Positions 1-64,000 of a stretch of 64,000 nucleotides of DNA are shown one piece after another. The notes beneath the pieces were generated by a model. The model had not been told where the DNA came from and ran no database searches. It saw only the letters and a program-made list of their open reading frames with translations. A program made the position numbers and the translations under genes. The number at the start of each line of letters is the position of its first letter. Position 1 is the first letter of the stretch. Source of the stretch: Streptomyces sp. ICBB 8177 (GTDB taxonomy: Bacteria; Actinomycetota; Actinomycetes; Streptomycetales; Streptomycetaceae); the NCBI RefSeq assembly GCF_003144095.1, contig NZ_NSKH01000023.1:1-64000 (forward strand), in the 5' to 3' direction.

Positions 1-1419
1 AACGAGATCGCGCTGAACATCCTGCTGGCCTCGCTGACCGTGGTCTTCCTGCTGGCCGTGGTCACCCTCCAGCCGTTCGCGATCTACGCGCACGCCGAGC
101 AGACGATGATCGTGCTGGTCGCGCTGCTGGTCTGCCTGATCCCGACCACCATCGGCGCGCTGCTGTCGGCGATCGGCATCGCGGGCATGGACCGGCTGGT
201 GCAGCGCAACGTGCTGGCGATGTCGGGCCGCGCGGTCGAGGCCGCCGGCGACGTCTCCACGCTGCTGCTGGACAAGACCGGCACCATCACCCTCGGCAAC
301 CGCCAGGCCGCCGAGTTCGTGCCGGTGCCGGGCACCACGGCCGCGGAACTGGCCGACGCCGCGCAGATCTCGTCGCTCGCCGACCAGACGCCCGAGGGCC
401 GCTCGGTGGTCGTGCTGGCGAAGGAGAAGTTCGGCCTGCGCGAGCGCCACCAGGGCGAGCTGACGGGCGCCGAGTGGGTGCCGTTCACCGCGCAGACCCG
501 TATGTCCGGTGTCGACGTGGACGGCCGCAAGGTCCGCAAGGGCGCCACCGGTTCGGTGGTGGCCTGGGTGAACGAGCGCGGCGGCAGCGTCCCGGCCGAC
601 GCGCATCGGCTCACCGACGAGATCTCGCAGGCCGGCGGCACCCCGCTGCTGGTCGCCGTCGAGGACTCCGCGGGGGCCCGGGTGCTGGGCGTGATCCACC
701 TCAAGGACGTGGTCAAGGCGGGCATGCGTGAGCGCTTCGACGAGCTGCGCAGGATGGGCATCCGCACGGTCATGATCACCGGCGACAACCCGCTCACCGC
801 CAAGGCCATCGCCGACGAGGCCGGCGTGGACGACTTCCTCGCCGAGGCCACGCCCGAGGACAAGATGGCGCTGATCCGGCGTGAGCAGGCGGGCGGCAAG
901 CTGGTCGCGATGACCGGCGACGGCACCAACGACGCCCCCGCGCTGGCCCAGGCCGACGTGGGCGTCGCGATGAACACCGGCACCTCCGCCGCCAAGGAGG
1001 CCGGGAACATGGTCGACCTGGACTCCAACCCGACGAAGCTCATCGAGATCGTCGAGATCGGCAAGCAGTTGCTGATCACCCGGGGCGCGCTGACCACGTT
1101 CTCGATCGCCAACGACGTGGCCAAGTACTTCGCGATCATCCCCGCGATGTTCGCGGTGGCCTACCCGGGGCTGGACAAGCTCAACGTCATGCACCTGCAC
1201 AGCCCGCAGTCCGCGATCCTCTCGGCGATCATCTTCAACGCTCTGATCATCGTCGCCCTGGTGCCGCTGGCGCTGCGCGGCGTGCGCTACCGCCCGATGA
1301 GCGCCGACCGGATGCTCCGCCGCAACCTCGCGGTCTACGGCGTCGGCGGCCTGATCGCGCCGTTCCTCGGCATCAAGCTGATCGACCTGCTGATCACCCT
1401 CATCCCCGGAATCCGGTGA
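1..1419 (+). CDS. kdpB: Potassium-transporting P-type ATPase subunit KdpB (5' truncated by window)
   Basis: This is the catalytic subunit of the high-affinity KdpFABC potassium pump in the plasma membrane; it hydrolyses ATP through a phospho-aspartate. The frame is open from base 1, so the N-terminus lies outside the window and 472 residues are visible. The phosphorylation motif DKTGT is present (Asp at visible residue 91), followed by the P-domain signature [18 protein letters not shown] and the C-terminal membrane segments. The GDNPLTA and [13 protein letters not shown] stretches are typical of KdpB rather than of other P-type ATPases. It is followed 6 bases later by kdpC, and kdpA and kdpF are expected upstream. 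Expression is normally controlled by KdpDE, encoded just downstream. Confidence 0.97.
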
Positions 1420-1425
1420 CCGACG

Positions 1426-2052
1426 ATGTCCCTCTCCTCGCAGTCCCTGCGCGGCACGCTGCGCGTCACCTGGGCGGCCTTCCGGGCGCTGCTGGTGCTG
1501 ACCGTCGTCACCGGCGTGATCTACCCGCTGGCCGTCTTCGGCGTGGCGCAGACCGCGTTCCACGCGAAGGCCAACGGCTCGCCCGTGCACGCGGACGGCC
1601 GGGTCGTCGGCTCCGCGCTGCTCGGCCAGAGCTTCGACCTGCCGGGCAAGCCGGGCACCCCGGACCCGAAGTGGTTCCAGCCCCGGCCGTCCGCCGCGGG
1701 CACCGGCTACGACACCCGCGCGTCCGGCGCGTCCAACCTCGGCCCCACCAACCCGGCGCTGACCAAGCTGATCGACTCCCGCCGCGCCCAGGTGGCCGCG
1801 TTCAACCACGTGGCGCCCTCGCAGGTCCCGCCGGACGCGGTCACCGCCTCCGGCTCCGGGCTCGACCCGGACATCTCGCCCGCGTACGCGAGGATCCAGG
1901 TCGACCGGGTCGCCGCGGCCCGCCACCTGAGCCCGGCCGAGGTCGCCCACCTCGTCGCCGCCCACACCGACGGCCGTCAGCTGGGCTTCATGGGCGAGCC
2001 GACAGTCAATGTCCTCCAGCTCAACGTCGCGCTGAACGCGCTGAAGGGCTGA
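1426..2052 (+). CDS. kdpC: Potassium-transporting ATPase subunit KdpC
   Basis: A 208-residue protein with one N-terminal membrane helix (about residues 17-40, LLVLTVVTGVIYPLAVFGV) and an extracytoplasmic domain, the standard architecture of KdpC. This subunit stabilises the KdpFABC complex and assists ATP binding. Family signatures visible are the SALLGQSF and WFQPRPSAA segments, and a C-terminal DGRQLGFMGEP-VNVLQLN block. It starts at the ATG 6 bases after the kdpB stop and is clearly in the same transcript. The length is normal for the family. Confidence 0.96.
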   Translation: MSLSSQSLRGTLRVTWAAFRALLVLTVVTGVIYPLAVFGVAQTAFHAKANGSPVHADGRVVGSALLGQSFDLPGKPGTPDPKWFQPRPSAAGTGYDTRASGASNLGPTNPALTKLIDSRRAQVAAFNHVAPSQVPPDAVTASGSGLDPDISPAYARIQVDRVAAARHLSPAEVAHLVAAHTDGRQLGFMGEPTVNVLQLNVALNALKG

Positions 2053-2169
2053 TCAGGAGCCTTTCCAGCGGCCTACGACACGGCGGACGGCATCAGGATC
2101 GCGTCAATACGCGCTCCGGGTGACGTCCGCCGTCCGCAATGTCCGATCAGTTCATACGAAGATGGACTC
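2053..2169. other. kdpC-kdpD spacer with long-loop inverted repeat
   Basis: The 117-base spacer between the pump genes and the sensor genes contains the inverted repeat CGGCGGACG (2081-2089) / CGTCCGCCG (2124-2132) with a 34-base loop. It could be a weak terminator or attenuator that lowers kdpDE expression relative to kdpFABC, or it may hold a separate kdpDE promoter. The loop is long and no U-tract follows, so this is only a possibility. Confidence 0.3.
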
Positions 2170-4719
2170 ATGGCACGCGGCACCCTGCGCATCTACCTCG
2201 GGTCGGCACCCGGCGTCGGCAAGACCTATGCCATGCTCGCCGAGGCGCACCGCAGGCTGGAGCGCGGCACGGACGTCGTCGTGGGCCTCGTCGAGCACCA
2301 CTCCCGGCAGCGCACCGAGGTCATGCTGCACGGCCTTGAGGTCGTGCCCCGCAAGGAGCTGGAGTACCGGGGCACGACGTTCACCGAGATGGACGTGGAC
2401 ACCGTGCTGGCCCGTGCCCCCGAGGTCGCCCTGGTGGACGAGCTCGCCCACACCAACGTCCCCGGCAGCCGCAACGCCAAGCGCTGGCAGGACGTCGAGG
2501 AACTGCTCGCCGCGGGCGTCGACGTCGTCTCCACCGTCAACATCCAGCACCTGGAGTCACTCGGCGACGTCGTCGAGTCGATCACCGGCATCCGCCAGCG
2601 CGAGACCGTCCCCGACGAGGTGGTCCGCAGGGCCGACCAGATCGAGCTGGTCGACATGTCGCCGCAGGCACTGCGCCGCCGCATGGCGCACGGCAACATC
2701 TACACCCCCGACAAGGTCGACGCCGCGCTGTCCAACTACTTCCGCCCCGGCAACCTCACCGCGCTGCGCGAGCTGGCGCTGCTGTGGGTGGCCGACCGGG
2801 TGGACGAGTACCTCCAGCAGTACCGCGCCGAGCACCGCATCTCCTCCACCTGGCAGGCCCGCGAGCGCATCGTCGTCGGCCTCACCGGCGGCCCCGAGGG
2901 CTCCACCCTGATCCGCCGCGCCGCCCGCATGGCCGCCAAGGGCTCCGGCAGCGAGATCCTCGCCGTCTACGTGGCCCGCAGCGACGGCCTGACCGCGGGC
3001 TCCCCCAAGGAGCTGGCCGTCCAGCGCACCCTCGTCGAGGACCTCGGCGGATCGTTCCACCACGTCATGGGCGACGACATCCCGACCGCGCTGCTGGAGT
3101 TCGCCCGCGGCGTCAACGCCACCCAGATCGTGCTGGGCAGCTCCCGGCGCAAGGCCTGGCAGTACGTCTTCGGCCCCGGCGTCGGCGCCACGGTCGCCCG
3201 CGAGTCGGGCGACATCGACGTGCACATCGTCACCCACGAGGAGGCCGCCAAGGGACGCGGCCTGCCGGTCGCCCGCGGCGCCCGCCTGGGCCGGGCGCGC
3301 ATCCTGCTGGGCTGGCTGGTCGGCTGCGGCGGCCCGGCCCTGCTGACGCTGCTGCTCACCCAGCTGCTGCCGGGCCTCGGACTCGCCAACGACATGCTGC
3401 TGGTGCTGACCATGACGGTCGCGGCGGCGCTGCTGGGCGGCATGATCCCGGCGCTGGCCTCGGCGGCCGTCGGATCGCTGCTGCTCAACTACTTCTTCGC
3501 GCCCCCGCTGCACCGCTGGACCATCTCCGACCCGCACAACATCGTCGCCATCGCCGTCTTCCTCGCCGTCGCGGTGTCCGTCGCCTCCGTGGTCGACCTC
3601 GCCGCCCGCCGCACCCACCAGGCCGCCCGGCTGCGCGCCGAGGCCGAGATCCTCTCGCTGCTCGCCGGAAGCGTGCTGCGCGGCGAGTCGTCGCTGGACG
3701 CCCTGCTGGAACGGGTCCGCGAGACCTTCGCCATGGAGTCGGTGACGCTGCTGGAACGCGACGAGGAGTTCGCCCCCTGGACGTGCGCGGCGAGCGTCGG
3801 CAACCGGCCGTGCGCCCGGCCCGACGACGCCGACGTCGAGGTCCCGGCCGGCGACCGCATGGCGCTGGCGCTCACCGGCCGCGTCCTGCCCGCCGAGGAC
3901 CGCCGCCTGCTGTCCGCCTTCGCCGCCCAGGCCGCCGTCATCCTCGACCGGCAACGGCTGCTGGGCGAGGCGGAACGCGCCCGCGAGCTGGCCGAGGGCA
4001 ACCGCATCCGCACCGCACTGCTGGCCGCCGTCTCCCACGACCTGCGCACCCCGCTCGCCGCCATCAAGGCCGCCGTCTCCTCGCTGCGCGCCGACGACGT
4101 CTCCTGGTCGCCGCAGGACGAGGCCGACCTGCTGGAGGGCATCGAGGACGGCGCCGACAAGCTCGACCACCTCGTCGGCAACCTGCTGGACATGTCCCGC
4201 CTCCAGACCGGCACCGTCGCCCCGCTCATGCAGGACGTCGACCTGGACGAGGTCGTGCCGATGGCGCTGGGCGGCGTGCCGCCGGACGCCGTCACCCTCG
4301 ACATCCCCGAGACGCTGCCGATGATCCACGCCGACCCCGGCCTACTGGAGCGGGTCGTCGCCAACGTGGTGGAGAACGCCGTGAAGTACAGCCCCGCCGG
4401 CCGGCGCGTGCTGATCGCGGCCAGCGCGCTGCACGGCCGGGTCGAGGTGCGCATCGCCGACCGGGGGCCCGGCGTGCCCGAGGCGGGCAAGGACCGCATC
4501 TTCGAGCCGTTCCAGCGCTACGGCGACGCTCCGCGCGGCGCCGGGGTCGGCCTCGGACTCGCCGTGGCCCGCGGCTTCACCGAGGCGATGGGCGGCACGC
4601 TGGTCGCCGACGACACCCCGGGCGGCGGCCTGACCATGGTCCTCACGCTGCGCGCCGCCGCGCCCCGCACGGACGTGCCCGCCGGTGCGGCCGGCCCCGC
4701 CACGGAGGTCGCCTCATGA
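2170..4719 (+). CDS. kdpD: Sensor histidine kinase KdpD
   Basis: The membrane sensor kinase of the Kdp system, 849 residues, which senses potassium limitation or turgor and phosphorylates KdpE. Domains in order: KdpD N-terminal ATP-binding domain with Walker A motif GSAPGVGKTY (residues about 11-20); a universal-stress-like domain (about 230-370); four closely spaced membrane helices (about 380-490); a GAF-like region; a dimerisation domain with the phospho-acceptor in SHDLRTP (His about 623); and an ATPase domain with N box VVENAVKYSP, G1 DRGPGVP and G2 GVGLGLAVA. The length is typical. The ATGA stop/start overlap with kdpE shows translational coupling. Confidence 0.97.
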   Translation: MARGTLRIYLGSAPGVGKTYAMLAEAHRRLERGTDVVVGLVEHHSRQRTEVMLHGLEVVPRKELEYRGTTFTEMDVDTVLARAPEVALVDELAHTNVPGSRNAKRWQDVEELLAAGVDVVSTVNIQHLESLGDVVESITGIRQRETVPDEVVRRADQIELVDMSPQALRRRMAHGNIYTPDKVDAALSNYFRPGNLTALRELALLWVADRVDEYLQQYRAEHRISSTWQARERIVVGLTGGPEGSTLIRRAARMAAKGSGSEILAVYVARSDGLTAGSPKELAVQRTLVEDLGGSFHHVMGDDIPTALLEFARGVNATQIVLGSSRRKAWQYVFGPGVGATVARESGDIDVHIVTHEEAAKGRGLPVARGARLGRARILLGWLVGCGGPALLTLLLTQLLPGLGLANDMLLVLTMTVAAALLGGMIPALASAAVGSLLLNYFFAPPLHRWTISDPHNIVAIAVFLAVAVSVASVVDLAARRTHQAARLRAEAEILSLLAGSVLRGESSLDALLERVRETFAMESVTLLERDEEFAPWTCAASVGNRPCARPDDADVEVPAGDRMALALTGRVLPAEDRRLLSAFAAQAAVILDRQRLLGEAERARELAEGNRIRTALLAAVSHDLRTPLAAIKAAVSSLRADDVSWSPQDEADLLEGIEDGADKLDHLVGNLLDMSRLQTGTVAPLMQDVDLDEVVPMALGGVPPDAVTLDIPETLPMIHADPGLLERVVANVVENAVKYSPAGRRVLIAASALHGRVEVRIADRGPGVPEAGKDRIFEPFQRYGDAPRGAGVGLGLAVARGFTEAMGGTLVADDTPGGGLTMVLTLRAAAPRTDVPAGAAGPATEVAS

Positions 4720-5471
4720 CGCAGGCCACGCCCACGACCCGAAAGGCAGCATCCATGCCGCAGCCGTCATCAGGACCCGCGCGGACCCCCGTCAGGGTCC
4801 TGGTGGTGGACGACGAACCGCAGATCGTCCGCGCCCTCGTGATCAACCTGCGGGCCCGCAAGTACGAGGTGGACGCCGCCCCCGACGGCGCGACCGCGCT
4901 GCGACTGGCCGCCGCCCGCCACCCCGACGTCGTCGTGCTCGACCTCGGCCTGCCCGACATGGACGGCGCCGAGGTGATCAAGGGGCTGCGCGGCTGGACC
5001 CGGGTGCCGATCATCGTGCTGTCCGCCCGGCAGGCCTCCGACGAGAAGGTCGAGGCGCTGGACGCGGGCGCGGACGACTACGTCACCAAGCCGTTCGGCA
5101 TGGACGAACTGCTGGCCAGGCTGCGCGCCGCGGTCCGCAGGGCGGCCCCGACCGGGGAGGACGGCGAGGCGGTGCTCGTCGAGACCGGGACGTTCACCGT
5201 GGACCTGGCAGCCAAGAAGGTGCACCGGGAGGGGACGGACGTACGGCTGACGCCCACCGAGTGGCACCTGCTGGAGGTCCTGGTCCGCGCGACCGGGCGG
5301 CTGGTCAGCCAGAAGCAGCTGCTCCAGGAGGTGTGGGGCCCGGCCTACGGCACCGAGACCAACTACCTGCGCGTCTACATGGCCCAGCTGCGCCGCAAGC
5401 TGGAGCCGGACCCGGCGCGGCCACGGCACTTCATCACGGAGCCGGGGATGGGGTACCGGTTCGAGAAGTGA
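4716..5471 (+). CDS. kdpE: Response regulator transcription factor KdpE
   Basis: An OmpR/PhoB-family response regulator of 251 residues that activates kdpFABC when phosphorylated by KdpD. The receiver domain shows the acidic pair VVDDEP, the phospho-acceptor Asp in VVVLDLGLPDMDG (about residue 76), the conserved Thr/Ser in LSAR, and the Lys in VTKPFGMDE. A winged-helix DNA-binding domain follows (LTPTEWHLLEVLVRATGRLV to the final GMGYRFEK). I chose the ATG at 4716 because it overlaps the kdpD stop and has a strong GGAGG 7 bases upstream. An in-frame ATG at 4755 with GAAAGG upstream would give a protein 13 residues shorter, removing a non-conserved leader. Confidence 0.96.
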   Translation: MTQATPTTRKAASMPQPSSGPARTPVRVLVVDDEPQIVRALVINLRARKYEVDAAPDGATALRLAAARHPDVVVLDLGLPDMDGAEVIKGLRGWTRVPIIVLSARQASDEKVEALDAGADDYVTKPFGMDELLARLRAAVRRAAPTGEDGEAVLVETGTFTVDLAAKKVHREGTDVRLTPTEWHLLEVLVRATGRLVSQKQLLQEVWGPAYGTETNYLRVYMAQLRRKLEPDPARPRHFITEPGMGYRFEK

Positions 5472-5589
5472 GGCGGCCGGTCCGCTTCCGTTGAACGGTC
5501 GTACGCCGCGGGCGCGCGCGTTCGGTTTCCGGGGAGGGGTCGTGGACGAGCGGGGTGGGCGCACGGGCCGTGACCGGTACCCTGCCTGT

Positions 5590-5988
5590 ATGAGTGGTGC
5601 AACCCGTTCGGACCGCCCCGCCGGCCGACTGAGGCGGATCTTCGACCGCCTCGCCCCCTCCCAGGAGGACCTGCACTCGCAGGAGCTGCGCAAGGACGCG
5701 GACTCCGTGGGCTGCACCCGCATACAGGACTGCCAGGACCGCGCGGTCGTCACCGTGACCGGCACCCTGCGCACCGTCACCCTGCGCCCGCGGGCCGGCG
5801 TCCCGGCGCTGGAGGCGGAACTGTTCGACGGCACGGCCCCCCTCGGCGTGGTCTGGCTCGGCCGGCGCAGCATCGCCGGGATAGAGCCGGGTCGCCGGAT
5901 CATCGCGTCCGGCCGGGTCGCCATCCAGCGCGGCCGCCCGGTGCTGTTCAACCCCAAGTACGAGCTGCGTCCCGTCGGACAGGAGTAG
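5590..5988 (+). CDS. OB-fold nucleic-acid-binding domain protein
   Basis: A small soluble protein of 132 residues. The central stretch DRAVVTVTGTLRTVTLRPR through GRVAIQRGRPVLFNPKYEL has the alternating strand pattern of a single OB-fold of the type found in RecG-like and actinobacterial single-domain OB proteins. The function is not known; nucleic-acid binding is the likely role. A -10-like TACCCT (5578-5583) lies only 6 bases before the ATG, so the mRNA is probably leaderless. The DUF3159 gene follows after 3 bases, and this pair is commonly found together in actinobacteria (family knowledge). Confidence 0.85.
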   Translation: MSGATRSDRPAGRLRRIFDRLAPSQEDLHSQELRKDADSVGCTRIQDCQDRAVVTVTGTLRTVTLRPRAGVPALEAELFDGTAPLGVVWLGRRSIAGIEPGRRIIASGRVAIQRGRPVLFNPKYELRPVGQE

Positions 5989-5991
5989 CCG

Positions 5992-6738
5992 GTGGCGTCC
6001 ACCAACCAGCGGACCGAAGACGTGACGGCGGAGCCGGACGGCCCCGCCGCCGACGCCGCGGCATCCAGGGCGGCCGCCGACGCGGCGCTGCTGGAGGCCT
6101 TCGGCGGGGTGTGGGGCATGGTGGACACCACCGTCCCCGGCCTCGTCTTCGTCGCCGTCTTCACCCTCAAGCACGACATCACGACCTCCGCCGTCGCCGC
6201 CCTGGCCCTGAGCCTGGTGCTGGCGATCGCGCGGGTGGTGCGCAAGCAGACCCTCAAGCACGCCTTCAGCGGCGTCTTCGGCATCGCCTTCGGCGCGTTC
6301 TTCGCGATGCTGTCGGGCAACGCCAAGAACTTCTACCTGCCCGGCATGCTCTACACCCTGGGCCTGGCGATCGCCTACGTCGTCTCGGCCCTCGTGCGCT
6401 ACCCGCTGATCGGCGTGCTGCTCGGGCCGATCCTGCGCGAGAACCTCTCCTGGCGCACCCGCAACCCGGGCCGCCTGCGCGCCTACACCCGGTCCACCTG
6501 GGCGTGGGGGCTGATCCTGCTGGCCAAGTCGGCGATCCTCTTCCCGCTGTACTGGTGGGGTGACGCGACGCAGCTGGGCTGGGTGAAGGTGGCGCTGGGC
6601 ATCCCGCCGTTCCTGCTGTCGGTCTACCTGACCTGGATCTTCCTGGCGAAGGCGCCGCCGCCGATCGACGTGATCGCGGAGATGGAGGCCAAGGAGAAGG
6701 CGCAGGCCGCCGAGGCCGAGGCGGCCGAACGCGTCTGA
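5992..6738 (+). CDS. DUF3159 domain-containing membrane protein
   Basis: A 248-residue integral membrane protein with about six hydrophobic segments between residues 40 and 220, preceded by an acidic Ala-rich N-terminal tail and followed by a charged, Ala/Glu-rich coiled tail (EMEAKEKAQAAEAEAAE). The block GVWGMVDTTVPGLVFV and the segment LSWRTRNPGRLRAYTRSTW are characteristic of DUF3159, a family of actinobacterial membrane proteins without assigned function. It starts at a GTG 3 bases after the OB-fold gene and must be co-transcribed with it. It is convergent with the TrkA genes, and a strong terminator hairpin lies between. Confidence 0.9.
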   Translation: MASTNQRTEDVTAEPDGPAADAAASRAAADAALLEAFGGVWGMVDTTVPGLVFVAVFTLKHDITTSAVAALALSLVLAIARVVRKQTLKHAFSGVFGIAFGAFFAMLSGNAKNFYLPGMLYTLGLAIAYVVSALVRYPLIGVLLGPILRENLSWRTRNPGRLRAYTRSTWAWGLILLAKSAILFPLYWWGDATQLGWVKVALGIPPFLLSVYLTWIFLAKAPPPIDVIAEMEAKEKAQAAEAEAAERV

Positions 6739-6776
6739 CCGCCCCGCGCGCCGGTGACCAGCGCGGACGAGACGAA

Positions 6777-6808
6777 GGGCCCCGGGGCGATCGCTCGCCC
6801 CGGGGCCC
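6777..6808. terminator. Bidirectional terminator hairpin
   Basis: A perfect 14-bp stem, GGGCCCCGGGGCGA (6777-6790) pairing with 6795-6808 across the tetraloop TCGC. It lies between the convergent DUF3159 and TrkA genes and is placed to stop transcription from both sides. There is no U-tract, as is usual in streptomycetes. Confidence 0.85.
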
Positions 6809-6828
6809 TCGCGCGTGCCGGACCGCTA

Positions 6829-7509
6829 CTACTCGCCCGCCGCGTCCTCGCGGGTGGTCGACAGCAGTTCCTCCAGCTGCTCCTCGCGGGCCTGCGCCGC
6901 GACGAACAGCAGCTCGTCGCCCGCCTCCAGCGCGTCGTCCTTGGCGGGGGTGAGCACCCGGTGCCCGCGGATGATGGTCACCAGCGAGGTGTCCACCGGC
7001 CACTCCACGTCCCCGACCCGGGTGCCGACCAGCGCGGCGTCCGGCGGCAGGGTCAGCTCGACCAGGTTGGCGTCGCCCTGGCTGAAGCGCAGCAGCCGCA
7101 CCAGGTCACCGACGCTGACCGCCTCCTCGACCAGTGCCGACATCAGGCGCGGCGTGGAGACCGCGACGTCGACGCCCCAGGCCTCGTTGAACAGCCACTC
7201 GTTCTTGGGGTTGTTGACCCGGGCGACGACCCGCGGCACGCCGTACTCCGTCTTGGCGAGCAGCGAGACCACCAGGTTGACCTTGTCGTCACCCGTGGCG
7301 GCGATGACCACGTTGCAGCGCTGGAGCGCGGCCTCGTCCAGCGAGGTGATCTCGCAGGCGTCCGCCAGCAGCCACTCGGCCTGCGGCACCCGCTCCACCG
7401 AGATGGACGACGGGTTCTTGTCGACGAGCAGCACCTCGTGCCCGTTCTCCAGCAGCTCACCCGCGATGGAACGGCCCACCGCGCCCGCTCCGGCGATCGC
7501 GACCCTCAT
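6829..7509 (-). CDS. TrkA-family (RCK) potassium channel/transporter regulator, second of pair
   Basis: A cytoplasmic regulatory subunit of potassium uptake, 226 residues. The N-terminal Rossmann fold has the nucleotide-binding motif GAGAVGRSIA (residues 6-15), the acidic residue VDKN that binds the ribose, and VIAATGDDKVN. A C-terminal RCK_C/TrkA_C domain (about 140-215) carries the LPPDAALVGTRVGDVEWP and VLTPAKDDALEAGDELLFVA stretches. The ATG overlaps the stop of the upstream TrkA paralogue by 4 bases. Tandem TrkA genes of this kind correspond to CeoB/CeoC of mycobacteria. The C-terminal domain of such proteins can bind cyclic di-AMP in some actinobacteria; that is an inference here. Confidence 0.93.
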   Translation of the reverse strand: MRVAIAGAGAVGRSIAGELLENGHEVLLVDKNPSSISVERVPQAEWLLADACEITSLDEAALQRCNVVIAATGDDKVNLVVSLLAKTEYGVPRVVARVNNPKNEWLFNEAWGVDVAVSTPRLMSALVEEAVSVGDLVRLLRFSQGDANLVELTLPPDAALVGTRVGDVEWPVDTSLVTIIRGHRVLTPAKDDALEAGDELLFVAAQAREEQLEELLSTTREDAAGE

Positions 7510-8174
7510 GACCTGCTCCCCTCGGGGCCCGCGGCGAACGCGGCCTCCACCTTCTCGACCTCGTCGGTGCGCATGATCACGTGCACCAGGTCGCCTTCCT
7601 GGAGGACGGTCGCCGAGGTCGGCACCATCGCCTCACCGAGCCGGGTGAGAAACGCCACACGCACGCCCGTCTCCTCCTGGAGCGTGCTGACCCGCTGGCC
7701 CACCCACGCGGTCGAGGTGGGCACCTCCGCGAGCTGCACCCCGCCGCTCGGATCGCGCCACAGCGGTTCCGAGCCCGACGGCAGCAGCCTGCGCAGCATC
7801 TGGTCGGCGGTCCAGCGCACGGTGGCGACCGTCGGGATGCCGAGGCGCTGGTAGACCTCGGCACGCCGCGGGTCGTAGATCCGCGCCGCCACGTTCTCCA
7901 CGCCGAACATCTCGCGCGCCACCCGGGCGGCGATGATGTTGGAGTTGTCGCCGCTGCTCACCGCGGCGAAGGCGCCCGCCTCCTCGATGCCGGCCTCGCG
8001 CAAGGTGTCCTGGTCGAAGCCGACCCCGGTCACCCGGCGCCCGGCGAACCCGGACCCGAGACGGCGGAACGCCGTCGGGTCCTGGTCGACCACGGCGACC
8101 GTATGACCCTGCTGTTCGAGGGTCTGCGCGAGGGCGGAACCCACTCGCCCGCAGCCCATGATTACGACGTGCAC
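7506..8174 (-). CDS. TrkA-family (RCK) potassium uptake protein, first of pair
   Basis: A 222-residue TrkA-type protein and probable partner of the overlapping downstream paralogue. The N-terminal Rossmann motif GCGRVGSALA (residues 7-16) and VVDQDP define the NAD-binding RCK_N domain, and VSSGDNSNIIAARVAREMFG is typical of the family. The C-terminal half (about 130-215) is a TrkA_C domain with EETGVRVAFLTRLG and VLQEGDLVHVIMRTDEV. The gene is transcribed divergently from the KimA-like permease with 145 bases between starts. A shared physiological role in potassium uptake is a reasonable inference from that context. Confidence 0.93.
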   Translation of the reverse strand: MHVVIMGCGRVGSALAQTLEQQGHTVAVVDQDPTAFRRLGSGFAGRRVTGVGFDQDTLREAGIEEAGAFAAVSSGDNSNIIAARVAREMFGVENVAARIYDPRRAEVYQRLGIPTVATVRWTADQMLRRLLPSGSEPLWRDPSGGVQLAEVPTSTAWVGQRVSTLQEETGVRVAFLTRLGEAMVPTSATVLQEGDLVHVIMRTDEVEKVEAAFAAGPEGSRS

Positions 8175-8319
8175 GCCTGTCCTTCCGGCTCATTCCCGGC
8201 TCGTTCCATCCCGTCCGAGGCACTCACAGCGTCTCAGACCGCGGCCAAAGCTACACACGCTCGTACGGAGTGGGGGTGGTGGGTAGTCGGCAATCTTGAC
8301 GACCCCTTAACATCGCGGG

Positions 8320-10464
8320 GTGTCCAAACTGACCGACCTGCCGAAACGGATCCTCATCGGCCGGGCGCTGCGCAGCGACAAGCTTGGTGAGACCCTCCTC
8401 CCCAAGCGGCTCGCGCTTCCCGTCTTCTCGTCCGACCCGCTCTCCTCCGTGGCCTACGCGCCGGGCGAGGTGCTGATCGTCCTGTCCGCGGCGGGCATCA
8501 CCGCGTACCACTTCAGCCCGTGGATCGCGGTGGCGGTCGTGGTCCTGATGCTCACCGTGGTCGCCTCCTACCGCCAGAACGTGCACGCCTACCCCTCGGG
8601 CGGCGGCGACTACGAGGTGGCGACCACCAACCTCGGGCGGCGGGCGGGCCTGACCGTCGCCAGCGCGCTGATGGTCGACTACGTCATGACCGTGGCGGTC
8701 TCCATCGCCTCGGGCGTGGAGAACCTCGGGTCGGCCATCCCGTTCGTCCAGCAGAACAAGGTGCTCGTCGCCCTGCTGATGATCATCCTGCTGATGGTGA
8801 TGAACCTGCGCGGGGTCCGGGAGTCGGGCACGATCTTCGCCATTCCGACGTACGCCTTCGTCATCGGTGTGTACTGCATGATCATATGGGGAGCCATCCG
8901 GCTCGCCGGCGGTCATCACATGAGCGCGCCGTCCGCCCACTACACGGTGCACGCCACCAGCACCGGGCTCGCCGGCTTCGCGATGGTCTTCCTGCTGCTG
9001 CGCGCCTTCTCCTCCGGCTGCGCCGCGCTGACCGGTGTCGAGGCGATCAGCAACGGCGTGCCCGCCTTCCGCAAGCCCAAGTCGAAGAACGCCGCCGCCA
9101 CGCTGCTGATCATGGGCGTGCTCGCGGTCACCATGTTCTGCGGCATCATCGCGCTGGCGCTCAACACGCACGTGAAGATGGCCGACAACCCCGGCGTCAA
9201 CCTGCTGTCCAACGGCAAGCCGGTCGGCTCCGGCTACGTGCAGGACCCGGTGATCGCCCAGGTCGCCGCCGCCGTCTTCGGCAAGGGCTCGGCGCCTTTC
9301 GTCTTCCTCGCCGCCGTCACCGCCCTGGTGCTGTTCCTCGCGGCGAACACCGCGTACAACGGCTTCCCGGTGCTCGGCTCGATCCTGGCGCAGGACCGCT
9401 ACCTGCCCCGGCAGCTGCACACCCGAGGCGACCGGCTGGCGTTCTCCAACGGCATCGTGCTGCTGGCGATCTTCGCCTGCGTACTGGTCTACATCTACGG
9501 GGCCGACTCCTCGCGGCTGATCCAGCTCTACATCGTCGGCGTCTTCGTCTCCTTCACTCTCAGCCAGACCGGCATGGTGCGGCACTGGAACCGCCACCTG
9601 CGCACCGAGACCGACAAGGCCAAGCGCCGCCACATGATGCGCTCGCGCGCCATCAACACCTTCGGCGCGTTCCTGACCGGTCTGGTGCTGATCGTCGTGC
9701 TGCTGACGAAGTTCACCCACGGCGCCTGGGTCGCGGTGCTGGGCATGTGCCTGTTCTTCGCGATGATGACCGCCATCCGGCGCCACTACGACCGGGTCTC
9801 CGACGAACTGGCCGCGCCGGAGGAGCCGACCGAGGAGACGGTCATGCCGTCCCGGGTGCACACCATCGTGCTCGTCTCCAAGATCCACAAGCCGACGATG
9901 CGCGCGCTGTCGTACGCGAAGCTGTTCCGCTCGGACTCCCTCGAGGCGGTCACCACCAACGTCGACCCGGCCGACACCAAGGCGCTCCAGGCGGAGTGGG
10001 AACGCCGGGGCATAGACGTGCCGCTGAAGGTCCTGGACTCGCCCTACCGCGAGATCACCCGCCCGGTCATCGAGTACGTGCGCGGTCTGCGCCGCACCAG
10101 CCCGCGCGACGTGGTCAGCATCGTCATCCCCGAGTACGTGGTCGGCCACTGGTACGAGCACCTGCTGCACAACCAGAGCGCGCTGCGCCTCAAGGGCAGG
10201 CTGCTGTTCACCCCCGGTGTGATGGTCACCTCGGTGCCGTGGCAGCTGGACTCCAGCGAGGTCGCCCGCAACCGCTACAAGCGCGGCCAGGGCTGGACCG
10301 CGCCCGGTTCGGTCCGCCGCGGCGAGATCCGCCCGGCGGTACGCGGCGCGGCGGCGGGCAAGCCGTCCGGCGGCGCGCCCTCCGGCGGCACCGGCACGCC
10401 GGGCTCCGGCGACAAGCCCGCCAACGGCGGGACGCCGGTGGCGGGCACGCGCTCCGACTCGTAA
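8320..10464 (+). CDS. APC-family permease, KimA-like potassium importer
   Basis: A 714-residue membrane transporter. The N-terminal motif order (KRILIGRALRSDKLGE, FSSDPLSSVAYAP, YRQNVHAYPSGGGDYEV, LMVDYVMTVAVSIASG) matches the KimA/YdaO group of proton-coupled potassium importers in the APC superfamily. About 12 membrane helices are followed by a cytoplasmic C-terminal domain from residue about 505 (HTIVLVSKIHKPTMRALSYAKLF) that resembles a universal-stress-type regulatory domain, and then by a disordered Gly/Pro-rich tail. It starts at a GTG; TAACAT (8308-8313) lies 6 bases upstream, so the start may be leaderless. No cyclic di-AMP riboswitch fits in the upstream space. Amino-acid transport is the alternative assignment, but less likely. 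Confidence 0.88.
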   Translation: MSKLTDLPKRILIGRALRSDKLGETLLPKRLALPVFSSDPLSSVAYAPGEVLIVLSAAGITAYHFSPWIAVAVVVLMLTVVASYRQNVHAYPSGGGDYEVATTNLGRRAGLTVASALMVDYVMTVAVSIASGVENLGSAIPFVQQNKVLVALLMIILLMVMNLRGVRESGTIFAIPTYAFVIGVYCMIIWGAIRLAGGHHMSAPSAHYTVHATSTGLAGFAMVFLLLRAFSSGCAALTGVEAISNGVPAFRKPKSKNAAATLLIMGVLAVTMFCGIIALALNTHVKMADNPGVNLLSNGKPVGSGYVQDPVIAQVAAAVFGKGSAPFVFLAAVTALVLFLAANTAYNGFPVLGSILAQDRYLPRQLHTRGDRLAFSNGIVLLAIFACVLVYIYGADSSRLIQLYIVGVFVSFTLSQTGMVRHWNRHLRTETDKAKRRHMMRSRAINTFGAFLTGLVLIVVLLTKFTHGAWVAVLGMCLFFAMMTAIRRHYDRVSDELAAPEEPTEETVMPSRVHTIVLVSKIHKPTMRALSYAKLFRSDSLEAVTTNVDPADTKALQAEWERRGIDVPLKVLDSPYREITRPVIEYVRGLRRTSPRDVVSIVIPEYVVGHWYEHLLHNQSALRLKGRLLFTPGVMVTSVPWQLDSSEVARNRYKRGQGWTAPGSVRRGEIRPAVRGAAAGKPSGGAPSGGTGTPGSGDKPANGGTPVAGTRSDS

Positions 10465-10486
10465 CGGCGGTCGGTTCCCCTCGGCG

Positions 10487-10529
10487 GACGAGCCCGCCCG
10501 GTGCCCTCGGGGCGCTGGGCGGGCTCGTC
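10487..10529 (+). terminator. Terminator hairpin after the KimA-like permease
   Basis: A perfect 13-bp stem, GACGAGCCCGCCC (10487-10499) with its complement at 10517-10529 and a 17-base loop, starting 23 bases after the permease stop codon. Confidence 0.75.
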
Positions 10530-10548
10530 GGCGTGAGCGCCCTCGCGC

Positions 10549-10614
10549 ACCACGTACGCACCACGTACGCACCACGTACGCACCACGTACGCGCCACGTA
10601 CGCGCCACGTACGC
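10549..10614. repeat. Six tandem 11-bp repeats with CGTACG core
   Basis: Six head-to-tail copies of an 11-base unit, four of the form ACCACGTACGC and two of the form GCCACGTACGC, occupy this stretch. Every unit contains the self-complementary hexamer CGTACG, so each is a potential protein-binding site, and the 11-base period keeps all copies on roughly one face of the helix. The array ends about 16 bases before the -10 hexamer of the RNA methyltransferase gene and so reaches its -35 region. It could be an operator array or a local slippage product. Confidence 0.85.
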
Positions 10615-10630
10615 ATCGCCGCCGTCCGCG

Positions 10631-10636
10631 TAGACT
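10631..10636 (+). promoter_or_regulatory. Putative -10 element of the RNA methyltransferase gene
   Basis: TAGACT matches the streptomycete -10 consensus TAGRRT/TAGACT and lies 40 bases before the GTG start. The corresponding -35 position falls in the last unit of the 11-bp repeat array. Confidence 0.5.
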
Positions 10637-10676
10637 GGACGGCTGTTGTCCCTGCTGACCTGGAGCCCCGGTCGAC

Positions 10677-12050
10677 GTGAACCACCGCACCCGCACGACG
10701 CCTCGTACCAACCGTACGAAGGACCAGGACGCCCCGGGGGCGGCCGCCTCGCTCGTCGGTGAGCGCTACGAGGTCGAGGTCGGCCCGGTCGCGCACGGCG
10801 GGCACTGCATCGCCCGGCACGACGGGCGGGTGCTGTTCGTACGGCACGCGCTGCCGGGTGAGCGGGTGATCGCGCTGATCACCGAGGGCGACGAGGAGTC
10901 GCGGTTCCTGCGGGCCGACGCGGTCGAGGTGCTCCAGGCGTCGAACGACCGCGTGGAGGCGCCCTGCCCGTACGCGGGCCCCGGCGCGTGCGGCGGTTGC
11001 GACTGGCAGCACGCGGCGCCCGGTGCGCAGCGCAGGCTCAAGGTCGCCGTCATCACCGAGCAGCTGGAGCGGCTGGCAGGGCTGACGCCGCAGGAGGCGG
11101 GCTGGGACGGCACGGTGATGCCGGCCCCCGGCGACAAGGTCGAACGCGGCAAGGTCCCCGCGTGGCGCACGCGGGTGCAGTACGCGATCGACGGCGAGGG
11201 TTTCGCGGGGCTGCGCAAGCACCGCTCGCACGAGGTGCAGGTCATCGACCGCTGCCTGATCGCCGCACCGGAGGTGGCGGAGCTGGGCGTGGAGCGGCGG
11301 CACTGGCCGGACACGGAGTCGGTGGAGGCGATCGCGGCGGCGGGTTCGTCCGACCGCCAGGTGGTCATCACCCCCAAGCCTGACGGGCGGCTGCCGCTGG
11401 TCGAGCTGGACCGGCCGGTGTCGGTGCTGCGGGTGGACGACCAGGGCGGCGTGCACCGGGTGCACGGGCGCGGCTTCGTACGGGAGCGCGCGGCGGGCCG
11501 CACCTGGCGGGTCGGCGCGGGCGGCTTCTGGCAGGTGCATCCGCAGGCGGCGGACCTGCTGGTACGCGCGGTGCTCGACGGTCTCGCGCCGCGGCGCGGG
11601 GAGACGGCGCTCGACCTGTACTGCGGCGTGGGCCTGTTCGCGGGCGCGCTGGCGGAACGGGTGGGGGAACGCGGCGCGGTCCTGGGCATCGAGTCGGGCA
11701 AGCGCGCGGTCGAGGACGCGCGGCACAACCTGGCCGACTTCGACCGCGTGCGGATCGAGCACGGCAAGGTGGAGCAGGTGCTGCCCCGCACCGGCATCAC
11801 GGAGGCCGACCTCGTCGTCCTCGACCCGCCCCGAGCGGGAGCGGGCCGTGCCACGGTCCGTCAGCTGGCGTCCATGACCCCGAGGCGCATCGCCTACGTA
11901 GCCTGCGACCCGGCCGCCCTGGCCCGGGACCTGAAGTACTTCGAGGCGGAGGCCTACGCCCCGGTGTCACTGCGGGCGTTCGACTTGTTCCCGATGACGC
12001 ATCATGTGGAGTGCGTGGCGATCCTCGAACCGGCGGCTAAAGGCTCCTGA
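10677..12050 (+). CDS. TRAM-domain class I SAM-dependent RNA (uracil-5) methyltransferase
   Basis: A 457-residue enzyme of the RlmC/RlmD/TrmA family, which transfers a methyl group from S-adenosylmethionine to C5 of a uridine in RNA. Visible elements: an N-terminal TRAM domain (about 25-85); a cysteine cluster CPYAGPGACGGCDW that in relatives binds an iron-sulphur cluster; the SAM motif LDLYCGVGLFAG; the DPPRAGAG motif; and the catalytic-Cys region YVACDPAALARDL. The length is normal. The 3' end of the gene is the apparent integration site of a small island: its final codons are repeated at 15587-15643. The last residues (LEPAAKGS) therefore were probably donated by the island. Confidence 0.93.
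   Translation: MNHRTRTTPRTNRTKDQDAPGAAASLVGERYEVEVGPVAHGGHCIARHDGRVLFVRHALPGERVIALITEGDEESRFLRADAVEVLQASNDRVEAPCPYAGPGACGGCDWQHAAPGAQRRLKVAVITEQLERLAGLTPQEAGWDGTVMPAPGDKVERGKVPAWRTRVQYAIDGEGFAGLRKHRSHEVQVIDRCLIAAPEVAELGVERRHWPDTESVEAIAAAGSSDRQVVITPKPDGRLPLVELDRPVSVLRVDDQGGVHRVHGRGFVRERAAGRTWRVGAGGFWQVHPQAADLLVRAVLDGLAPRRGETALDLYCGVGLFAGALAERVGERGAVLGIESGKRAVEDARHNLADFDRVRIEHGKVEQVLPRTGITEADLVVLDPPRAGAGRATVRQLASMTPRRIAYVACDPAALARDLKYFEAEAYAPVSLRAFDLFPMTHHVECVAILEPAAKGS
12006..12025 (+). repeat. Left attachment-site core (attL-like)
   Basis: The 20 bases GTGGAGTGCGTGGCGATCCT, in the last codons of the RNA methyltransferase gene, recur exactly at 15599-15618 in the same orientation. Similarity continues less perfectly on both sides. 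This is the expected signature of site-specific recombination into the 3' end of a conserved gene. Confidence 0.75.
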
Positions 12051-12106
12051 CCTGCGGTTTTGTATGTGCGCATTATGTGCGGTGTGGGCGTTACGGGCGA
12101 AATCTT

Positions 12107-12143
12107 GACGCTGAAATGACGCTCGTGACGCTCATTTGACGCT
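12107..12143 (+). repeat. Four phased GACGCT sites near the left island end
   Basis: GACGCT occurs at 12107, 12118, 12127 and 12138, that is at spacings of 11, 9 and 11 bases. The 20-base segment at 12126-12145 differs by one base from a segment at 15480-15499 near the other end of the island. Recombinase arm-type sites or excisionase sites are a plausible role. Confidence 0.5.
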
Positions 12144-12207
12144 CCTCCTGATGGAGTGTCAGGCGCGTTCGGGCGCTGGTCAGGTCGCCTGCAGCGGTGG
12201 GGAATGG

Positions 12208-12480
12208 TTGGCTTTTCGGTAAATAGCCCCCAGCGTTGGCGGGCGGGTTGCATGTGCTGGAACTCCGCGGGCCCTCTGAAAGTCGCCGCCGGCTTCCACT
12301 CGGCGAGCTGCGGGCGGACGGCCACGATAGGCGGGTGAGCAGCGTAGGACCACGACCCGTCCCACGTATGGTGATGGCGCTTATTGAAAGCGGCCACTCC
12401 CTGCTCGGGGGTGACCCCACACCCGCTCAGTGGATCCCTCACGCATCCGGCACAGACCGTGGCGAGCCTCCTGGCCGAAG
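12208..12480 (-). pseudogene. Possible degraded reading frame in the island's left end
   Basis: The minus strand carries an open stretch whose translation looks protein-like, including VCAGCVRDPLSGCGVTPEQG, then AAFNKRHHHTWDGSWSYA and a WGLFTEKP segment. It has no credible start and runs out of frame into the hydrolase 3' end. I do not recognise the family. The Cys spacing does not match WhiB. It may be the remnant of a mobile-element gene. A further SD-like AGGAGG followed by ATG at 12135 on the minus strand opens only a 14-codon frame. Confidence 0.3.
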
Positions 12481-12545
12481 GGGTCCTGGCCTGGTGGGGC
12501 CACCTGGTCCTCCAGCACAGGGGGCTCCGTTTCGGAGTCCGCGGT

Positions 12546-13328
12546 TCAGCGCTGCTGCTCCGGGAGATGACGGACGAAGTCCAGTAGCAGGGTGCAGAAC
12601 GCGGAGGGTTGTTCCAGTGGCGCGAGGTGCCCTGCGGCGGGGATGAGCACGGTTTCACCTGCGTCGAGGTCCCGGGCCAGCCCTTCGCCTCCCTCGAAGA
12701 AGTCGGGCATGTCGTGTTCACCGACACCGACCAAGGCGGGGACGGTCAGCGTGCGCAGCACCGCCGTTCCCTCCCCGAGCGGGTCCGCCGCCTGAGACGG
12801 CTCGCCGTGGGCGAGTTGTTCGGTGAGTTGGCGGCGGAGCATGCGGGCCGCGTGCGCGCGTACGTCGTCGGTCGCGCCGGCCGAGGTCCACGCTTCGACG
12901 CCGGCTTTCACGGCTGCGTCGAGGTCGCCGGCGGCGAGCGCCGTTCTTTCGGCGTCCCAGGCGGCTTGCAGACGGGGAGAGGCTGGCTGGTCGTGGGGCC
13001 GATACCCGACGAGCACCAAGCCTTCGACCCGCTCGGGCGCTGTGACGGTTGCCTGGAGTGCCACCAGGGCACCGAGGGAGTTCCCGGCCAGGACGAAGCG
13101 GTCGGCCCCGAGGTGGTCGAGGGTGTCGAGTACGTCCGTCCAGGGGGATACCTCGCGGTCGGCGGGCACGAACGCGTCACCGTGGCCGGGCAGGTCCAGG
13201 GCGATGGCCCGCAGGCCCGCATCGGCGAGCAGGGGAAGGTGGGGGCCCCACATGGTGCGGTCGGTGGGTCGGGCGTGCAGCAGGACGACGGGGCGGCCTC
13301 GGCCCGCTTCGTCGGAGGGCAGCAGCAT
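12546..13328 (-). CDS. Alpha/beta hydrolase
   Basis: A cytoplasmic alpha/beta-hydrolase-fold enzyme of about 260 residues; the substrate is unknown. The oxyanion region is VVLLHARPTDRTMW, the nucleophile elbow is GNSLG (the usual GxSxG), a Asp lies in VGVGEHDMPDFF, and the catalytic His is in AAGHLAPLEQP. It is the last gene of the island operon. I placed the start at the ATG of MLLPSDEAGRGRP because homologues begin here. A GTG at 13436 overlaps the reductase stop (GTGA) and would add 36 low-complexity Pro/Ser-rich residues by coupled translation, so that start cannot be excluded. Confidence 0.85.
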   Translation of the reverse strand: MLLPSDEAGRGRPVVLLHARPTDRTMWGPHLPLLADAGLRAIALDLPGHGDAFVPADREVSPWTDVLDTLDHLGADRFVLAGNSLGALVALQATVTAPERVEGLVLVGYRPHDQPASPRLQAAWDAERTALAAGDLDAAVKAGVEAWTSAGATDDVRAHAARMLRRQLTEQLAHGEPSQAADPLGEGTAVLRTLTVPALVGVGEHDMPDFFEGGEGLARDLDAGETVLIPAAGHLAPLEQPSAFCTLLLDFVRHLPEQQR

Positions 13329-13432
13329 GGCAAGCGTCTTTTCTTCGGTGGGGACAGGGAGGGGAGAAGGAAGCGGGGAAACAGCCGGCTCACGGTGTGA
13401 AGGAGCAGGAGATCTGCCTTCCCGGGCGGCTG

Positions 13433-14332
13433 TCACGCTGCGGCAGTCAGTTCGTCGGCCTCCGCGTCGCTCAGCATCAGGGACGCCGCCGCCAGGTTCT
13501 CCTCCAGGTGCGCGACCTTGGAGGTCCCGGGGATGGGCAGGACGACGCCGGAGCGGGCCAGTAGCCAGGCCAGCGCCACCTGCGACGGGCCGGCGTGGTG
13601 GGCGGTCGCGATCCGGTCGACCGGGCCGCCGGCGCGGGCCAGCTCGCCCGCGGCCACCGGTGCCCAGGGAATGAAGCCGATGCCGTGGCGGGTGCAGTAC
13701 TCCAGGACGTCAGCGGAGCTGCGGTCGGTGAGGTTGTAGCGGTTCTGCACGGTGGCTATTTCCACGATCGTGCGGGCCTGCTGGATCTGGTCGACAGTGA
13801 CCTGGGACAGTCCGATCGCGACGATCTTGCCCTCGTCCTGGAGCCTCTTCAGCTCGCCGACCTGGTCCTCCAACGTGACCTTCGGATCGATGCGGTGCAA
13901 CTGGAACAGGTCGATGTGATCCACGCCGAGCCGGCGCAGACTCATCAGGGCCTGCTGACGCAGATACTCGGGGCGGCCCACCGGCGGCCATGCGGCTGGG
14001 CCGAGGCGCATCAGTCCCTCGTCGGTTCTGATCACGTCGGGCCCGTTGCGGGTCAGCCCGGCCTTGGTCGCGATCAGCACGTCGTCGCGGTAGGGATGGA
14101 CCGCCTCCCGGATGATCTCCTCGCTCACATACGGGCCGTAGGAGTCCGCGGTGTCGATCAGCTGTACGCCGAGTTCGACGGCGCGGCGCACCACACGCAC
14201 GCACTCCTGACGGTCCTCGGGCTCACCCCACACCCCGAGTCCGGTCAGGCGCATGGCGCCGAAACCGAGACGGGCGACCTGCTTGCCGGCGATCTCGAAG
14301 GTGCCGGCGGCGTCGGAGAGCGACGCAGTCAT
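13433..14332 (-). CDS. Aldo/keto reductase
   Basis: A 299-residue NADPH-dependent oxidoreductase with the TIM-barrel AKR fold. The catalytic tetrad is readable: Asp and Tyr in [11 protein letters not shown], Lys in VLIATKAGL, and His in [10 protein letters not shown]. The phosphate-binding region [16 protein letters not shown] near the C-terminus is typical of the AKR families that use NADPH. It overlaps the upstream regulator gene by 4 bases (ATGA) and its stop overlaps a possible start of the hydrolase. Within the island it is likely induced together with the hydrolase, perhaps for detoxification of a carbonyl compound (inference). Confidence 0.93.
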
Positions 14333-15195
14333 GATCGGGGTTCTCCTTCTTCTGCGGGAGTGGCCTGGTCCGTCAGGACCACTTCTTGCTCGGACAGCCG
14401 GCCGAGCAGGACCAGGGCGTCGGCGCTGGCGCTGCCGGGTTCCGCGCTGTACACGGACAGATGCTGTCCGGGGGCGCTGGTGACGGCGAGTGCCTCGAAG
14501 TGCAGACGTATCTCACCCACCTGTGGGTGCCGCAAGTGCTTGTCTTCATGCGTACGGGGACGGACCTCGTAGTGCGCCCACAGGCCCGTGAACGCGGGGC
14601 TGCGCACGCTCAGTTCGCCGACGACCCGCTCGATCCGCTCGTCCTGCGGGAACTGCGAGGAGGACGCCCGCAGGTTGCCCACCGCGATGCGCGCCGCGTG
14701 GTCCCAGTCGGCGTAGAACTCGCGCGCGAAGGGATCGAGGAAGATCATTCGCAACAGGTTGTCGTACCGGGCGAAACCTCCGTACAGCTCCCGCGCCATC
14801 GCGTTGGCCGCCAGCACGTCCTGCGCCGCCCCGACCACGAAGGCCGGCACTTCACGCATGCCGTCCATCAGCCGCAGCAACTCCGGAGCGACGCTGGTCG
14901 TGGCAGCCGCCGCGCCGAAGGCGGACAGGCCCAACCGGAACAGATGGGTGGCCGCCGCGTCGTTCAGCCGCAGTGCCCCGGCGATCGCCCGCAGCACCTG
15001 CTCGGACGGGTGCCGCTCACGGCCCTGCTCCAGCCGGATGTAGTAGTCCGTGCTCATCCCGGCCAACAGCGCCACTTCATCCCGCCGCAACCCCGGCACC
15101 CGCCGCGACCCGTCGTCGGGCAGGCCGACATCCGCCGGCACGACCGCCGCCCGGCGGGCTCGCAGGTAGTCGCCGAGTTCGTTCACGCTTTCCAT
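14329..15195 (-). CDS. XRE-family transcriptional regulator with MmyB-like ligand-binding domain
   Basis: A 288-residue regulator. The N-terminal helix-turn-helix (about residues 5-80) includes [28 protein letters not shown], the hallmark of the MmyB/SCO4944-like group. The C-terminal part (about 105-265) is the MmyB-type PAS-like domain ([42 protein letters not shown]) which in the family can bind fatty-acid-like ligands. The ATG at 15195 is 35 bases downstream of a perfect 7-3-7 palindrome, the likely autoregulatory operator. The gene is translationally coupled to the reductase and hydrolase it probably controls. Confidence 0.93.
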
Positions 15196-15230
15196 GACAG
15201 CCACGCTAATCGCGGAGGGACGCCGGGGCG

Positions 15231-15247
15231 TGGGTGCGCTGCACCCA
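15231..15247. promoter_or_regulatory. Perfect palindrome TGGGTGC-GCT-GCACCCA, probable operator
   Basis: A 17-base perfect inverted repeat lies 35 bases upstream of the MmyB-type regulator start, in the expected promoter region of the three-gene operon. MmyB-type regulators commonly bind palindromes near their own genes, so autoregulation is the natural reading. Confidence 0.6.
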
Positions 15248-15586
15248 TCCGAACACGACAGCCGAGCACGCATCCACGGATAGCCGCAGCACACCCTCCC
15301 ACGCCCGCGGCCGCGGTCGTAGCGTCGGTGCTGCCTCCAGTCACCGCGCTGCCGACCGGACCCCGATGCCGCCTCTGCCGTCCTCATCAGACCCCTCCTT
15401 CCGGACGCGCTGAGGTCGGTCGTTGATGTACGCGACCCGCTCATGCAACCCGCTGAAGTGGGTCAGCACGCTTCCGCCGTGACGCTCGTTTGACGCTCTG
15501 GACCCTTGGCAGCCCGTCTCCCGAGCCAATAAACCTCCTCTGACCTGCGCTTTCCCCTGCTACCGCGCCCTGTGACATCTTCGGCA
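15248..15586. other. Gene-free right part of the island
   Basis: No convincing coding frame is present on either strand in these 340 bases. The notable content is two GACGCT sites 11 bases apart (15481-15497), inside a segment nearly identical to one near the left end, and a CTGACCTGCGCTTT block (15537-15550) that echoes CTGACCTGCGGTTT just after the left core (12046-12059). Confidence 0.6.
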
Positions 15587-15643
15587 ATGACACAGCACGT
15601 GGAGTGCGTGGCGATCCTGGAGCCGGTGGGGGAGCGCGGCTGA
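15587..15643 (+). pseudogene. Displaced 3' end of the RNA methyltransferase gene (attR side)
   Basis: These bases read MTQHVECVAILEPVGERG-stop, clearly homologous to the end of the intact methyltransferase gene (MTHHVECVAILEPAAKGS-stop), with 20 bases identical at 15599-15618. There is no upstream gene body. This is best explained as the original gene end, cut off when the island integrated and replaced the last codons with its own copy. Confidence 0.75.
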
Positions 15644-16033
15644 CGCGCGGCTTCGCGGCGTGTGCCTGGTCTGCGCAGGAGGCGGCGAGGGTGCGTGCCC
15701 GGAGGGGGAGTGGGCTCGGCGAGCGGGCGCTGCCCCGGCTTCCCAGACTTCCCCCTGGCGCCCGTTTGTCGTTCCGATGATGGGAAAAGCTCCCCGCAGA
15801 GACCGGGAAGCGGGCTCGGACAGACGCACCACGCGGGTGCCGGTCCTCGGGCGGGCTGCCGTTGTGGTCCTCGTCGGAGCGCACGTCGGTGACCACGGCT
15901 GAGCCGCCTTCGGGGCCCGGCCGGGCGGACTCGTTCCAACCGGGCGGCTGGCAGGGGAACTGCTACGGCCCGCGCGGTGTCTAGGTCGGTGCAGGGGCAG
16001 GGGCAGGGAAACGATCACAGGGCGGGCATCACC
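15644..16033. other. Non-coding stretch before the L,D-transpeptidase gene
   Basis: Frames on both strands are open for up to 150 codons but show no recognisable protein or start with a ribosome site. A plus-strand frame ending SFQPGGWQGNCYGPRGV-stop at 15984 has no start codon beyond TTG. I see no tRNA or palindromic operator. The end of this stretch should hold the transpeptidase promoter. Confidence 0.5.
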
Positions 16034-17026
16034 GTGAGAAGGATGAGCAGGTGCATCGGCGTGGCTGCGCTGGTGGGGGCGATGGCGATGGGCATGAGCG
16101 GCTGCGGTGGCGGCAACTCGTCCGATTCCAAGCCCGGTTCGGCGGCCTCGTCGTCCGGTGCGAAGGCGAGCGGCGGTGCCGGCCCGTCCTCGACGCCGCA
16201 GCGGCCGCAGATGCTGCTCGACACCATCGAGCCGGAGGACGGTACGACGGTGGGGGTGGCGATGCCGATCTCCGTCACGTTCAGCAAGCCGGTGGCCGCC
16301 TCGGCGCGCGCGGACATCGAGAAGCATTTGAAGCTCACCACGTCGACCCCGGTCACCGGCGCGTGGCACTGGTTCGACTCCACGCGGGTGGACTTCCGGC
16401 CCAAGGCGTACTGGCCGTCCGGAACGAAGGTCACCCTCGACGCCCAGCTCACCGGCGTGGGCGACGGGAACGGGCGCTACGGGGTCCACTCCTACAAGCA
16501 CTCCTTCACCGTCGGGCCGGACGACGAGGTGCACGTGTACGCGGACCAGCACCTGATGAAGGTGTCCCGCAACGGTGCCGTGGTGAAGACCTTCCCGATC
16601 GACGCCGGCAGTGCGAAGTACCCCTCGTGGAACGGGACGATGGCGGTCATCAGCAAGTCCCGCGAGGTGCTGATGGATTCGTGCAGCGTCCACATCGCGT
16701 GCAGCAAGAGCGACCCGAACTACTACCACCAGAACTACCCGTTCGCCGTGGAGCTGACGACTTCCGGGACGTACGTGCACTACTCCGACGGTGACCCCCA
16801 GCCGGGCCACGGCAGCGGCTCGCACGGCTGCGTCCACCTGTCGATGCCCAACGCGCAGTGGTTCTTCGGTTTCGCCCGCGAGGGCGACCCGGTCACCATC
16901 TCGGGTTCCACCAGTCCCGCCGCCCAGCCGGACAACGGCTACGCCGACTACGACGTCACGAACTGGAGCGACTGGATCGCCCCCAGCTCCAGCGGCCTCG
17001 GCCAGTTCACCACCGCGGCCTCCTGA
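16034..17026 (+). CDS. L,D-transpeptidase lipoprotein with Ig-like domains
   Basis: A cell-wall cross-linking enzyme that forms 3-3 peptide bridges in peptidoglycan, anchored outside the membrane as a lipoprotein. The signal sequence ends in the lipobox MSGC, followed by a Ser/Gly/Ala-rich linker, an Ig-like domain with LLDTIEPEDGTTVGVAMPIS and WHWFDSTRVDFRPKAYWPSG, and a YkuD catalytic domain. The active-site motif is HGSGSHGCVHLS with Cys at about residue 266. It carries His where many relatives have Arg in HGCVRL. Start choice is uncertain: GTG at 16034, ATG at 16043, or an in-frame GTG at 15977 with an unlikely Gln/Gly-rich leader. A strong terminator follows. Confidence 0.93.
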   Translation: MRRMSRCIGVAALVGAMAMGMSGCGGGNSSDSKPGSAASSSGAKASGGAGPSSTPQRPQMLLDTIEPEDGTTVGVAMPISVTFSKPVAASARADIEKHLKLTTSTPVTGAWHWFDSTRVDFRPKAYWPSGTKVTLDAQLTGVGDGNGRYGVHSYKHSFTVGPDDEVHVYADQHLMKVSRNGAVVKTFPIDAGSAKYPSWNGTMAVISKSREVLMDSCSVHIACSKSDPNYYHQNYPFAVELTTSGTYVHYSDGDPQPGHGSGSHGCVHLSMPNAQWFFGFAREGDPVTISGSTSPAAQPDNGYADYDVTNWSDWIAPSSSGLGQFTTAAS

Positions 17027-17046
17027 GGGCGGCCCTGAAACCCCGC

Positions 17047-17083
17047 GTCCCGGCGGGCACCCACGTTCGGTGCCCGCCGGGAC
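17047..17083 (+). terminator. Terminator hairpin after the L,D-transpeptidase gene
   Basis: A perfect 15-bp stem GTCCCGGCGGGCACC (17047-17061) with its complement at 17069-17083 and a 7-base loop, beginning 21 bases after the stop codon. Confidence 0.85.
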
Positions 17084-17203
17084 GGCAGGTGGCCCCGGTG
17101 CGGCGTCAACGCGCCCGCACGCACGTCATGTCAGTGCGTTCACGTTCTGCCCGACGGGTGTCCACGGCCGGGCCGCCGCTACGTCAGCGACTGCGCCGCA
17201 GGC

Positions 17204-17626
17204 TCAGCCGACGCGGACGGTCGCCACGCTGGAGGTGTGCAGGCGCACAGGGTGCGGGTCGTGAGCGTTCTTCAGGCCGTACAACACCGCGCGGAACTCC
17301 AGGTTGCCGCGGCGCGCGGACGTGCCGTGCGCGGTGACGCGCGCCTCGCCCTTGACGGCGGCGCCGCAGTTCTCCTGGTGCCATCCCTCGCCGAAGCCGT
17401 TCTCCTCCACGCACAGTTGGTGCAGGTAACCGGCGCTGTCGTCGTTGCCCTGGGCCGTGACCGTGATGGTCTTGCCGACGTGCGCCGTGTGCGGTGCCGT
17501 GATGTCCACCGCGCCCTTGGCGAAGGCCGGCGCGGCGGCCAGAGTCAGCGATGCAAGACCCAGCGCGCCGATCACGGCCGCACGTCCGCCGCGCGCCCTC
17601 AGCCCGTTCGTCTTCGTCCTGGTCAT
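17204..17626 (-). CDS. Small secreted protein of unknown function
   Basis: A 140-residue protein with a clear Sec signal peptide: a basic start (MTRTKTNGLRARGGR), a hydrophobic core (AAVIGALGLASLTLAAAP) and a cleavage site after AFA. The mature part is a short beta-rich domain with a cysteine pair (HQLCVEENGFGEGWHQENC) that may form a disulphide. I do not recognise the family. The start at 17626 is fixed by an excellent GGAGGAAAAGTCC just upstream; the longer frame to 17698 is not needed. It stands alone between the transpeptidase and a membrane protein gene. Confidence 0.8.
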   Translation of the reverse strand: MTRTKTNGLRARGGRAAVIGALGLASLTLAAAPAFAKGAVDITAPHTAHVGKTITVTAQGNDDSAGYLHQLCVEENGFGEGWHQENCGAAVKGEARVTAHGTSARRGNLEFRAVLYGLKNAHDPHPVRLHTSSVATVRVG

Positions 17627-17932
17627 GGACTTTTCCTCCCCGCGGACTTCCCACTCTGTGGGGTCCGCCCTTTCACGCAGGCGCCCCGTGCGCCTCACTG
17701 ATCATCCACACGATCCGACCGCCCCACCGGGTTGCGCCTCGCCCGGCGCTGTTACGGAACCCCGACATTTTGTGCCTGCTCCGCGCAGCAGCCTCGTGAA
17801 ACCAGCCGAGTACCCCACTCCCCGTGACTGAATCCGCCCATCTCGTACCTGGCCGGATCGCGTCACGTCGCTCCTCCGGGGTACCCGGCATGCCGGCGCC
17901 CGCGGCGCGCGGGTGCCGGCGTACGAGGGCAG

Positions 17933-18652
17933 GTGAGCGGAATGCCGCAGTCATCGCGCGGGCCGTCCCCCGACGGCGTCGGGCCGCCGCGGACCGAGGA
18001 CCTGACGCGGATCGTACTGAGGCCGCTGGCCAGCAGCCTGCCGCTGGGGTTCTTCGCCTTCGGTACCGGCAGCGTGCTGCTCACCGCCGCGCAGCTGCGG
18101 TGGGTGCCGCTGACGCAGACCAGATCGCTGATGCTGCTCGTGCTGGTCTTCGTGGTGCCGCTGGAACTGCTCGCCGGCGTGCTGGCGTTCCTGGCGCGGG
18201 ACGGGGGCGCCGCCACCGCGCTGTCCGTGCTGGGGTGCACCTGGGCGGGCGCGTCGCTCGTCATGCTCTCCGGCCCGCCCGGCCGCCCCAGCCCCGTCCT
18301 CGCCGTCTTCCTGTTGTGCGTCGCGCCGCTGATGCTGACGTTCAGCGTCGTCGCGCTGCGCGGCAAGCCGTTGTTCGGGCTCCTGCTGCTGATCGGGGCG
18401 GGCCGGTTCGTGCTCACCGGCGCCTACCAGGCGGGCGCCGGGCCGAGCGTGCAGACCGCTGCCGGGTGGGTCGGGGTGGCGCTGGCCGCGTTCGCGCTGT
18501 ACGGCGGGCTGGCGCTGCTGCTGGAGGACACCCTCCAGCGCACGGTGCTGCCGCTGGGCCGGCTCGGCAGGGCTCGCACGTCGATCCAGGGGGACCTCGG
18601 CCACCAGCTGGACCGCGCGGAACGGGAGGCGGGCGTGCGCCGCCAGCTGTGA
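17933..18652 (+). CDS. Six-helix membrane protein, possibly GPR1/FUN34/YaaH-like
   Basis: A 239-residue integral membrane protein. Six hydrophobic stretches alternate with short loops, beginning with LRPLASSLPLGFFAFGTGSV and LMLLVLVFVVPLELLAGVLA. The pattern of a Pro/Leu/Gly-rich first helix followed by six helices resembles the acetate transporter-like GPR1/FUN34/YaaH family, but no diagnostic motif is certain. The C-terminal tail LEDTLQRTVLPLGRLGRART is cytoplasmic and basic. It starts at GTG 17933 with a weak ribosome site. It is convergent with the MFS gene, leaving 58 bases between stops. A specific substrate cannot be given. Confidence 0.8.
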   Translation: MSGMPQSSRGPSPDGVGPPRTEDLTRIVLRPLASSLPLGFFAFGTGSVLLTAAQLRWVPLTQTRSLMLLVLVFVVPLELLAGVLAFLARDGGAATALSVLGCTWAGASLVMLSGPPGRPSPVLAVFLLCVAPLMLTFSVVALRGKPLFGLLLLIGAGRFVLTGAYQAGAGPSVQTAAGWVGVALAAFALYGGLALLLEDTLQRTVLPLGRLGRARTSIQGDLGHQLDRAEREAGVRRQL

Positions 18653-18710
18653 CCTATTGGCGGGCACATCCGCTCCCTTCGAGAACCCCTCAAGGCTCCC
18701 TCTGGCTCCC

Positions 18711-20015
18711 TCAAGCCGATGCCGCCGCCGGCTCCACCCGCACCCCGTGCGGCAGCCTCCGTACCGCCGGGACCAGCAGGGGCAGCGTCACCAGCAGCGA
18801 GTAGAGCAGTCCCGCCGCCGTCGCGACCGCGTACGGGCCGAAGGCCTCCGTCAGCGGGCCCATCGACAACTGGCCGACGGGGATCGCCACGTACGACAGC
18901 AGCTCGTCGTACGCCGCGACTCGCGACAGCACGCCCGGCTCGATGTGTTCCTGGAGACTGGTGTCCCAGGCGGTCGCCATCACCGACGAACCCATGCCCG
19001 CCACGAACGCGGCCCCCACCAGCCACGGCACCGCGACCCGGGTTCCGAGGGCGAGCAGCGGCAACCCGCCCAGCACGCAGGCGAGTTGACCGAGGAGCAG
19101 GAAGCGCCGTACGGCCAGCCGGTACAGCAGGCCGCTGGTCAACAGCATGCCCGCGCCGCGCACGCTGAGCACCAGACCCCATGTCGCGGGCGATCCCATG
19201 CGGGTGGTCAGCTCGGGGCCGAGGATCTGCCAGGTGCCGGTGCCGACCAGGTTCACCCCGCAGAACGCGAGCGTCACCGGCCACACCCACGGCGTGCGGC
19301 GGAACGTGTTCCAGCCCTCCCGCAGCTCGCGTGCGAGGCGGTGGCGCTCCGGCGCCGCGATCCGGCCGCCGGGGGAGGCGGGCCTTCGACAGGAGGGCAG
19401 CCGCGTCAGGCACACCGCCGCCAGCAGGAAGCTCACCGCGTCCAGCGCGATCGCCGTACCGCCGCCCGCCGCGGCCACCAGCACGCCGCAGACGCTGGGG
19501 CCGAGCACCTTCGTGCCGTTCTTCACGGAGCCGAGCAGGGCGTTGGCGCGCCGCAGCCGGCCCCTGGCGACCAGTTCGGGCAGCAGACCCCGCAGCGCGG
19601 GTGAAGTGAACGCGCCCAGCAGCCCGTTGAGGAAGCTGAGCGCGGCCACGGGCGCCGGCGCGTACCGCCCGGTCAGCAGCAGCGCCGCCACCGTGCCCTG
19701 GGTCAGCGCGGAGCCGAGGTTGGCGGCCACCAGGACGAGGCGCCGGGGCAGGCGGTCCGCGACCGCGCCGCCGACCAGCATGAAGCCCAGCAACGGCAAC
19801 GTGCGCGCGGCCAGGACCAGGCCCAGGTCACCGGCCCGCCCGGACGCGCCGAGCACGGCGAAGGCCAGCGCCACCGGGGCCATCGAACTGCCCAGCAGGG
19901 AGACGGTCTGCGCGGTGAGCAACCAGCGGAACCCGGCCGGGGAGGGCGCGGGGTCCGACAGGCCGGTACGAGGAGCGGACGCGGGCACGGGCGGGGGAGG
20001 GGTCGGCGGAAGCAC
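18711..20015 (-). CDS. MFS transporter (EntS-like exporter family)
   Basis: A 434-residue major-facilitator transporter with 12 predicted helices. The first helix and loop read FRWLLTAQTVSLLGSSMAPVA, and the loop 2-3 motif is GGAVADRLPRRLVLVAANLG, matching the GxxxDRxxRR signature. The general layout is that of the EntS/multidrug MFS_3 group that exports siderophores or drugs. The GTG start at 20015 was chosen because the frame further upstream is Pro-rich and not membrane-like. It is transcribed divergently from a DUF5937-type ArsR regulator gene 183 bases away, which probably controls it. Confidence 0.92.
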   Translation of the reverse strand: MLPPTPPPPVPASAPRTGLSDPAPSPAGFRWLLTAQTVSLLGSSMAPVALAFAVLGASGRAGDLGLVLAARTLPLLGFMLVGGAVADRLPRRLVLVAANLGSALTQGTVAALLLTGRYAPAPVAALSFLNGLLGAFTSPALRGLLPELVARGRLRRANALLGSVKNGTKVLGPSVCGVLVAAAGGGTAIALDAVSFLLAAVCLTRLPSCRRPASPGGRIAAPERHRLARELREGWNTFRRTPWVWPVTLAFCGVNLVGTGTWQILGPELTTRMGSPATWGLVLSVRGAGMLLTSGLLYRLAVRRFLLLGQLACVLGGLPLLALGTRVAVPWLVGAAFVAGMGSSVMATAWDTSLQEHIEPGVLSRVAAYDELLSYVAIPVGQLSMGPLTEAFGPYAVATAAGLLYSLLVTLPLLVPAVRRLPHGVRVEPAAASA

Positions 20016-20054
20016 CGCCGCAGTCTCGCCACAGATCGCCGCCGCGCACCAACG

Positions 20055-20072
20055 TTTCGCCTCCCGCCGAAA
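20055..20072. promoter_or_regulatory. Inverted repeat TTTCG-N8-CGAAA in the MFS/ArsR intergenic region
   Basis: An 18-base interrupted palindrome between the divergent transporter and regulator genes, 40 bases before the MFS start. Its position suits an operator for the adjacent ArsR-type protein, but the arms are short and it could be chance. Confidence 0.3.
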
Positions 20073-20198
20073 GCTGCCGTTCCGGCCTGCCGTGGGGGCG
20101 GCCCGAAGGGTACGAACAGCCAGAACTGCCTGAAGGCGGCGGCACCGGAGGCGGCCAACCCGCCGCCATAGCCGCGCCGGTGCGGTAGAACCGCCAGG

Positions 20199-21236
20199 GT
20201 GGTCCTCCTGCGCCTCGACTCGCTGGCCCTGTCCCGCTCCCGTTTCGCGCTCTCGCCGCTCGCGGAGACGATGGGCGCCGTCATCACGCTCACGCGGCCG
20301 TGTGCCGACCCCTGGCTCACCCCGTGGCGCGACCGGCACCGCCGCGCCTTCCGCGCCGTGCTGGACGCGGACCCGTTCGCCGCCGGGCTGGTCGGGCTCA
20401 TCGGTGCGACGAAGTACCTGCCGGGGCACATCACGTTGCCGCCCACCGGTGGCATGCGCACCCGGATCGACGACGAGCTGGCGCGGATGGCCGGGGTGCC
20501 CGACGAGGTGATCGGACAGGACATGCGCCGTGCGCTGGAGGCGAGTTGGGAGCCGCGTGAACGGCACGACCTGGCCCGCTGGTTCACCGGCCGGAACTGG
20601 GGTGCGCGGACGGCGGAGTTGTTCCGGCACGTGTGGGACGCGTACGTGGCCGAGGACTGGCCGCGCCGCCGTGCCGCCCTCGAACGCGACGTGACGTACC
20701 GCGCGGGCCTGCTCGCCGCCTACGGGTGGCCGAAGGCGCTGGACCGGATGAGCCGGCACAGCGCGTGGGTCGGCGCGGACGCGATCCGCTTCAGCAGCAG
20801 GCCGGGGCACGACCGCGTGGTCGGGCCGGACGGCATGCTCTTCGTGCCGTACACCAGCTCACGCGGCGGCACGTGGCTGTGCGCGGCGCCCGGGCAGCCG
20901 TACGCGTTGGTGTACCCGGCGCGGGGTACGGGGGAGGCGGGCACGGCGCCGGAACCCGGCGCCCGGGACCGGGCGTTGGCACGGCTGGTGGGAGCCGGGC
21001 GGGCGGCGATCCTGCGCAGTCTCGAACGCCCGGCCACGAGCAGCGAACTCGCCGCGGAACTGGGCGTCTCCCTCGGCACGGTCGGCGGCCACCTGGCGGT
21101 GCTGAGGGACGCGGACCTGGTCACCGGCGCCCGAGTGGGCCGCCGCGTCGTCTACCGCCGCACGGAGACGGGCGAGGCGCTGACGCGCGGAACGACCCCG
21201 CCGCGGCCCGGGGAGCAACCACGAGCCGAGCCTTAG
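20199..21236 (+). CDS. ArsR-family regulator with DUF5937 domain
   Basis: A 345-residue transcription factor. The C-terminal 80 residues form a winged helix-turn-helix: AAILRSLERPATSSELAAELG, then SLGTVGGHLAVLRDADLVTG and the wing GRRVVYRRTETGEALT. The preceding 250 residues (LSPLAETMGAVITLTRP onward, with an RFSSRPGHD and YTSSRGGTW core) match the actinobacterial DUF5937 sensor module. TAGAAC (20186-20191) is 7 bases before the GTG, so the transcript is probably leaderless. Divergence from the MFS exporter suggests ligand-dependent repression of it. Confidence 0.88.
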   Translation: MVLLRLDSLALSRSRFALSPLAETMGAVITLTRPCADPWLTPWRDRHRRAFRAVLDADPFAAGLVGLIGATKYLPGHITLPPTGGMRTRIDDELARMAGVPDEVIGQDMRRALEASWEPRERHDLARWFTGRNWGARTAELFRHVWDAYVAEDWPRRRAALERDVTYRAGLLAAYGWPKALDRMSRHSAWVGADAIRFSSRPGHDRVVGPDGMLFVPYTSSRGGTWLCAAPGQPYALVYPARGTGEAGTAPEPGARDRALARLVGAGRAAILRSLERPATSSELAAELGVSLGTVGGHLAVLRDADLVTGARVGRRVVYRRTETGEALTRGTTPPRPGEQPRAEP

Positions 21237-21351
21237 CAGGCCGCCCGGTGGTCGCGCGCCCGCTCAGGACGCCGGCGCCGGGGCGCGAAGGCGCCTGGTC
21301 GTGAGGACGCCGCCGTCGGCGGCTGAGCGCCGAGCGGCGCCCGGACGTCGC

Positions 21352-21391
21352 GGAGGGGAGGGGGCGCCGCGCGGCGGCGCCTCCCTCCCTC
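21352..21391. terminator. Bidirectional terminator between ArsR and PEP-mutase-family genes
   Basis: The stem GGCGCCGC (21363-21370) pairs with GCGGCGCC (21374-21381) over a 3-base loop and is extended by a G/A-rich left arm and a C/T-rich right arm (21352-21391). It sits between convergent genes. Confidence 0.75.
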
Positions 21392-21408
21392 GGGTCACCC
21401 GAGTCGAG

Positions 21409-22302
21409 TCACCCCACACCCACCGGCTCGGTCGGGGCGGGGAGTCGGGGTGGGAGCGGACGTGCGGTGTGGTGGCGGCTGATGTTCTGCTCCAGCAGCG
21501 CCTGCGACTCCGCCACGCCCACGCTGCGCGCGGTGTGCTCCGGCAATCTGCCGTCCGCGCACTTGAGTTGGGTGAGCGCGTCGTCGATCGCCGAGTGGGC
21601 GGCGAACAGGCACGGGGTGCTGTAGATCGCCACGTCCACGCCGAGATCGGCCAGTTCGGTCAGGGACAGCCGGGGGGACTTGCCGCCCGCGATCTGGTTG
21701 AACAGCAGCGGTTTGTCGCCGATCACATCGCGGACCTTGCGGATCCACTCCACGCTGCGCACGCCGTCGACCAGGACGACGTCCGCGTCGGTGGCGGCCA
21801 GGGCCTGGGCGCGGCGCAGGATCTCCGCCTCCTCGGTGGCGTCGGTGCGGGCGACGACGACCAGGTCGCGCCGGGCGTCGAGCACCATGCCCAGCTTCTC
21901 CAGGTACTGGTCGAGCGGCAGCACCCGTTTGCCGTCCACGTGGCCGCAGCGCCGGGGGCGTGCCTGGTCCTCCAGGATCACACCGGAGGCGCCGGCGGCC
22001 TCCAGGTGCTGGACGACGTGGCACGCGGTCTCCGGGTCGACGTAGCCGTCGTCGATGTCGACCAGCAGATGCTGGCGCGGGAACGCGAGCCGCAGCCGCT
22101 GCACGAAGTGCACGATGTCGGGCCAGGCGATGAAGCCGATGTCGGGGAGTCCGTAGTGGGAGGCGGCGAAGCCGAACCCGGAGATGAACATCCCGTCGTA
22201 GTGCTGGGCCGCGAGGGACGCGGAGAACATGTCGAAGACGCCGATCAGGGGCGTCGTGCCACGTTCGCCTATCGCGTGCCGTAGCCGGTCGGGGTGGTTC
22301 AC
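21409..22302 (-). CDS. Isocitrate lyase / PEP mutase family protein
   Basis: A 297-residue TIM-barrel enzyme of the isocitrate lyase/phosphoenolpyruvate mutase superfamily, members of which cleave or form C-C or P-C bonds next to a carboxylate using Mg2+. Visible motifs are PLIGVFDMFSASLA, SGFGFAASHYGLPD, the metal-binding Asp pair in VDIDDGYVDP, GVILEDQARPRRCGH-GK (equivalent to the KKCGH loop of lyases), and VVVARTDA. The RRCGH loop suggests a lyase such as methylisocitrate or oxaloacetate-type hydrolase rather than a phosphonate mutase, but the substrate is open. The GTG start has a strong GGAGGATAGGC upstream. It seems to be a single-gene unit. Confidence 0.88.
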   Translation of the reverse strand: MNHPDRLRHAIGERGTTPLIGVFDMFSASLAAQHYDGMFISGFGFAASHYGLPDIGFIAWPDIVHFVQRLRLAFPRQHLLVDIDDGYVDPETACHVVQHLEAAGASGVILEDQARPRRCGHVDGKRVLPLDQYLEKLGMVLDARRDLVVVARTDATEEAEILRRAQALAATDADVVLVDGVRSVEWIRKVRDVIGDKPLLFNQIAGGKSPRLSLTELADLGVDVAIYSTPCLFAAHSAIDDALTQLKCADGRLPEHTARSVGVAESQALLEQNISRHHTARPLPPRLPAPTEPVGVG

Positions 22303-22882
22303 GCCTATCCTCCAGATGCTGGTCGTGGGTCCGTCGTCCGCTTGCCTGCCAGCGCCGGACGACGGTGAGGTGATGACACGTCACGACTGGACCCCGAGGG
22401 CGGCGCCGCATGGCGCGCGCCCTCGGAACTTTTACACCCAAGTACGCCCAAGTCGCTACCGACTGCTAATGTCGGTGACAGCCAGTGACAGAATACCCAA
22501 GGGGAAGTCAAAGAACAATCAGTCATTGGTCAAGTCACCAGCGTGCGGCGGGTTCACGCCGCTCCGTCAACTCCCGTCGTCGGCTAGCCGTTACGGGTGA
22601 GAAGCGGCGTCCTGTCCTCGCCGATACGGCATCAATCGGGGCATACGTCCCTCGCGAGATCGTCCTGTTCCCGCCCCGGCCCTGCCCCGGTGGCCGATCC
22701 GCACGCCCCGGCTCCGCACCCCGCCTCCATCCGCCGGGGGACGTCCTCGCACGCCCGAACGGGCGGTTTCCGTCAATCACTTGCTGACGCCCGACGAGCC
22801 CGCCGATGCCGGACGCGCCGCCGCCCACGCGGAGGGAGGCGCCGCTCGCGACGCCTCCCTTCCCCCGTTCACGACGGCTGGT
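22303..22882. other. 580-base non-coding interval
   Basis: No convincing gene on either strand. An AT-richer patch at 22470-22540 lies upstream of the PEP-mutase-family gene on its strand and may hold its promoter. There is a short inverted repeat GAGGGCGGCGCC / GCGCGCGCCCTC around 22397-22426. The right end next to the arabinofuranosidase stop is GC-rich and includes GGAGGGAGGCGCC-like segments that may form its terminator. Confidence 0.5.
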
Positions 22883-24409
22883 TCACCCCAGATGGAACTG
22901 CTCTCCCGAGGACCCGTCGCAGTCCGCGATCTGGAGCCTCGTGCCGTTGGCCGTGGCGTTGCCCGTGGCGTCCAGGCAGCGGCCCGACTGGGGGTTGTAC
23001 AAGGTGCCGTCGGAGTGCTGGACCCACTTCTGGCCCCCGACACCGTTGCAGTCCCACAACTCGACCTGCGTGCCGGCCGCCGTGCCGTCGCCGTCGATGT
23101 CCAGGCAGCGGCCGATCGTGCTCAGTGAGTCGTTTGCGTTGTGCGTCCAGTACTGGTCCTCCGCGTACGACTGGCAGTTCCACAGGTCGACGGCCGCGCC
23201 GTCGGTGCCCGTGTCGTCGCCGATGACGTCCACGCACTGGCCGCCGGGACCGGTGATGGGCTTCTGCGCGCCGTTGGGCACGTTGGTCTCGCCGCTGTAA
23301 CCGGCCGAGACGATGTTCGCCTGCACCGCGTTCTCCGTGGCGTCGGACGGATAGCCGGAGACCATCACGCCCTCGAAGAACGTGCCCATGTTCCAGTTGC
23401 TGTTGTCGCCGCCGGTGCCCAGGATGATGCCGCCCTCCTGGTGCATCGGCATGTAGCCTCCGCGCGTCGGCAACGAGCCGCTCCACCAGGTCGACAACCC
23501 GCCCGACGTCGCGTCACCCCCCTTGATCGCGTATGTCGTCTGCCCGTTGTCCTTCAACATGGCCGTGACGTAAGGGGTGTTGTTGCCCTTGTTGGCGGTG
23601 TTGGAGCCGTTGTCGCCCTGGAACATGCCGTTCTCCATGTCCGCCTCGACCCACGGGCCCGAACCGCTGCACGGCGAGAAGTAGCACGTGGTCGCGATCG
23701 ACACGGCGTCCATGTGGCCGTTGCCGGTGTCCGCGGGCGTGGACTCCGCGTTGCCGTAGTCGAAGCAGCACGCGGAACCCACGTGGGTGCCGCTCGCCAC
23801 CATGTACGCGCCCTCCGGCTGCCCGTTGACCGCCACACCGGCCGCCACGCCCGTGTAGCGGTAGCCGACGCCCGGCGAGATCCACACGCCGTACGCCTTG
23901 TGCCCGCCCACCGTCACCGCGATCTCGCTCGCGTCCGCGCCCCGGTCCGCGCCCATGCCGGAGGTGCCGGACGGGCCCGGGGTGAGGTCGTTGTGGTGGG
24001 AGGTCTGGTCGTAGATCCTCGTGATGCGGCACGTGGTGTTCGCGCAGAACGCGTCCTGCGCCGCCGCGTCCGCGTAACCGCCCGGCGACAGCAGCCCGAT
24101 GTTCGCGCTGCTGCCGTCGGAGGCCCGCGTGACCTGGTACAACGGTCCGTCGTACGAGGCGAACAACGCGCGCACCGTACTGTGCGCCGCCGCGCACGGC
24201 GTGCCGCCGGAGGCGTAGATGTCGCACGGCAACGATGTCGTGGCGCGGGAGACTCCCGGCAGGGCGATCAGGGCGGCGATCACGAGGGCGAGGGTCGCCA
24301 GGCCGGAGAGCAACGCCTTCCGGTACGGCGGCGACGTGCGGATGCGGTACGCCGCCCCGCCCGCGCCCGTCGGTACGGCTCTCGCGGTGAAGAAGCTCTT
24401 GACGCTCAT
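22883..24409 (-). CDS. Secreted GH54 alpha-L-arabinofuranosidase with ricin-type lectin domain
   Basis: An extracellular hemicellulase of 508 residues that should release arabinose side chains from arabinoxylan or arabinan. An N-terminal signal/anchor (LLSGLATLALVIAALIAL, residues 34-51) is followed by the GH54 catalytic domain from about residue 57 (LPCDIYASGGTPCAAAHST, LYQVTRASDG, RIYDQTSHHNDLTP, FDYGNAES, GIILGTGGDNSNWNMGTFFEGV). Residues about 390-508 form a ricin B-type trefoil (CBM13) with three repeats ending GQCVDVIGDD, GRCLDIDGDG and GRCLDATGNA, each followed by a QxW-like motif. Fungal GH54 enzymes carry CBM42 instead. GGAG upstream fixes the ATG. A lone gene. Confidence 0.93.
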   Translation of the reverse strand: MSVKSFFTARAVPTGAGGAAYRIRTSPPYRKALLSGLATLALVIAALIALPGVSRATTSLPCDIYASGGTPCAAAHSTVRALFASYDGPLYQVTRASDGSSANIGLLSPGGYADAAAQDAFCANTTCRITRIYDQTSHHNDLTPGPSGTSGMGADRGADASEIAVTVGGHKAYGVWISPGVGYRYTGVAAGVAVNGQPEGAYMVASGTHVGSACCFDYGNAESTPADTGNGHMDAVSIATTCYFSPCSGSGPWVEADMENGMFQGDNGSNTANKGNNTPYVTAMLKDNGQTTYAIKGGDATSGGLSTWWSGSLPTRGGYMPMHQEGGIILGTGGDNSNWNMGTFFEGVMVSGYPSDATENAVQANIVSAGYSGETNVPNGAQKPITGPGGQCVDVIGDDTGTDGAAVDLWNCQSYAEDQYWTHNANDSLSTIGRCLDIDGDGTAAGTQVELWDCNGVGGQKWVQHSDGTLYNPQSGRCLDATGNATANGTRLQIADCDGSSGEQFHLG

Positions 24410-24514
24410 GCTGTTGCTCCTGTGGGGGCAGGAGGGGCAGGGGCCCCAAGTCGGCGATACGACAGGGGAATTGACGCGTGGGGGGATCGCAATTCGCTGC
24501 GGGTGTCCAGGACG

Positions 24515-24820
24515 CTACGCGCCCTGGTGGAACGCGTCAATATTTGTGCAGTTCGTCGCTCGCGGCGCTTCATTCATGGCGTGAAATTGTTGGTTTATGT
24601 TAGGTGGTGACGAGCCGTCACTTGCTTCGGGCGGCAGGCACGGACCGTGATCACTGCGGCCGTGCCGCCGCCCCCGAGTGTTCGCCTCCGCCACCCGCGC
24701 GCTCAGCACCTCTCCTTGCGTCGCCTCCCGAACCGACTCCGGCCGCGCGTCCCACTCCGATCCGCCACCCAGGGGCCGGAGTTGGACGTACGAACCGTCA
24801 CACGCCAACACCACCCCCAC
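24515..24820 (-). CDS. Small conserved-type hypothetical protein, probably N-terminally shortened
   Basis: A short frame of 101 codons. The first 60 residues (VGVVLACDGSYVQLRPLGGG, then SEWDARPESVREATQGEVLSARV) resemble a small protein family frequent in streptomycetes, in which this segment is normally preceded by about 15 residues containing a GxLVxD-type start. Here an in-frame stop lies just upstream of the GTG at 24820, so the protein is either started at one of three clustered GTG codons or has lost its N-terminus. The C-terminal 40 residues (NINQQFHAMNEAPRATN) are AT-richer and unlike the family. I give no function. It sits beside the repeat array. Confidence 0.45.
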   Translation of the reverse strand: MGVVLACDGSYVQLRPLGGGSEWDARPESVREATQGEVLSARVAEANTRGRRHGRSDHGPCLPPEASDGSSPPNINQQFHAMNEAPRATNCTNIDAFHQGA

Positions 24821-24928
24821 CCGCTCCGTGAAGAGCGGTCAACTCCCTTACGACGCAGCCTGAAGCCTGCGGTTGCCCTCCAGGTGGACCGGAGCCTGCT
24901 GGGGGTTACGGGTTCGGGTGGGCGGTGG

Positions 24929-25557
24929 CGGAGTGTCACGTCTGCGCCGCTGCGCGGCTTGAGGGGCAGGGGGAGGGCTCCCGCGCTGCGCGCCCCGCTT
25001 GGTGGTCGTGTGCTGGGTGCTCTGGTGGTTTGCGGAGCTCTGCGGACCGGTGTTGGGGGTGTCACGTCTGCTCCGCTGTGCGGCTTGAGGGGCAGGAGGG
25101 GAGGGGCCAGGCGCTGTGCGCCGTGCTGAAGGCCGTGCGCTGCGCCCCGGCACGTCCTCCGCGGAATCGCTTGTCACCCCGTTGTCGATGACAAGGTTTT
25201 TCGGCACGCCTGGTTGACGGAAACCCTTGTCACCGGCAAGGGGGTGACAACTAATCCGCAGACCCATCACCCGCGACCCCGCCCGGCCCGGAGTCGGGCG
25301 CGCAGCGCACGACCGTCAAGCGGAGCGCGCAGCGCGCAAGCCCTCCCCTCCTGCCCTTCAAGCCGCGCAGCGGCGCAGACGCGACACTCCGCAACACCAC
25401 CGTGACCGCCTAACACACGACCACCAAGCGGGGCGCGCAGCGCAGGCACCTTCCCCTCCTGCCCCTCCTCAAGCCGCGCAGCGGCGCGGACGCGACACTC
25501 CGCCATCGCCCACCCGAGCACACAGCGCACGGCCGTCAAGCGGAGCGCGCAGCGCCG
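24929..25557. repeat. Array of five REP-like elements in opposed orientations
   Basis: A unit of about 90 bases, with landmarks GTGTCACGTCTGCGCCGCTG, then CGGCTTGAGGGGCAG and GCGCTGCGCGCCCCGCTTGG, occurs twice in forward orientation (24929-25018, 25055-25143), twice in reverse (25299-25392, 25414-25504) and once as a partial reverse copy (25520-25557). Each unit contains small palindromes such as GCCGCTGCGCGGC. The forward and reverse groups flank a central inverted repeat at about 25170-25251, so the whole 630 bases is a giant imperfect inverted repeat. The units look like repetitive extragenic palindromes. Confidence 0.8.
25170..25251. repeat. Central nested inverted repeat with two TTGTCA-N12-TGACAA hairpins
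   Basis: TTGTCA (25171-25176) pairs with TGACAA (25189-25194), and TTGTCA (25227-25232) pairs with TGACAA (25245-25250), giving two matching small palindromes. The two about 33-base arms (25170-25203 and 25219-25251) are themselves imperfect reverse complements of each other. The DNA can therefore form either two small hairpins or one long one. It is the symmetry centre of the surrounding repeat array. Confidence 0.75.
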
Positions 25558-25997
25558 GAACGCCCCGGCGCGGCACACCTGATGAGCATCCCGCCCGCAC
25601 GCTTCCGGGACCCGACCCGACCTGTGCCGCCCGGCGCCGATGCCGCGTGCCTGACGTGGCCGATCCGGTAGCAGCGCCCCGTAACTCCGCCTGAGCGCAG
25701 CGGCGTTGAAGTCACCCCCGCCTCGCCGTCGTCCGCGAGAACCCGCGCCGACGCCGTACCGGGCCCGCCGCCTCCCCGCGCCCCCATCCGCCCGGCGGCC
25801 CGGACCTGTCCGGGGAGACAACCCCCCTGCGAATGCGGAGGCCAGCGCCATGGGCCGGGGCCGGGTGGGTCGGAAGACTGTGAGGCGTCGGCGGACGGAG
25901 AACACACCGCGTGCCTGCGCGCGCAACCGCCTCCGCCACGCATCCCACGCGCCCGATCGAGGTGCCGGGCTGCCAAAGAACCGAGGGGGAGATTCCC

Positions 25998-27188
25998 ATG
26001 CGAAATCGCAGGATCGCCGTGTGCGCCGCAGTGGTGGCCCTGGCCGTGGGCACGGGCGGCGTCGCGCCCGCCGCGTTCGCCGTCGGGAAAGGCCCGGCGA
26101 GCGCCGCCGCGAAGGCGACCGTGCCCTACGGAGACGTGAACGGAATCCTGCGGCGGCTGACCACCGTTGACGGGGCGCCGGGAGCGCTGGCCGAGGTCAG
26201 CGGCGGGCACGGCCGGACGACGGTGCTGACCAGTGGCGTGGCGGACCTCGCCACCGGCGCGCCGATGGCCGCCGACAGCAGGTTCCGGATCGGGAGCATG
26301 ACGAAGATGTTCGTCGCCACGGTGCTGCTCCAACTCGTCGCCGAGCGCAAGGTCGGACTCGACGCCCCGATCGAGCGGTATCTGCCCGGTGTGGTGCGGG
26401 CCCACGGCAACGACGGCCGTGACATCACGGTGCGGCAACTGCTCCAGCACACCAGCGGGCTGCCCGACTATCTGGACTATCTCAGCCCGCAGACCGTCCT
26501 GTCCGATCCGCTGGCGCACTACAGCCCGAAGGATCTTCTGAAGCTCGCGCTGGCGCACCCTCCCGTGTTCGCACCAGGGACCGGGTGGAGCTACTCGAAC
26601 ACCGACTACGTGGTCGCCGGACTGCTCATCGAGGCCGTGACCGGTCATCCGTACGGCGAGGAGATCGACCGGCGCGTCATCGAACCGCTCGGCCTGCACG
26701 ACACCTCCGTCCCTGTGGACGCGTCAGCCATCCCCGGCACACACCCGCACGGGTACGCCGCGCCGACGGCTTCCGAACGGCTCGACGTGAGCGCGTTCGA
26801 CCCGTCGGTCGCGTACGCCTCCGGGGCCATGATCTCCAGCGGTGCGGACATGAACCGGTTCCTCGGCGCGCTTCTGGGAGGAAGGCTGCTGCCGCCCGCC
26901 GAGTTGCGGGCGATGCGGACCACGGTCCCGACCGGGGACGCGTCCGGGAGCGCGTACGGGCTGGGCCTGGAGAGCGTTCCGCTGCCGTGCGGCGGCCGGT
27001 TGTGGGGGCACGACGGCGGCATCCCGGGCTTCGAGACCATGAGTGGCGCAACGGCCGATGGGCGAGCGGCCACCGTGATGGTCGACCTCGATCCCGGCGG
27101 AACCGCCGCGCAGGACGCCGACATACAGAACGCCGTGGCCACGGCCCTGTGCGAACACACCGTTTCCCCGGCCCCTGAGCGGCACTGA
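25998..27188 (+). CDS. Secreted serine hydrolase of the beta-lactamase / DD-carboxypeptidase family
   Basis: A 396-residue exported penicillin-binding-type hydrolase. A signal peptide (residues 1-29, core AVCAAVVALAVGTGGVAP, cleavage after AFA) precedes the class C beta-lactamase/DD-peptidase fold. The catalytic SxxK is SMTK in FRIGSMTKMFVATVLLQ, the second motif is YSN in WSYSNTDYVVAGLL, and the third is HDGG in LWGHDGGIPGF. These match D-alanyl-D-alanine carboxypeptidases such as the Streptomyces R61 enzyme. The start at 25998 has GAGGGGGA upstream. It is convergent with the MFS gene, with only 30 bases between stops. Confidence 0.92.
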   Translation: MRNRRIAVCAAVVALAVGTGGVAPAAFAVGKGPASAAAKATVPYGDVNGILRRLTTVDGAPGALAEVSGGHGRTTVLTSGVADLATGAPMAADSRFRIGSMTKMFVATVLLQLVAERKVGLDAPIERYLPGVVRAHGNDGRDITVRQLLQHTSGLPDYLDYLSPQTVLSDPLAHYSPKDLLKLALAHPPVFAPGTGWSYSNTDYVVAGLLIEAVTGHPYGEEIDRRVIEPLGLHDTSVPVDASAIPGTHPHGYAAPTASERLDVSAFDPSVAYASGAMISSGADMNRFLGALLGGRLLPPAELRAMRTTVPTGDASGSAYGLGLESVPLPCGGRLWGHDGGIPGFETMSGATADGRAATVMVDLDPGGTAAQDADIQNAVATALCEHTVSPAPERH

Positions 27189-27218
27189 CGCGCCAACGGC
27201 CGCGGCCCTCATCGCGAG

Positions 27219-28616
27219 TCAACGGTGCCGTGCCCCGGTCGGTACGCACGTGGCCGCGAGGGCCGCCGCGGTGAGGTAGGCGACGGCACCGACGGCCATG
27301 CTGATCCGCAGGCCCGTGGCGTACGTCGTCGCCGTGGCCAGCAGTGTGCCGCCGAGCGCGACCCCGGCGGCGCTGCCGATCTGGCGGGTGGTGTTGAAGA
27401 CGGCGGAGGCCGTTCCGGCGTAACCGGCGGGGGCGGCCGTCATCACGGTGTTGGTGGAACCGGTCAGGGCGAACGAGGTGCCGAAGCCCGCGGCCATCAT
27501 CGGGGCCACCAGCAGCGCGTAGGCGGGAGCCGTTCCGGCGGCGGCCCACCCGGCCAGGCCCAGCGCCGCGAGGAGCATGCCGGTCACCACCAGCGGGCGG
27601 TGGCCGGTGCGGCGGGCCAGCCGCCCGGAGACGGCGGAGGCGAACATGGTCATGGCAACCGCGGGGAACAGGGCGAGGCCCGTGGTCAGGGCGCTGTAGC
27701 CGCGCTGCCGCTGGAAGTCCAGGCTCGCGGTGAACACCATGCCGTAGAAGCCGAAGTTGAACAGCAGGCCGATGACGGCGCCACCGCTCAACGCCCGTGA
27801 CCGCAGCAGCCCCAGGGGGAGCACGGGCGCGCGGGCCAGCCGCTCGCGTGCCGCGAAGGAGGCCGCGGCCAGGACCGCCAGCGCCGCCGTGAGCAGGACG
27901 AACGGATCGGACCAGCCGCGTCGGCCAGCCTCGTTGAGGGCCGCGGTGAGCAGGGCCACCATCGCCACGACCGCGCACTGCGCCGGCCAGTCCAGGGCCC
28001 GGGCGGCGTGCCGGGGCGAGGGGGCGACGCGGCGCAGGGTGAGCGCCAGGCACGCCGCGCCGACGGGCAGGTTGACGAGGAACACCCATCGCCAGCCGAC
28101 CGTGCTGACCAGCAGCCCGCCGAGCAGGGGCCCGGCGGACGCGGCCACGCCGGCCATCGAGCCCCACAGGCCGAAGGCGCGCGAGCGGATGTCCGGCTCC
28201 GGGTAGGCCTGTTGGAGCAGGGCGAGCGAGCCGGGCACGATCAGCGCCGCGCCCGCTCCCTCCGTCAGTCTCGCGCCGACGAGGAAGGGGGTGGTGGGAG
28301 CCAGCGCGCACGCGGCCGAGGCGAGGGTGAAGACCGCGACGCCCCAGCAGAAGACCCGCCGGTTGCCGAGCCGGTCACCGAGCGCGCCGCCGGTCAGCAG
28401 CAGTCCGGCGAAGACCAGGGTGTACCCGTCGGTGATCCACTGGATTCCGGTGAGGGTCGCGCCCAGCTCCCGGCCCACCACCGGCACGGCCACGTTGATG
28501 ATCGTCACGTCGAGGATCACCATGAAGTACCCGGTGCACACGGCCAGCAGCGGTGCCCAGGACCGCCGTCGCGCCGCCGGGGGGCGCGGCGACCGCCGCC
28601 CCGGCTCGGTGGTCAT
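27219..28616 (-). CDS. MFS transporter, DHA2 (14-helix) drug exporter type
   Basis: A 465-residue efflux transporter. Motif A is GGALGDRLGNRRVFCWGV, the first helix is FMVILDVTIINVAVPVVG (motif D1 of the DHA2 family), motif C is in GPLLGGLLVSTVGWRWVFLVNLPVG, and about 14 helices are predicted. These proteins export drugs or dyes with proton antiport. The ATG at 28616 overlaps the DUF2252 stop (ATGA), so the pair is translated in a coupled way. This links an unusual kinase-like DUF2252 protein with an exporter. No dedicated regulator is adjacent. Confidence 0.93.
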   Translation of the reverse strand: MTTEPGRRSPRPPAARRRSWAPLLAVCTGYFMVILDVTIINVAVPVVGRELGATLTGIQWITDGYTLVFAGLLLTGGALGDRLGNRRVFCWGVAVFTLASAACALAPTTPFLVGARLTEGAGAALIVPGSLALLQQAYPEPDIRSRAFGLWGSMAGVAASAGPLLGGLLVSTVGWRWVFLVNLPVGAACLALTLRRVAPSPRHAARALDWPAQCAVVAMVALLTAALNEAGRRGWSDPFVLLTAALAVLAAASFAARERLARAPVLPLGLLRSRALSGGAVIGLLFNFGFYGMVFTASLDFQRQRGYSALTTGLALFPAVAMTMFASAVSGRLARRTGHRPLVVTGMLLAALGLAGWAAAGTAPAYALLVAPMMAAGFGTSFALTGSTNTVMTAAPAGYAGTASAVFNTTRQIGSAAGVALGGTLLATATTYATGLRISMAVGAVAYLTAAALAATCVPTGARHR

Positions 28617-30031
28617 GCGGCTTCTGCGGGAAGCCGTCCGGCCCTGATGGAGTCGAGCAGCGCCTGGTGGTCCTTCTCGTTCTGGTCCGCGTACAGTTCG
28701 GCGAACGTCGTCAGCGCGCGGTCGAAGACGTCGCCGCCGCCCAGGTAGGCCGCGATGGCGACGCGGTCGCCGGACCTGGCATGGGCGCGGGCCAGGGTGG
28801 CGCCGCACGCGCGGCCGAAGAGGGCCATGCGTGCCGGTGGCATGGTCTCGGTCTCCGCGATGCCCTTCCAGTCGCGCAACTGCCGTATATAGAAGTCCCG
28901 TTGGTGGCCGTCGATGCCCTGGACGCGTTCCCATCCGAGGAAGATGTCGCTGGTCGCCTGCATGAGCCGCTGGCCCGCGACCACCCGTTCGCCCTGCGTC
29001 TCATAACGCGGGGCCCCGGCGTAGGGCGCGAGCACGGACTCGTCGGCCTCCTTGGCCTGGAGGAACAGCGGATCCTCGGCGTCCTTGCCGAGCATCAGGA
29101 TGATCCAGCACCGGGTCCCCACGCTGCCCACGCCGACGACCTTGCGGGCCGCGTCGGCGTACCGGTAACCCTCCAGCAGGTAGCGGCGGTCCGATTGCAG
29201 GGTGTGGCCGTAGCGCTCGACCAGGTCGCCGAGCGCGGCCTCCAGCGCGTCGCGCGGCGCCTCGGGGAGAAGGTCCGCGAGGCGGGTGAGCAGCGGTGGG
29301 TCGGGGGCGATCTGGCGTCGTCCGTCGACGACGCGGGTGAGCTTGTCGAAGGCCTGAAGGGTGTCGCGGGCGCGGGCCTTCTTCCTGGCGCGCCGCCATC
29401 GGTCGTGGTCCGCGGCGCTGAGCTCGGGGGCGAACTGGTCCAGCAACTCGTCCGCGTCCAGGTGCGTGTACCAGACGTCGAGGTCGCCCAACTCGGCCAG
29501 GGCGCGCATGCGCCGGCGGTACGCCCACACGGCGGCACGTACCACGGACGCCCGTTCCTTGGTGGAGAAGCCGTTGGCACGGCCCGCGATGACCAAGCTG
29601 GCCGACAGTCGCTTGACGTCCCATTCCCACGGCCCGGGCAGTGTCTCGTCGAAGTCGTTGATGTCGAACATCAGGTGGCGCTCCGGCGAGGCCAGCAGCC
29701 GGAAGTTCAGGCAGTGGGCGTCGCCGCACAACTGCGCGGTGATGCCGGTGCGCGGCGTACCGGCGAGGTCGGCCGCCATGATCGCGGCGGCACCCCGGTA
29801 GAAGCGGAACGGCGACTCGCTCATGCGGCCGTAGCGGATCGGCACGAGCTCCGGCAGCCGCTTCGCCGACTGGGCGCGGATGATCTCCATGGGATCCCGG
29901 CGCTGCGGCGTGGGCCGGAACTCGGCGTGGCTGGAGCGGGGCGCGACGGACCGCGCGGCCTTGCCCCGCGCCACGCGCTCCTGTGGAGTGAGGTGGCGGT
30001 GCCGGTCACCGGACGGATGCTGGTCGCTCAT
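28613..30031 (-). CDS. DUF2252 domain-containing protein
   Basis: A 472-residue soluble protein. Family landmarks include RYGRMSESPFRFYRGAAAIM, the QLCGDAHCLNF and FDINDFDETLPGPWEWDVKRL blocks, VVGVGSVGTRCWIILMLG and GWERVQGIDGHQRDFYIRQL. The GDAHxxNF and FDxNDFDE sequences resemble the catalytic and metal-binding loops of the protein-kinase-like/aminoglycoside phosphotransferase fold, so a small-molecule kinase function is likely but unproven. I start at the ATG at 30031, which has GGAG 9 bases upstream; a GTG three codons earlier is possible. It is the first gene of a coupled pair with a DHA2 exporter. Confidence 0.9.
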   Translation of the reverse strand: MSDQHPSGDRHRHLTPQERVARGKAARSVAPRSSHAEFRPTPQRRDPMEIIRAQSAKRLPELVPIRYGRMSESPFRFYRGAAAIMAADLAGTPRTGITAQLCGDAHCLNFRLLASPERHLMFDINDFDETLPGPWEWDVKRLSASLVIAGRANGFSTKERASVVRAAVWAYRRRMRALAELGDLDVWYTHLDADELLDQFAPELSAADHDRWRRARKKARARDTLQAFDKLTRVVDGRRQIAPDPPLLTRLADLLPEAPRDALEAALGDLVERYGHTLQSDRRYLLEGYRYADAARKVVGVGSVGTRCWIILMLGKDAEDPLFLQAKEADESVLAPYAGAPRYETQGERVVAGQRLMQATSDIFLGWERVQGIDGHQRDFYIRQLRDWKGIAETETMPPARMALFGRACGATLARAHARSGDRVAIAAYLGGGDVFDRALTTFAELYADQNEKDHQALLDSIRAGRLPAEAA

Positions 30032-30130
30032 GGCTGACACTCCACGGTGCCGCCGCCGTGCGGGGGCGTCGGCGACGACGCGAGACGGCCGGACCTTCGT
30101 TCACAACGTAACGCGGTGTCCGGAGCTCTG

Positions 30131-30928
30131 CTACCCGGCGGACGGGGTCACGCCGTGGCCGTCCACACACCGGCCCACGAGGTCCAGCAGGACGGCTCCG
30201 TACGGGGTCATGGAGCCGTCGATCCGCAGGCGCCTCCAGCGGCCGGTCCCGGTGCGGATCTCCAGGGGGCGGGGCGGGACGAGGAAGCGGGAGTGGGGGC
30301 GCCGCAGGTGTGACCACGGGTGGAAGGCGCCGTCCACGGTCAGTCCCGCCGTGGACAGAACGTATGCGCCGAAGGCGACCGAACCCGTGCTCTCCAACTG
30401 CTCGCGCGCACGGGGCGCTTCGGCCGCGTCGGCCAACCGCGAGACGACGTCCGCCTCACGGGGGTTGGTCAGGTGGTGGATCTCCCGCCCGTCGCGCGTC
30501 GTCAGCCTCAGATGGCGGGTGGTGAACTGCTGGTTGGAGCTGGAGGTGGTCGTCCAGTCGTGGACGAGGACGTCGTGCCAGGCGAACGCCTCGACGTCGT
30601 CCTGGGTCTCGAGGATCAGCCCCTGGGGGAAACAGTGCAGTCCCGGTGCGAACGGTCGCTCCGCCCGGCGGTCGTACCACCACGTGACCAGCACGACCGG
30701 CGGAACGGCCGAGAGCAGGCCGTAGCCCACCAGGTGCGCGGTCGCGGGCCAGGGTAACGGCAGGCCCAGCACCAGGCCGGGAACGGCCAGCAGTACGGCG
30801 AGGCAACCGCCGACGACTTCCGGGACCTTGAAGGGCCGGACCGTCACGCTGGTGACGGGTGCCCCGAACCCGCGATCGCCGGCGACCCGCAACACCCGTG
30901 CCGTCGGCTCCACTTGGGACCTGCTCAT
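30131..30928 (-). CDS. Membrane protein with PH-like domain, function unknown
   Basis: A 265-residue protein with two adjacent membrane helices (about residues 38-80, CLAVLLAVPGLVLGL and YGLLSAVPPVVLVTW) followed by a soluble domain. The pattern GLHCFPQGLILETQDDVEAF-AWHDV is reminiscent of the bacterial PH-like fold in which a strand with a Trp-containing W/HDV turn recurs, and it is similar to streptomycete proteins that are only described as hypothetical. A second soluble stretch (FHPWSHLRRPHSRFLVP) could be a repeat of the same fold. No enzymatic motif is visible. It stands upstream of, and divergent from, the GNAT gene. Confidence 0.75.
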   Translation of the reverse strand: MSRSQVEPTARVLRVAGDRGFGAPVTSVTVRPFKVPEVVGGCLAVLLAVPGLVLGLPLPWPATAHLVGYGLLSAVPPVVLVTWWYDRRAERPFAPGLHCFPQGLILETQDDVEAFAWHDVLVHDWTTTSSSNQQFTTRHLRLTTRDGREIHHLTNPREADVVSRLADAAEAPRAREQLESTGSVAFGAYVLSTAGLTVDGAFHPWSHLRRPHSRFLVPPRPLEIRTGTGRWRRLRIDGSMTPYGAVLLDLVGRCVDGHGVTPSAG

Positions 30929-31086
30929 CGTTGCCCCCTGTCCGGCGAACCACCCGAGGCCCGAGCGATGCGCCCAGTGTGGCCCGCCCCGCCGCCCGCG
31001 TGCCAGCCCCGGACGGCGCCCTGGCGCACGGCGGGGCCACCGAAAACCGGGTGCGCGAAGGCGGGGTGGTGGTGTGGCATCGGGGC

Positions 31087-31950
31087 ATGACGATGGTGTT
31101 GGAGACGCCCGGAGTCGGTGGGCTGGACGAGGCTGTCGACGCGCTGCGCGGGTGGCAGGACGACGGGGCGCCGACGCAGCTGCATCCTGGCGACCTGGGC
31201 TGGTTCCGGCGGTTCGGCGCCGAGGCGACCGGGGCCGCGGTGCGGACCTGGCGCCGGGACGGGCGGATCGTCGCGGTGGGACTGCTGGACGGGGCCACGC
31301 TGTTGCGGATGACGGTCGCGCCGGACGTCCGGCGGGACGAGGAACTGGCCCGGCGGATCGTTGAGGACGTGGCCGATCCGCGGCGCGGTGTGCTGGGGGA
31401 GGGGCAGGCGTTCGTCGAGGCGCCGACAGGCTCCCTGGTCCAGGACCTGCTGACCGAAGCGGGCTGGGAGCCCGACGAGCCGTGGACGCCGTTGCGCCGT
31501 GACCTGACCGAGCCGGTGGGTGACCCGGGCGTACGCGTCGAGGTGGTCGGGCCGGAGCGGGTGGACGCGCGAGTCGCCGTGCAGCGTGCCGCGTTCGACC
31601 GGTCGACGTTCACGCGGGAGCGCTGGGAGGCGATGGCCGCCTGGTCGCCGTACGCGCGGGCCCGGGACCTGCTCGCCTACGACGACCGGGGTGAGGCGGT
31701 GGCGGCGGTGTGGTCGGCCGGTCCCGGCAGGCCGGGGCTGATCGAGCCGATGGGGGTGCACCGGGACCACCGCGGTCTGGGGTTCGGCGTGGCGATCACG
31801 GTCGCGGGGGCGGCGGCGCTGCGGGAGTTGGGCTCCTCCAGCGTCATCGTGTGCACCCCGAGCGCGAACGCCGCCGCGATCGCCACGTACACCTCGGCCG
31901 GTCTGCGGCCCGGTCCGGAGGTCCGGGACCGGCGCCGGGACGACGCGTAG
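31087..31950 (+). CDS. GNAT family N-acetyltransferase
   Basis: A 287-residue protein made of two GNAT-like halves. The C-terminal half has the canonical acetyl-CoA-binding segment IEPMGVHRDHRGLGFGVAIT (equivalent to V..xRxxGxG) and a final SVIVCTPSANAAAIATYTSAGLRP strand-helix typical of the fold. The N-terminal half (residues 20-130) is a degenerate copy without a clear pyrophosphate loop. The acceptor substrate is unknown. I start at the ATG at 31087; in-frame GTG codons up to 15 bases upstream are possible alternatives. It is convergent with map, with a 31-bp duplication between. Confidence 0.85.
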   Translation: MTMVLETPGVGGLDEAVDALRGWQDDGAPTQLHPGDLGWFRRFGAEATGAAVRTWRRDGRIVAVGLLDGATLLRMTVAPDVRRDEELARRIVEDVADPRRGVLGEGQAFVEAPTGSLVQDLLTEAGWEPDEPWTPLRRDLTEPVGDPGVRVEVVGPERVDARVAVQRAAFDRSTFTRERWEAMAAWSPYARARDLLAYDDRGEAVAAVWSAGPGRPGLIEPMGVHRDHRGLGFGVAITVAGAAALRELGSSSVIVCTPSANAAAIATYTSAGLRPGPEVRDRRRDDA

Positions 31951-32012
31951 GCGGGTCAGGGCAGGGTGAGGACGGGCGGGCGCGGGTCAGGGCAGGGTGA
32001 GGACGCGGGGGC
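31951..32012. repeat. 31-bp tandem duplication covering the 3' end of map
   Basis: Two adjacent copies of 31 bases (31951-31981 and 31982-32012) share the first 24 bases exactly (GCGGGTCAGGGCAGGGTGAG and four more). The inner copy contains the last codons and stop of map (VLTLP-stop on the minus strand) and the outer copy repeats them as non-coding DNA. Confidence 0.85.
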
Positions 32013-32754
32013 CTTCCTCGGTGACGGCGATGGTGTGCTCGATGTGGGCGGCCCGGCTGCCGTCGGTCGTGCGCAAGGTCCAACCGTCCACGTCCGTGCG
32101 GTACTTGTCGCGTCCTCCGGCCATCAGCATGGGCTCGATGGCGAGCGCGAGACCGTGGCGCAGGGGGAAGCCCCGGCCGGGGCGGCCGCGGTTGGGGACG
32201 TGGGGGTCCTCGTGCATGTGGCGGCCGATCCCGTGGCCGCCGAAGTCGGACGGCATGCCGCAGGCCGCCTCGCGGGCGACCGCGTCGATGGCGTGCGAGA
32301 TGTCGCCGACGCGGTGGCCGACGGTGGCCGCGGCGATGCCCGCGTCCAGGGCCCGCTGGGTGGCGGCGATGAGTTCGAGGTCGGCGGGGCGCGGGGTGCC
32401 GACGGTGAAGCTGATCGCCGCGTCGCCGGTCCAGCCGTCGAGTTCGGCTCCGCAGTCGACGCTGACCAGGTCGCCGTCGCGCAGACGGTAGTCGTCCGGG
32501 ATGCCGTGCGCGACGGCGTCGTTGACCGAGGCGCAGATCACGCCGGGGAAGGGGGTCGGCGCGAAGGAGGGCCGGTAGCCCAGGAACGGCGAGCGTGCGC
32601 CGGCGTCGTCCAGGACGGCGCGGGCGGCCGCGTCCAGCTCGCGCAGGCGGGTGCCCACGGCAGCCGCCGCGCGGGCCGCCGCGAGCGCGTTGGCCACGAC
32701 CCGCCCGGCCTCGCGCATCGCCTCCAGTGCCATGTCGGTCTTGATCTCCACCAT
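31987..32754 (-). CDS. map: Type I methionyl aminopeptidase
   Basis: Removes the initiator methionine from nascent proteins; a 255-residue pita-bread-fold metalloenzyme. The five metal ligands are readable: two Asp in VSVDCGAELDGWTGDAA, His in GHGIGRHMHEDP, Glu in AIEPM and Glu in IEHTI. The substrate-site His is in VAHGIPDD. The start at ATG 32754 has GAGGAG upstream. Streptomycetes usually carry more than one map; this one is divergent from a small XRE regulator across a strong palindrome and so looks like a regulated paralogue, not the ribosomal-operon copy. Its 3' end is duplicated immediately downstream. Confidence 0.94.
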   Translation of the reverse strand: MVEIKTDMALEAMREAGRVVANALAAARAAAAVGTRLRELDAAARAVLDDAGARSPFLGYRPSFAPTPFPGVICASVNDAVAHGIPDDYRLRDGDLVSVDCGAELDGWTGDAAISFTVGTPRPADLELIAATQRALDAGIAAATVGHRVGDISHAIDAVAREAACGMPSDFGGHGIGRHMHEDPHVPNRGRPGRGFPLRHGLALAIEPMLMAGGRDKYRTDVDGWTLRTTDGSRAAHIEHTIAVTEEGPRVLTLP

Positions 32755-32789
32755 GTGCGTGACTCCTCGCGGCGCGGGCGCTGTGCCCA

Positions 32790-32811
32790 ATACTTATACC
32801 GGTATTAGTAT
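32790..32811. promoter_or_regulatory. 22-bp near-perfect palindrome, operator between map and XRE gene
   Basis: ATACTTATACC (32790-32800) is followed at once by GGTATTAGTAT (32801-32811); 10 of 11 positions are complementary. It is strikingly AT-rich for this genome, lies 7 bases before the XRE start and 35 bases before the map start, and would overlap both promoters. The adjacent XRE protein is the obvious candidate binder. Confidence 0.8.
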
Positions 32812-32818
32812 CACGGTC

Positions 32819-33133
32819 ATGGTGAGAGTTCCTTTGAGCCCGTGGGAGCGGCTACGCGGCGAGCGCTTCGGCGCCCTGATCCGCCAGGCCCGGGGCGAGC
32901 GCAGCATGGTCGAGGTGGCGGCGGCGGCCGGGGTGTCCGCCGAGACCCTCCGCAAGATCGAGACGGGTCGGGCCCCGACCCCGGCCTTCTTCACCGTGGC
33001 GGCCCTCGCGCACGCGCTGGACGTGTCCCTGGACGACCTCGCGGTGGCGTGTGCGGAGGCCTGCGCGGAGGGCGTCGACGCGGCGGAGGGGACGGAAGGG
33101 GCCGGCGGCGGAGGGCGGGCCATGTCGGCGTGA
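32819..33133 (+). CDS. Small XRE-family helix-turn-helix regulator
   Basis: A 104-residue DNA-binding protein. The helix-turn-helix occupies residues 14-75: FGALIRQARGERSMVEVAAA, then AGVSAETLRKIETGR (recognition helix) and TVAALAHALDVSLDDLA. The C-terminal 30 residues are acidic and Gly/Ala-rich. Its ATG at 32819 sits 7 bases after the palindrome, leaving no room for a normal ribosome site, so the transcript may be leaderless or start within the operator. Divergence from map and the shared operator indicate that it controls itself and map. Confidence 0.9.
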   Translation: MVRVPLSPWERLRGERFGALIRQARGERSMVEVAAAAGVSAETLRKIETGRAPTPAFFTVAALAHALDVSLDDLAVACAEACAEGVDAAEGTEGAGGGGRAMSA

Positions 33134-33382
33134 CGGCCGCGGGTTCGGGCGGTCGCGGTGAGCGCGGGCGGCGCCTCGGGCTCTGGGGTGGCTCCCGTGC
33201 AGAAGGCTCTCGTACGGACGGCTCGTACGGGTGGCGTGGGCTCCCGTACAGATCAAGTATCCCAACGCCACGACGTGCGTGTCACCGTCTTCCGGGATGA
33301 TCTTTTGTGGTGATTCGCGCCTTTAGGGTTGCGCTGGGCCGCGGATGACGAACGCGGCCGTCGATCCGACCTTGGAGTGGGG
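33134..33382. other. 250-base intergenic interval
   Basis: No gene seen. It contains repeated CTCGTACGG/GCTCCCGTAC motifs around 33205-33250 and an AT-richer patch (33290-33325) that may hold the promoter of the DUF6624 gene. Confidence 0.4.
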
Positions 33383-33889
33383 ATGACGCCGGAAGTGGCC
33401 GCCGTGGCGGCGGAACTCGTGGACATGGCCGAGGCGGACCACCGGGCCGCCGGCTGGGCCAACAGCGAGGACCCGTCGGAGCAGTTGGCCTGGCGCCGCC
33501 TGACCACGCGGCACGCGGACCGTCTCGCGGAGATCATGGACGCGCAGGGGTGGCCCACGGCGGAACGGTTCGGTGCGGACGCGGCGCGGGCGGCCTGGCT
33601 GGTCGCCCAGCACGCCGACCGGCAGTTGGACGTGCAGCGGCGCGCCCTGCGGCTGATGGAACGAGCGGCGGCTCAAGGGGCGTGCGGCGCGAGGGAGTTG
33701 GCCTTCCTGCGCGACCGCGTGCTGGTGAACGAGGGACGGGAGCAGATCTGCGGCACCCAGATCGCGGGGGTCAGGGACGGCGCCCCCGTCCCGTGGCCGT
33801 GCGAGGACCCGGAGCGCATGGACGACCGCCGCGCGCAGGCCGGCATCCCACCGTTCGCCGAGTACGTCGCCCACTTCCCGGTGGCCTGA
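33383..33889 (+). CDS. DUF6624 domain-containing protein
   Basis: A 168-residue soluble, mostly helical protein. The pattern LTTRHADRLAEIMDAQGWPT, ERFGADAARAAWLVAQHADR, LMERAAAQGACGARELAFLRDRV and VNEGREQICGTQI is typical of DUF6624, a family that in other contexts occurs beside secreted or toxin-like genes but has no known activity. The conserved WPT, AWLVAQHAD and GTQ motifs suggest a binding or hydrolytic pocket. The ATG at 33383 has GGAGTGGGG upstream. It is convergent with the TetR gene and seems to be transcribed alone. Confidence 0.85.
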   Translation: MTPEVAAVAAELVDMAEADHRAAGWANSEDPSEQLAWRRLTTRHADRLAEIMDAQGWPTAERFGADAARAAWLVAQHADRQLDVQRRALRLMERAAAQGACGARELAFLRDRVLVNEGREQICGTQIAGVRDGAPVPWPCEDPERMDDRRAQAGIPPFAEYVAHFPVA

Positions 33890-33927
33890 CGTCGCGGGCG
33901 CCGGGCGGCCCCGGTCGGTTCGGCGCG

Positions 33928-34533
33928 TCAGTTCGCGCGCGGTCTGAGCAGGGCGTCGATCAGGGTGTCCAGCAGGCCGCGCGGGATGCTCGCTCCGGTC
34001 AGCGCGCGGTAGACGACCGGGCCTAGCAGGGCGTCCATCGTGGTGTCGGGGCCGAGGGCGGGTGCGATCTCGCCCGCGTCCGTCGCACCGGCGAGCATCG
34101 CACGCTCCCGCGCCCGGCGCGGCGCGAGATAGCGCTCGTGGAGACTCCTGGCCGTGTCGGGGTCGTGCTGCGCCTCGGCGATGAGCGCGAGCAGGACCTT
34201 CCCCGCCGGGTCCCGGGTGAGGAACCGGACGAAGCCGCGCAGGTAGGCGCGGATGCCCGCCGCCGTCGGCTCGTCCGCCGCAACGGGGAGTGCCTTGGCG
34301 GTGTCCTCGATGAGCGTGTCGAGCAGGATCTCGACCTTCGACGGCCACCAGCGGTAGATCGTCTGCTTCGCGACGCCCGCGCGGCGCGCGATCGCCTCGA
34401 CCGTCAGCGCGCCGAAACCGTGCTCGGCCAGCAGGTCGTCCGCGGCGTGCAGCACGGCCAGGCGTGCGGCCTCGTCGCGCCGGTTGCCGGAGTGCGGCCT
34501 GCGGGGCTGGGAACGCGTGGCGGCGTCAGACAT
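33928..34533 (-). CDS. TetR/AcrR family transcriptional regulator
   Basis: A 201-residue repressor. The N-terminal helix-turn-helix reads AVLHAADDLLAEHGFGALTV, then EAIARRAGVAKQTIYRWWPSK, a standard TetR signature. The C-terminal domain (about 80-200) fits TetR_C_16-type ligand domains. Upstream lies a tandem pair of 13-bp palindromes placed between this gene and the divergent SDR gene, and these are the probable operators. The start is taken at MSDAATRSQ (34533); three extra codons upstream are possible. The likely role is to repress itself and the SDR oxidoreductase until an unknown substrate is present. Confidence 0.93.
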   Translation of the reverse strand: MSDAATRSQPRRPHSGNRRDEAARLAVLHAADDLLAEHGFGALTVEAIARRAGVAKQTIYRWWPSKVEILLDTLIEDTAKALPVAADEPTAAGIRAYLRGFVRFLTRDPAGKVLLALIAEAQHDPDTARSLHERYLAPRRARERAMLAGATDAGEIAPALGPDTTMDALLGPVVYRALTGASIPRGLLDTLIDALLRPRAN

Positions 34534-34578
34534 GCGCAACACGATACCGGGCGGGCCTGCCGTGATCTCACCTTGTCG

Positions 34579-34604
34579 AGACGTAGCGTCTAGACGTAGC
34601 GTCT
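34579..34604. promoter_or_regulatory. Tandem pair of 13-bp palindromes, TetR operator
   Basis: AGACGTAGCGTCT occurs twice head to tail (34579-34591 and 34592-34604). Each copy is the palindrome AGACG-TAG-CGTCT. The pair is 45 bases upstream of the TetR start and 65 bases upstream of the SDR start, an ideal place to control both. Confidence 0.8.
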
Positions 34605-34669
34605 AGGCAATGAGGAACCCGCACCGCGTGGACGGTGATCCGGGACCTCGCGCCATGAAGGAGAGACCC

Positions 34670-35455
34670 GTGAACACCGATCCCGCCACGTCCGCCATGC
34701 CTGCCACGTCCGCCATGCCTGCCACGTCCCCCATGCCTGCCACGTCCCCCATCCGCGCCGCGCCCGCCGCCTCCGACCGCCTCGCGCTCGTCATCGGGGC
34801 CTCCAGAGGACTCGGCCTCGTCCTGGTCCTCGAACTCCTGCGCCGCGGCTGGCGCGTCGTCGCCACGACCCGCCGGGAAGGCGGCGAGCTGGAGGCGTTC
34901 GCCGACGCCTGGGACGGACGGCTGGTCATCGAGTCGCTGGAGATGACGAGCCCCGCGCGACTGGCCGCCCTGCGCGACCGCCTGGAGGGCCGCCGGCTCG
35001 ACCTGCTCTTCGTCAACGCGGCGATAGACCGCGGCGACCTGCCCATCGGCGAGGTGTCGACCGAGATGTTCACCGAGGTCATGGTCACCAACGCGCTGAG
35101 CCCGCTGCGCGCCGTCGAGACGCTGGACGGACTCGTCGCACCCGGCGGCACCGTCGCGGTCATGTCGTCGGAGCAGGGCAGCATCACGCGCAACACCGAG
35201 GACGGCTACGAGCTGTACAAGGCCAGCAAGGCTGCCCTCAACCAGCTGATGCGCAGCTACGCCACCCGTCGCGCCGACGACGGCCGCACCAAGCTGCTCA
35301 TTGACCCCGGCCACAACCGCACCGCGCTCGGCGGGCCCGACGCGCCCCTCGCCCCCGAGGACAGCGTCCCGGCCGTCGTCGACGTCCTCGAAGCCCAGGC
35401 GGGCGCCCCCGGCCTGCGCTTCCTGGACCGCCACGGCGAGACCGTGCCCTGGTAG
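34670..35455 (+). CDS. SDR family oxidoreductase
   Basis: A 261-residue short-chain dehydrogenase/reductase. The cofactor motif is GASRGLG (about residue 44), then VNAAIDRGD (the NNAG-like strand), catalytic Ser in VMSSEQGS, and the YxxxK motif YELYKASKAALNQLM. The Rossmann fold is preceded by 25 residues encoded by an 18-bp tandem repeat (ATSAMP repeated), unlike ordinary family members. The GTG start at 34670 has AAGGAGAG 5 bases upstream. It is divergent from TetR across tandem operators, so it is probably substrate-inducible. The substrate is unknown. Confidence 0.92.
   Translation: MNTDPATSAMPATSAMPATSPMPATSPIRAAPAASDRLALVIGASRGLGLVLVLELLRRGWRVVATTRREGGELEAFADAWDGRLVIESLEMTSPARLAALRDRLEGRRLDLLFVNAAIDRGDLPIGEVSTEMFTEVMVTNALSPLRAVETLDGLVAPGGTVAVMSSEQGSITRNTEDGYELYKASKAALNQLMRSYATRRADDGRTKLLIDPGHNRTALGGPDAPLAPEDSVPAVVDVLEAQAGAPGLRFLDRHGETVPW
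34685..34756 (+). repeat. 18-bp tandem repeat inside the SDR gene (4 copies)
   Basis: Four successive 18-base units of the form GCCACGTCCGCCATGCCT encode ATSAMP, ATSAMP, ATSPMP and a final diverged copy at the N-terminus of the SDR protein. The unit is a multiple of three, so copy-number changes would keep the frame. Confidence 0.85.
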
Positions 35456-35463
35456 GCCGCGAC

Positions 35464-35552
35464 GGCCCGCCTCAGCCGACGGTCTGACGGCCCGCTTCAG
35501 CCGACGGCTGACGGACCGCCTCAGCCATCGGTCTGACAGGCCGCCTCAGCCG
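35464..35552. repeat. 25-bp degenerate tandem repeat over the hydrolase stop codon
   Basis: About 3.6 units of the form GGCCCGCCTCAGCCGACGGT-CTGAC (35464-35488, 35489-35512, 35513-35537, 35538-35552 partial). The last partial unit contains the stop codon of the minus-strand hydrolase; the others repeat the same stop-containing sequence downstream of it. Confidence 0.8.
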
Positions 35553-36379
35553 CAAGCCGCCGCGGTCGGGTCCAGCAGCGCCGCGGCCACCGCGTCCGGG
35601 GCCTCCAGCGGCAGCAGGTGGCCCGCGCCGGGTACGACGTCGAGGCGCGCGTGCGGAATGTGCGGCAGCAACTGTTCGCGCAGTACGTGCGGCGGCTCGA
35701 CCTGGTCGTGCTCTCCCGCCAGCACGGTCACCGGCACCTGGATCCGCCGTGCCGCGTCCGCGATGTCCCACGCGATGCCCCGCAGCGGCCACTCCTGCCG
35801 CGCCCGCGCGTCCGCGGCCAGGCTGTCCCGTACGACGGTGGCCCGGACGGGTTCGGGCAGCGGGGCCGCGGTGAGGACGTGGTCCAGGGCGTTGCCGACG
35901 TCCTCCGGTGTGTCGTAGGCGTGCGCGAGAGTCTGCCGGTACGCCTCGGTCACGTGCGCGGGCGGCTCGGGCGGCGCCGGGGCCACCAGCACCAGCCCGG
36001 CCAGCCCCAACGGCCGCCGTGCCGCGAAGAGTTGCGCGACCTTGCCGCCCATGGAGTGCCCGACGACCACGTACCGCTGCGATCCCACGGCCGCGACCAC
36101 GGTGGCGAGGTCGTCGGCGAGCTCGTCGAGGTCGTAGGGGCCGGGGAGTTCTCGTGAGGCGCCCCAGCCGCGCTGGTCGAAACGGACCGTGCTCCGGGTG
36201 CCGGGCAGCCGTTCGACCACCGCGTCCCACGTGGCCGCGGAGCCGCCCCAGTAGTGGACGAGGACGAGGGCGGGCGCGCCGGAGTCCGCGGGCCCCGCGG
36301 CATCCGGTCCGCCCGTCCTCGTCCGTACGTCGAGAAATCCGCCCTTCACCGGGACCGCTCTGGTGATTTCGGTCGACAT
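35546..36379 (-). CDS. Alpha/beta fold hydrolase
   Basis: A 277-residue cytoplasmic hydrolase. The oxyanion-hole motif is LVHYWGGSAATWD (an HW/HGG variant), the nucleophile elbow is GHSMGG, the acid is in VLAGEHDQVEP, and the catalytic His is in PGAGHLLPLEAPDAV. The group includes esterases, haloperoxidase-like and C-C hydrolases; the substrate cannot be told. The ATG at 36379 follows a clear CGGAGGAACG. The gene is divergent from an AraC-type regulator 128 bases away, its probable regulator. The stop codon lies in a degenerate 25-bp tandem repeat. Confidence 0.92.
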   Translation of the reverse strand: MSTEITRAVPVKGGFLDVRTRTGGPDAAGPADSGAPALVLVHYWGGSAATWDAVVERLPGTRSTVRFDQRGWGASRELPGPYDLDELADDLATVVAAVGSQRYVVVGHSMGGKVAQLFAARRPLGLAGLVLVAPAPPEPPAHVTEAYRQTLAHAYDTPEDVGNALDHVLTAAPLPEPVRATVVRDSLAADARARQEWPLRGIAWDIADAARRIQVPVTVLAGEHDQVEPPHVLREQLLPHIPHARLDVVPGAGHLLPLEAPDAVAAALLDPTAAACG

Positions 36380-36438
36380 CGTTCCTCCGGGAGTCGGCGA
36401 CGGGTGGTCTCGATCACCGGTTGCCCGCCGCGCATCAG

Positions 36439-36449
36439 CGTCAATGACG
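36439..36449. promoter_or_regulatory. Short palindrome CGTCA-A-TGACG between hydrolase and AraC genes
   Basis: An 11-base palindrome in the divergent promoter region, 60-70 bases from either start. It is too short to be certain, but it is the only symmetric motif in the interval. Confidence 0.3.
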
Positions 36450-36507
36450 TGCCGCTTTCTCGGCGAGCACGCCTTCGACGCTACATTCGTACTGATGACG
36501 AGCCCCG

Positions 36508-37407
36508 GTGGAAAGGCGCGCAGAGATTGTGGAAAACGGTCACGTGGCCGACGTGCGGCAGGTGCGCTACGTTCCCGCCTTCGGGGCGCCCTTCGGCGTC
36601 GAGGTCCTGAGTTTCGCGCGGCTGCGCGGGATGGACACCACCGGCCGCCGGGCGCAGTCGCAGCGGCCGGACTTCCACGTCCTCGGCCTGGTCGCGTCCG
36701 GGGCGGGCGGACACGTGGCGGACTTCGTGCCGTATCCGCTGCGGGAGGGGAGCGTGGTGTGGATCCGGCCGGGCGTGGTGCACCGCTGGAACGACATCGA
36801 ACGCCTCGACGGCCCCCTGATCCTCTTCCGCCACGACTTCCTGCCGCCGGAGGGCTCCGCGGCGCGTTCGGCGGCGGACGTGTTCGGCCCGGCCTGCTGG
36901 CAACTCGCCGACGGCGTATGGCCGTTGGCCCTCGCCGGGGCGGACCTGCTGCGACGCGAGCACGCGACGGCGGCCGCCTCGCCCGGCACGGCCTCGCCGC
37001 CCCTGCTCGCACACCTGCTGGCCGCGCTGGTGCTGCGGGTGACGCCGGGCGCGGCGGGCGCTGCCGTGAGCGGCCCCGACGAGGGGGACCGGCAGGTGTT
37101 CCTCCGGTACCGGGCCGCTGTCGAGGAGCGGTTCGCCGAACGGCACGACGTGGCGTCCTACGCCGCCGCCCTCGGCTACGACCGGCGCACCCTGACCCGC
37201 GCCACGCGTGCCGCCACCGGACTCGGCGCGAAGGAACTCCTCGACCAGCGCGTCCTGTTGGAGGCCAAGCGGCTGCTCGCCCACACCGGCCTGCCGGTCG
37301 CCGGATGCGCCCGACGCCTCGGCTTCCGCGACGCCGCGAACTTCACCACGTTCTTCCGCCGCCAGACGGGGACCACGCCGAGCGCATGGCGGACGACGTC
37401 CGGCTGA
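36508..37407 (+). CDS. AraC family transcriptional regulator
   Basis: A 299-residue regulator. The N-terminal cupin-like sensing domain reads DFHVLGLVASGAGGHVADF to VVWIRPGVVHRW, and the C-terminal 100 residues hold two helix-turn-helices: VASYAAALGYDRRTLTRATR and VAGCARRLGFRDAANFTTFFRRQTG, the latter matching the AraC signature closely. It starts at GTG 36508, or at another GTG 21 bases later. Divergence from the alpha/beta hydrolase suggests that it activates that gene. The last codons and stop (WRTTSG-stop) are duplicated 32 bases downstream as part of a tandem repeat. Confidence 0.9.
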   Translation: MERRAEIVENGHVADVRQVRYVPAFGAPFGVEVLSFARLRGMDTTGRRAQSQRPDFHVLGLVASGAGGHVADFVPYPLREGSVVWIRPGVVHRWNDIERLDGPLILFRHDFLPPEGSAARSAADVFGPACWQLADGVWPLALAGADLLRREHATAAASPGTASPPLLAHLLAALVLRVTPGAAGAAVSGPDEGDRQVFLRYRAAVEERFAERHDVASYAAALGYDRRTLTRATRAATGLGAKELLDQRVLLEAKRLLAHTGLPVAGCARRLGFRDAANFTTFFRRQTGTTPSAWRTTSG

Positions 37408-37478
37408 TGACGCTCGCCTGGCGGACGACGTCCGGCTGATGACCGTCGTCTGGCGGCCTCACGTTCGGTTGATGGCGC
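37387..37478. repeat. 32-bp tandem repeat covering the AraC gene's stop codon
   Basis: Three units begin at 37387, 37419 and 37451. The first 25 bases of the first two units are identical (starting TGGCGGACGACGTCCGGCTG), and the third is diverged. The first unit contains the AraC stop codon; the second repeats it outside the gene. The array ends at the stop of the convergent cupin gene. Confidence 0.85.
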
Positions 37479-37479
37479 G

Positions 37480-37932
37480 TCAGACGCCGGGTCGCGGCTC
37501 CAGGCGCGTGCCGTGGGCGACGACGAGGGACATGATGTCGCTGGGGGCGTCCAGTTCGACGCGGTGCCAGCGCCCGCGCGGGACGATGACCGCGCTGCCC
37601 GCCGGAACCGCCGCCTCCTGCTCGGTCTCCCCGTCCGACGCCCGCTCCGGGCGGACGTGCAGCCGGATGCCACCGGTCAGGCAGGAGACCACCTCGTCCG
37701 CGTCGGCGTGCACCTCCCAGCGGTCCGCGTGCACGTCGGCGTCGGTCTCCGCGTGGAACGTCATCAACTGCCAGCCCTCGCGCGAGGGATCGAACGCCCG
37801 CGGTTCGGCGTGCGCCCGGCCGTCGCCGTCCAGACGCACGAAGGAGGCGAAGAGATCGACGGGCGTGATGGGGGTGATGGGCGTGATGGGATTGATGCGA
37901 TTGATGCGATTGATGGGATTGATGGCCGTCAT
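37480..37932 (-). CDS. Cupin domain-containing protein
   Basis: A 150-residue protein. After a peculiar N-terminus of about 24 residues made of NPI/NRI/TPI repeats, a single cupin barrel follows: HADRWEVHADADEVVSCLTG (metal-binding motif 1 with His/Glu positions), GGIRLHVRPE, and PAGSAVIVPRGRWHRVEL (motif 2). Such small cupins bind metals or sugars and often act as isomerases, dioxygenases or stress proteins. The function is not assigned. The ATG at 37932 has AAAGGACC upstream. The N-terminal repeats come from 9-bp units (ATTGATGGG-like) on the other strand. It probably shares a transcript with the upstream esterase. Confidence 0.87.
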   Translation of the reverse strand: MTAINPINRINRINPITPITPITPVDLFASFVRLDGDGRAHAEPRAFDPSREGWQLMTFHAETDADVHADRWEVHADADEVVSCLTGGIRLHVRPERASDGETEQEAAVPAGSAVIVPRGRWHRVELDAPSDIMSLVVAHGTRLEPRPGV

Positions 37933-38047
37933 GGCTGAGGTCCTTTCTCGGGTGGGGTGGAAGCGGCCGCCTCGCCGGGTGCGGCGAGAGGGGAGCGCGC
38001 GTCGGGGACGGAACGCGCGTCGGGGACGTCGCGCCGGCGGCACGGGA

Positions 38048-38944
38048 TCAGTCGCCCACCGCGCGACGCAACGCCGCCGCCAGTTCGTTGATCTGACGCT
38101 GCGACATTTCGACCGACACGATGGCCTGGGAGCCGTGGAACGTGCCCGCCCACTGGTGCAGTTCGACGGACACGCCCGCCTGGAGCAACCGCAGCGCGTA
38201 CCCGATGCCCTCGTCGCGCAGCGGGTCGAACTCCGCGGTCGCGACGTACGCGGGCGGCAGCCCGGACAGATCCGCGGCCCGCGCGGGAGCCGCGTACGGC
38301 GTGCCGGGTTCGCCGCCGAGGTAGTGGCCCCAGGTCGCCGCCAGTTTGTCCCGCGTCATCCAGGGCGTATCGGTGAACTCCCTGGCCGACCACGTCTCCT
38401 GGCGGTCGTCCAGTTCCGGCTGGTTGAGCAGCTGGAAGCGGATGCGGGGGCCGTCCTGGTCGCGTGCCCGCAACGCCACCGCCGCCGCGAGACCCGCGCC
38501 CGCGCTGTGCCCGCCGACCGCGACGCGCTCCGGATCGGCGCCCAGCTCGTCGGCGTGCCCGGCGACCCACACCAGCGCGGCGTAGGCGTCGTCGAGCGCG
38601 GCCGGGAAGCGGTACTCGGGGGCGAGCCGGTAGCCGACCGAGACGACCACCACGCCCGCGCTGTCGGCGATCCTCGTCGCCCACGGCTGCTCGGTGTCGA
38701 GGTCGCCCATGACGAACCCGCCGCCGTGCAGCCACACGATGGCTCCCCGCGCACGAAGCGGCCGGTAGACCCGTACCGGCACCGGCGGATCGCCGGGGAC
38801 CGTGCGGTCCTCGATCGTCATCGCGCCGGTGTCCGGCACGGGCGCGGACGCGGCCAGCTCGGCGAGCCCGCCGCGCGCGGTGACCGGATCGGACAGATCG
38901 GCGGGAGGGAAGAGGGGGACGAATGCTTCGAGTTCGGGATCCAT
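38048..38944 (-). CDS. Alpha/beta hydrolase, hormone-sensitive-lipase-type esterase
   Basis: A 298-residue carboxylesterase-like enzyme. The HSL-family oxyanion motif HGGGFVMGDLD is present, the nucleophile elbow is GHSAGAG (GDSAG in most relatives), the catalytic acid is in ATAEFDPLRDEG, and His is in HQWAGTFHGSQAI. Small acyl esters are the likely substrates. The ATG at 38944 was chosen over an upstream low-complexity extension. The gene is divergent from a PucR-type regulator, with a 35-bp tandem repeat in the gap, and is followed 115 bases later by the cupin gene. Confidence 0.92.
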   Translation of the reverse strand: MDPELEAFVPLFPPADLSDPVTARGGLAELAASAPVPDTGAMTIEDRTVPGDPPVPVRVYRPLRARGAIVWLHGGGFVMGDLDTEQPWATRIADSAGVVVVSVGYRLAPEYRFPAALDDAYAALVWVAGHADELGADPERVAVGGHSAGAGLAAAVALRARDQDGPRIRFQLLNQPELDDRQETWSAREFTDTPWMTRDKLAATWGHYLGGEPGTPYAAPARAADLSGLPPAYVATAEFDPLRDEGIGYALRLLQAGVSVELHQWAGTFHGSQAIVSVEMSQRQINELAAALRRAVGD

Positions 38945-39036
38945 GACCCCCATCCTCACCGCCGCCGCGCCCGGGATCAGCCGCCATCCGGCGCGCGTCA
39001 CGGCCGCCTCGCGCACCGGTCGGCGCGTCCGCTCCG

Positions 39037-39128
39037 GCGCGCGGTCCCGGCGGTCCGGTCCTGGCGGTTCGGGACGCGGTCCCGGAGGTCCGGTCCTGTC
39101 GGTCTGGCGCGCGGTCCCGGCGGTCCGG
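39037..39128. repeat. 35-bp tandem repeat in the esterase/PucR divergent promoter region
   Basis: About 2.6 units of the form GCGCGGTCCCGGCGGTCCGG followed by TCCTGGCGGTTCGG run from 39037 to 39128 and end 6 bases before the -10 of the PucR-type gene. It may hold regulator sites or may be slippage. Confidence 0.75.
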
Positions 39129-39146
39129 CGCGCGTATCCTCCTGCC

Positions 39147-40181
39147 ATGGAGGCACTGGTCGAGCGCCTGTCGTGGCTGGACGCGCGAGCTGAGGGCGCG
39201 CTGCGCGTCGTCACGTTCTACGACACGCTGATCAGCCGCCGTGTCGACCTTCCCGCGCTCGCCCGGGCCTCGGCGGGCCTCGCCGAATGCGCGGTCGGCA
39301 TCCGTCTGCACGGCACAGGCCCGGCGATCCGCATGGCCCTCGACGGCGGCCCCGCGCCCGACCCGGCCCGGCCCGCGTCCACCAGCCGGCCGGTCACCCT
39401 GGACGAGGAGGAGATCGGCTCGGTGTGGCTGGAACGTTCCGCCGCACCCGGTCCGCTCGACGAACTCCTGCTGGACCGGCTCGCCATCGCCGCCGCCTCG
39501 GTCGTCGAACGGTACGGTCCGGCCCGGACCACCATGGCCGACCCGGCCCTGGTCGAACTCGCGATCAGCCCCGAAACCGACGAGGCCGCCAGGTCCCGGG
39601 CGCTGCGACTGCTGGGCTTCGCCGCCGGCGCGCCCGTGTGGGTCGTCGCCGTACGGTCGGACCGCCCGCTGGACCAGGTCGCGAACGCGGTCCGCCCGAC
39701 CCGGCCGATGAAGGCGGCGCCCCTCGCCGAGGTGGGCGTCATCCTGGCCGCGGGACTCGACCCGGCCCGCTTCCCGGCGGACGTGCGGGCGGGCATCGGC
39801 CTCGCGGACGCCCCCGACCGCTGCTGGTGGCAGGCCCGCACCGCCCTGCGCTTCACGACCCCGCGCGATCCGGTCGTCCACTACCGCGATCTGGGCGCGG
39901 TGGCGCTGCTCGCCCAGCTCCCGCCCGACGCCGTACGGGACAACGCCGACGTGGCCGCGATCGCGCGGGTGGCCGGGGACCGGCACGACCTGGAGACCCT
40001 GGACGCCTACTGCGCCACCGGCTCCCAGCGCCGCGCCGCGGACCTGCTCCACCTCCACCACAGCAGCGTCGCCCGGCGCCTCGACCAGATCGGCGGGACG
40101 CTGGGCGTCGAACTGTCCGCGCCGGACGGCCTGATGCGGGCCCGGCTCGCACTGCTGGCCTGGCGACTGCTGGAACCGTGA
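39147..40181 (+). CDS. PucR/CdaR-type helix-turn-helix regulator
   Basis: A 344-residue protein. The C-terminal 60 residues read LETLDAYCATGSQRRAADLL-HLHHSSVARRLDQIG, the PucR/CdaR C-terminal helix-turn-helix. The N-terminal part (residues 1-280) includes a GGDEF-like degenerate region with WQARTALRFTTP, as common in this family of metabolite-responsive activators. TATCCT (39135-39140) lies 6 bases before the ATG, so the message is probably leaderless. It is divergent from the esterase gene, its likely target. A perfect 16-bp terminator follows. Confidence 0.87.
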   Translation: MEALVERLSWLDARAEGALRVVTFYDTLISRRVDLPALARASAGLAECAVGIRLHGTGPAIRMALDGGPAPDPARPASTSRPVTLDEEEIGSVWLERSAAPGPLDELLLDRLAIAAASVVERYGPARTTMADPALVELAISPETDEAARSRALRLLGFAAGAPVWVVAVRSDRPLDQVANAVRPTRPMKAAPLAEVGVILAAGLDPARFPADVRAGIGLADAPDRCWWQARTALRFTTPRDPVVHYRDLGAVALLAQLPPDAVRDNADVAAIARVAGDRHDLETLDAYCATGSQRRAADLLHLHHSSVARRLDQIGGTLGVELSAPDGLMRARLALLAWRLLEP

Positions 40182-40237
40182 GCCCGGTTCCCTCAACTGG
40201 CCTTACACGTAGCGCTGTTCGGTGAGAAGTAATGGGG

Positions 40238-40279
40238 CCGTGCCCCGGCGCCGGTGTGAGGAGCGGCGCCGGGGCACGG
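40238..40279. terminator. Bidirectional terminator between PucR and sedolisin genes
   Basis: A perfect 16-bp stem, CCGTGCCCCGGCGCCG (40238-40253) with its complement at 40264-40279 and a 10-base loop, located between convergent genes. Confidence 0.88.
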
Positions 40280-40343
40280 CGGATGCGGGGAGGCGCGGCG
40301 TCGGACGCCGGACCCAACTGCTGTGCCGCGAGGGCGGGTTCGT

Positions 40344-41618
40344 TCAGTCGTGGAAGGCGGCCGTCCCGTTCGGGGAGCCGAGGCCGGTCGGGCCGTCGTA
40401 GCCCTTCTCCGCCGTGCAGAAGTACGCGGGGGAGCAACTGCCGTTGTCGCCGCTGGTCACGTCGTTGAGCGCGCCCGGGTCCGCGTACGGGAAGGACGCC
40501 GGGTTCGAGCCGGACGCCGGGGCGCCCGCGTCGGCGTAGACACCGGCGATGACCGGGGTGGCCGCGCTGGTGCCGCCGTACACGCCCCAGCCCTTCTCCT
40601 GGTAGCTGTCGTACACCGCCACACCGTGCCCGGGATCGGCCACCGCCGCGACGTCCGCGGTCATGCGCTTCGAGCAGCCGGTGTCCTTCTGCCACGACGG
40701 CTTCGCCTCGTACGCCGAGCAGCCGGAGCCGGTGCCCTCACCGGACTTGGTGTTCCACACCGTCTCGTTCCAGCCGCGCGCGTTCGACGACTTGACGAGC
40801 GAGGTGCCGCCCACCGAGGTCACGTACGGGGAGGCGGACGGGTAGCCGACACCCCAGGAGTAGTCCCAGTCGCCGCTGCCCGCGACCACCGCGACGCCCG
40901 GGTGGTCGTAGTAGTCCTTGTCGTAGGTGGAGTCGGACGAGGTCTCCTTCCATATGTAGCTGTTGGACACGAACTTCGCGCCCAGCTTGACGGCCTCGTT
41001 CACGGCCGCGCCCATGTCCGAGACGCCGCCCTTGTCCGCCTCGACGAACAGGATCTTCGCGTCCGGGGCGATCGCGGAGACCATGTCGAGGTCGAGGGAG
41101 TCCTCCGCGCCCTGGTTCGCGCTTGCCTTCGAGGGCAACGGGCTCGACTTGCCGGAGGAGTTGACCTCCTGGAAGCAGCCGTTGGACGTGGTGCAGGCGG
41201 GCAGGCCGTACTGCTTGCGGTAGGTGGCCAGGTCGCTCGCGGCGTCCGGGTCGTCGTAGGCGTCGATGACGGCGATGGTCTGGCCGGAACCACCGTTCGC
41301 GGACAGCCCGTACGCGCTCTGGAGATCGCCCGGCCCGTAGCCGGAGGGCGTGGAGTGCGGGCTCACGCCGAACGCGCTGACCGGCTCGGCGGGATCGTTC
41401 ACCTGGAGGACGTCGCAGGAGGCGACGGTCGTGCTGGGCGCGCCGCAGAGCTGACGCCAGGTCAGGTGGGCGGCGGTGTGGGCGGCAGTGCGGGCGGCGG
41501 CGTGTGTCGCCGGTGCGGCGCCGGCCGTTCCGGCCACCGCGAGCGCGGCGACCGCGAGGACGCCGGAACCGACGGAGGCCACGAGGACCTTCGGATACGT
41601 GCGGGAGTGCTGGGGCAT
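40344..41618 (-). CDS. Secreted S53 family serine-carboxyl peptidase (sedolisin)
   Basis: An extracellular acid-active endopeptidase of 424 residues. A signal peptide (about residues 1-33, core VLVASVGSGVLAVAALAVAG) precedes the mature domain. Catalytic Glu and Asp are in EDSLDLDMVSAIAPDA, the oxyanion Asp region is in VAVVAGSGDWDYSWG, and the catalytic Ser is in GGTSAATPVIAGV. The typical large N-terminal propeptide of sedolisins is very short here, as in many actinobacterial members. The ATG at 41618 has GAGGAAC upstream. It is the last of four secreted hydrolases transcribed leftwards. Confidence 0.93.
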   Translation of the reverse strand: MPQHSRTYPKVLVASVGSGVLAVAALAVAGTAGAAPATHAAARTAAHTAAHLTWRQLCGAPSTTVASCDVLQVNDPAEPVSAFGVSPHSTPSGYGPGDLQSAYGLSANGGSGQTIAVIDAYDDPDAASDLATYRKQYGLPACTTSNGCFQEVNSSGKSSPLPSKASANQGAEDSLDLDMVSAIAPDAKILFVEADKGGVSDMGAAVNEAVKLGAKFVSNSYIWKETSSDSTYDKDYYDHPGVAVVAGSGDWDYSWGVGYPSASPYVTSVGGTSLVKSSNARGWNETVWNTKSGEGTGSGCSAYEAKPSWQKDTGCSKRMTADVAAVADPGHGVAVYDSYQEKGWGVYGGTSAATPVIAGVYADAGAPASGSNPASFPYADPGALNDVTSGDNGSCSPAYFCTAEKGYDGPTGLGSPNGTAAFHD

Positions 41619-41646
41619 GGGTGTTCCTCGGAGGGTGAGGGTTGGA

Positions 41647-41768
41647 GGTACGACGAGGGGCATCGCGGCGCACGCGGGTGCGGGCGGGTGCGATGAGGGG
41701 ATCGCGGCAACACACGGGTGCGGACGGGTGCGACGAGGGGCGTCGCGGCGCACACACGGGTGCGGACG
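41647..41768. repeat. 40-bp tandem repeat upstream of the sedolisin gene (3 copies)
   Basis: Three units of about 40 bases (41647-41685, 41686-41725, 41726-41768), each with GACGAGGGG or GATGAGGGG, then ATCGCGGC and CACGGGTGCGGACG. They occupy the 5' region between the sedolisin start and the HAD phosphatase stop. Confidence 0.8.
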
Positions 41769-41818
41769 CGAGGGAACGCGGGATCCGGGACGCGGAAGAG
41801 AGGCTGCCTGACAGTTCG

Positions 41819-42700
41819 TCAGGGGATGTTGTACATGGGGTTCGGGAGCTTGAAGCCGCGGTCGTCGTAGCCGCCCGCGTAGTCGCTCACCTGGTCGCCG
41901 ATGGCCTCGATGAAGTCGTAACCCTGGCTCTGCTCAAGGTACTTGCGGGTGTTCGACTTGAACGGGGTCGCCGAGCAGGACGTCCCGCACGGCAGGTAGG
42001 GCGGCGGGTCGCTCTTCGGGCGCAGGTACAGCCCGTCGATGGGAAAACCGAGACCGGTCAGCTGGTTGCGGGTGACCGTGGTGAGGTTGTCGTGCCTGCC
42101 GGTGATGAACACGACCTTCACGCCGTGCGCGTGCGCCCAGGTGGCGAGGTCCAGCGTGGGCTGGACGACCGGGTAGGTGTTGTCCGCGTCCGCCTGCGCG
42201 TCCGCCGCGCTCGCGTCCGCGCCGCCGCCGAAGTCGTAGTCGGCGTTGACGGGGTAGGTGGAGATGGACGTGTCGTCGATGTCCAGCATGACCGCCGGGA
42301 TCTTCGGCGCGTGGTGGGCGAGGCGCTCTTCGAGATACGCCTTGGCCTTGCCGATCTGGGTGGCCACGTCGGCGGCCCACTGGCTGTCCGGGCCGATGTG
42401 GTGGTGGCCGGAGGCGTCGGTGTAACCGTTGTAGTAGGCGTTGATCTGCGCCTTGAGCTGGTCGAGGTTGCGGGGTTCCGAGCCGACGCGCTTGTAGTCG
42501 GGCGGCGGGGTGGGGGTGGCGGTGGCCGCCGCGCGGGCGGTCGTGCTGCCGGTGGCGCTGCCGCGGGCGGTCGTGCTGCCGGTGGCGGTGCCTCCCGTGG
42601 CCGCGGCGGCGGCTCCGGCGCCGGCCAGCACCACGCTCAGCGCGGCGGCGACGGCCGTCTTGGCGGTGGTGGACGTGGCCGGTATCAGCCGTGTTCTCAC
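41819..42700 (-). CDS. Secreted HAD-family acid phosphatase
   Basis: A 293-residue exported phosphatase of the HAD class B / plant vegetative storage acid phosphatase type. The signal peptide (core AVAAALSVVLAGAGAAAA) is followed by a Thr/Ala/Gly-rich linker. The catalytic motif I is VMLDIDDTS (nucleophile first Asp, acid second Asp), motif II is VVFITGR, and motifs III and IV are in KSNTRKYLE and EAIGDQVSDYAGG. It should dephosphorylate small organic phosphates in the medium. The GTG start at 42700. It lies directly downstream of a second HAD enzyme, suggesting a shared role in phosphate scavenging. Confidence 0.93.
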   Translation of the reverse strand: MRTRLIPATSTTAKTAVAAALSVVLAGAGAAAAATGGTATGSTTARGSATGSTTARAAATATPTPPPDYKRVGSEPRNLDQLKAQINAYYNGYTDASGHHHIGPDSQWAADVATQIGKAKAYLEERLAHHAPKIPAVMLDIDDTSISTYPVNADYDFGGGADASAADAQADADNTYPVVQPTLDLATWAHAHGVKVVFITGRHDNLTTVTRNQLTGLGFPIDGLYLRPKSDPPPYLPCGTSCSATPFKSNTRKYLEQSQGYDFIEAIGDQVSDYAGGYDDRGFKLPNPMYNIP

Positions 42701-42785
42701 AGTGCTCCTGGCTCCTTCGGGGGAAAGCGGGCGGGAGTTGAGGGGTTGGGGGCTTGGGCGCTTGGGGGTCGAGGTGACCGGGGGG

Positions 42786-44168
42786 TCAGAAGACGGTGTC
42801 CGTCTGGTCGGGGATGACGCTGCCGTCGTCGCGGCGTACCGGGCCGGGACTGCCGTCCGGGTTGGTGTAGCCGGTCGTAGAGCAGGGGTAGGGCGTGGCG
42901 CGCTGCGGAAGCGGCTGGATGAACATGGGGTTGATCAGCCACTTGCCGTCCGCGTCGTCGTAGGCGTGGCACATCAGCTCGGTCACGTTCCGGTTGATGA
43001 CGAGATGGACGCCGATCGCGTCGCCCACGAACACCACGTCGGTCGAGGAGTCCCCGGCCGCCAGCACCGCGTGGTCACCGGGCGGCGCGGACCGGAAGGC
43101 CGCGGCACCGTGGATGCCGAACACGTCCTGGTTGACGAAGCAGCGCTTGCCGCTCACGTACGTCAGCACCGAGTCGGCGCCGTCCGGGACGTCGCCGCAG
43201 CCCTTCAGGTGCGGGGTCTGGCGGTCGTGCGCGTACAGATTCCGGATGCCGATCACGTGACCGGGCGGGATGCCGAGCCCGGCCGCCCAGACCTGGACGT
43301 CGATCTGCGGGGACGCGCTGGCCACCCAGACCGCGTAGCCGTCACGCCGCAACGTGCCGATCAGGTCGCGTTGTTGGGTGTAGTAACGCACCCAGCCGGT
43401 CACCTGGTGACTGCCGACCTGCTGCGTCGTGCCGACGGGGGCGGCGAGGTTCTGCGCGCGGGCGCGTTCGGCGTACGAGGTGATCTGGGCGGTGGTGTGG
43501 CCGCTGAGCAGTTCGGCGACCCAGGCGGAGCCGGGCGACATCAGGCGGTGGTCGTAGCCGGCGAACGCGGTCGCGCCCGCGGTCGTCGTGCCGTGGTAGA
43601 CCGCGTAGATCTCGTCGGCGCACGCGGTGTCCGTGGCGGTCGGCAGAGGTGATCCCACGGCGGCGGAGGCGTCGCACGCGGTGCCGAGCGCGTCGGCCGC
43701 GGCGGGGGTGAGGTAGCGGTTGAGATCCGTCCAGGCGGCCGGGCGCAGGACCGCGTCGTGGCGCAGCGTCCAGTAGAACAACGCATCGCCCACGTCGTTC
43801 TTGACCACGGTGTTGTCCCAGTCGAAGACGGCGACGGGCTGCTTGCCGTCAAGCGCCGCGGCGGCGCTCGGAGTCGAGGCGGAGGACGCCGCGCCGCACG
43901 GGGCGTAGGCGTCGATGACCTGCTGGAGGCGGGCCCGGTTGTCGCCGTACCAGGCGGGGGAGGCGGGGAGTTCGGCGCAGGGGGTGGGGTGTCGTGCGGA
44001 GGCGGACGTGGCGGTGGACGTGCTGGTGGCCGGGGTACGGGGTGCGGCGGACGCGGGGGTGAGGGCGGTCGCCGCGGTCGCGGCCAGGAGGGTCAGGGCG
44101 AGGGCGGCCAGGGGGGCGACGGGCGCCCCGCGCGGGTGGTTCGGCCTCACGGGTATGGGAACGGGCAC
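42786..44168 (-). CDS. Secreted HAD-family phosphatase (phosphoserine-phosphatase-like)
   Basis: A 460-residue exported protein. The N-terminal signal (core VAPLAALALTLLAATAATAL) and a Ser/Thr-rich linker precede a HAD domain with motif I VAVFDWDNTVVKND, a cap domain insert (residues 140-280), motif II VWVASASP and motif III/IV around LAAGDSSTDVVF-VGDA. FDWDNTV and GDSSTD are typical of phosphoserine-phosphatase-like secreted HAD proteins. The exact substrate is unknown. It starts at GTG 44168; homologues vary at this end. It is followed 85 bases later by another secreted HAD phosphatase and preceded by a trypsin-like protease gene. Confidence 0.9.
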   Translation of the reverse strand: MPVPIPVRPNHPRGAPVAPLAALALTLLAATAATALTPASAAPRTPATSTSTATSASARHPTPCAELPASPAWYGDNRARLQQVIDAYAPCGAASSASTPSAAAALDGKQPVAVFDWDNTVVKNDVGDALFYWTLRHDAVLRPAAWTDLNRYLTPAAADALGTACDASAAVGSPLPTATDTACADEIYAVYHGTTTAGATAFAGYDHRLMSPGSAWVAELLSGHTTAQITSYAERARAQNLAAPVGTTQQVGSHQVTGWVRYYTQQRDLIGTLRRDGYAVWVASASPQIDVQVWAAGLGIPPGHVIGIRNLYAHDRQTPHLKGCGDVPDGADSVLTYVSGKRCFVNQDVFGIHGAAAFRSAPPGDHAVLAAGDSSTDVVFVGDAIGVHLVINRNVTELMCHAYDDADGKWLINPMFIQPLPQRATPYPCSTTGYTNPDGSPGPVRRDDGSVIPDQTDTVF

Positions 44169-44320
44169 GGTGGTCGCGCTCCTCCTTCGTCTGGGCGGGT
44201 GGTCGGGGGCGCGGGGCCGGTGCGGCGGGGCCTGCGCGGTGGGGGTCGGTGCGGCGGGGTCGATGCGGGGAAGCCGGTGCGGAGGGGGCCGGGGCCGCGG
44301 GGCCGGGCACAGCGGTCACG

Positions 44321-44373
44321 CACAGCCGTCGTACGCAGCCGCCGTACTCAGCGGCCGTACGCAGCCGCCGTAC
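44321..44373. repeat. 13-bp tandem repeat GCAGCCGCCGTAC (4 copies)
   Basis: Four degenerate units ending GTAC at 44334, 44347, 44360 and 44373 lie between the trypsin-like protease stop and the HAD phosphatase start. The region may be the promoter of the HAD gene; the repeats have no other visible role. Confidence 0.65.
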
Positions 44374-44389
44374 ACGGCCCCGCGCCGGA

Positions 44390-45127
44390 TCAGACTCCGG
44401 CCGTCTTCTCGATCCACGAACGGTGCGGGGCGATCTCCGCGTACGACTTGGTCGTGTCGTCGCCCTTGCTGTCGAGCCCGACCTCCACGCCGTTGTAGAG
44501 CGCGGGCCCGCCGGAATCCCCCTTGGCCGACATGTCCGGCCCCTTGACCAGGCACAGCGCCGGGCCGCCCTGCAGATCCGAACAGTTGGTGCCGTTGACC
44601 TTCATGTGGCCGGACTTGAGGCGGTCGGAGTGCGTGCCGCCCTGCTTGGTGTCGCCCCAGCCCCAGATCTGCACCGTGGAACCGCTGGGCGGGTTGGCGC
44701 TGCCGAGCGACAGGTACGTGGTCGTGATGGGCTTGGACAGGTGGAGCAGCAGCAGGTCGCCCTTGGTGTCGGGGTCGGTGTACTTCTTGTCGACCTGGCC
44801 CTCGGTGCCGCTCTTCAACTCGGGGTTGCCGACGTAGACGACCTCGTTGTCGCCGGAGCAGTGACCTGCTGTCAGCACCCACTGCGCCGCGATGATCGCG
44901 CCGGAGCAGATGCTGCCAGAACCGTTCTTGGTGTAGTGGACGTCCGCCGACCAGGGCGCGCTGTCGTACTGGCCGCCGATGATCAGTGGTTGCGCGGCGA
45001 CGTGGGAGGAACCGGCGGGGGCTGTCCGGCCGGGCGTCGTCTGGTGGGCGGAGGCGGTCTGCGCACCGACGGCCAGCGTCAGCGCGAGAGCGGCCGCACC
45101 ACCGAGGGCGACAGCGGTTCTGTGCAT
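44390..45127 (-). CDS. Secreted trypsin-like S1 family serine protease
   Basis: An extracellular protease of 245 residues. A signal peptide (core AVALGGAAALALTLAVGA, cleavage after SAH or ASA) and a short propeptide precede the mature start IIGGQYDSAPWS. The catalytic triad is His in VLTAGHCSGD, Asp in KGDLLLLHLS and Ser in AKGDSGGPALY. Cysteines for two conserved disulphides are present. The absence of Asp six residues before the Ser (here MSAKGDSGG) suggests that it does not have classical trypsin specificity. The ATG at 45127. A candidate promoter and a 13-codon small frame lie in the long upstream interval. Confidence 0.94.
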   Translation of the reverse strand: MHRTAVALGGAAALALTLAVGAQTASAHQTTPGRTAPAGSSHVAAQPLIIGGQYDSAPWSADVHYTKNGSGSICSGAIIAAQWVLTAGHCSGDNEVVYVGNPELKSGTEGQVDKKYTDPDTKGDLLLLHLSKPITTTYLSLGSANPPSGSTVQIWGWGDTKQGGTHSDRLKSGHMKVNGTNCSDLQGGPALCLVKGPDMSAKGDSGGPALYNGVEVGLDSKGDDTTKSYAEIAPHRSWIEKTAGV

Positions 45128-45152
45128 GGGGGATCGATCCCTTCATCGAGGG

Positions 45153-45200
45153 GGTGAGAGGGTGCTTCGTGGGTGAGGTGAGAGGGCGCTTCGTGGGTGG
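45153..45200. repeat. 24-bp tandem duplication upstream of the S1 protease gene
   Basis: GGTGAGAGGGTGCTTCGTGG followed by GTGA (45153-45176) is repeated with two changes at 45177-45200. Confidence 0.8.
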
Positions 45201-45360
45201 GATGGGCTGTCCGGAAGCGGTCGAGCGTCGCCGCGCGCGGGCGTCATACGGGCGTCGCACGGGCGTCGTACGGGAAATCGTTGCGACCACCGCCGGAAGG
45301 ACGGGGAATTCTTCCGGGAATCGCGCGGAAAACAGGTCTTCGTGTTCAGGCGGGCAGGTG

Positions 45361-45402
45361 TTACGGCGAAGTGGCCGTCGTCGCCTTGCGGCTCGTCGGC
45401 AT
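45361..45402 (-). CDS. Possible 13-residue leader peptide MPTSRKATTATSP
   Basis: The ATG at 45402 is preceded by GGAGGAACG, as good a ribosome site as any in the window (the same CGGAGGAACGATG context starts the hydrolase at 36379), and the frame closes after 13 codons at TAA. It lies 234 bases upstream of the S1 protease start on the same strand and downstream of a promoter-like pair. It could be a leader peptide that regulates the protease, or a remnant start of a lost gene. There is no similarity evidence. Confidence 0.35.
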   Translation of the reverse strand: MPTSRKATTATSP

Positions 45403-45505
45403 CGTTCCTCCGAAATTCGACAAAGCGTTGAAGGGGAGGCCGACCGGGGCGTACCCGAGTCCCCGGAACCCCTGCTCCCGACGTTGCCCCGGTCGGCTGC
45501 GAGAG

Positions 45506-45536
45506 AATGTAGCGCCGCCCCTGACAACCCGGTCAA
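45506..45536 (-). promoter_or_regulatory. Promoter-like TTGACC-N19-TACATT on the minus strand
   Basis: TTGACC (complement of 45531-45536) and TACATT (complement of 45506-45511) are separated by 19 bases, slightly above the 17-18 optimum. Transcription from here would run through the small frame towards the S1 protease gene with a leader of about 370 bases. Confidence 0.4.
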
Positions 45537-45819
45537 GGCTTCTCATCAGGGCAGTCGACTCCCTTGAAGGAGGCGGCGGTTCACCTGCGCAGCCGGGTTC
45601 CGCACGCCCCATATCCTTTCCGTTCAGTTATGAGACTTGACAGGTATGTGGCGATAGCACGACCATCTAGCCCCACCTCGCCCCGCCCCGGCGACCGTGT
45701 TCCGGTCCAGCCCCTCCCGCACGGACGGATCGCGTTCCCACTTCCGCCCTCCGCTCGCCGGCACACCCCCCTCATCGCCGCGTCAGGTGACCGAACGAAC
45801 GTCAGGAAGTGCGTCCCCC

Positions 45820-46758
45820 ATGCCTGAGAGACGTCGGCCTCCATCCGATATCGAACGCATCCTGCACACCGGCCCGTTCAGCGAGGCGCTGCGCGCGGCG
45901 ATCGACAAGAGCGGACTCAGCCTGAGCCGTATCAGCAGCAAACTGGAGGAACGCGGCGTACGCGTCAGCGCCGCCGCCCTGAGCTACTGGCAACGCGGCA
46001 GCAACCGCCCGGAGCGCGCCGACTCGCTCCGGGCGGTCGGCTTACTGGAGGAGATCCTCGACCTCGCCCCCAACACCCTCATGACCCTGCTCGGTCCGCG
46101 CCGCTCCCGGGGCCGCTGGTCCGCGTCGTCCACCCCGCTGCCGACCGGCGCCCTGTGGACCCGATCCAGCCATCTCAACCGCACGTTGACCGGTCTGGAG
46201 AAGGACGCGCTGCGCTCGCTGTGGGCGGTCTCCACGGTCTACGCGCATCTGCGGGAACGCATCACCGCGGACCGCACGTTCGGCGAGACCCGGGTGCGCA
46301 AGGTCGTACGGGCCGAGACCGACGGGGTCGACCGCATCATCGCGGTCATGCACACGGACGGCTCCCCGACGCGGTTCGAGACCGCGCACGCGGCCCGCCT
46401 CGGCCGCGTCCGCACCGATCCGGTGGCCGGGTACTCCGTCGCCGAGTTCATCCTCGACCGCATGCTCAACACCGGCGACACCGCGACGGTGGAATACGTC
46501 TCGTACAGCGCGATCCCGGAGAGGACACCGCAGAACTACACCCGGCACTCGCTCTACCGTCCGGCCGCCGTGCTGGTGCTGGAGGTCGAATTCGACCCCA
46601 AGACCATTCCGGCACGGTGCGCGGGCTTCTACTCACCGCGCCGGGAGACCCCGGAACAGAGCCTGGGCCCACTGTGGATCGGCAACAGCAACAGCGCCCA
46701 CCTCGCCCTGTCCGACCTCGACGCGGGGATGTACGGGATCCGGTGGGAGTGGGACTGA
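45820..46758 (+). CDS. Helix-turn-helix regulator of unknown target, TTA-containing
   Basis: A 312-residue protein. The N-terminal region (residues 15-85: PFSEALRAAIDKSGLSLSRI, then SSKLEERGVRVSAAALSYWQRG and LLEEILDLAPNTLM) is XRE-like. The rest is a ligand-binding-type domain with LGRVRTDPVAGYSVAEFILD and NSNSAHLALSDLDAGMYGIRWEW, seen in streptomycete regulators but not functionally assigned. Codon 75 is TTA (46042-46044), the rare leucine codon read by bldA tRNA, so translation may be developmentally timed. The start at ATG 45820 has AGGAAG upstream; a GTG 33 bases earlier is an alternative. Confidence 0.8.
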   Translation: MPERRRPPSDIERILHTGPFSEALRAAIDKSGLSLSRISSKLEERGVRVSAAALSYWQRGSNRPERADSLRAVGLLEEILDLAPNTLMTLLGPRRSRGRWSASSTPLPTGALWTRSSHLNRTLTGLEKDALRSLWAVSTVYAHLRERITADRTFGETRVRKVVRAETDGVDRIIAVMHTDGSPTRFETAHAARLGRVRTDPVAGYSVAEFILDRMLNTGDTATVEYVSYSAIPERTPQNYTRHSLYRPAAVLVLEVEFDPKTIPARCAGFYSPRRETPEQSLGPLWIGNSNSAHLALSDLDAGMYGIRWEWD

Positions 46759-46835
46759 GGCGGAGGCGCAATGGCTCCGGGGCCGGGGCCAGAGCAGGGA
46801 CGGGCCGGAGGGGCGGCGCGAGCCGCGGGTGAACG

Positions 46836-46874
46836 CACTGCGCCCCCGCCAGGAGGATGGGCGGGGGCGCAGTG
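46836..46874. terminator. Bidirectional terminator between HTH regulator and chaplin genes
   Basis: A perfect 15-bp stem CACTGCGCCCCCGCC (46836-46850) with its complement at 46860-46874 and a 9-base loop, between convergent genes. Confidence 0.87.
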
Positions 46875-46970
46875 GGTGGGCGTGCTGCCGCCGCCGGACG
46901 CGGGTCCGGTCCGGGGCGGGGCACCGTGAGCCGGTCCGGCGCAGCGGGCGCGAGCCGGTCCGACGTGGTG

Positions 46971-47690
46971 TCAGGCCCTGCCCGGGCGGAACCTGCGGTA
47001 CAGCAGGAAGCCGCCCACCAGCGCGGTCGCGCTGGCCGGGACCAGGACGCTCACGCCCTGGGCGCCGGTGTGCGCCAGCATGGCCTCGCTGACCGGGGTG
47101 CCGGCCCGCGGGGTGGAGTGGTGGACCGGAGCGGCCGGCTTGTGCGGAGCCGGCTTGTGGGGAGCGGGCGGGCACGGGTGCGTCGTGGGCGGGTGACCCT
47201 CGTGGTTGACGGAGGTGTTGCCGAAGGTCGGGTTGCCGACACCGACGACGTTTACCGAGTTGCCGCTGACGTTGACGGGCAGGTCGACCGGCAGCTGGAT
47301 CCCGTTGCCGGACAGGACGCCCGGCGAGCCCTCGGCCGCGCCCCTGGCCCCGGCGCCACCGCCGTTGACCGAGCCGCCGTGCGTACCGCCCGCGTGCTGC
47401 GTCGCCGTACCGCCCGAGTGCTGCGGCCGCGCGTGACCGCCGCCGTGAGAGGTGTTGGCGCACGCGTTGCCCGTGGTCGGGTTGAGCAGCCCCACCACGT
47501 TGACGGTGTTGCCGCACACGTTGACGGGCACGTCCACCGGGAGCTGCACCAGGTTGCCGGACAGCACCCCGGGGGAGCCGGTGGCGGCGCTGGCCGCTCC
47601 CGAGTCCGCATAGGCGTAGCCTCCGGCGGCGGCCAGCACGCCACCCGCGGCCAACGCGGTGACCAGACCCTTTCTGGCGACCTGTTTCAT
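46971..47690 (-). CDS. Long chaplin with two chaplin domains and sortase signal
   Basis: A cell-surface amyloid-forming protein of 239 residues that coats aerial hyphae. Signal peptide (residues 1-29), first chaplin domain about 37-80 (GSPGVLSGNLVQLPVDVPVN, then VCGNTVNVVGLLNPTTGNACAN), a His/Gly-rich spacer, second domain about 115-160 (GSPGVLSGNGIQLPVDLPVN, then VSGNSVNVVGVGNPTFGNTSVN), a Pro/His-rich wall-spanning region, the class E sortase motif LAHTG, a membrane helix and a basic tail RRFRPGRA. The second domain has Ser where the two conserved cysteines should be. The ATG at 47690 has AGGAA upstream. It fits the ChpA-C class of long chaplins. Confidence 0.95.
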   Translation of the reverse strand: MKQVARKGLVTALAAGGVLAAAGGYAYADSGAASAATGSPGVLSGNLVQLPVDVPVNVCGNTVNVVGLLNPTTGNACANTSHGGGHARPQHSGGTATQHAGGTHGGSVNGGGAGARGAAEGSPGVLSGNGIQLPVDLPVNVSGNSVNVVGVGNPTFGNTSVNHEGHPPTTHPCPPAPHKPAPHKPAAPVHHSTPRAGTPVSEAMLAHTGAQGVSVLVPASATALVGGFLLYRRFRPGRA

Positions 47691-47829
47691 GGGATTCCTG
47701 CCTTCCGGAAATGCTCGCGGGACACATGCCCGCACCGGAGAAAACGCCTTGAGGCCATGGAAGTTATGGGTCATTCGTGTCTCATACGCAATTCACTCAA
47801 TCGAGTCGGTGCCTCCTCGAACTCCGGCT

Positions 47830-48702
47830 TTACGAACCGGGATTCGGTGACTCGTCCGGCGTGGTGCCGGACGCCGGAGGGCACTTTGGCCCGGCACCGC
47901 CCGTGGCCTGGGAAGGGGCTCCGGAGACCGCCCCGGCCGCGGCGTCGTGGGCGCCGGCGGACTGCTGCCCCGGAACCGCCTCCGAGGACGTCCGCGGCGC
48001 GGTGCCGGGTGCGGGGGCGGCTGGGCCGGTCGGCGGAACCGTGTTGACCTCGGTGGGCGGGTTGGAACCGGCGGGTGCGGTGGCTCCGGTCGGCGCGTCG
48101 GCCCCGTCGGAGGGGGCGCCCGGCGCACTCGCCGTGTGCGGGGCGTGCGCCCAGGCGCGCAGCGCGTCGACGGAGGCGAAGTTCGCCACGTTCTTGTCCT
48201 GGGGCGAGTCCGCGTACTGGTGGAACGTCCAGTGATGCTTGATGCGCGGCTTGCCCGGCGTCGTGTAGTCGGCGATCCACAGCCCGTCGCCGCAGTTGGA
48301 GTCGGTGTCCACGGTCACCCAGTTGGAACGGTCGCAGTAGACGACCACCCGGTGGCCGGGTGCCTCGGACCGCACGTGCGCGATCCAGGCGTCCTTGTAG
48401 GAGCGCGCCTTCGCGTCGCTCACCTTCTGCCCGTACCACTCCCAGTCGAGGCAGACGACCTCGCCGGCCGCGAGGTCGAGCTGGGCGAGGAAGTGGTCCG
48501 CCTCCGCGGTGGGTGAGTTGGCGATGTGGGGGTAGTGGTAGAAGCCGGTCACCAGGTGCGCGTCACGGGCGGTCGTGCGTTGCGCCTTCCATTTCGGATT
48601 GACATATGACATGCCCTCGGTGACCTTGATGAAGACGAAGGACAGACCAGAGGTGGGATAACCGCTCGACTGGTAGGAACTGATGTCGATGCCGTGCAGC
48701 AA
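47830..48702 (-). CDS. GH25-type lysozyme (muramidase) without signal peptide
   Basis: A 290-residue protein. Residues 1-190 form a glycoside hydrolase family 25 domain: MLHGIDISSYQSSG (catalytic Asp in GIDIS), FVFIKVTEGMSYVNP, GFYHYPH and VVCLDWEWYG (second Asp and Glu), then VYCDRSNWV and IADYTTPGKP. It should cleave the glycan strand of peptidoglycan. The remaining 95 residues are a Pro/Ala/Ser/Thr-rich tail with no known fold. No signal peptide precedes the enzyme and the ATG is immediate, so export would need another route (holin, phage-tail-like injection or lysis). It ends with TAA. Confidence 0.9.
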   Translation of the reverse strand: MLHGIDISSYQSSGYPTSGLSFVFIKVTEGMSYVNPKWKAQRTTARDAHLVTGFYHYPHIANSPTAEADHFLAQLDLAAGEVVCLDWEWYGQKVSDAKARSYKDAWIAHVRSEAPGHRVVVYCDRSNWVTVDTDSNCGDGLWIADYTTPGKPRIKHHWTFHQYADSPQDKNVANFASVDALRAWAHAPHTASAPGAPSDGADAPTGATAPAGSNPPTEVNTVPPTGPAAPAPGTAPRTSSEAVPGQQSAGAHDAAAGAVSGAPSQATGGAGPKCPPASGTTPDESPNPGS

Positions 48703-48814
48703 GGGGGACCTCCCTGGCGCTCATGACGCTCTCGGTGCTCGCGAACGGCGGCGGTGATGGGGGGACACCGCCGGAGAGACCGTCGCTCCGCTTCGATTGT
48801 CCGTCGCACAGGGG

Positions 48815-49354
48815 CTAATTGTCCGTCATTAGGGCAAGTTTGGTGACGGTGTTCCAGTTGCGGGCGGTCGCGATGACTCCGAGTCGTTTGTCCGACAAGG
48901 CGATCGGCAGTTTGGAGCGGGCGAGTCCGGTCGGGCAGTGGACGTAGATCTCTCGTTCTCCGACACGGAATTCGTCAGGAGCGAAACGGTCCGGGTCGAT
49001 GTCGTTCAAACGCGCCGTGTCGGGCGCGCCGGAGAGGAAGACGACGACGAGCTGGGCCGGATTGAAATCGGTGTCGGCGAACGGGTTGTCGCGCACCACT
49101 CGTTCCAGATCGGCCAGTTCGCGTACGACACAGGGAACGGTGAGCCCGGCCTCGTCGGCGAGCCGCGCGGTCAACACGGCGGCCAGCGCGTCCGGATCGG
49201 TGCCCGCGTGCTCGAAGACGGCGTTGCCGCTCTGGAGCAACGTGCGCACGCCGGAAGCGTCCATCGCGGTCAGCATCTCGCGCAGCCGCGCCATCGGCAG
49301 GCGGTTGTTGGCGCCGAGATTGATCCCGCGCAGGAGGGCCACGTAGGTCGTCAC
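48815..49354 (-). CDS. DUF1697 domain-containing protein
   Basis: A 179-residue soluble protein. The start YVALLRGINLGANNRLPMARL, the QSGNAVFEHAG motif and the end RLGVIATARNWNTVTKLALM are the DUF1697 signature. The family is very widespread and small, with a ferredoxin-like fold, but its activity is unknown. It begins 80 bases from the divergent ATPase gene and has no coupled neighbours. Length and motifs are complete. Confidence 0.93.
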   Translation of the reverse strand: MTTYVALLRGINLGANNRLPMARLREMLTAMDASGVRTLLQSGNAVFEHAGTDPDALAAVLTARLADEAGLTVPCVVRELADLERVVRDNPFADTDFNPAQLVVVFLSGAPDTARLNDIDPDRFAPDEFRVGEREIYVHCPTGLARSKLPIALSDKRLGVIATARNWNTVTKLALMTDN

Positions 49355-49434
49355 CCGGCCACGGTAGCCCTTTCGAAGGACGACACCGGGGACGGAACGG
49401 TTCGGCGATCACTCGGCTGGCTACGTTCGCGGTC

Positions 49435-50865
49435 ATGGACGAGGTTCTTACGCAGGTCGGACGGCGCGATGGGGCGGTCGCGGAGGGCGGTCGGGCGGAG
49501 GCCGGACTGCTTGAGGGGGCGGTCGGAGAGGACGCCTTCGCGGCGGCCGAAGGGCGGGAGGGGGCGGTCGCGGAGGGGGCTCTTGCGCAGGAGGCTATTG
49601 CGGAGGGGGCACCCACGGAGGACGTGTCCATGGAGGACGTGCGGCCCGAGGGGGCGGGGGCGGAGGCGCGGCCCGCCGTCGTGGAACTGCGGCTGTCCGC
49701 GTTCAAGTCGCACCGCGGGGCGGTCTTCCCGCTCGGCCCCGTCACCCTGGTGACCGGCGGCGCGGGCAGCGGGAAGTCGAGCGTGCTGGAGGCGCTGGCC
49801 GTCCTGGCCGCCCTGGCCTGCGGCGAGGAACTGCCGGCCGCGGTCGCCCGCACCGTACGCGGCGGCGCCGCGGCCTGCGTCCCCTCGGGGAGCGCGCCGG
49901 ACGCACAGGGGCGGCGCGGCTTCCGCGTGGGATGCGTGGTGGACGGTCCCGCGGGTCCTGTGCGGCTGGATCTGGCCGTTCAGACGGAACCCGAACTGCG
50001 CGTGGTGGGCGAACGGTTGACGGCTCGCGGCAAGGTGCTGCTCACGACCGCGCTGCGCGACCCGGCCCGGCGCACGGTGCAGGCCGCCTGGCACACCGCG
50101 GGCCAGGTCCCGGTGACCCGGGCACCGTTGCCGGACGACCGGCTGGCGACCGCGTTGCTGCCGCTGCGGGTGGCCGGGACCACGGACGGGCAGCGGCTGG
50201 TGCTGTCGGCGGCCGAACAGGTGCTGATCGCGCTGCGGGCGGTCTTCCCCGTCGAGCCCCGGCCGTGGCGGATGCGGGAGGCCGCTCGGGTCGGCGACAC
50301 GCTGCTGCGCGGATGCTGCGAGAACCTCTCGGCGGTCCTGGACCGCACCAAGGGGGAGTGCAGGACGCGGCACGCGATGCTGGTCGAGGCGGCCAGGGCC
50401 GCGTGCGGGGGACCGGTTGAGGGGCTGGTGGTGACCCGGCAGGCGGTGCGAGACGCGGCGGGCGCCCGGGGTGACGGCGTACTGGCGGCGGTGGACCGGG
50501 GCGCGCTGGGGCTGACCCCGCTGGACCGGCTCGGCGACAGCGAACTGCGCTTCCTCGCGCTGGCGTTGGTGCTGCTGACCGGGCCGGGCGTGCTGGAGAT
50601 GGACCAGGCGGCCGAGGTGCTGCCGGCGCTGCGCGCGATGACGGTCGTCGCGGACGGCCTCGACGCGGGCCTGGACCGCGCGCAGACCCGCGAGTTGCTC
50701 TCGCTGGCCCGGCGCGCCGCGGCGCACGGCCACGTACGGCTGCTGGGCACCGCGCACGAGGTCGACCCGCAGGACGTACGGGGGACGGGGGCGCGGGCGC
50801 GGGAGGCGGGGGTGACGGTGGTACGGCTGGGACGGGAGCGGGAACGGGGTGGGGCGGAGGGGTAG
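49435..50865 (+). CDS. AAA-type ATPase with SMC-like N-terminus and unusual repeat extension
   Basis: A 476-residue ATP-binding protein. Residues 1-78 are a low-complexity run rich in Gly/Ala/Glu (EGAVAEG-like repeats). The ATPase domain starts at VVELRLSAFKSHRGAVFPLG with Walker A GGAGSGKSS (about residue 107), as in RecF/SMC/OLD proteins that begin with 'FKSH/FKS'. A LGDSELRFLALALVLL stretch resembles the signature and Walker B region, but the usual Asp/Glu after the hydrophobic strand is replaced (LLTGPGVLEMDQ), so hydrolysis may be weak. It may take part in DNA or RNA transactions; the role is not known. Confidence 0.82.
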   Translation: MDEVLTQVGRRDGAVAEGGRAEAGLLEGAVGEDAFAAAEGREGAVAEGALAQEAIAEGAPTEDVSMEDVRPEGAGAEARPAVVELRLSAFKSHRGAVFPLGPVTLVTGGAGSGKSSVLEALAVLAALACGEELPAAVARTVRGGAAACVPSGSAPDAQGRRGFRVGCVVDGPAGPVRLDLAVQTEPELRVVGERLTARGKVLLTTALRDPARRTVQAAWHTAGQVPVTRAPLPDDRLATALLPLRVAGTTDGQRLVLSAAEQVLIALRAVFPVEPRPWRMREAARVGDTLLRGCCENLSAVLDRTKGECRTRHAMLVEAARAACGGPVEGLVVTRQAVRDAAGARGDGVLAAVDRGALGLTPLDRLGDSELRFLALALVLLTGPGVLEMDQAAEVLPALRAMTVVADGLDAGLDRAQTRELLSLARRAAAHGHVRLLGTAHEVDPQDVRGTGARAREAGVTVVRLGRERERGGAEG

Positions 50866-50929
50866 TCGTGGTGGGCGTCGGCGAGGGGCTGCGGCGAGCG
50901 CGAGTGTGCGCGGTGGGCGCTGGCAGCGT

Positions 50930-50957
50930 GGGTTGCGGGTTGCGGGTTGCGGGTTGT
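50930..50957. repeat. Heptanucleotide repeat GGGTTGC (4 copies) in a G/T-rich tract
   Basis: Four units, GGGTTGC three times then GGGTTGT, in a 200-base G/T-biased interval that is very poor in adenine. Further imperfect copies (GCGGGTTGTGGC) continue to 51010. The strand asymmetry suggests that G-quadruplex or R-loop structure is possible. Confidence 0.7.
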
Positions 50958-51092
50958 GGCGCAGGTTGTGGCTTGTGCTTGCGGGTTGTGGCCTGCTTGC
51001 GGCGGTGGTTTGCGGGCTCGCGGTTTGCGGCTCGTGGCTGGCGGATGTGCGGCTCGCGGTGGCTGTCGGCGGGATGCGGTAGACCTTGGCGG

Positions 51093-51428
51093 GTGACCGA
51101 AGACCTGGAGGCGCTGCGGCGCAGGCTGGCCGACTTCGCGGCGGCCCGGCGCTGGCAGCCTTACCACACCCCGAAGAACCTCGCGGCCGCGCTCAGCGTC
51201 GAGGCCTCCGAACTCCTGGAGATCTTCCAGTGGCTGACCCCGGAGGAGTCAGCGCGGGTGATGTCAGACCCGGACGCGGCACACCGGGTGGAGGACGAAG
51301 TGGCCGACGTGCTGGCTTATTTGCTCCAGTTCTGTGAGGTCCTGGGCGTCGACCCGCTCGCCGCGCTCTCCGCCAAGATCGACCGCAACGAGCGGAGGTT
51401 CCCGGCCCCGGGAGCCGAGGAGGCATGA
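51093..51428 (+). CDS. MazG-like nucleotide pyrophosphohydrolase
   Basis: A 111-residue enzyme of the all-alpha NTP pyrophosphatase superfamily, which hydrolyses (d)NTPs or damaged nucleotides to NMP and PPi. The metal-binding motifs are EASELLEIFQW (ExxE12) and EDEVADVLAYLLQF (ExxD). The overall order (KNLAAALSVEASEL to DKIDRNERRFP-like end AKIDRNERRFP) fits the short RS21-C6/MazG-like proteins. TAGACC (51080-51085) is 7 bases before the GTG, so the gene is probably leaderless. It stands alone. Confidence 0.92.
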   Translation: MTEDLEALRRRLADFAAARRWQPYHTPKNLAAALSVEASELLEIFQWLTPEESARVMSDPDAAHRVEDEVADVLAYLLQFCEVLGVDPLAALSAKIDRNERRFPAPGAEEA

Positions 51429-51751
51429 GACGGCGAGCCGGAGGCCGGCGCGAGCAGGCGTGGGTGGGGCGGGATGGCGTGGCGTAGTGGTGTGAGCCGC
51501 GAGGGCCCGTCCGCGCGGTGAACTGAGCGGGCCCTGCGCCGCAACGTCGACTTCCCGCCATCATGCCCCCGTTCGGCTCGCCGTCGGGCATTCAGCTCCA
51601 CTCTTCCCCCGCAAGGTTGACGGACTTGTCCACAACCGCCCGCCCGTCCACCGAAATCGACTCCGGCCTCCGCTCCGGGCTCTCGTCGTTCACGCTGAGT
51701 GACGAGGGCCCTGAGCGGACCCGTGGGAACGACCAGGCGGGAGGGATCGAG

Positions 51752-52204
51752 ATGGACGCCCTGAGGCTCATCACGGTGACGAGGCACGCGCTCGCGCGGG
51801 CCCGGGACGCGGAGGAGGTCATCGCCGAGGCATGGCAGGCGCAGGCGCTCGTGGAAGCGATCGCTGTCCGGCTCGCGGTGCCCGGCGACGCCCCACCCCG
51901 CATGCGCGGAGGCCCGGCGAGGGCGGTGGCTCTCACCGGCGTACGGGAACCACCCACCGCGCTGCGCGCCCTGCTCGCCCTCACCGCCGACGTGGTCGTC
52001 GCCCTGGTCGCCGTCGCCTGCGCGACCGAGGAGGAGAACGTCTACTGGCAGTGCATCGAGGCGATGGACGCCGTGGACGAGGCGAGGGACCGCGTACGGA
52101 GTCTGCTGACGCGGTACGGCTCCGACCCGCCGTCGTCCCCGGATCCCGGAGACGAACCGCCGCAGCCCGACAGCGCACCGAAGCCGAAGGGGGCCCCTCC
52201 GTAG
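51752..52204 (+). CDS. DUF6099-like hypothetical protein
   Basis: A 150-residue mostly helical protein with DALRLITVTRHALARARDAE, EAWQAQALVEAIAVRLAV, ALLALTADVVVALVAVACAT and EENVYWQCIEAMDAVDEARDRV. The conserved YWQCIEAxDAADE-like stretch and the N-terminal TRHALAxAR region resemble streptomycete proteins collected as DUF6099; no activity is known. The ATG at 51752 has GGGAGGGATCGAG upstream. The C-terminal 30 residues are Pro-rich. Downstream is only repeat-rich DNA. Confidence 0.75.
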   Translation: MDALRLITVTRHALARARDAEEVIAEAWQAQALVEAIAVRLAVPGDAPPRMRGGPARAVALTGVREPPTALRALLALTADVVVALVAVACATEEENVYWQCIEAMDAVDEARDRVRSLLTRYGSDPPSSPDPGDEPPQPDSAPKPKGAPP

Positions 52205-52631
52205 CTTCGCTCCGGTGGGCGCGCGAGACGGATGGCCTCCGAGCGGAGGCCGCCCGGCCGCCCCGGCCGCGCCCGCCAGCCTCCGCCGTCAAGGCCGCCG
52301 GCCAAGCCTCGGCCCCCAAGGCCACCGGCCCCAACCTCGGCCGTCAAGGCGGCCACCGGCCGAGCCTCCGCCGTCAAGGCGGTCGGCCGAGCCCTCCGCC
52401 CCACGGCGTCCCCGTGCCCCCGCACAAGCACCATTACCGCCATTCGGGTGCCGCGCCCCCGCTCTGGCCGGATGGCGTGCTGAGGCGGTTGGCCGGGCGC
52501 TGGGTGGGCAAAGAGGGCAGAGGAGTGAGCAGTAAGGGAACAGGTGTTCGTAAAAAGCGTGCGGTTCGCCTCGGATCGTGATGCAGTGGAGTGGTTGCCC
52601 GAGCGAGACCGTCGAAGGAGAGGGTCCGGCA
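52205..52631. other. Gene-free stretch before egtA
   Basis: No gene. The first half holds four tandem units of about 28-30 bases (52285-52400). The second half should contain the egt promoter; an AT-richer patch at 52527-52560 (AGTAAGGGAACAGGTGTTCG) is the best candidate region, but no clear -35/-10 pair is visible. Confidence 0.5.
52285..52400. repeat. 28-30-bp tandem repeat GCCGTCAAGGCSGCC (4 copies)
   Basis: Units begin at about 52285, 52312, 52340 and 52370, each containing CCGTCAAGGC or CCCCAAGGC followed by a GGCC-rich part and CCTCSG. The array is non-coding. Confidence 0.75.
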
Positions 52632-53951
52632 ATGAACGCTTTTCGCCCCATAGGAGAGGCGGAGGCCGAGGCGAGAGCCCACGGCATCTGCTTCAAGAAC
52701 GGCCCGCCGCGCCGCGTCGGCGTCGAGCTGGAGTGGCTCGTCCACGACGCGCGTGACCCCGCCCGTGCCGTCGCGCCGGTCCGGCTCGCCGATGCACACC
52801 GCGACCTGGGGCGACTCCCGCTCGCCTCGCTGCTCACCCAGGAGCCCGGCGGTCAGCTGGAACTGAGTTCCCCGCCGGCCGAGTCGTTGACCTCCTGCGT
52901 GGAGTCGATGACCGCCGACCTCGCGATCGTCCGTGAGGCGTTGCGCGGCCACGAGCTGCGTCTCGCCGGTTTCGGTCACGAGCCGTGGCACCGGCCGCGC
53001 CGTGTGCTCCAACTGCCGCGCTACACCGCCATGGAGGAGTACTTCGACCGGGCCGGACCGATCGGCCGCTCCATGATGTGCAGCACGGCCTCGGTCCAGG
53101 TCTGCCTGGACGCCGGCACCGCGGGTGCCGGGCCCGACGGGTACGCGGCCCGCTGGCGGCTCGCCCATCTGCTCGGCCCGGTGCTGATCGCCGCGTTCGC
53201 CAACTCGCCGCTCAGACGGGGTCGTCCCACCGGCGTCCGCTCCACCCGCCAGGCCGTTTGGACCGCTCTCGACCCCGGTCGCACCACCGCCCCCGAACAC
53301 GCCGACGATCCCAGGGACGCGTGGGCCCGTTTCGCGCTGGGCGCTCCCGTGCTGTGTGTGCGAGCGGAGGAGGGGCAGCCGTGGACGGTGCCGCCGGCCG
53401 GGCTGACGTTCCGCGGGTGGATACGCGGACAGGGTCGGTCGGCGGGGTTGCGGCCGCCGACCGAGGACGACCTCGCCTACCACCTGACCACCCTGTTTCC
53501 GCCGGTCAGGCCGCACGGTCACCTGGAGTTGCGCATGATCGACGCGCAGCCGGGCGACGACGGCTGGATCGTGCCGCTCGCCGTCACCACGGCGCTGCTG
53601 GACGACCCGGTGGCCGCCGAGGCCGCCCACCGCGCGGTGCGGCCGCTGGACCTGCGGCCGTACGAGCGGGCGCCGGGCAATCCGTTGTGGCGCCGGGCGG
53701 CGCGCGGCGGGATGACCGACCCCGCGTTGCGGCTCGCGGCCGACAAGTGCTTCGCCGCCGCGCGCGAGGCGCTGCCCAGGCTCGGTGCCTCGACGGCGAT
53801 ACGTGATGCCGTCGAGGCGTTCGCCGACCGCTACGTCGCAAGGGGCCGATGTCCCGCCGACGATCTGCTCGATCCGTACTCCATCACCACCGCGACCGGC
53901 CGGGTGCCCGCCCGGACGGCCCCGCTCATCGGGAAGGACGGCCGATCATGA
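52632..53951 (+). CDS. egtA: Ergothioneine biosynthesis glutamate-cysteine ligase EgtA
   Basis: Makes gamma-glutamylcysteine, the sulphur donor for ergothioneine; 439 residues. The ATP-grasp-like GCS2 fold shows RVGVELEWLVHD (the E-x-E-W metal/glutamate site), GGQLELSSPPAESL, GFGHEPWHRPRRVLQLPRY, ASVQVCLD and HLELRMIDAQ. I chose the ATG at 52632, which has GAAGGAGAG upstream; an in-frame ATG 54 bases earlier adds unrelated sequence. It is the first gene of an operon in which egtA, egtB, egtC and egtD overlap by 1-4 bases. Confidence 0.95.
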   Translation: MNAFRPIGEAEAEARAHGICFKNGPPRRVGVELEWLVHDARDPARAVAPVRLADAHRDLGRLPLASLLTQEPGGQLELSSPPAESLTSCVESMTADLAIVREALRGHELRLAGFGHEPWHRPRRVLQLPRYTAMEEYFDRAGPIGRSMMCSTASVQVCLDAGTAGAGPDGYAARWRLAHLLGPVLIAAFANSPLRRGRPTGVRSTRQAVWTALDPGRTTAPEHADDPRDAWARFALGAPVLCVRAEEGQPWTVPPAGLTFRGWIRGQGRSAGLRPPTEDDLAYHLTTLFPPVRPHGHLELRMIDAQPGDDGWIVPLAVTTALLDDPVAAEAAHRAVRPLDLRPYERAPGNPLWRRAARGGMTDPALRLAADKCFAAAREALPRLGASTAIRDAVEAFADRYVARGRCPADDLLDPYSITTATGRVPARTAPLIGKDGRS

Positions 53952-55312
53952 CCGACACCGACGCCGCCCCGCCGGCCTCGGAGGCCGCCGGCGGCACCGA
54001 CCCCGAGGTGCTCAGGCGCCGGGCCCTCGACGTCCTGGACGGCGCACGCCACCGCACGCACCACCTGACGACCTGCGTCGACGACCAGGACCTGGTCGCT
54101 CAGCACTCGCCGCTGATGTCGCCGCTGGTGTGGGACCTGGCGCACATCGCCAACCAGGAGGAGCTGTGGCTGCTGCGCGGGGTCGGCGGAAGGGAGGCGA
54201 TACGGCCGGACATCGACCCCATCTACGACGCGTTCGAGCACCCTCGTTCCGAGCGGCCGACGCTGCCGCTGCTGTCGCCCGAGGAGGCACGCGGATACGC
54301 GTCAGAGGTGCGCGGCAGGGTGTTCGACCTGCTGGAGACGACCGCGTTGCGCGGAGACCGGCTGGTCGAGGCGGGCTTCGCGTTCGGCATGATCGCGCAG
54401 CACGAGCAGCAGCACGACGAGACGATGCTGATCACCCACCAACTGCGGCGCGGACCGGCGGCGTTGACCGCGCCCGAACCGCCGCCGGCGCCCGCCGATG
54501 CCGCGTTGCTGCCGCGTGAGGTGCTGATCCCGGGCGGCCCGTTCACCATGGGCACCTCCACCGAGCCGTGGGCGCTGGACAACGAGCGCCCGGCCCACCA
54601 GGTGGACGTGGCGCCGTACTTCCTGGACACCACGCCGGTCACCTGCGGCGACTACCAGCGGTTCATCGCCGACGGCGGCTACCGCGACCGGCGCTGGTGG
54701 GCGCCGGAGGGCTGGGACATGGTGCGGCGCCACGACCTGGAGGCGCCGCTGTTCTGGAGCGGCGACGGGCAGCGGTGGCTGCGGCGCAGGTTCGGCGAGG
54801 TCGAGCCGGTGCCCGAGGGGGAGCCGGTGCTGCACGTCAGCTGGTACGAGGCCGACGCCTACGCCCGCTGGGCGGGAAGGCGGTTGCCGACCGAGGCGGA
54901 GTGGGAGAAGGCCGCCCGGCACGACCCGGTCACCGGCCGGTCCCGCCGCTACCCCTGGGGCGACGCCGACCCGACCCCCGAGCGCGCCAACCTCGGCCAG
55001 CGCCACCTGCGCCCCGCCCCGGCAGGCAGCTTTCCGCAGGGCGCCTCGCCGTACGGTGTGCGGCAGTTGATCGGCGACGTGTGGGAGTGGACGGCGAGCG
55101 ACTTCCGCCCGTACCCGGGCTTCGAGCCGTTCCCGTACCGGGAGTACTCGGAGGTGTTCTTCGGACCCGAGTACAAGGTGCTGCGCGGCGGGGCGTTCTC
55201 GGTGGACCCGGTCGCCTGCCGGGGCACCTTCCGCAACTGGGACTATCCGGTACGCCGCCAGATATTCGCCGGCTTCCGCACCGCGCGCGACGCCCGCCCC
55301 GAGGAAGCCTGA
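53948..55312 (+). CDS. egtB: Ergothioneine biosynthesis sulfoxide synthase EgtB
   Basis: Non-haem iron enzyme that joins gamma-glutamylcysteine (or cysteine) to hercynine with O2 to give the sulfoxide; 454 residues. The N-terminal DinB-like domain carries the iron ligands in WDLAHIANQEE and in the HxxxHxE motif HEQQHDET. The C-terminal formylglycine-generating-enzyme-like (FGE-sulfatase) domain runs from VLIPGGPFTMG through WEKAARHDP, YPWGDADP, GDVWEWTASDF and LRGGAFSV to GFRTARD. It overlaps egtA by ATGA and abuts egtC. Confidence 0.97.
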   Translation: MTDTDAAPPASEAAGGTDPEVLRRRALDVLDGARHRTHHLTTCVDDQDLVAQHSPLMSPLVWDLAHIANQEELWLLRGVGGREAIRPDIDPIYDAFEHPRSERPTLPLLSPEEARGYASEVRGRVFDLLETTALRGDRLVEAGFAFGMIAQHEQQHDETMLITHQLRRGPAALTAPEPPPAPADAALLPREVLIPGGPFTMGTSTEPWALDNERPAHQVDVAPYFLDTTPVTCGDYQRFIADGGYRDRRWWAPEGWDMVRRHDLEAPLFWSGDGQRWLRRRFGEVEPVPEGEPVLHVSWYEADAYARWAGRRLPTEAEWEKAARHDPVTGRSRRYPWGDADPTPERANLGQRHLRPAPAGSFPQGASPYGVRQLIGDVWEWTASDFRPYPGFEPFPYREYSEVFFGPEYKVLRGGAFSVDPVACRGTFRNWDYPVRRQIFAGFRTARDARPEEA

Positions 55313-56064
55313 TGTGCCGTCACATCGCCTACCTCGGACCCCCGGTGCCGCTGCGCCGGGTAGTCGCCGAGTCGCCGTACTCGCTGCTGCGGCAGTCCTG
55401 GGCGCCACGCATGCAGCGGCACGGCACGGTGAACGCGGACGGGTTCGGCATCGGCTGGTACGCGGACGGCGACCCGCTGCCCGCCCGCTACCGCAGGACC
55501 GGTCCGGTCTGGGCCGACCCGTCCTTCGCCGACCTGACCCGGGTCGTGCGCAGCCGGGCGATGCTCGCCGCCGTGCGCGACGCAACCGAAGGGTCGACGC
55601 CTGACGAGTCGGCGGCGGCGCCGTTCGCCGCCGAGCGCTGGCTGTTCAGTCACAACGGCGCGGTCACCGGCTGGCCCGGATCGGTGGCCGACCTCGCCGC
55701 CGACCTGCCGCCCGAAGAGCTGCTGTCGCTGGAGGCCCGCTGCGACAGCGCGCTGCTGTGGGCGCTGGTGCTGCACCGGTTGCGTTCCGGGCGCAGCCTC
55801 GGCGAGGCGCTGGCCGACACCGTGCTCGACACCGCCGCCCGAGCCCCCGCCCGCCTCAACCTCCTGCTCACCGACGGCACCACCATCGCCGCCACCACCT
55901 GGGGTGACACCCTGTGGCACCGCCTCGTACCCGGTGACCACGTCGTCGTCGCCTCCGAACCGTACGACGACGAACCCGGCTGGACGCAGGTCCCGGACCG
56001 CACCCTGGTCCTGGCCACGCCCGACGGGATCGACGCCTCCCCCCTCAAGGAGCCCTCCGCATGA
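55312..56064 (+). CDS. egtC: Ergothioneine biosynthesis amidohydrolase EgtC
   Basis: A class II glutamine amidotransferase-type hydrolase of 250 residues that removes the gamma-glutamyl group from the EgtB product. The N-terminal nucleophile is Cys2 (MCRHIAYLGPP), and VNADGFGIGWYAD, FSHNGAVTGWP and DSALLWALVLHRL are conserved amidotransferase segments. Its ATG overlaps the egtB stop by one base (TGATG) and its end overlaps egtD by ATGA. The presence of EgtC agrees with a gamma-glutamylcysteine-dependent EgtB. Confidence 0.96.
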   Translation: MCRHIAYLGPPVPLRRVVAESPYSLLRQSWAPRMQRHGTVNADGFGIGWYADGDPLPARYRRTGPVWADPSFADLTRVVRSRAMLAAVRDATEGSTPDESAAAPFAAERWLFSHNGAVTGWPGSVADLAADLPPEELLSLEARCDSALLWALVLHRLRSGRSLGEALADTVLDTAARAPARLNLLLTDGTTIAATTWGDTLWHRLVPGDHVVVASEPYDDEPGWTQVPDRTLVLATPDGIDASPLKEPSA

Positions 56065-57035
56065 GCCCCTTCACCCTGACCCGGTACCTGCCCGCCGACG
56101 CGACCGCCGACGCCCTGCGCGCCGACGTGACGGAGGGGCTCACCGCCGACCCCAAGTGGCTGCCGCCCAAGTGGTTCTACGACGCGCGCGGCAGCGAGCT
56201 GTTCGAAGAGATCACCCGGCTGCCCGAGTACTACCCGACCCGCGCCGAACGCGCGATCCTGGACCGGGTCGCCGGGGACATCGCGGCGGCCACCGGCGCG
56301 CGCACCCTGGTGGAGCTGGGTTCCGGCTCGTCGGAGAAGACCCGTCTGCTCATCGAGGCGCTGCGCGAACGCGGCACGCTGGGCGCGTACATACCGGTGG
56401 ACGTCAGCGATTCCGCCCTGGAGCAGGCCGGGCGGGCGCTGATCACCGACTACCCGGGGCTGACCGTGCACGGCCTGGTCGCCGACTTCACCGCGGGCCT
56501 GGCGCTGCCGGACACCGAGGGGCCGCGCCTGGTGGTCTTCCTCGGCGGCACCATCGGCAACCTGCTGCCCGCCGAGCGCGCGGCGTTCCTCGCCAGGGTC
56601 CGCGCCGCGCTGCGCCCGGGCGACACGCTGCTGCTCGGCACCGACCTGGTCAAGGACGAGGCGACGCTGGTCGCCGCCTACGACGACGGCGCCGGGGTGA
56701 CGGCCGCGTTCAACAAGAACGTGCTGGCCGTGCTCAGGCGCGAGCTGGGCGCCGACCTCGACCCGGGCGACTTCGACCACGTCGCCCGCTGGGACGCCGG
56801 GCACGAGTGGATCGAGATGCGGCTGCGCGCCCGCACCGCGCTCACCGCCAAGATCCCGGCACTCGACCTCAAGGTCGACTTCGCGGCCGGCGAGGAGTTG
56901 CGCACCGAGATATCCGCGAAGTTCCGCGAGGAAGGGGTGCGCGGCGAACTGGCGCGCGCGGGGCTGGAGTTGACTCACTGGTGGACCGACGAGCAGGAGC
57001 GCTTCGCGCTCTCCCTCGCAAGCCTGTCGGGTTGA
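56061..57035 (+). CDS. egtD: L-histidine N-alpha-methyltransferase EgtD
   Basis: Trimethylates histidine to hercynine with SAM, the first committed step of ergothioneine synthesis; 324 residues. The motifs WFYDARGSELFEEITRLPEYY, the SAM site LVELGSGSSEKTRLL, VDVSDSALEQA, VVFLGGTIGNLLP and LLLGTDLVKDEA are all typical of EgtD. It is the last gene of the overlapping egtABCD series. No pyridoxal-phosphate lyase EgtE follows; that step must be encoded elsewhere. Confidence 0.97.
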   Translation: MSPFTLTRYLPADATADALRADVTEGLTADPKWLPPKWFYDARGSELFEEITRLPEYYPTRAERAILDRVAGDIAAATGARTLVELGSGSSEKTRLLIEALRERGTLGAYIPVDVSDSALEQAGRALITDYPGLTVHGLVADFTAGLALPDTEGPRLVVFLGGTIGNLLPAERAAFLARVRAALRPGDTLLLGTDLVKDEATLVAAYDDGAGVTAAFNKNVLAVLRRELGADLDPGDFDHVARWDAGHEWIEMRLRARTALTAKIPALDLKVDFAAGEELRTEISAKFREEGVRGELARAGLELTHWWTDEQERFALSLASLSG

Positions 57036-57063
57036 CCGCCGCCCGGCGGTGCACGATGGGGGT

Positions 57064-57987
57064 ATGGATCTGCGCATTTTCACCGAGCCCCAGCAGGGCG
57101 CCTCCTACGACACGTTGCTCACCGTGGCCAAGGCCACCGAGGAACTCGGCTTCGACGCGTTCTTCCGCTCCGATCACTTCTTGAAGATGGGCGGTGGGGA
57201 CGGGCTGCCCGGACCCACCGACGCCTGGATCACGCTGGCCGGGCTCGCCCGGGAGACCCGGCGCATCCGGCTGGGCACCCTGATGACCGCGGGCACCTTC
57301 CGGCTGCCCGGCGTGCTGGCCATCGAGGTCGCCCAGGTCGACCAGATGTCCGGCGGCCGGGTGGAGCTCGGGCTGGGTGCCGGGTGGTACGAGGAGGAGC
57401 ACGCCGCGTACGGCATCCCGTTCCCCAAGGAGCGGTTCGCGCGGCTCGAGGAGCAGTTGGAGATCGTCACCGGGCTGTGGTCCACGCCGGCCGGGCAGAC
57501 CTACGACCACCACGGCACGTTCTACCAGCTGACCGGCTCGCCCGCGCTGCCCAAGCCCGCGCAGCCCAAGGTCCCGGTGCTCATCGGCGGCCACGGCGCC
57601 AGGCGCACCCCGCGGCTCGCGGCCCGGTACGCGGACGAGTTCAACATCCCGTTCGCGTCCGTCGAGGACACCGAGCGGCAGTTCGGGCGGGTACGGGAGG
57701 CCGCCGAGGCGATCGGGCGCGCGCCGGACGAGCTGGTGTACTCCAACGCCATGGTCGCCTGCGTCGGCAAGGACGAGGCCGAGATCGCCCGTCGCGCCGC
57801 CGCCATCGGCCGCGAGCCCGACGAACTGCGGGCCAACGGGCTGAGCGGCACGCCCGCCGAGGTCGTCGACAAGATCGGCCGTTACGCGGAGGCCGGCTCC
57901 TCCCGGATGTACTTGCAGATCCTCGACCTGCACGACCTCGACCACCTGGAGCTGATCTCCTCCGCCGTGCTGCCGCAGCTCGGCTGA
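57064..57987 (+). CDS. LLM-class F420-dependent oxidoreductase
   Basis: A 307-residue TIM-barrel enzyme of the luciferase-like monooxygenase superfamily. Landmarks are LRIFTEPQQGASYDTLL, AFFRSDHFLKMGG, IRLGTLMTAGTFRLPGVLA, GGRVELGLGAGWYEEEH, VLIGGHGARRTPRLAARYAD and ELVYSNAMVAC. The GxGGxGxRRTPRLAARYADEFN block fits the F420-dependent branch of actinobacteria. The substrate is unknown. The start at 57064 has GATGGGGGT upstream. It begins 28 bases after egtD and could be read from the same transcript. Confidence 0.9.
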   Translation: MDLRIFTEPQQGASYDTLLTVAKATEELGFDAFFRSDHFLKMGGGDGLPGPTDAWITLAGLARETRRIRLGTLMTAGTFRLPGVLAIEVAQVDQMSGGRVELGLGAGWYEEEHAAYGIPFPKERFARLEEQLEIVTGLWSTPAGQTYDHHGTFYQLTGSPALPKPAQPKVPVLIGGHGARRTPRLAARYADEFNIPFASVEDTERQFGRVREAAEAIGRAPDELVYSNAMVACVGKDEAEIARRAAAIGREPDELRANGLSGTPAEVVDKIGRYAEAGSSRMYLQILDLHDLDHLELISSAVLPQLG

Positions 57988-58093
57988 CCGCCCGACCGCG
58001 GCACGGCCGCCCCCCTGTTCGTCCGACCGCGCCGCGGCCAACCGCCCCATCCGTACGACCACTCCGCCCCGACCGTCCGAAGGAGCCCCCGAG

Positions 58094-59047
58094 GTGTCCG
58101 CCCCGGCCACCGGCCTCGCCGCCGCGCTCGCCCGCGGGCCGGTCGTGCTCGACGGCGGGCTGTCCAACCAGCTCGCCGACGCGGGACACGACCTGTCCGA
58201 CGCGCTGTGGTCCGCCCGGCTGCTCGCCGACGATCCCGCCGCGATCGAGGCCGCGCACGCCGCGTACGTCGCGGCGGGCGCCCGGGTGCTCATCACCGCC
58301 AGTTACCAGGCGACGTACGAGGGGTTCGCGCGGCGCGGCGTGGACCGCGCGGGCGCCTCCCGGCTGCTGCGCCGCAGCGTGGAGCTGGCACGAGAGGCGG
58401 CGGGTGGGCGGGACGAGGTGTGGGTCGCCGCCTCCGTCGGACCGTACGGCGCGATGCTCGCCGACGGCAGCGAGTACCGCGGCCGCTACGGCGTCGGCGT
58501 CGCGGAGCTGGCGCGCTTCCACCGCCCCCGGATCGAGACGCTCGCCGAGGCGGCGCCCGACGTGCTCGCGCTGGAGACCGTGCCGGACGCCGACGAGGCG
58601 GAGGCACTGCTGCGTGCCGTCGAGGGGGTCGGCGTGCCGGTGTGGCTGTCGTACAGCGTCGCGGGGGAGCGCACCCGGGCGGGCCAGCCACTGGAGCACG
58701 CCTTCGCCCTGGCCGCCGACGCCCCCGAGGTGATCGCGGTCGGCGTCAACTGCTCCACGGCGGCCGACGCCGAACGGGCGATCCCGATCGCGCGCGAGGT
58801 CACGGGCAAGCCCGTCGTGGTCTACCCCAACAGCGGCGAACGGTGGGACGCCGGGGCCCGCGCCTGGCGCGGCGAGGCGACCTACCACCCGGCGCGGACG
58901 GTCGCCCGCTGGCACGCGGCCGGGGCACGGCTGATCGGTGGCTGCTGCCGGGTCGGCCCCGCCGCGATCCGCGAGATCGCCGCCGCCCTCGGACCCCTCG
59001 CGCGGCCCGCTCGCGACGACCGCCCGGGGTCGGGCCACGCTCCGTGA
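58094..59047 (+). CDS. mmuM: Homocysteine S-methyltransferase
   Basis: A 317-residue zinc enzyme that methylates homocysteine to methionine using S-methylmethionine or SAM. The fold is the cobalamin-independent Hcy-binding TIM barrel, with LDGGLSNQLADAGHDL, ITASYQATYEGFARRG and the zinc ligands Cys in VGVNCST and the pair in GGCCRVGP near the C-terminus. It matches MmuM in length and motif order. The GTG start at 58094 has AGGAG 13 bases upstream. It follows the F420-type gene by 106 bases. Confidence 0.93.
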   Translation: MSAPATGLAAALARGPVVLDGGLSNQLADAGHDLSDALWSARLLADDPAAIEAAHAAYVAAGARVLITASYQATYEGFARRGVDRAGASRLLRRSVELAREAAGGRDEVWVAASVGPYGAMLADGSEYRGRYGVGVAELARFHRPRIETLAEAAPDVLALETVPDADEAEALLRAVEGVGVPVWLSYSVAGERTRAGQPLEHAFALAADAPEVIAVGVNCSTAADAERAIPIAREVTGKPVVVYPNSGERWDAGARAWRGEATYHPARTVARWHAAGARLIGGCCRVGPAAIREIAAALGPLARPARDDRPGSGHAP

Positions 59048-59090
59048 AACCCGGTGGTCGGCGCGGTCGGCCACGGCAATACCCGGACGT

Positions 59091-59510
59091 GTGTCCCTGA
59101 CGATCACCACCACCGGCACCCCGGCGGCACCCGCCAGTGACCTGGGCTTCCTTCCGCACGAACACCCGGACATGGCGCAGGAGTCAGCACGTCGTATGCC
59201 ACCGCCCACGTCTTCCACCCGCAGGCGTCCGAGCGGTCGTGCACGGCCGCGTTGCTGCCGGAGGTGGACCCGGTCCCCCTGGTGCGGCGCGGCAAGGGCA
59301 GGGGGCGCGGCGGTGCGCCCGACAGCGCCCTCGCGCAGCACGTCAACGACCGCCCGTACGCGGCCAGTTCGCTGCTCGCGTCGCGCTGGGCGCGATCTTC
59401 GCGAGCGCGCTCAAGGGGGTTCCCAGGCGCGGCCCGAGCGTGCGGCGGCCCCGATGCCGTTGCCGGTCGAGGCGTACGTGCGCGGGCCGCGCGCGGCGCG
59501 GCCCTGCCTT
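59091..59510 (+). pseudogene. hen1: Degraded hen1 (3'-terminal RNA ribose 2'-O-methyltransferase) N-terminal part
   Basis: Read with frame changes, this stretch gives a good match to the N-terminal domain of bacterial Hen1: [20 protein letters not shown] (frame of 59091), then [37 protein letters not shown] and [14 protein letters not shown] in a second frame, then [11 protein letters not shown] in a third, and [13 protein letters not shown] further on. Single-base deletions near 59184 and 59380 restore the reading. The methyltransferase domain is missing. Hen1 with its partner Pnkp repairs RNAs cut by ribotoxins. No pnkp gene is next to it in the window. Confidence 0.75.
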
Positions 59511-59622
59511 GGCCGCCGCACCCCCGCCTCGCCCCTGCCCGTCGCTCCGCCGTCCGGCCGTGGCCGGAACCCGGCGGCGCGTGGCAGGGTACGACGGTGC
59601 CCGGCCGTGGCAAGGTCAAAGC
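59511..59622. other. Short interval before arcA
   Basis: About 110 bases with no gene; the hen1 similarity has faded. It should hold the arcA promoter. AAGG 9 bases before the ATG is the likely ribosome site. Confidence 0.5.
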
Positions 59623-60861
59623 ATGGGCTTCCACGTGGACTCCGAGGCCGGGCGGCTGCGCCGCGTCATCCTGCACCGCCCGGACCTGGAGCTGAAACGA
59701 CTCACCCCGTCGAACAAGGACGCGTTGCTCTTCGACGACGTGCTGTGGGTCCGCAGAGCACGGGCGGAGCACGACGCCTTCGCCGACATACTGCGCGACC
59801 GGGGCATCGAGGTGCACCTGTTCGGGGACCTGCTGCGCGAGGCGCTCCAGGTCCCCGAAGCGCTGCGGCTGGTGCTGGACCGGGTCTTCGACGAGAAGGA
59901 GTTCGGCCCGCTGGCCACCGACCACCTGCGCGCCGCCTGCGCCGGGCTGCCGCCCGCCGATCTGGCCGAGGCGCTGGTCGGCGGGCTGACCAAGCGGGAG
60001 TTCCTGGCCAGGTTCGCCGAACCCACCTCGGTGCGCTTCCACGTCATGGACATGGACGACTTCCTGCTCATGCCGCTGCCCAACCACCTGTTCACCCGCG
60101 ACACCTCGGCCTGGGTCTACGACGGCGTGAGCATCAACGCGATGCGCTGGCCCGCCCGCTGGCGCGAGACGGTGCACTTCGAGGCGATCTACCGCTACCA
60201 CCCGATGTTCGCGGGCGGTCTGTTCCACGTGTGGTCCGAGGGGCAGGCGGCCTACCCGTCCACCATCGAGGGCGGCGACGTGCTGGTGATCGGCAACGGC
60301 GCGGTGCTGATCGGGATGAGCGAGCGCACCACCCCGCAGGCCGTCGAGATGCTGGCGCGCGGGTTGTTCAACGCGGGCTCGGCGCGCACGATCGTGGCGC
60401 TGGACATGCCGAAGAAGCGGGCCTTCATGCACCTGGACACCGTGATGACGATGGTGGACGGCGACACCTTCACCAAGTACGCGGGCCTGGGCATGCTGCG
60501 CTCGTACACCATCGAACCGGGCGCGGAGGAAGGGGAGTTGAAGGTCACCGACCACGCCCCCGAGCACATGCACCGCGCCATCGCGGCCTCCCTGGGCCTG
60601 GACGGCATCCGGGTGCTCACCCCCACCCAGGACGTGCACGCGGCGGAACGCGAGCAGTGGGACGACGGCTGCAACGTGCTGGCCGTCGAGCCGGGCGTCG
60701 TCGTGGCCTACGAGCGCAACGTGACGACCAACACCCACCTGCGCAAGCAGGGCATCGAGGTGATCACCATCCCCGGCAGTGAACTCGGCCGGGGCCGCGG
60801 CGGCCCACGCTGCATGAGCTGCCCGGTCGAACGGGACGCGGTGGGGGCGGGGCGGGGGTGA
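59623..60861 (+). CDS. arcA: Arginine deiminase
   Basis: Converts arginine to citrulline and ammonia, the first step of the arginine deiminase pathway; 412 residues. Motifs visible are the N-terminal [75 protein letters not shown] (catalytic His) and the catalytic Cys in [13 protein letters not shown] close to the C-terminus. It is followed by a separate ornithine carbamoyltransferase gene, so arginine could be converted to ornithine and carbamoyl phosphate. Carbamate kinase (arcC) is not in the window. The stop codon is duplicated by an 18-bp tandem repeat. Confidence 0.96.
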
Positions 60862-60928
60862 GGCGGCCCACCGGGGAGTGAGCGGCCCACCGGGAGTGAG
60901 CGGCCCGGCTGGGGTGAGCGGCCCACCG
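60858..60928. repeat. 18-bp tandem repeat GTGAGCGGCCCACCGGGA over the arcA stop (4 copies)
   Basis: Units begin at 60858, 60878, 60896 and 60914. The first contains the arcA stop codon TGA and all others repeat it outside the gene. Confidence 0.85.
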
Positions 60929-60971
60929 CCGCCGTGCTCACGGCTCCCGGGGGCGGCGCCTCCGGGGTGCT

Positions 60972-60983
60972 GCATAAGGATGC
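60972..60983. promoter_or_regulatory. ARG-box-like palindrome GCAT-AAGG-ATGC upstream of argF
   Basis: GCATAAGGATGC is a symmetric 12-base motif with the GCAT/ATGC half-sites that resemble streptomycete ARG boxes. It lies at the -35 region of the carbamoyltransferase promoter (the -10 is at 60995-61000), so ArgR binding is plausible. The match to the published consensus is only partial. Confidence 0.35.
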
Positions 60984-60994
60984 CTATTGTCGTA

Positions 60995-61000
60995 TAGACT
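60995..61000 (+). promoter_or_regulatory. Putative -10 element TAGACT of the ornithine carbamoyltransferase gene
   Basis: TAGACT is a very good streptomycete -10 hexamer and lies 38 bases before the ATG; it is in an unusually AT-rich patch (60970-61000). Confidence 0.55.
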
Positions 61001-61037
61001 TCCAGGGTCCTCGACCGTCGCGACCTAGGAGCCTGCC

Positions 61038-62042
61038 ATGGCCATCGACCTCACGGGCCGCCACTTCCTCAAGGAGCTGGACTTCACCGCGGAGGAGTTC
61101 CGCCACCTGGTGGAGCTGGCCGGGTCCCTGAAGGCCGCCAAACGCGCCGGGACCGAGGAGCGCCGGCTGACCGGCCGCAACATCGCGCTGCTCTTCGAGA
61201 AGACCTCCACCAGGACCCGCTGCTCCTTCGAGGTGGCCGCCGCCGACCAGGGCGCGTCCACGACCTACCTCGACCCCTCCGGTTCCCAGATGGGGCACAA
61301 GGAGTCGGTGAAGGACACCGCCCGCGTCCTCGGCCGCCTCTTCGACGCCGTGGAGTACCGGGGCAACGGCCAGGAGATCGTCGAGGAGCTGGCCGCGTAC
61401 GCCGGGGTGCCGGTCTACAACGGCCTGACCGACGAATGGCACCCCACCCAGATGCTCGCCGACGTCCTCACCATGACCGAGCACTCCGCCAAGCCGCTGG
61501 AGGCGATCTCCTACGCCTACCTCGGCGACGCCCGGTACAACATGGGCAACTCGCTGCTGGTCACCGGCGCCCTGCTGGGCATGGACGTGCGCATCGTGGC
61601 GCCCCGCGCGCTGTGGCCGTCGGACGCGGTGACCGCCGAGGCGCGGCGGCTGGCCGGGAGCAGCGGGGCGCGGATCAACGTCACCGAGGACGTGGCCGAG
61701 GGCGTGCGCGGCGCGGACTTCGTGCACACCGACATCTGGGTGTCGATGGGGGAGCCGCAGGAGGTCTGGGCCGAACGCATCGCCCTGCTGACCCCGTACG
61801 CGGTGACCGCCGAGGTGCTCGAGGCGACCGGCAACCCCGGCGTGCGGTTCATGCACTGCCTGCCGGCCTTCCACGACCTGGGCACGACGGTCGGCCGCCA
61901 GGTCCACGAGCGCTTCGGGCTCGACTCGCTCGAGGTCACCGACGAGGTCTTCGAGTCGGAGCGCTCGATCGTCTTCGACCAGGCGGAGAACCGCATGCAC
62001 ACGATCAAGGCGGTCCTGGTGGCGACGCTCGCCGGTCGGTGA
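61038..62042 (+). CDS. argF: Ornithine carbamoyltransferase, catabolic (ArcB) type
   Basis: Interconverts ornithine plus carbamoyl phosphate with citrulline; 334 residues. The carbamoyl phosphate site is [15 protein letters not shown], the second site is [16 protein letters not shown], and the ornithine/loop motif is [10 protein letters not shown]. With [14 protein letters not shown] between, the protein is closer to the longer OTCases paired with arginine deiminase than to the short biosynthetic ArgF (inference). The ATG at 61038 has TAGGAG upstream. It lies 176 bases downstream of arcA with its own promoter. Confidence 0.95.
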
Positions 62043-62177
62043 GCGCTCGCGGCCGGGCGAGGGGCACCGTCCGGCGCGGCGAACCCGGATGTGTCGCCCT
62101 CGTGACGCCGGTCACGATGCGGTGATAACTTCGCAGGGCGGGCGACCGCCTCTCCGTCCTGCGAAGGAGGCCATGCC

Positions 62178-63005
62178 ATGAGTCCGATGCGAGGCTCCGC
62201 GAGCACCACCGAGGAGTGGCGCCATCTGCGGCTGTCGCACGCGGACGGGGTCACCACGGTCACCCTCGACCGCCCGGACAAGCTCAACGCCCTCACCTTC
62301 GGCGCCTACGCCGACCTGCGCGACCTGCTCCCCGAGCTGGCCCGCGACGGCCGCACCCGGGCCCTGGTCCTCGGCGGCGAGGGCCGCGGCTTCTGCTCCG
62401 GCGGCGACGTCGACGAGATCATCGGCGCCACGCTGGACATGGGCGCCGGTGAGCTGCTGGAGTTCACCCGCATGACCGGGCAGGTGGTGCGCGCGCTGCG
62501 GGAGTGCCCGTTCCCGGTGGTGGCCGCCATCCACGGCATCGCGGCGGGCGCGGGCTCGGTGCTGGCGCTGGCCTGCGACTTCCGGGTGGTCGAGCGCTCC
62601 GCGCGGTTCGCGTTCCTGTTCACCCGCGTCGGGCTGTCCGGCGCCGACATGGGCGCCGCCTACCTGCTGCCGAGGGTCGTCGGCCTCGGCCACGCCACCC
62701 GGCTGCTCATGCTGGGCGAGCCGGTCGGTTCCGAGGAGGCCCAACGCATCGGCCTGGTCAGCGAGTTGACCGAGGACGGCCGGGCGGGGGAGGCCGCCGC
62801 CGCGCTCGCCGGACGGCTGGCGCAGGGCCCCGCACTCGCCTACGCGCAGACCAAGGCCCTGCTCACCGCCGAACTCGACATGCCGCTCGGCGCCGCCATC
62901 GAGATGGACGCGGCGACCCAGGCCCTGCTGATGACCAGCGCGGACTACGCCGAGTTCCACGCCGCGTTCACCGGGAAACGGCCGCCGAAGTGGGAGGGGC
63001 GGTAG
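62178..63005 (+). CDS. Enoyl-CoA hydratase family protein
   Basis: A 275-residue crotonase-fold protein acting on CoA thioesters. Oxyanion-hole motifs are LGGEGRGFCSGGDVDEI and AAIHGIAAGAGSVLALACDF. In RVGLSGADMGAAYLLPRVVG the usual catalytic Glu position is occupied by Asp. Spacing to the next gene is 2 bases, so the pair is an operon, which in other actinobacteria encodes degradation of salicylate- or anthranilate-type aromatic CoA esters. The ATG at 62178 has GAAGGAGG upstream. Confidence 0.93.
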   Translation: MSPMRGSASTTEEWRHLRLSHADGVTTVTLDRPDKLNALTFGAYADLRDLLPELARDGRTRALVLGGEGRGFCSGGDVDEIIGATLDMGAGELLEFTRMTGQVVRALRECPFPVVAAIHGIAAGAGSVLALACDFRVVERSARFAFLFTRVGLSGADMGAAYLLPRVVGLGHATRLLMLGEPVGSEEAQRIGLVSELTEDGRAGEAAAALAGRLAQGPALAYAQTKALLTAELDMPLGAAIEMDAATQALLMTSADYAEFHAAFTGKRPPKWEGR

Positions 63006-63007
63006 CC

Positions 63008-64000
63008 GTGCCCGGGCCGCTGCGCGTCGCGGTCGTCGGCGCGGGCCCCGGCGGGCTGTACGCGGCGGCGCTGCTCAAACGGCTCGACCCGGCCCGTGAG
63101 ATCACCGTGTGGGAACGCAACCCGCCCGACGAGACCTTCGGCTTCGGCGTCGTGCTGTCCGACGAGACCCTCGGCGGCATCGAGCACGCCGACCCGGTGG
63201 TGTACGAGGCGCTGCGCGGCGAGTTCGTGCGCTGGGACGCCATCGACGTGGCGCACGCGGGCAGTGTGGTGCGCTCCGGCGGCCACGGCTTCGCGGCGCT
63301 GAGCAGGCACCGGCTGCTGGCGATCCTCCAGGACCGCTGCCGGGCCCTGGGCGTGCGGCTGAACTTCCGCCAGGAGGCGCCACCGGTAGGCGAGTTGTCG
63401 AAGTCGTACGACCTCGTGATCGCCGCGGACGGGGTGCGCAGCACCACCCGCGACGCGTACGCCGACGTCTTCCGTCCCCACCTGACCACCCACCGCTGCC
63501 GCTACATCTGGCTCGCGGCCGACTTCGCGCTCGACTCCTTCCGCTTCGAGACGGCGCGGACCGGGGCGGGCCTGATGCTCGCGCACGGCTACCCCTTCGG
63601 GGCGTCGCACAGCACGTTCATCGTGGAGATGCGCGAGGAGGTGTGGCGGCGCGCCGGGCTCGACCTGATGGACGAGGACGCCTCGATCGCCGCCTGCGAG
63701 AAGTACTTCGCGCCGCTGCTCGACGGCCACCGGCTGTCCGGCAACCGCTCGCGCTGGACGGCGTTCACCACCGTCGTCAACGACACCTGGCGGGCCGGGA
63801 ACGTCGTCCTGCTCGGCGACGCCGCCCACACCGCGCACTTCTCCATCGGCTCCGGCACCAAACTCGCCATGGAGGACGCCCTCGCGCTCGCCGCCACCGT
63901 GGCCGAACAGCAAGGCGTGGACGCCGCGTTGGCCGCGTACGAGCGGGAGCGCAGGCCGGTCGTCGCCAGCACGCAGCGCGCCGCCGCCGCGAGCCTGGAG
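63008..64000 (+). CDS. FAD-dependent salicylyl-CoA 5-hydroxylase-like monooxygenase (3' truncated by window)
   Basis: The frame opens at a GTG 2 bases after the hydratase stop and stays open to the last base, giving 331 residues. The FAD motif GAGPGGLYAAALLKRL (residues 11-26), VIAADGVRSTTRDAYADVF (the DG motif), and GDAAHTAHFSIGSGTKLAME identify the group-A flavoprotein hydroxylases that act on salicylyl-CoA or anthraniloyl-CoA. In most members this domain is fused to an old-yellow-enzyme-type reductase domain, which would lie beyond the window edge. Together with the hydratase it marks the start of an aromatic degradation operon of the gentisate-CoA type. Confidence 0.9.
   Translation, partial: MPGPLRVAVVGAGPGGLYAAALLKRLDPAREITVWERNPPDETFGFGVVLSDETLGGIEHADPVVYEALRGEFVRWDAIDVAHAGSVVRSGGHGFAALSRHRLLAILQDRCRALGVRLNFRQEAPPVGELSKSYDLVIAADGVRSTTRDAYADVFRPHLTTHRCRYIWLAADFALDSFRFETARTGAGLMLAHGYPFGASHSTFIVEMREEVWRRAGLDLMDEDASIAACEKYFAPLLDGHRLSGNRSRWTAFTTVVNDTWRAGNVVLLGDAAHTAHFSIGSGTKLAMEDALALAATVAEQQGVDAALAAYERERRPVVASTQRAAAASLE

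Follow-up and report, generated by a model that had tools for sequence, protein, structure and literature searches.

The window analyzed here, a 64,000-nt stretch of the Streptomyces sp. ICBB 8177 genome, carries two divergent genes with a 64-bp gap between them. On the minus strand, map (31987–32754; 255 aa, ATG at 32754, stop at 31987) encodes a predicted accessory type I methionine aminopeptidase (MetAP), and on the plus strand, xre (32819–33133; 104 aa, ATG at 32819) encodes an XRE regulator consisting of a helix-turn-helix (HTH) domain only. The MetAP scored 244.3 bits against the curated model TIGR00500 (cut-off 171.35), and the XRE protein scored 43.8 bits against HTH_31 (cut-off 27) and 38.4 bits against HTH_3 (cut-off 23). 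A 22-bp palindrome, ATACTTATACCGGTATTAGTAT, occupies positions 32790–32811 of the gap; 20 of its 22 positions are self-complementary, its AT content is 73%, and its last base lies 7 nt before the XRE ATG. An earlier note on this DNA had described a MetAP gene and an XRE gene sharing an AT-rich, nearly perfect palindrome 7 bases before the XRE start, and this description was confirmed, with the MetAP gene complete and both proteins above the curated cut-offs. The nearest neighbours of the pair encode GNAT, DUF6624, and TetR proteins. Elsewhere in the window (52578–55312), a gene for a GCS2 glutamate-cysteine ligase family protein is followed by one for an FGE-sulfatase and DinB_2 protein, which we take to resemble an ergothioneine-type gene pair.

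The earlier note proposed a survey of the pair and its palindrome, and both were found to be conserved. A search of genome contigs gave at least 439 confirmed XRE matches, of which 80 relatives were kept; a divergent map was found in 77 of them, and in 71 the stretch of up to 160 bp preceding XRE contained TACCGGTA. The three exceptions were L016, in which the XRE match is overlapped by a map piece and the XRE start is uncertain, L030, which has only a map remnant beside XRE, and L029, in which XRE and an identical palindrome copy are kept (2800–3010) with no map found in the 6.2-kb locus. In L035, map is reduced to residues 163–255. Such losses and truncations in some relatives make map an accessory gene. 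The named and unnamed locus sets overlap, as L123 and L015 are one and the same DNA. One pair, 87–89% identical to that of the window, was found in a 4.9-kb contig of an Acidimicrobiales metagenome-assembled genome, where mis-binning is possible.

In a phylum sample of 396 genomes spread evenly, XRE was detected at E 1e-8 in 24, one of which (G036) was excluded for a weak match with an unlike N-terminus. By coordinates, map was directly adjacent in 22 of the remaining 23 genomes, the exception being G246. A second XRE, with no map inside 1.5 kb, was found in both G161 and G334; the one in G334 (L122) scores 73 bits and starts with MARRR. In the host family, XRE was present at E 1e-20 in 134 of 150 genomes, a count of XRE presence and not of adjacency; 116 of these XREs score at least 97 bits and 18 score 79–93 bits. 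The latter range includes the map-adjacent XREs of G038, G361, and G050 and is close to the 73 bits of L122, so some of the 18 may not be pair-type. Plasmid records with the pair include Rhodococcus ruber, Kitasatospora, Streptomyces, and Tsukamurella. Plasmid records matching the MetAP at E 1e-5 also include 95 from Pantoea and 68 from Sinorhizobium, which could be MetAPs or M24 peptidases of another kind. A phage origin was rejected: 30 phage records had a MetAP match, all below 60% identity and none covering 80% of the query, as judged from the best 10 of the 30. None of the literature matches listed described this map-XRE pair, which does not prove that no description exists.

The earlier note treated map as a paralogue and named a single genomic copy as a refutation; this does not apply, as map is not the sole copy. 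PF00557 was found at eight places in the genome, and the window MetAP as a query recovered two full-length genes, at C11:1766995 (HKA, 50% identity) and C11:1245428 (HKB, 38% identity), plus two weaker matches. By similarity, the two full-length genes encode type I MetAPs. HKA adjoins ORFs read by eye as secY and adk, with rpsM downstream, which places it in a ribosomal-protein region, and HKB is extended at its N-terminus in the manner of MetAP1c.

All five metal ligands of the window MetAP are kept (D100, D111, H174, E207, and E239, corresponding to E. coli D97, D108, H171, E204, and E235), and the equivalents of E. coli H79, H178, C70, and W221 are unchanged. Judged by the curated-model score and these ligands, map encodes a type I MetAP with predicted activity. 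An alignment of 75 pair rows including the window, from which map frames under 240 aa (L017, L035, and L085) were left out, showed H83, H174, M180, H181, E207, W225, and E239 to be invariant; D100 and D111 were present in 74 rows and C74 in 73. M180 takes the position of E. coli F177, which is also Met in HKA and is Phe in HKB and E. coli. The titles of solved structures include the human F309M and F309L mutants crystallized with ovalicin, F309 being presumably the human residue at the F177 position, so the Met does not indicate insensitivity to fumagillin or ovalicin. The unchanged metal ligands and H79 and H178 equivalents speak against the resistance idea of the earlier note. The only feature bearing on insensitivity was a six-residue insertion (GYRPSFAPTPFPGVIC in the window enzyme) in the YHGY loop between the positions of E. 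coli Y62 and Y65, an insertion found in 74 of the 75 pair rows (L074 is frame-shifted there). A pocket-loop role is described in PMC2238726, and a bengamide-related MetAP position, L154, in PMC9228497. The AlphaFold model of map, with a mean pLDDT of 90.1 and only 65–68 for residues 171–190, matched the M. abscessus MetAP 3tav (TM 0.94, 52% identity).

The insertion was also present in 19/19 unregulated relatives examined, defined as having no operator-like site of at least 8 matches (see below) within 120 bp upstream and no XRE match beside them in the 396-genome search, and it was therefore ruled out as a feature that tells regulated or resistant copies apart. In a 63-row tree, regulated and unregulated insert-type MetAPs together formed one side of a branch (100/97), within which the two labels interleave and at least two changes of the regulated label are forced. 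The insertion is thus a trait of the clade and not a mark of regulation. TIGR00500 was run on 13 genomes, nine of which hold one of the unregulated insert-type copies of the tree, and each of the 13 had two or three MetAP-I proteins over the cut-off. In family f8, the HKA-like MetAPs L182, L183, L184, and L188 have a divergent pocket loop (GYRHT) and a long branch; the insert-type copy of this family is unregulated in most cases, and a role swap with the HKA-like copy is possible.

As a self-evident operator, the palindrome was rejected on self-complementarity alone: the GC-rich window contains four 22-mers with at least 20/22 self-complementary positions, and 20 first-order Markov controls averaged 3.7. 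Palindromes of 20/22 with at least 15 A/T of 22 did not occur in the 20 controls. As symmetry was no better than chance, the reality of the putative operator depends on conservation. The palindrome is real, but the conserved loci pointed to a better unit than a 22-bp operator, namely two abutting 14-mers related to GGTATN4ATACC. Site 1, CCAATACTTATACC (reverse GGTATAAGTATTGG; 32787–32800), matches 7 of the 10 defined positions, and an identical or similar sequence occurs in many close relatives; site 2, GGTATTAGTATCAC (32801–32814), matches 8 of 10. The palindrome of the window is the junction of CCAATACTTATACC and GGTATTAGTATCAC.

Of the 75 close gaps shorter than 400 bp, 69 contained a site matching at least 8/10 positions vs a shuffled mean of 1.2, as did 17 of 22 second-set gaps vs a shuffled mean of 0.4, where the shuffles preserved single-base composition only, the consensus was derived from the very loci later scored with it, and the second set takes in some close relatives and the duplicate L123. 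No such site was present in 6/75 close and 5/22 second-set gaps. Distant pairs, with about 53% MetAP identity, also show GGTATN4ATACC sites, and 12 perfect sites are spread over 8 of the 22 second-set gaps. Two sites lie 21–31 bp apart, start to start, in L109, L111, L115, L116, and L117, and several loci (L063, L064, L078, and L086) have three tandem sites. Within the genome, the pattern ATACNNATACCGGTATNNGTAT with at most three mismatches occurred at a single place, the window palindrome itself with 0 mismatches; its reversed control likewise gave one place within this mismatch limit. A wider regulon was rejected for the palindrome pattern on this basis, as one genome place gives no sign of it.

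The two sites overlap candidate promoter elements on both strands. Site 1 overlaps a candidate map –10, TATAAG (32793–32798, minus strand), read from the sequence and without a consensus –35; a Shine-Dalgarno-like GAGGAG (32763–32768, minus strand) lies 8 nt before the map ATG. Site 2 overlaps the XRE –10, TAGTAT (32806–32811, plus strand), located 7 nt before the ATG. A TANNNT motif was found 7 nt before the XRE ATG in 63 of 80 relatives and at 6–8 nt in 78 of 80 (background 0.0005 per position), and an SD-like 4-mer was found in 5/80 XRE genes vs 59/74 pair maps; the XRE promoter therefore looks leaderless. Ten of the 74 maps were also leaderless-looking. The view that the palindrome covers both promoter regions stood insofar as the candidate –10 elements are overlapped, but the promoter scan found no –35/–10 pair in the 64-bp gap.

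In several rearranged loci, the putative operator sites stay with map. Six loci (L022, L025, L028, L031, L054, and L069) have the double site 19–37 nt from map, and the XRE start is 38–745 nt off. Among them, L022, L028, and L031 have XRE 222–745 nt from the double site with its own TAGACT –10 and keep a site-map distance of 19–34 nt. The genes are co-directional in L126 (Tsukamurella), where a perfect GGTATTTTAATACC is found directly before the map ATG and the 101 bp preceding xre gave no site of at least 7 matches. In G246, XRE and the insert-type map are on separate contigs (C42 and C7); site-like ACCGGTAT sequences lie upstream of this map, AATACCGGTAT and GGCCGGTATAG are still present, and no XRE was found within the 4-kb stretch examined (L189, C7:66000–70000). 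The XRE found in G246 is of the other sequence type. The sites adjoin XRE and are 64–236 nt from map in L027, L041, L050, L063, L078, and L081, so that map would need a long leader or its start is mis-called. On the plasmid of Streptomyces sp. NBC_01768 (L128, about 4001–4183), XRE is seemingly frame-broken and unannotated, and the adjacent map is intact. The XRE matches in plasmid records H37, H39, and H40 likewise begin at residue 10.

The XRE protein consists of an N-terminal arm, MVRVPLSP, the HTH domain, and a C-terminal tail, AMSA, as supported by HTH_31/HTH_3, the nearest solved structure (2ofy), and conservation. In a set of 81 XREs picked by similarity, which favours conservation throughout, M1-V2-R3 was found in 80, P5 in 80, L6 in 81, and P8 in 79. 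V2 was also present in 24 further pair-like relatives (one being the duplicate L123) and in all four plasmid XREs translated intact; L120 and L122, which are not pair-like, do not have it. After a variable linker, the C-terminus reads [LMAV][STA]A in 58/81 XREs vs 1/44 predicted ORFs of the window, where the 58 are not independent as the XREs are homologous; 15 of the 81 do not end in Ala. According to PMC7142297, the Streptomyces protein sigma-AntA requires a C-terminal Ala-Ala for degradation by ClpXP. Most XREs end in Ser-Ala or Thr-Ala and not Ala-Ala, so the degron-like tail is considered a lead. Together, the near-invariant Met-Val-Arg start and this tail suggest that XRE may be controlled by processing or proteolysis. 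No ligand or sensor domain was recognized in Pfam and curated-model scans, and the closest paralogue in the genome has 42% identity over 62 residues, none being close. Structure searches matched 2ofy best, followed by an M. smegmatis XRE, ClgR, and C proteins. A HipB-like type II antitoxin (Y4mF/HipB model, 25.7 bits, cut-off 71.65) and ClgR (curated model, 21.1 bits, cut-off 170) were rejected as identities of the protein.

The reading we prefer, and hold to be reasonably probable, is that XRE serves as the dedicated repressor of an accessory MetAP isozyme and usually also regulates its own gene, in a divergent module in which two 14-bp sites keep map low as a backup. XRE would bind, presumably as a dimer, to the two adjoining GGTATN4ATACC-like sites and would thereby cover the map –10 and, at the majority of loci, also the leaderless –10 of xre, so that the accessory MetAP is held low. 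Inactivation or depletion of XRE would then allow map expression, and the housekeeping MetAPs would be joined by an isozyme whose pocket loop is modified. The spare MetAP is probably a backup made on demand, and standing in when MetAP capacity runs short would be its simplest role. Gene arrangement and conservation speak for such a dedicated regulator-operator-enzyme module; against it count the six loci whose sites adjoin XRE, the 7 and 8 matches of the window's own sites, the gaps lacking a site of at least 8, and the loci that keep one gene without an intact partner (L029, L030, L035, and L128). Our favoured guess for the switch is XRE turnover via the C-terminal tail. The Met-Val-Arg arm resembles the arm of lambda CI and is a potential MetAP substrate, and XRE could thus sense MetAP capacity via its own N-terminus, the unprocessed protein binding poorly or being degraded. 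If Met removal lagged through an inhibitor, metal shortage, or overload, the spare MetAP would be released until processing recovers; we regard this sensor as quite improbable.

The earlier note had read the locus as an inducible resistance pair, in which a regulated MetAP tolerates a MetAP-directed natural product that switches map on. The pocket-loop insertion, the plasmid-borne copies, and the loss or breakage of map in L029, L030, and L035 are compatible with this, but the insertion is shared with the unregulated relatives, the window enzyme retains its catalytic residues along with the equivalents of C70 and W221, and the F177 position carries Met. The XRE also has no recognized ligand domain and is very widespread, and its frequency in the host family is more in keeping with a general function than with a single rare compound. 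Finally, a Pfam scan of 25 ORFs, the pair among them, showed no polyketide or peptide synthase domain; these ORFs cover 23 of the 44 predicted in the window, and five of them had no Pfam match. We consider inhibitor resistance possible but unlikely, and it is not favoured over the backup role.

More credible than resistance, yet still doubtful, is a specialist isozyme whose modified pocket handles a subset of N-termini in a growth phase or under stress, with developmental or metabolic cues acting via XRE. The distinct clade (100/97) with its altered loop would agree with this, as would the different targets that the B. subtilis authors propose for YflG in PMC1266368, but the confinement of the palindrome pattern to one genome place speaks against it. 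A ligand-free homeostat like the C proteins of restriction-modification (R-M) systems, in which autoregulation sets a low level or a delay after transfer, would fit the tandem sites, the leaderless start, and the plasmid copies, and XRE is structurally similar to C.BclI, C.AhdI, and C.Esp1396I (Z 10–11.5). Several loci, however, lose the XRE-side site and keep the map-side site, and there is no known reason for delaying a MetAP, making this explanation improbable to about the same degree as resistance. An actual R-M C-protein system was rejected, since the GNAT, DUF6624, and TetR neighbours leave no restriction or methylation gene adjacent.

N-terminal Met removal is generally regarded as constitutive. 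If the backup reading is true, these actinomycetes would regulate their MetAP capacity through a conserved repressor devoted to a spare enzyme, the XRE being present in most sampled genomes of the host family and in several other actinomycete families. As MetAP is a drug target, it would also matter that inhibitors could be buffered by an inducible isozyme whose pocket loop differs. The Met-Val arm of XRE offers a direct way to ask whether the repressor reads MetAP activity.

The R-M C proteins are known for tandem operators, autoregulation, and leaderless C genes. XRE shares their small HTH-only fold and differs in that its partner is a MetAP and not an R-M system. The closest solved protein, 2ofy, is a putative XRE regulator of Rhodococcus (phmmer E 7.7e-26 over residues 1–77; Z 13.6, 58% identity) that starts with MVRVPLT as the window XRE does; no function was found for it in the available text of the literature naming it, a simulation study. 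M. tuberculosis MapA and MapB likewise represent several MetAP-I isozymes with partial redundancy in one actinobacterium, although the part of PMC6562599 available mentions no XRE regulator. B. subtilis yflG, as described in PMC1266368, is a second functional MetAP gene that is weakly expressed, with YvoA as a possible weak repressor, and thus offers a likeness to a regulated second MetAP with a possible transcriptional repressor. In contrast to YvoA, which is tied to N-acetylglucosamine metabolism, the putative repressor here is an HTH-only XRE that is divergent from map and shares its operator.
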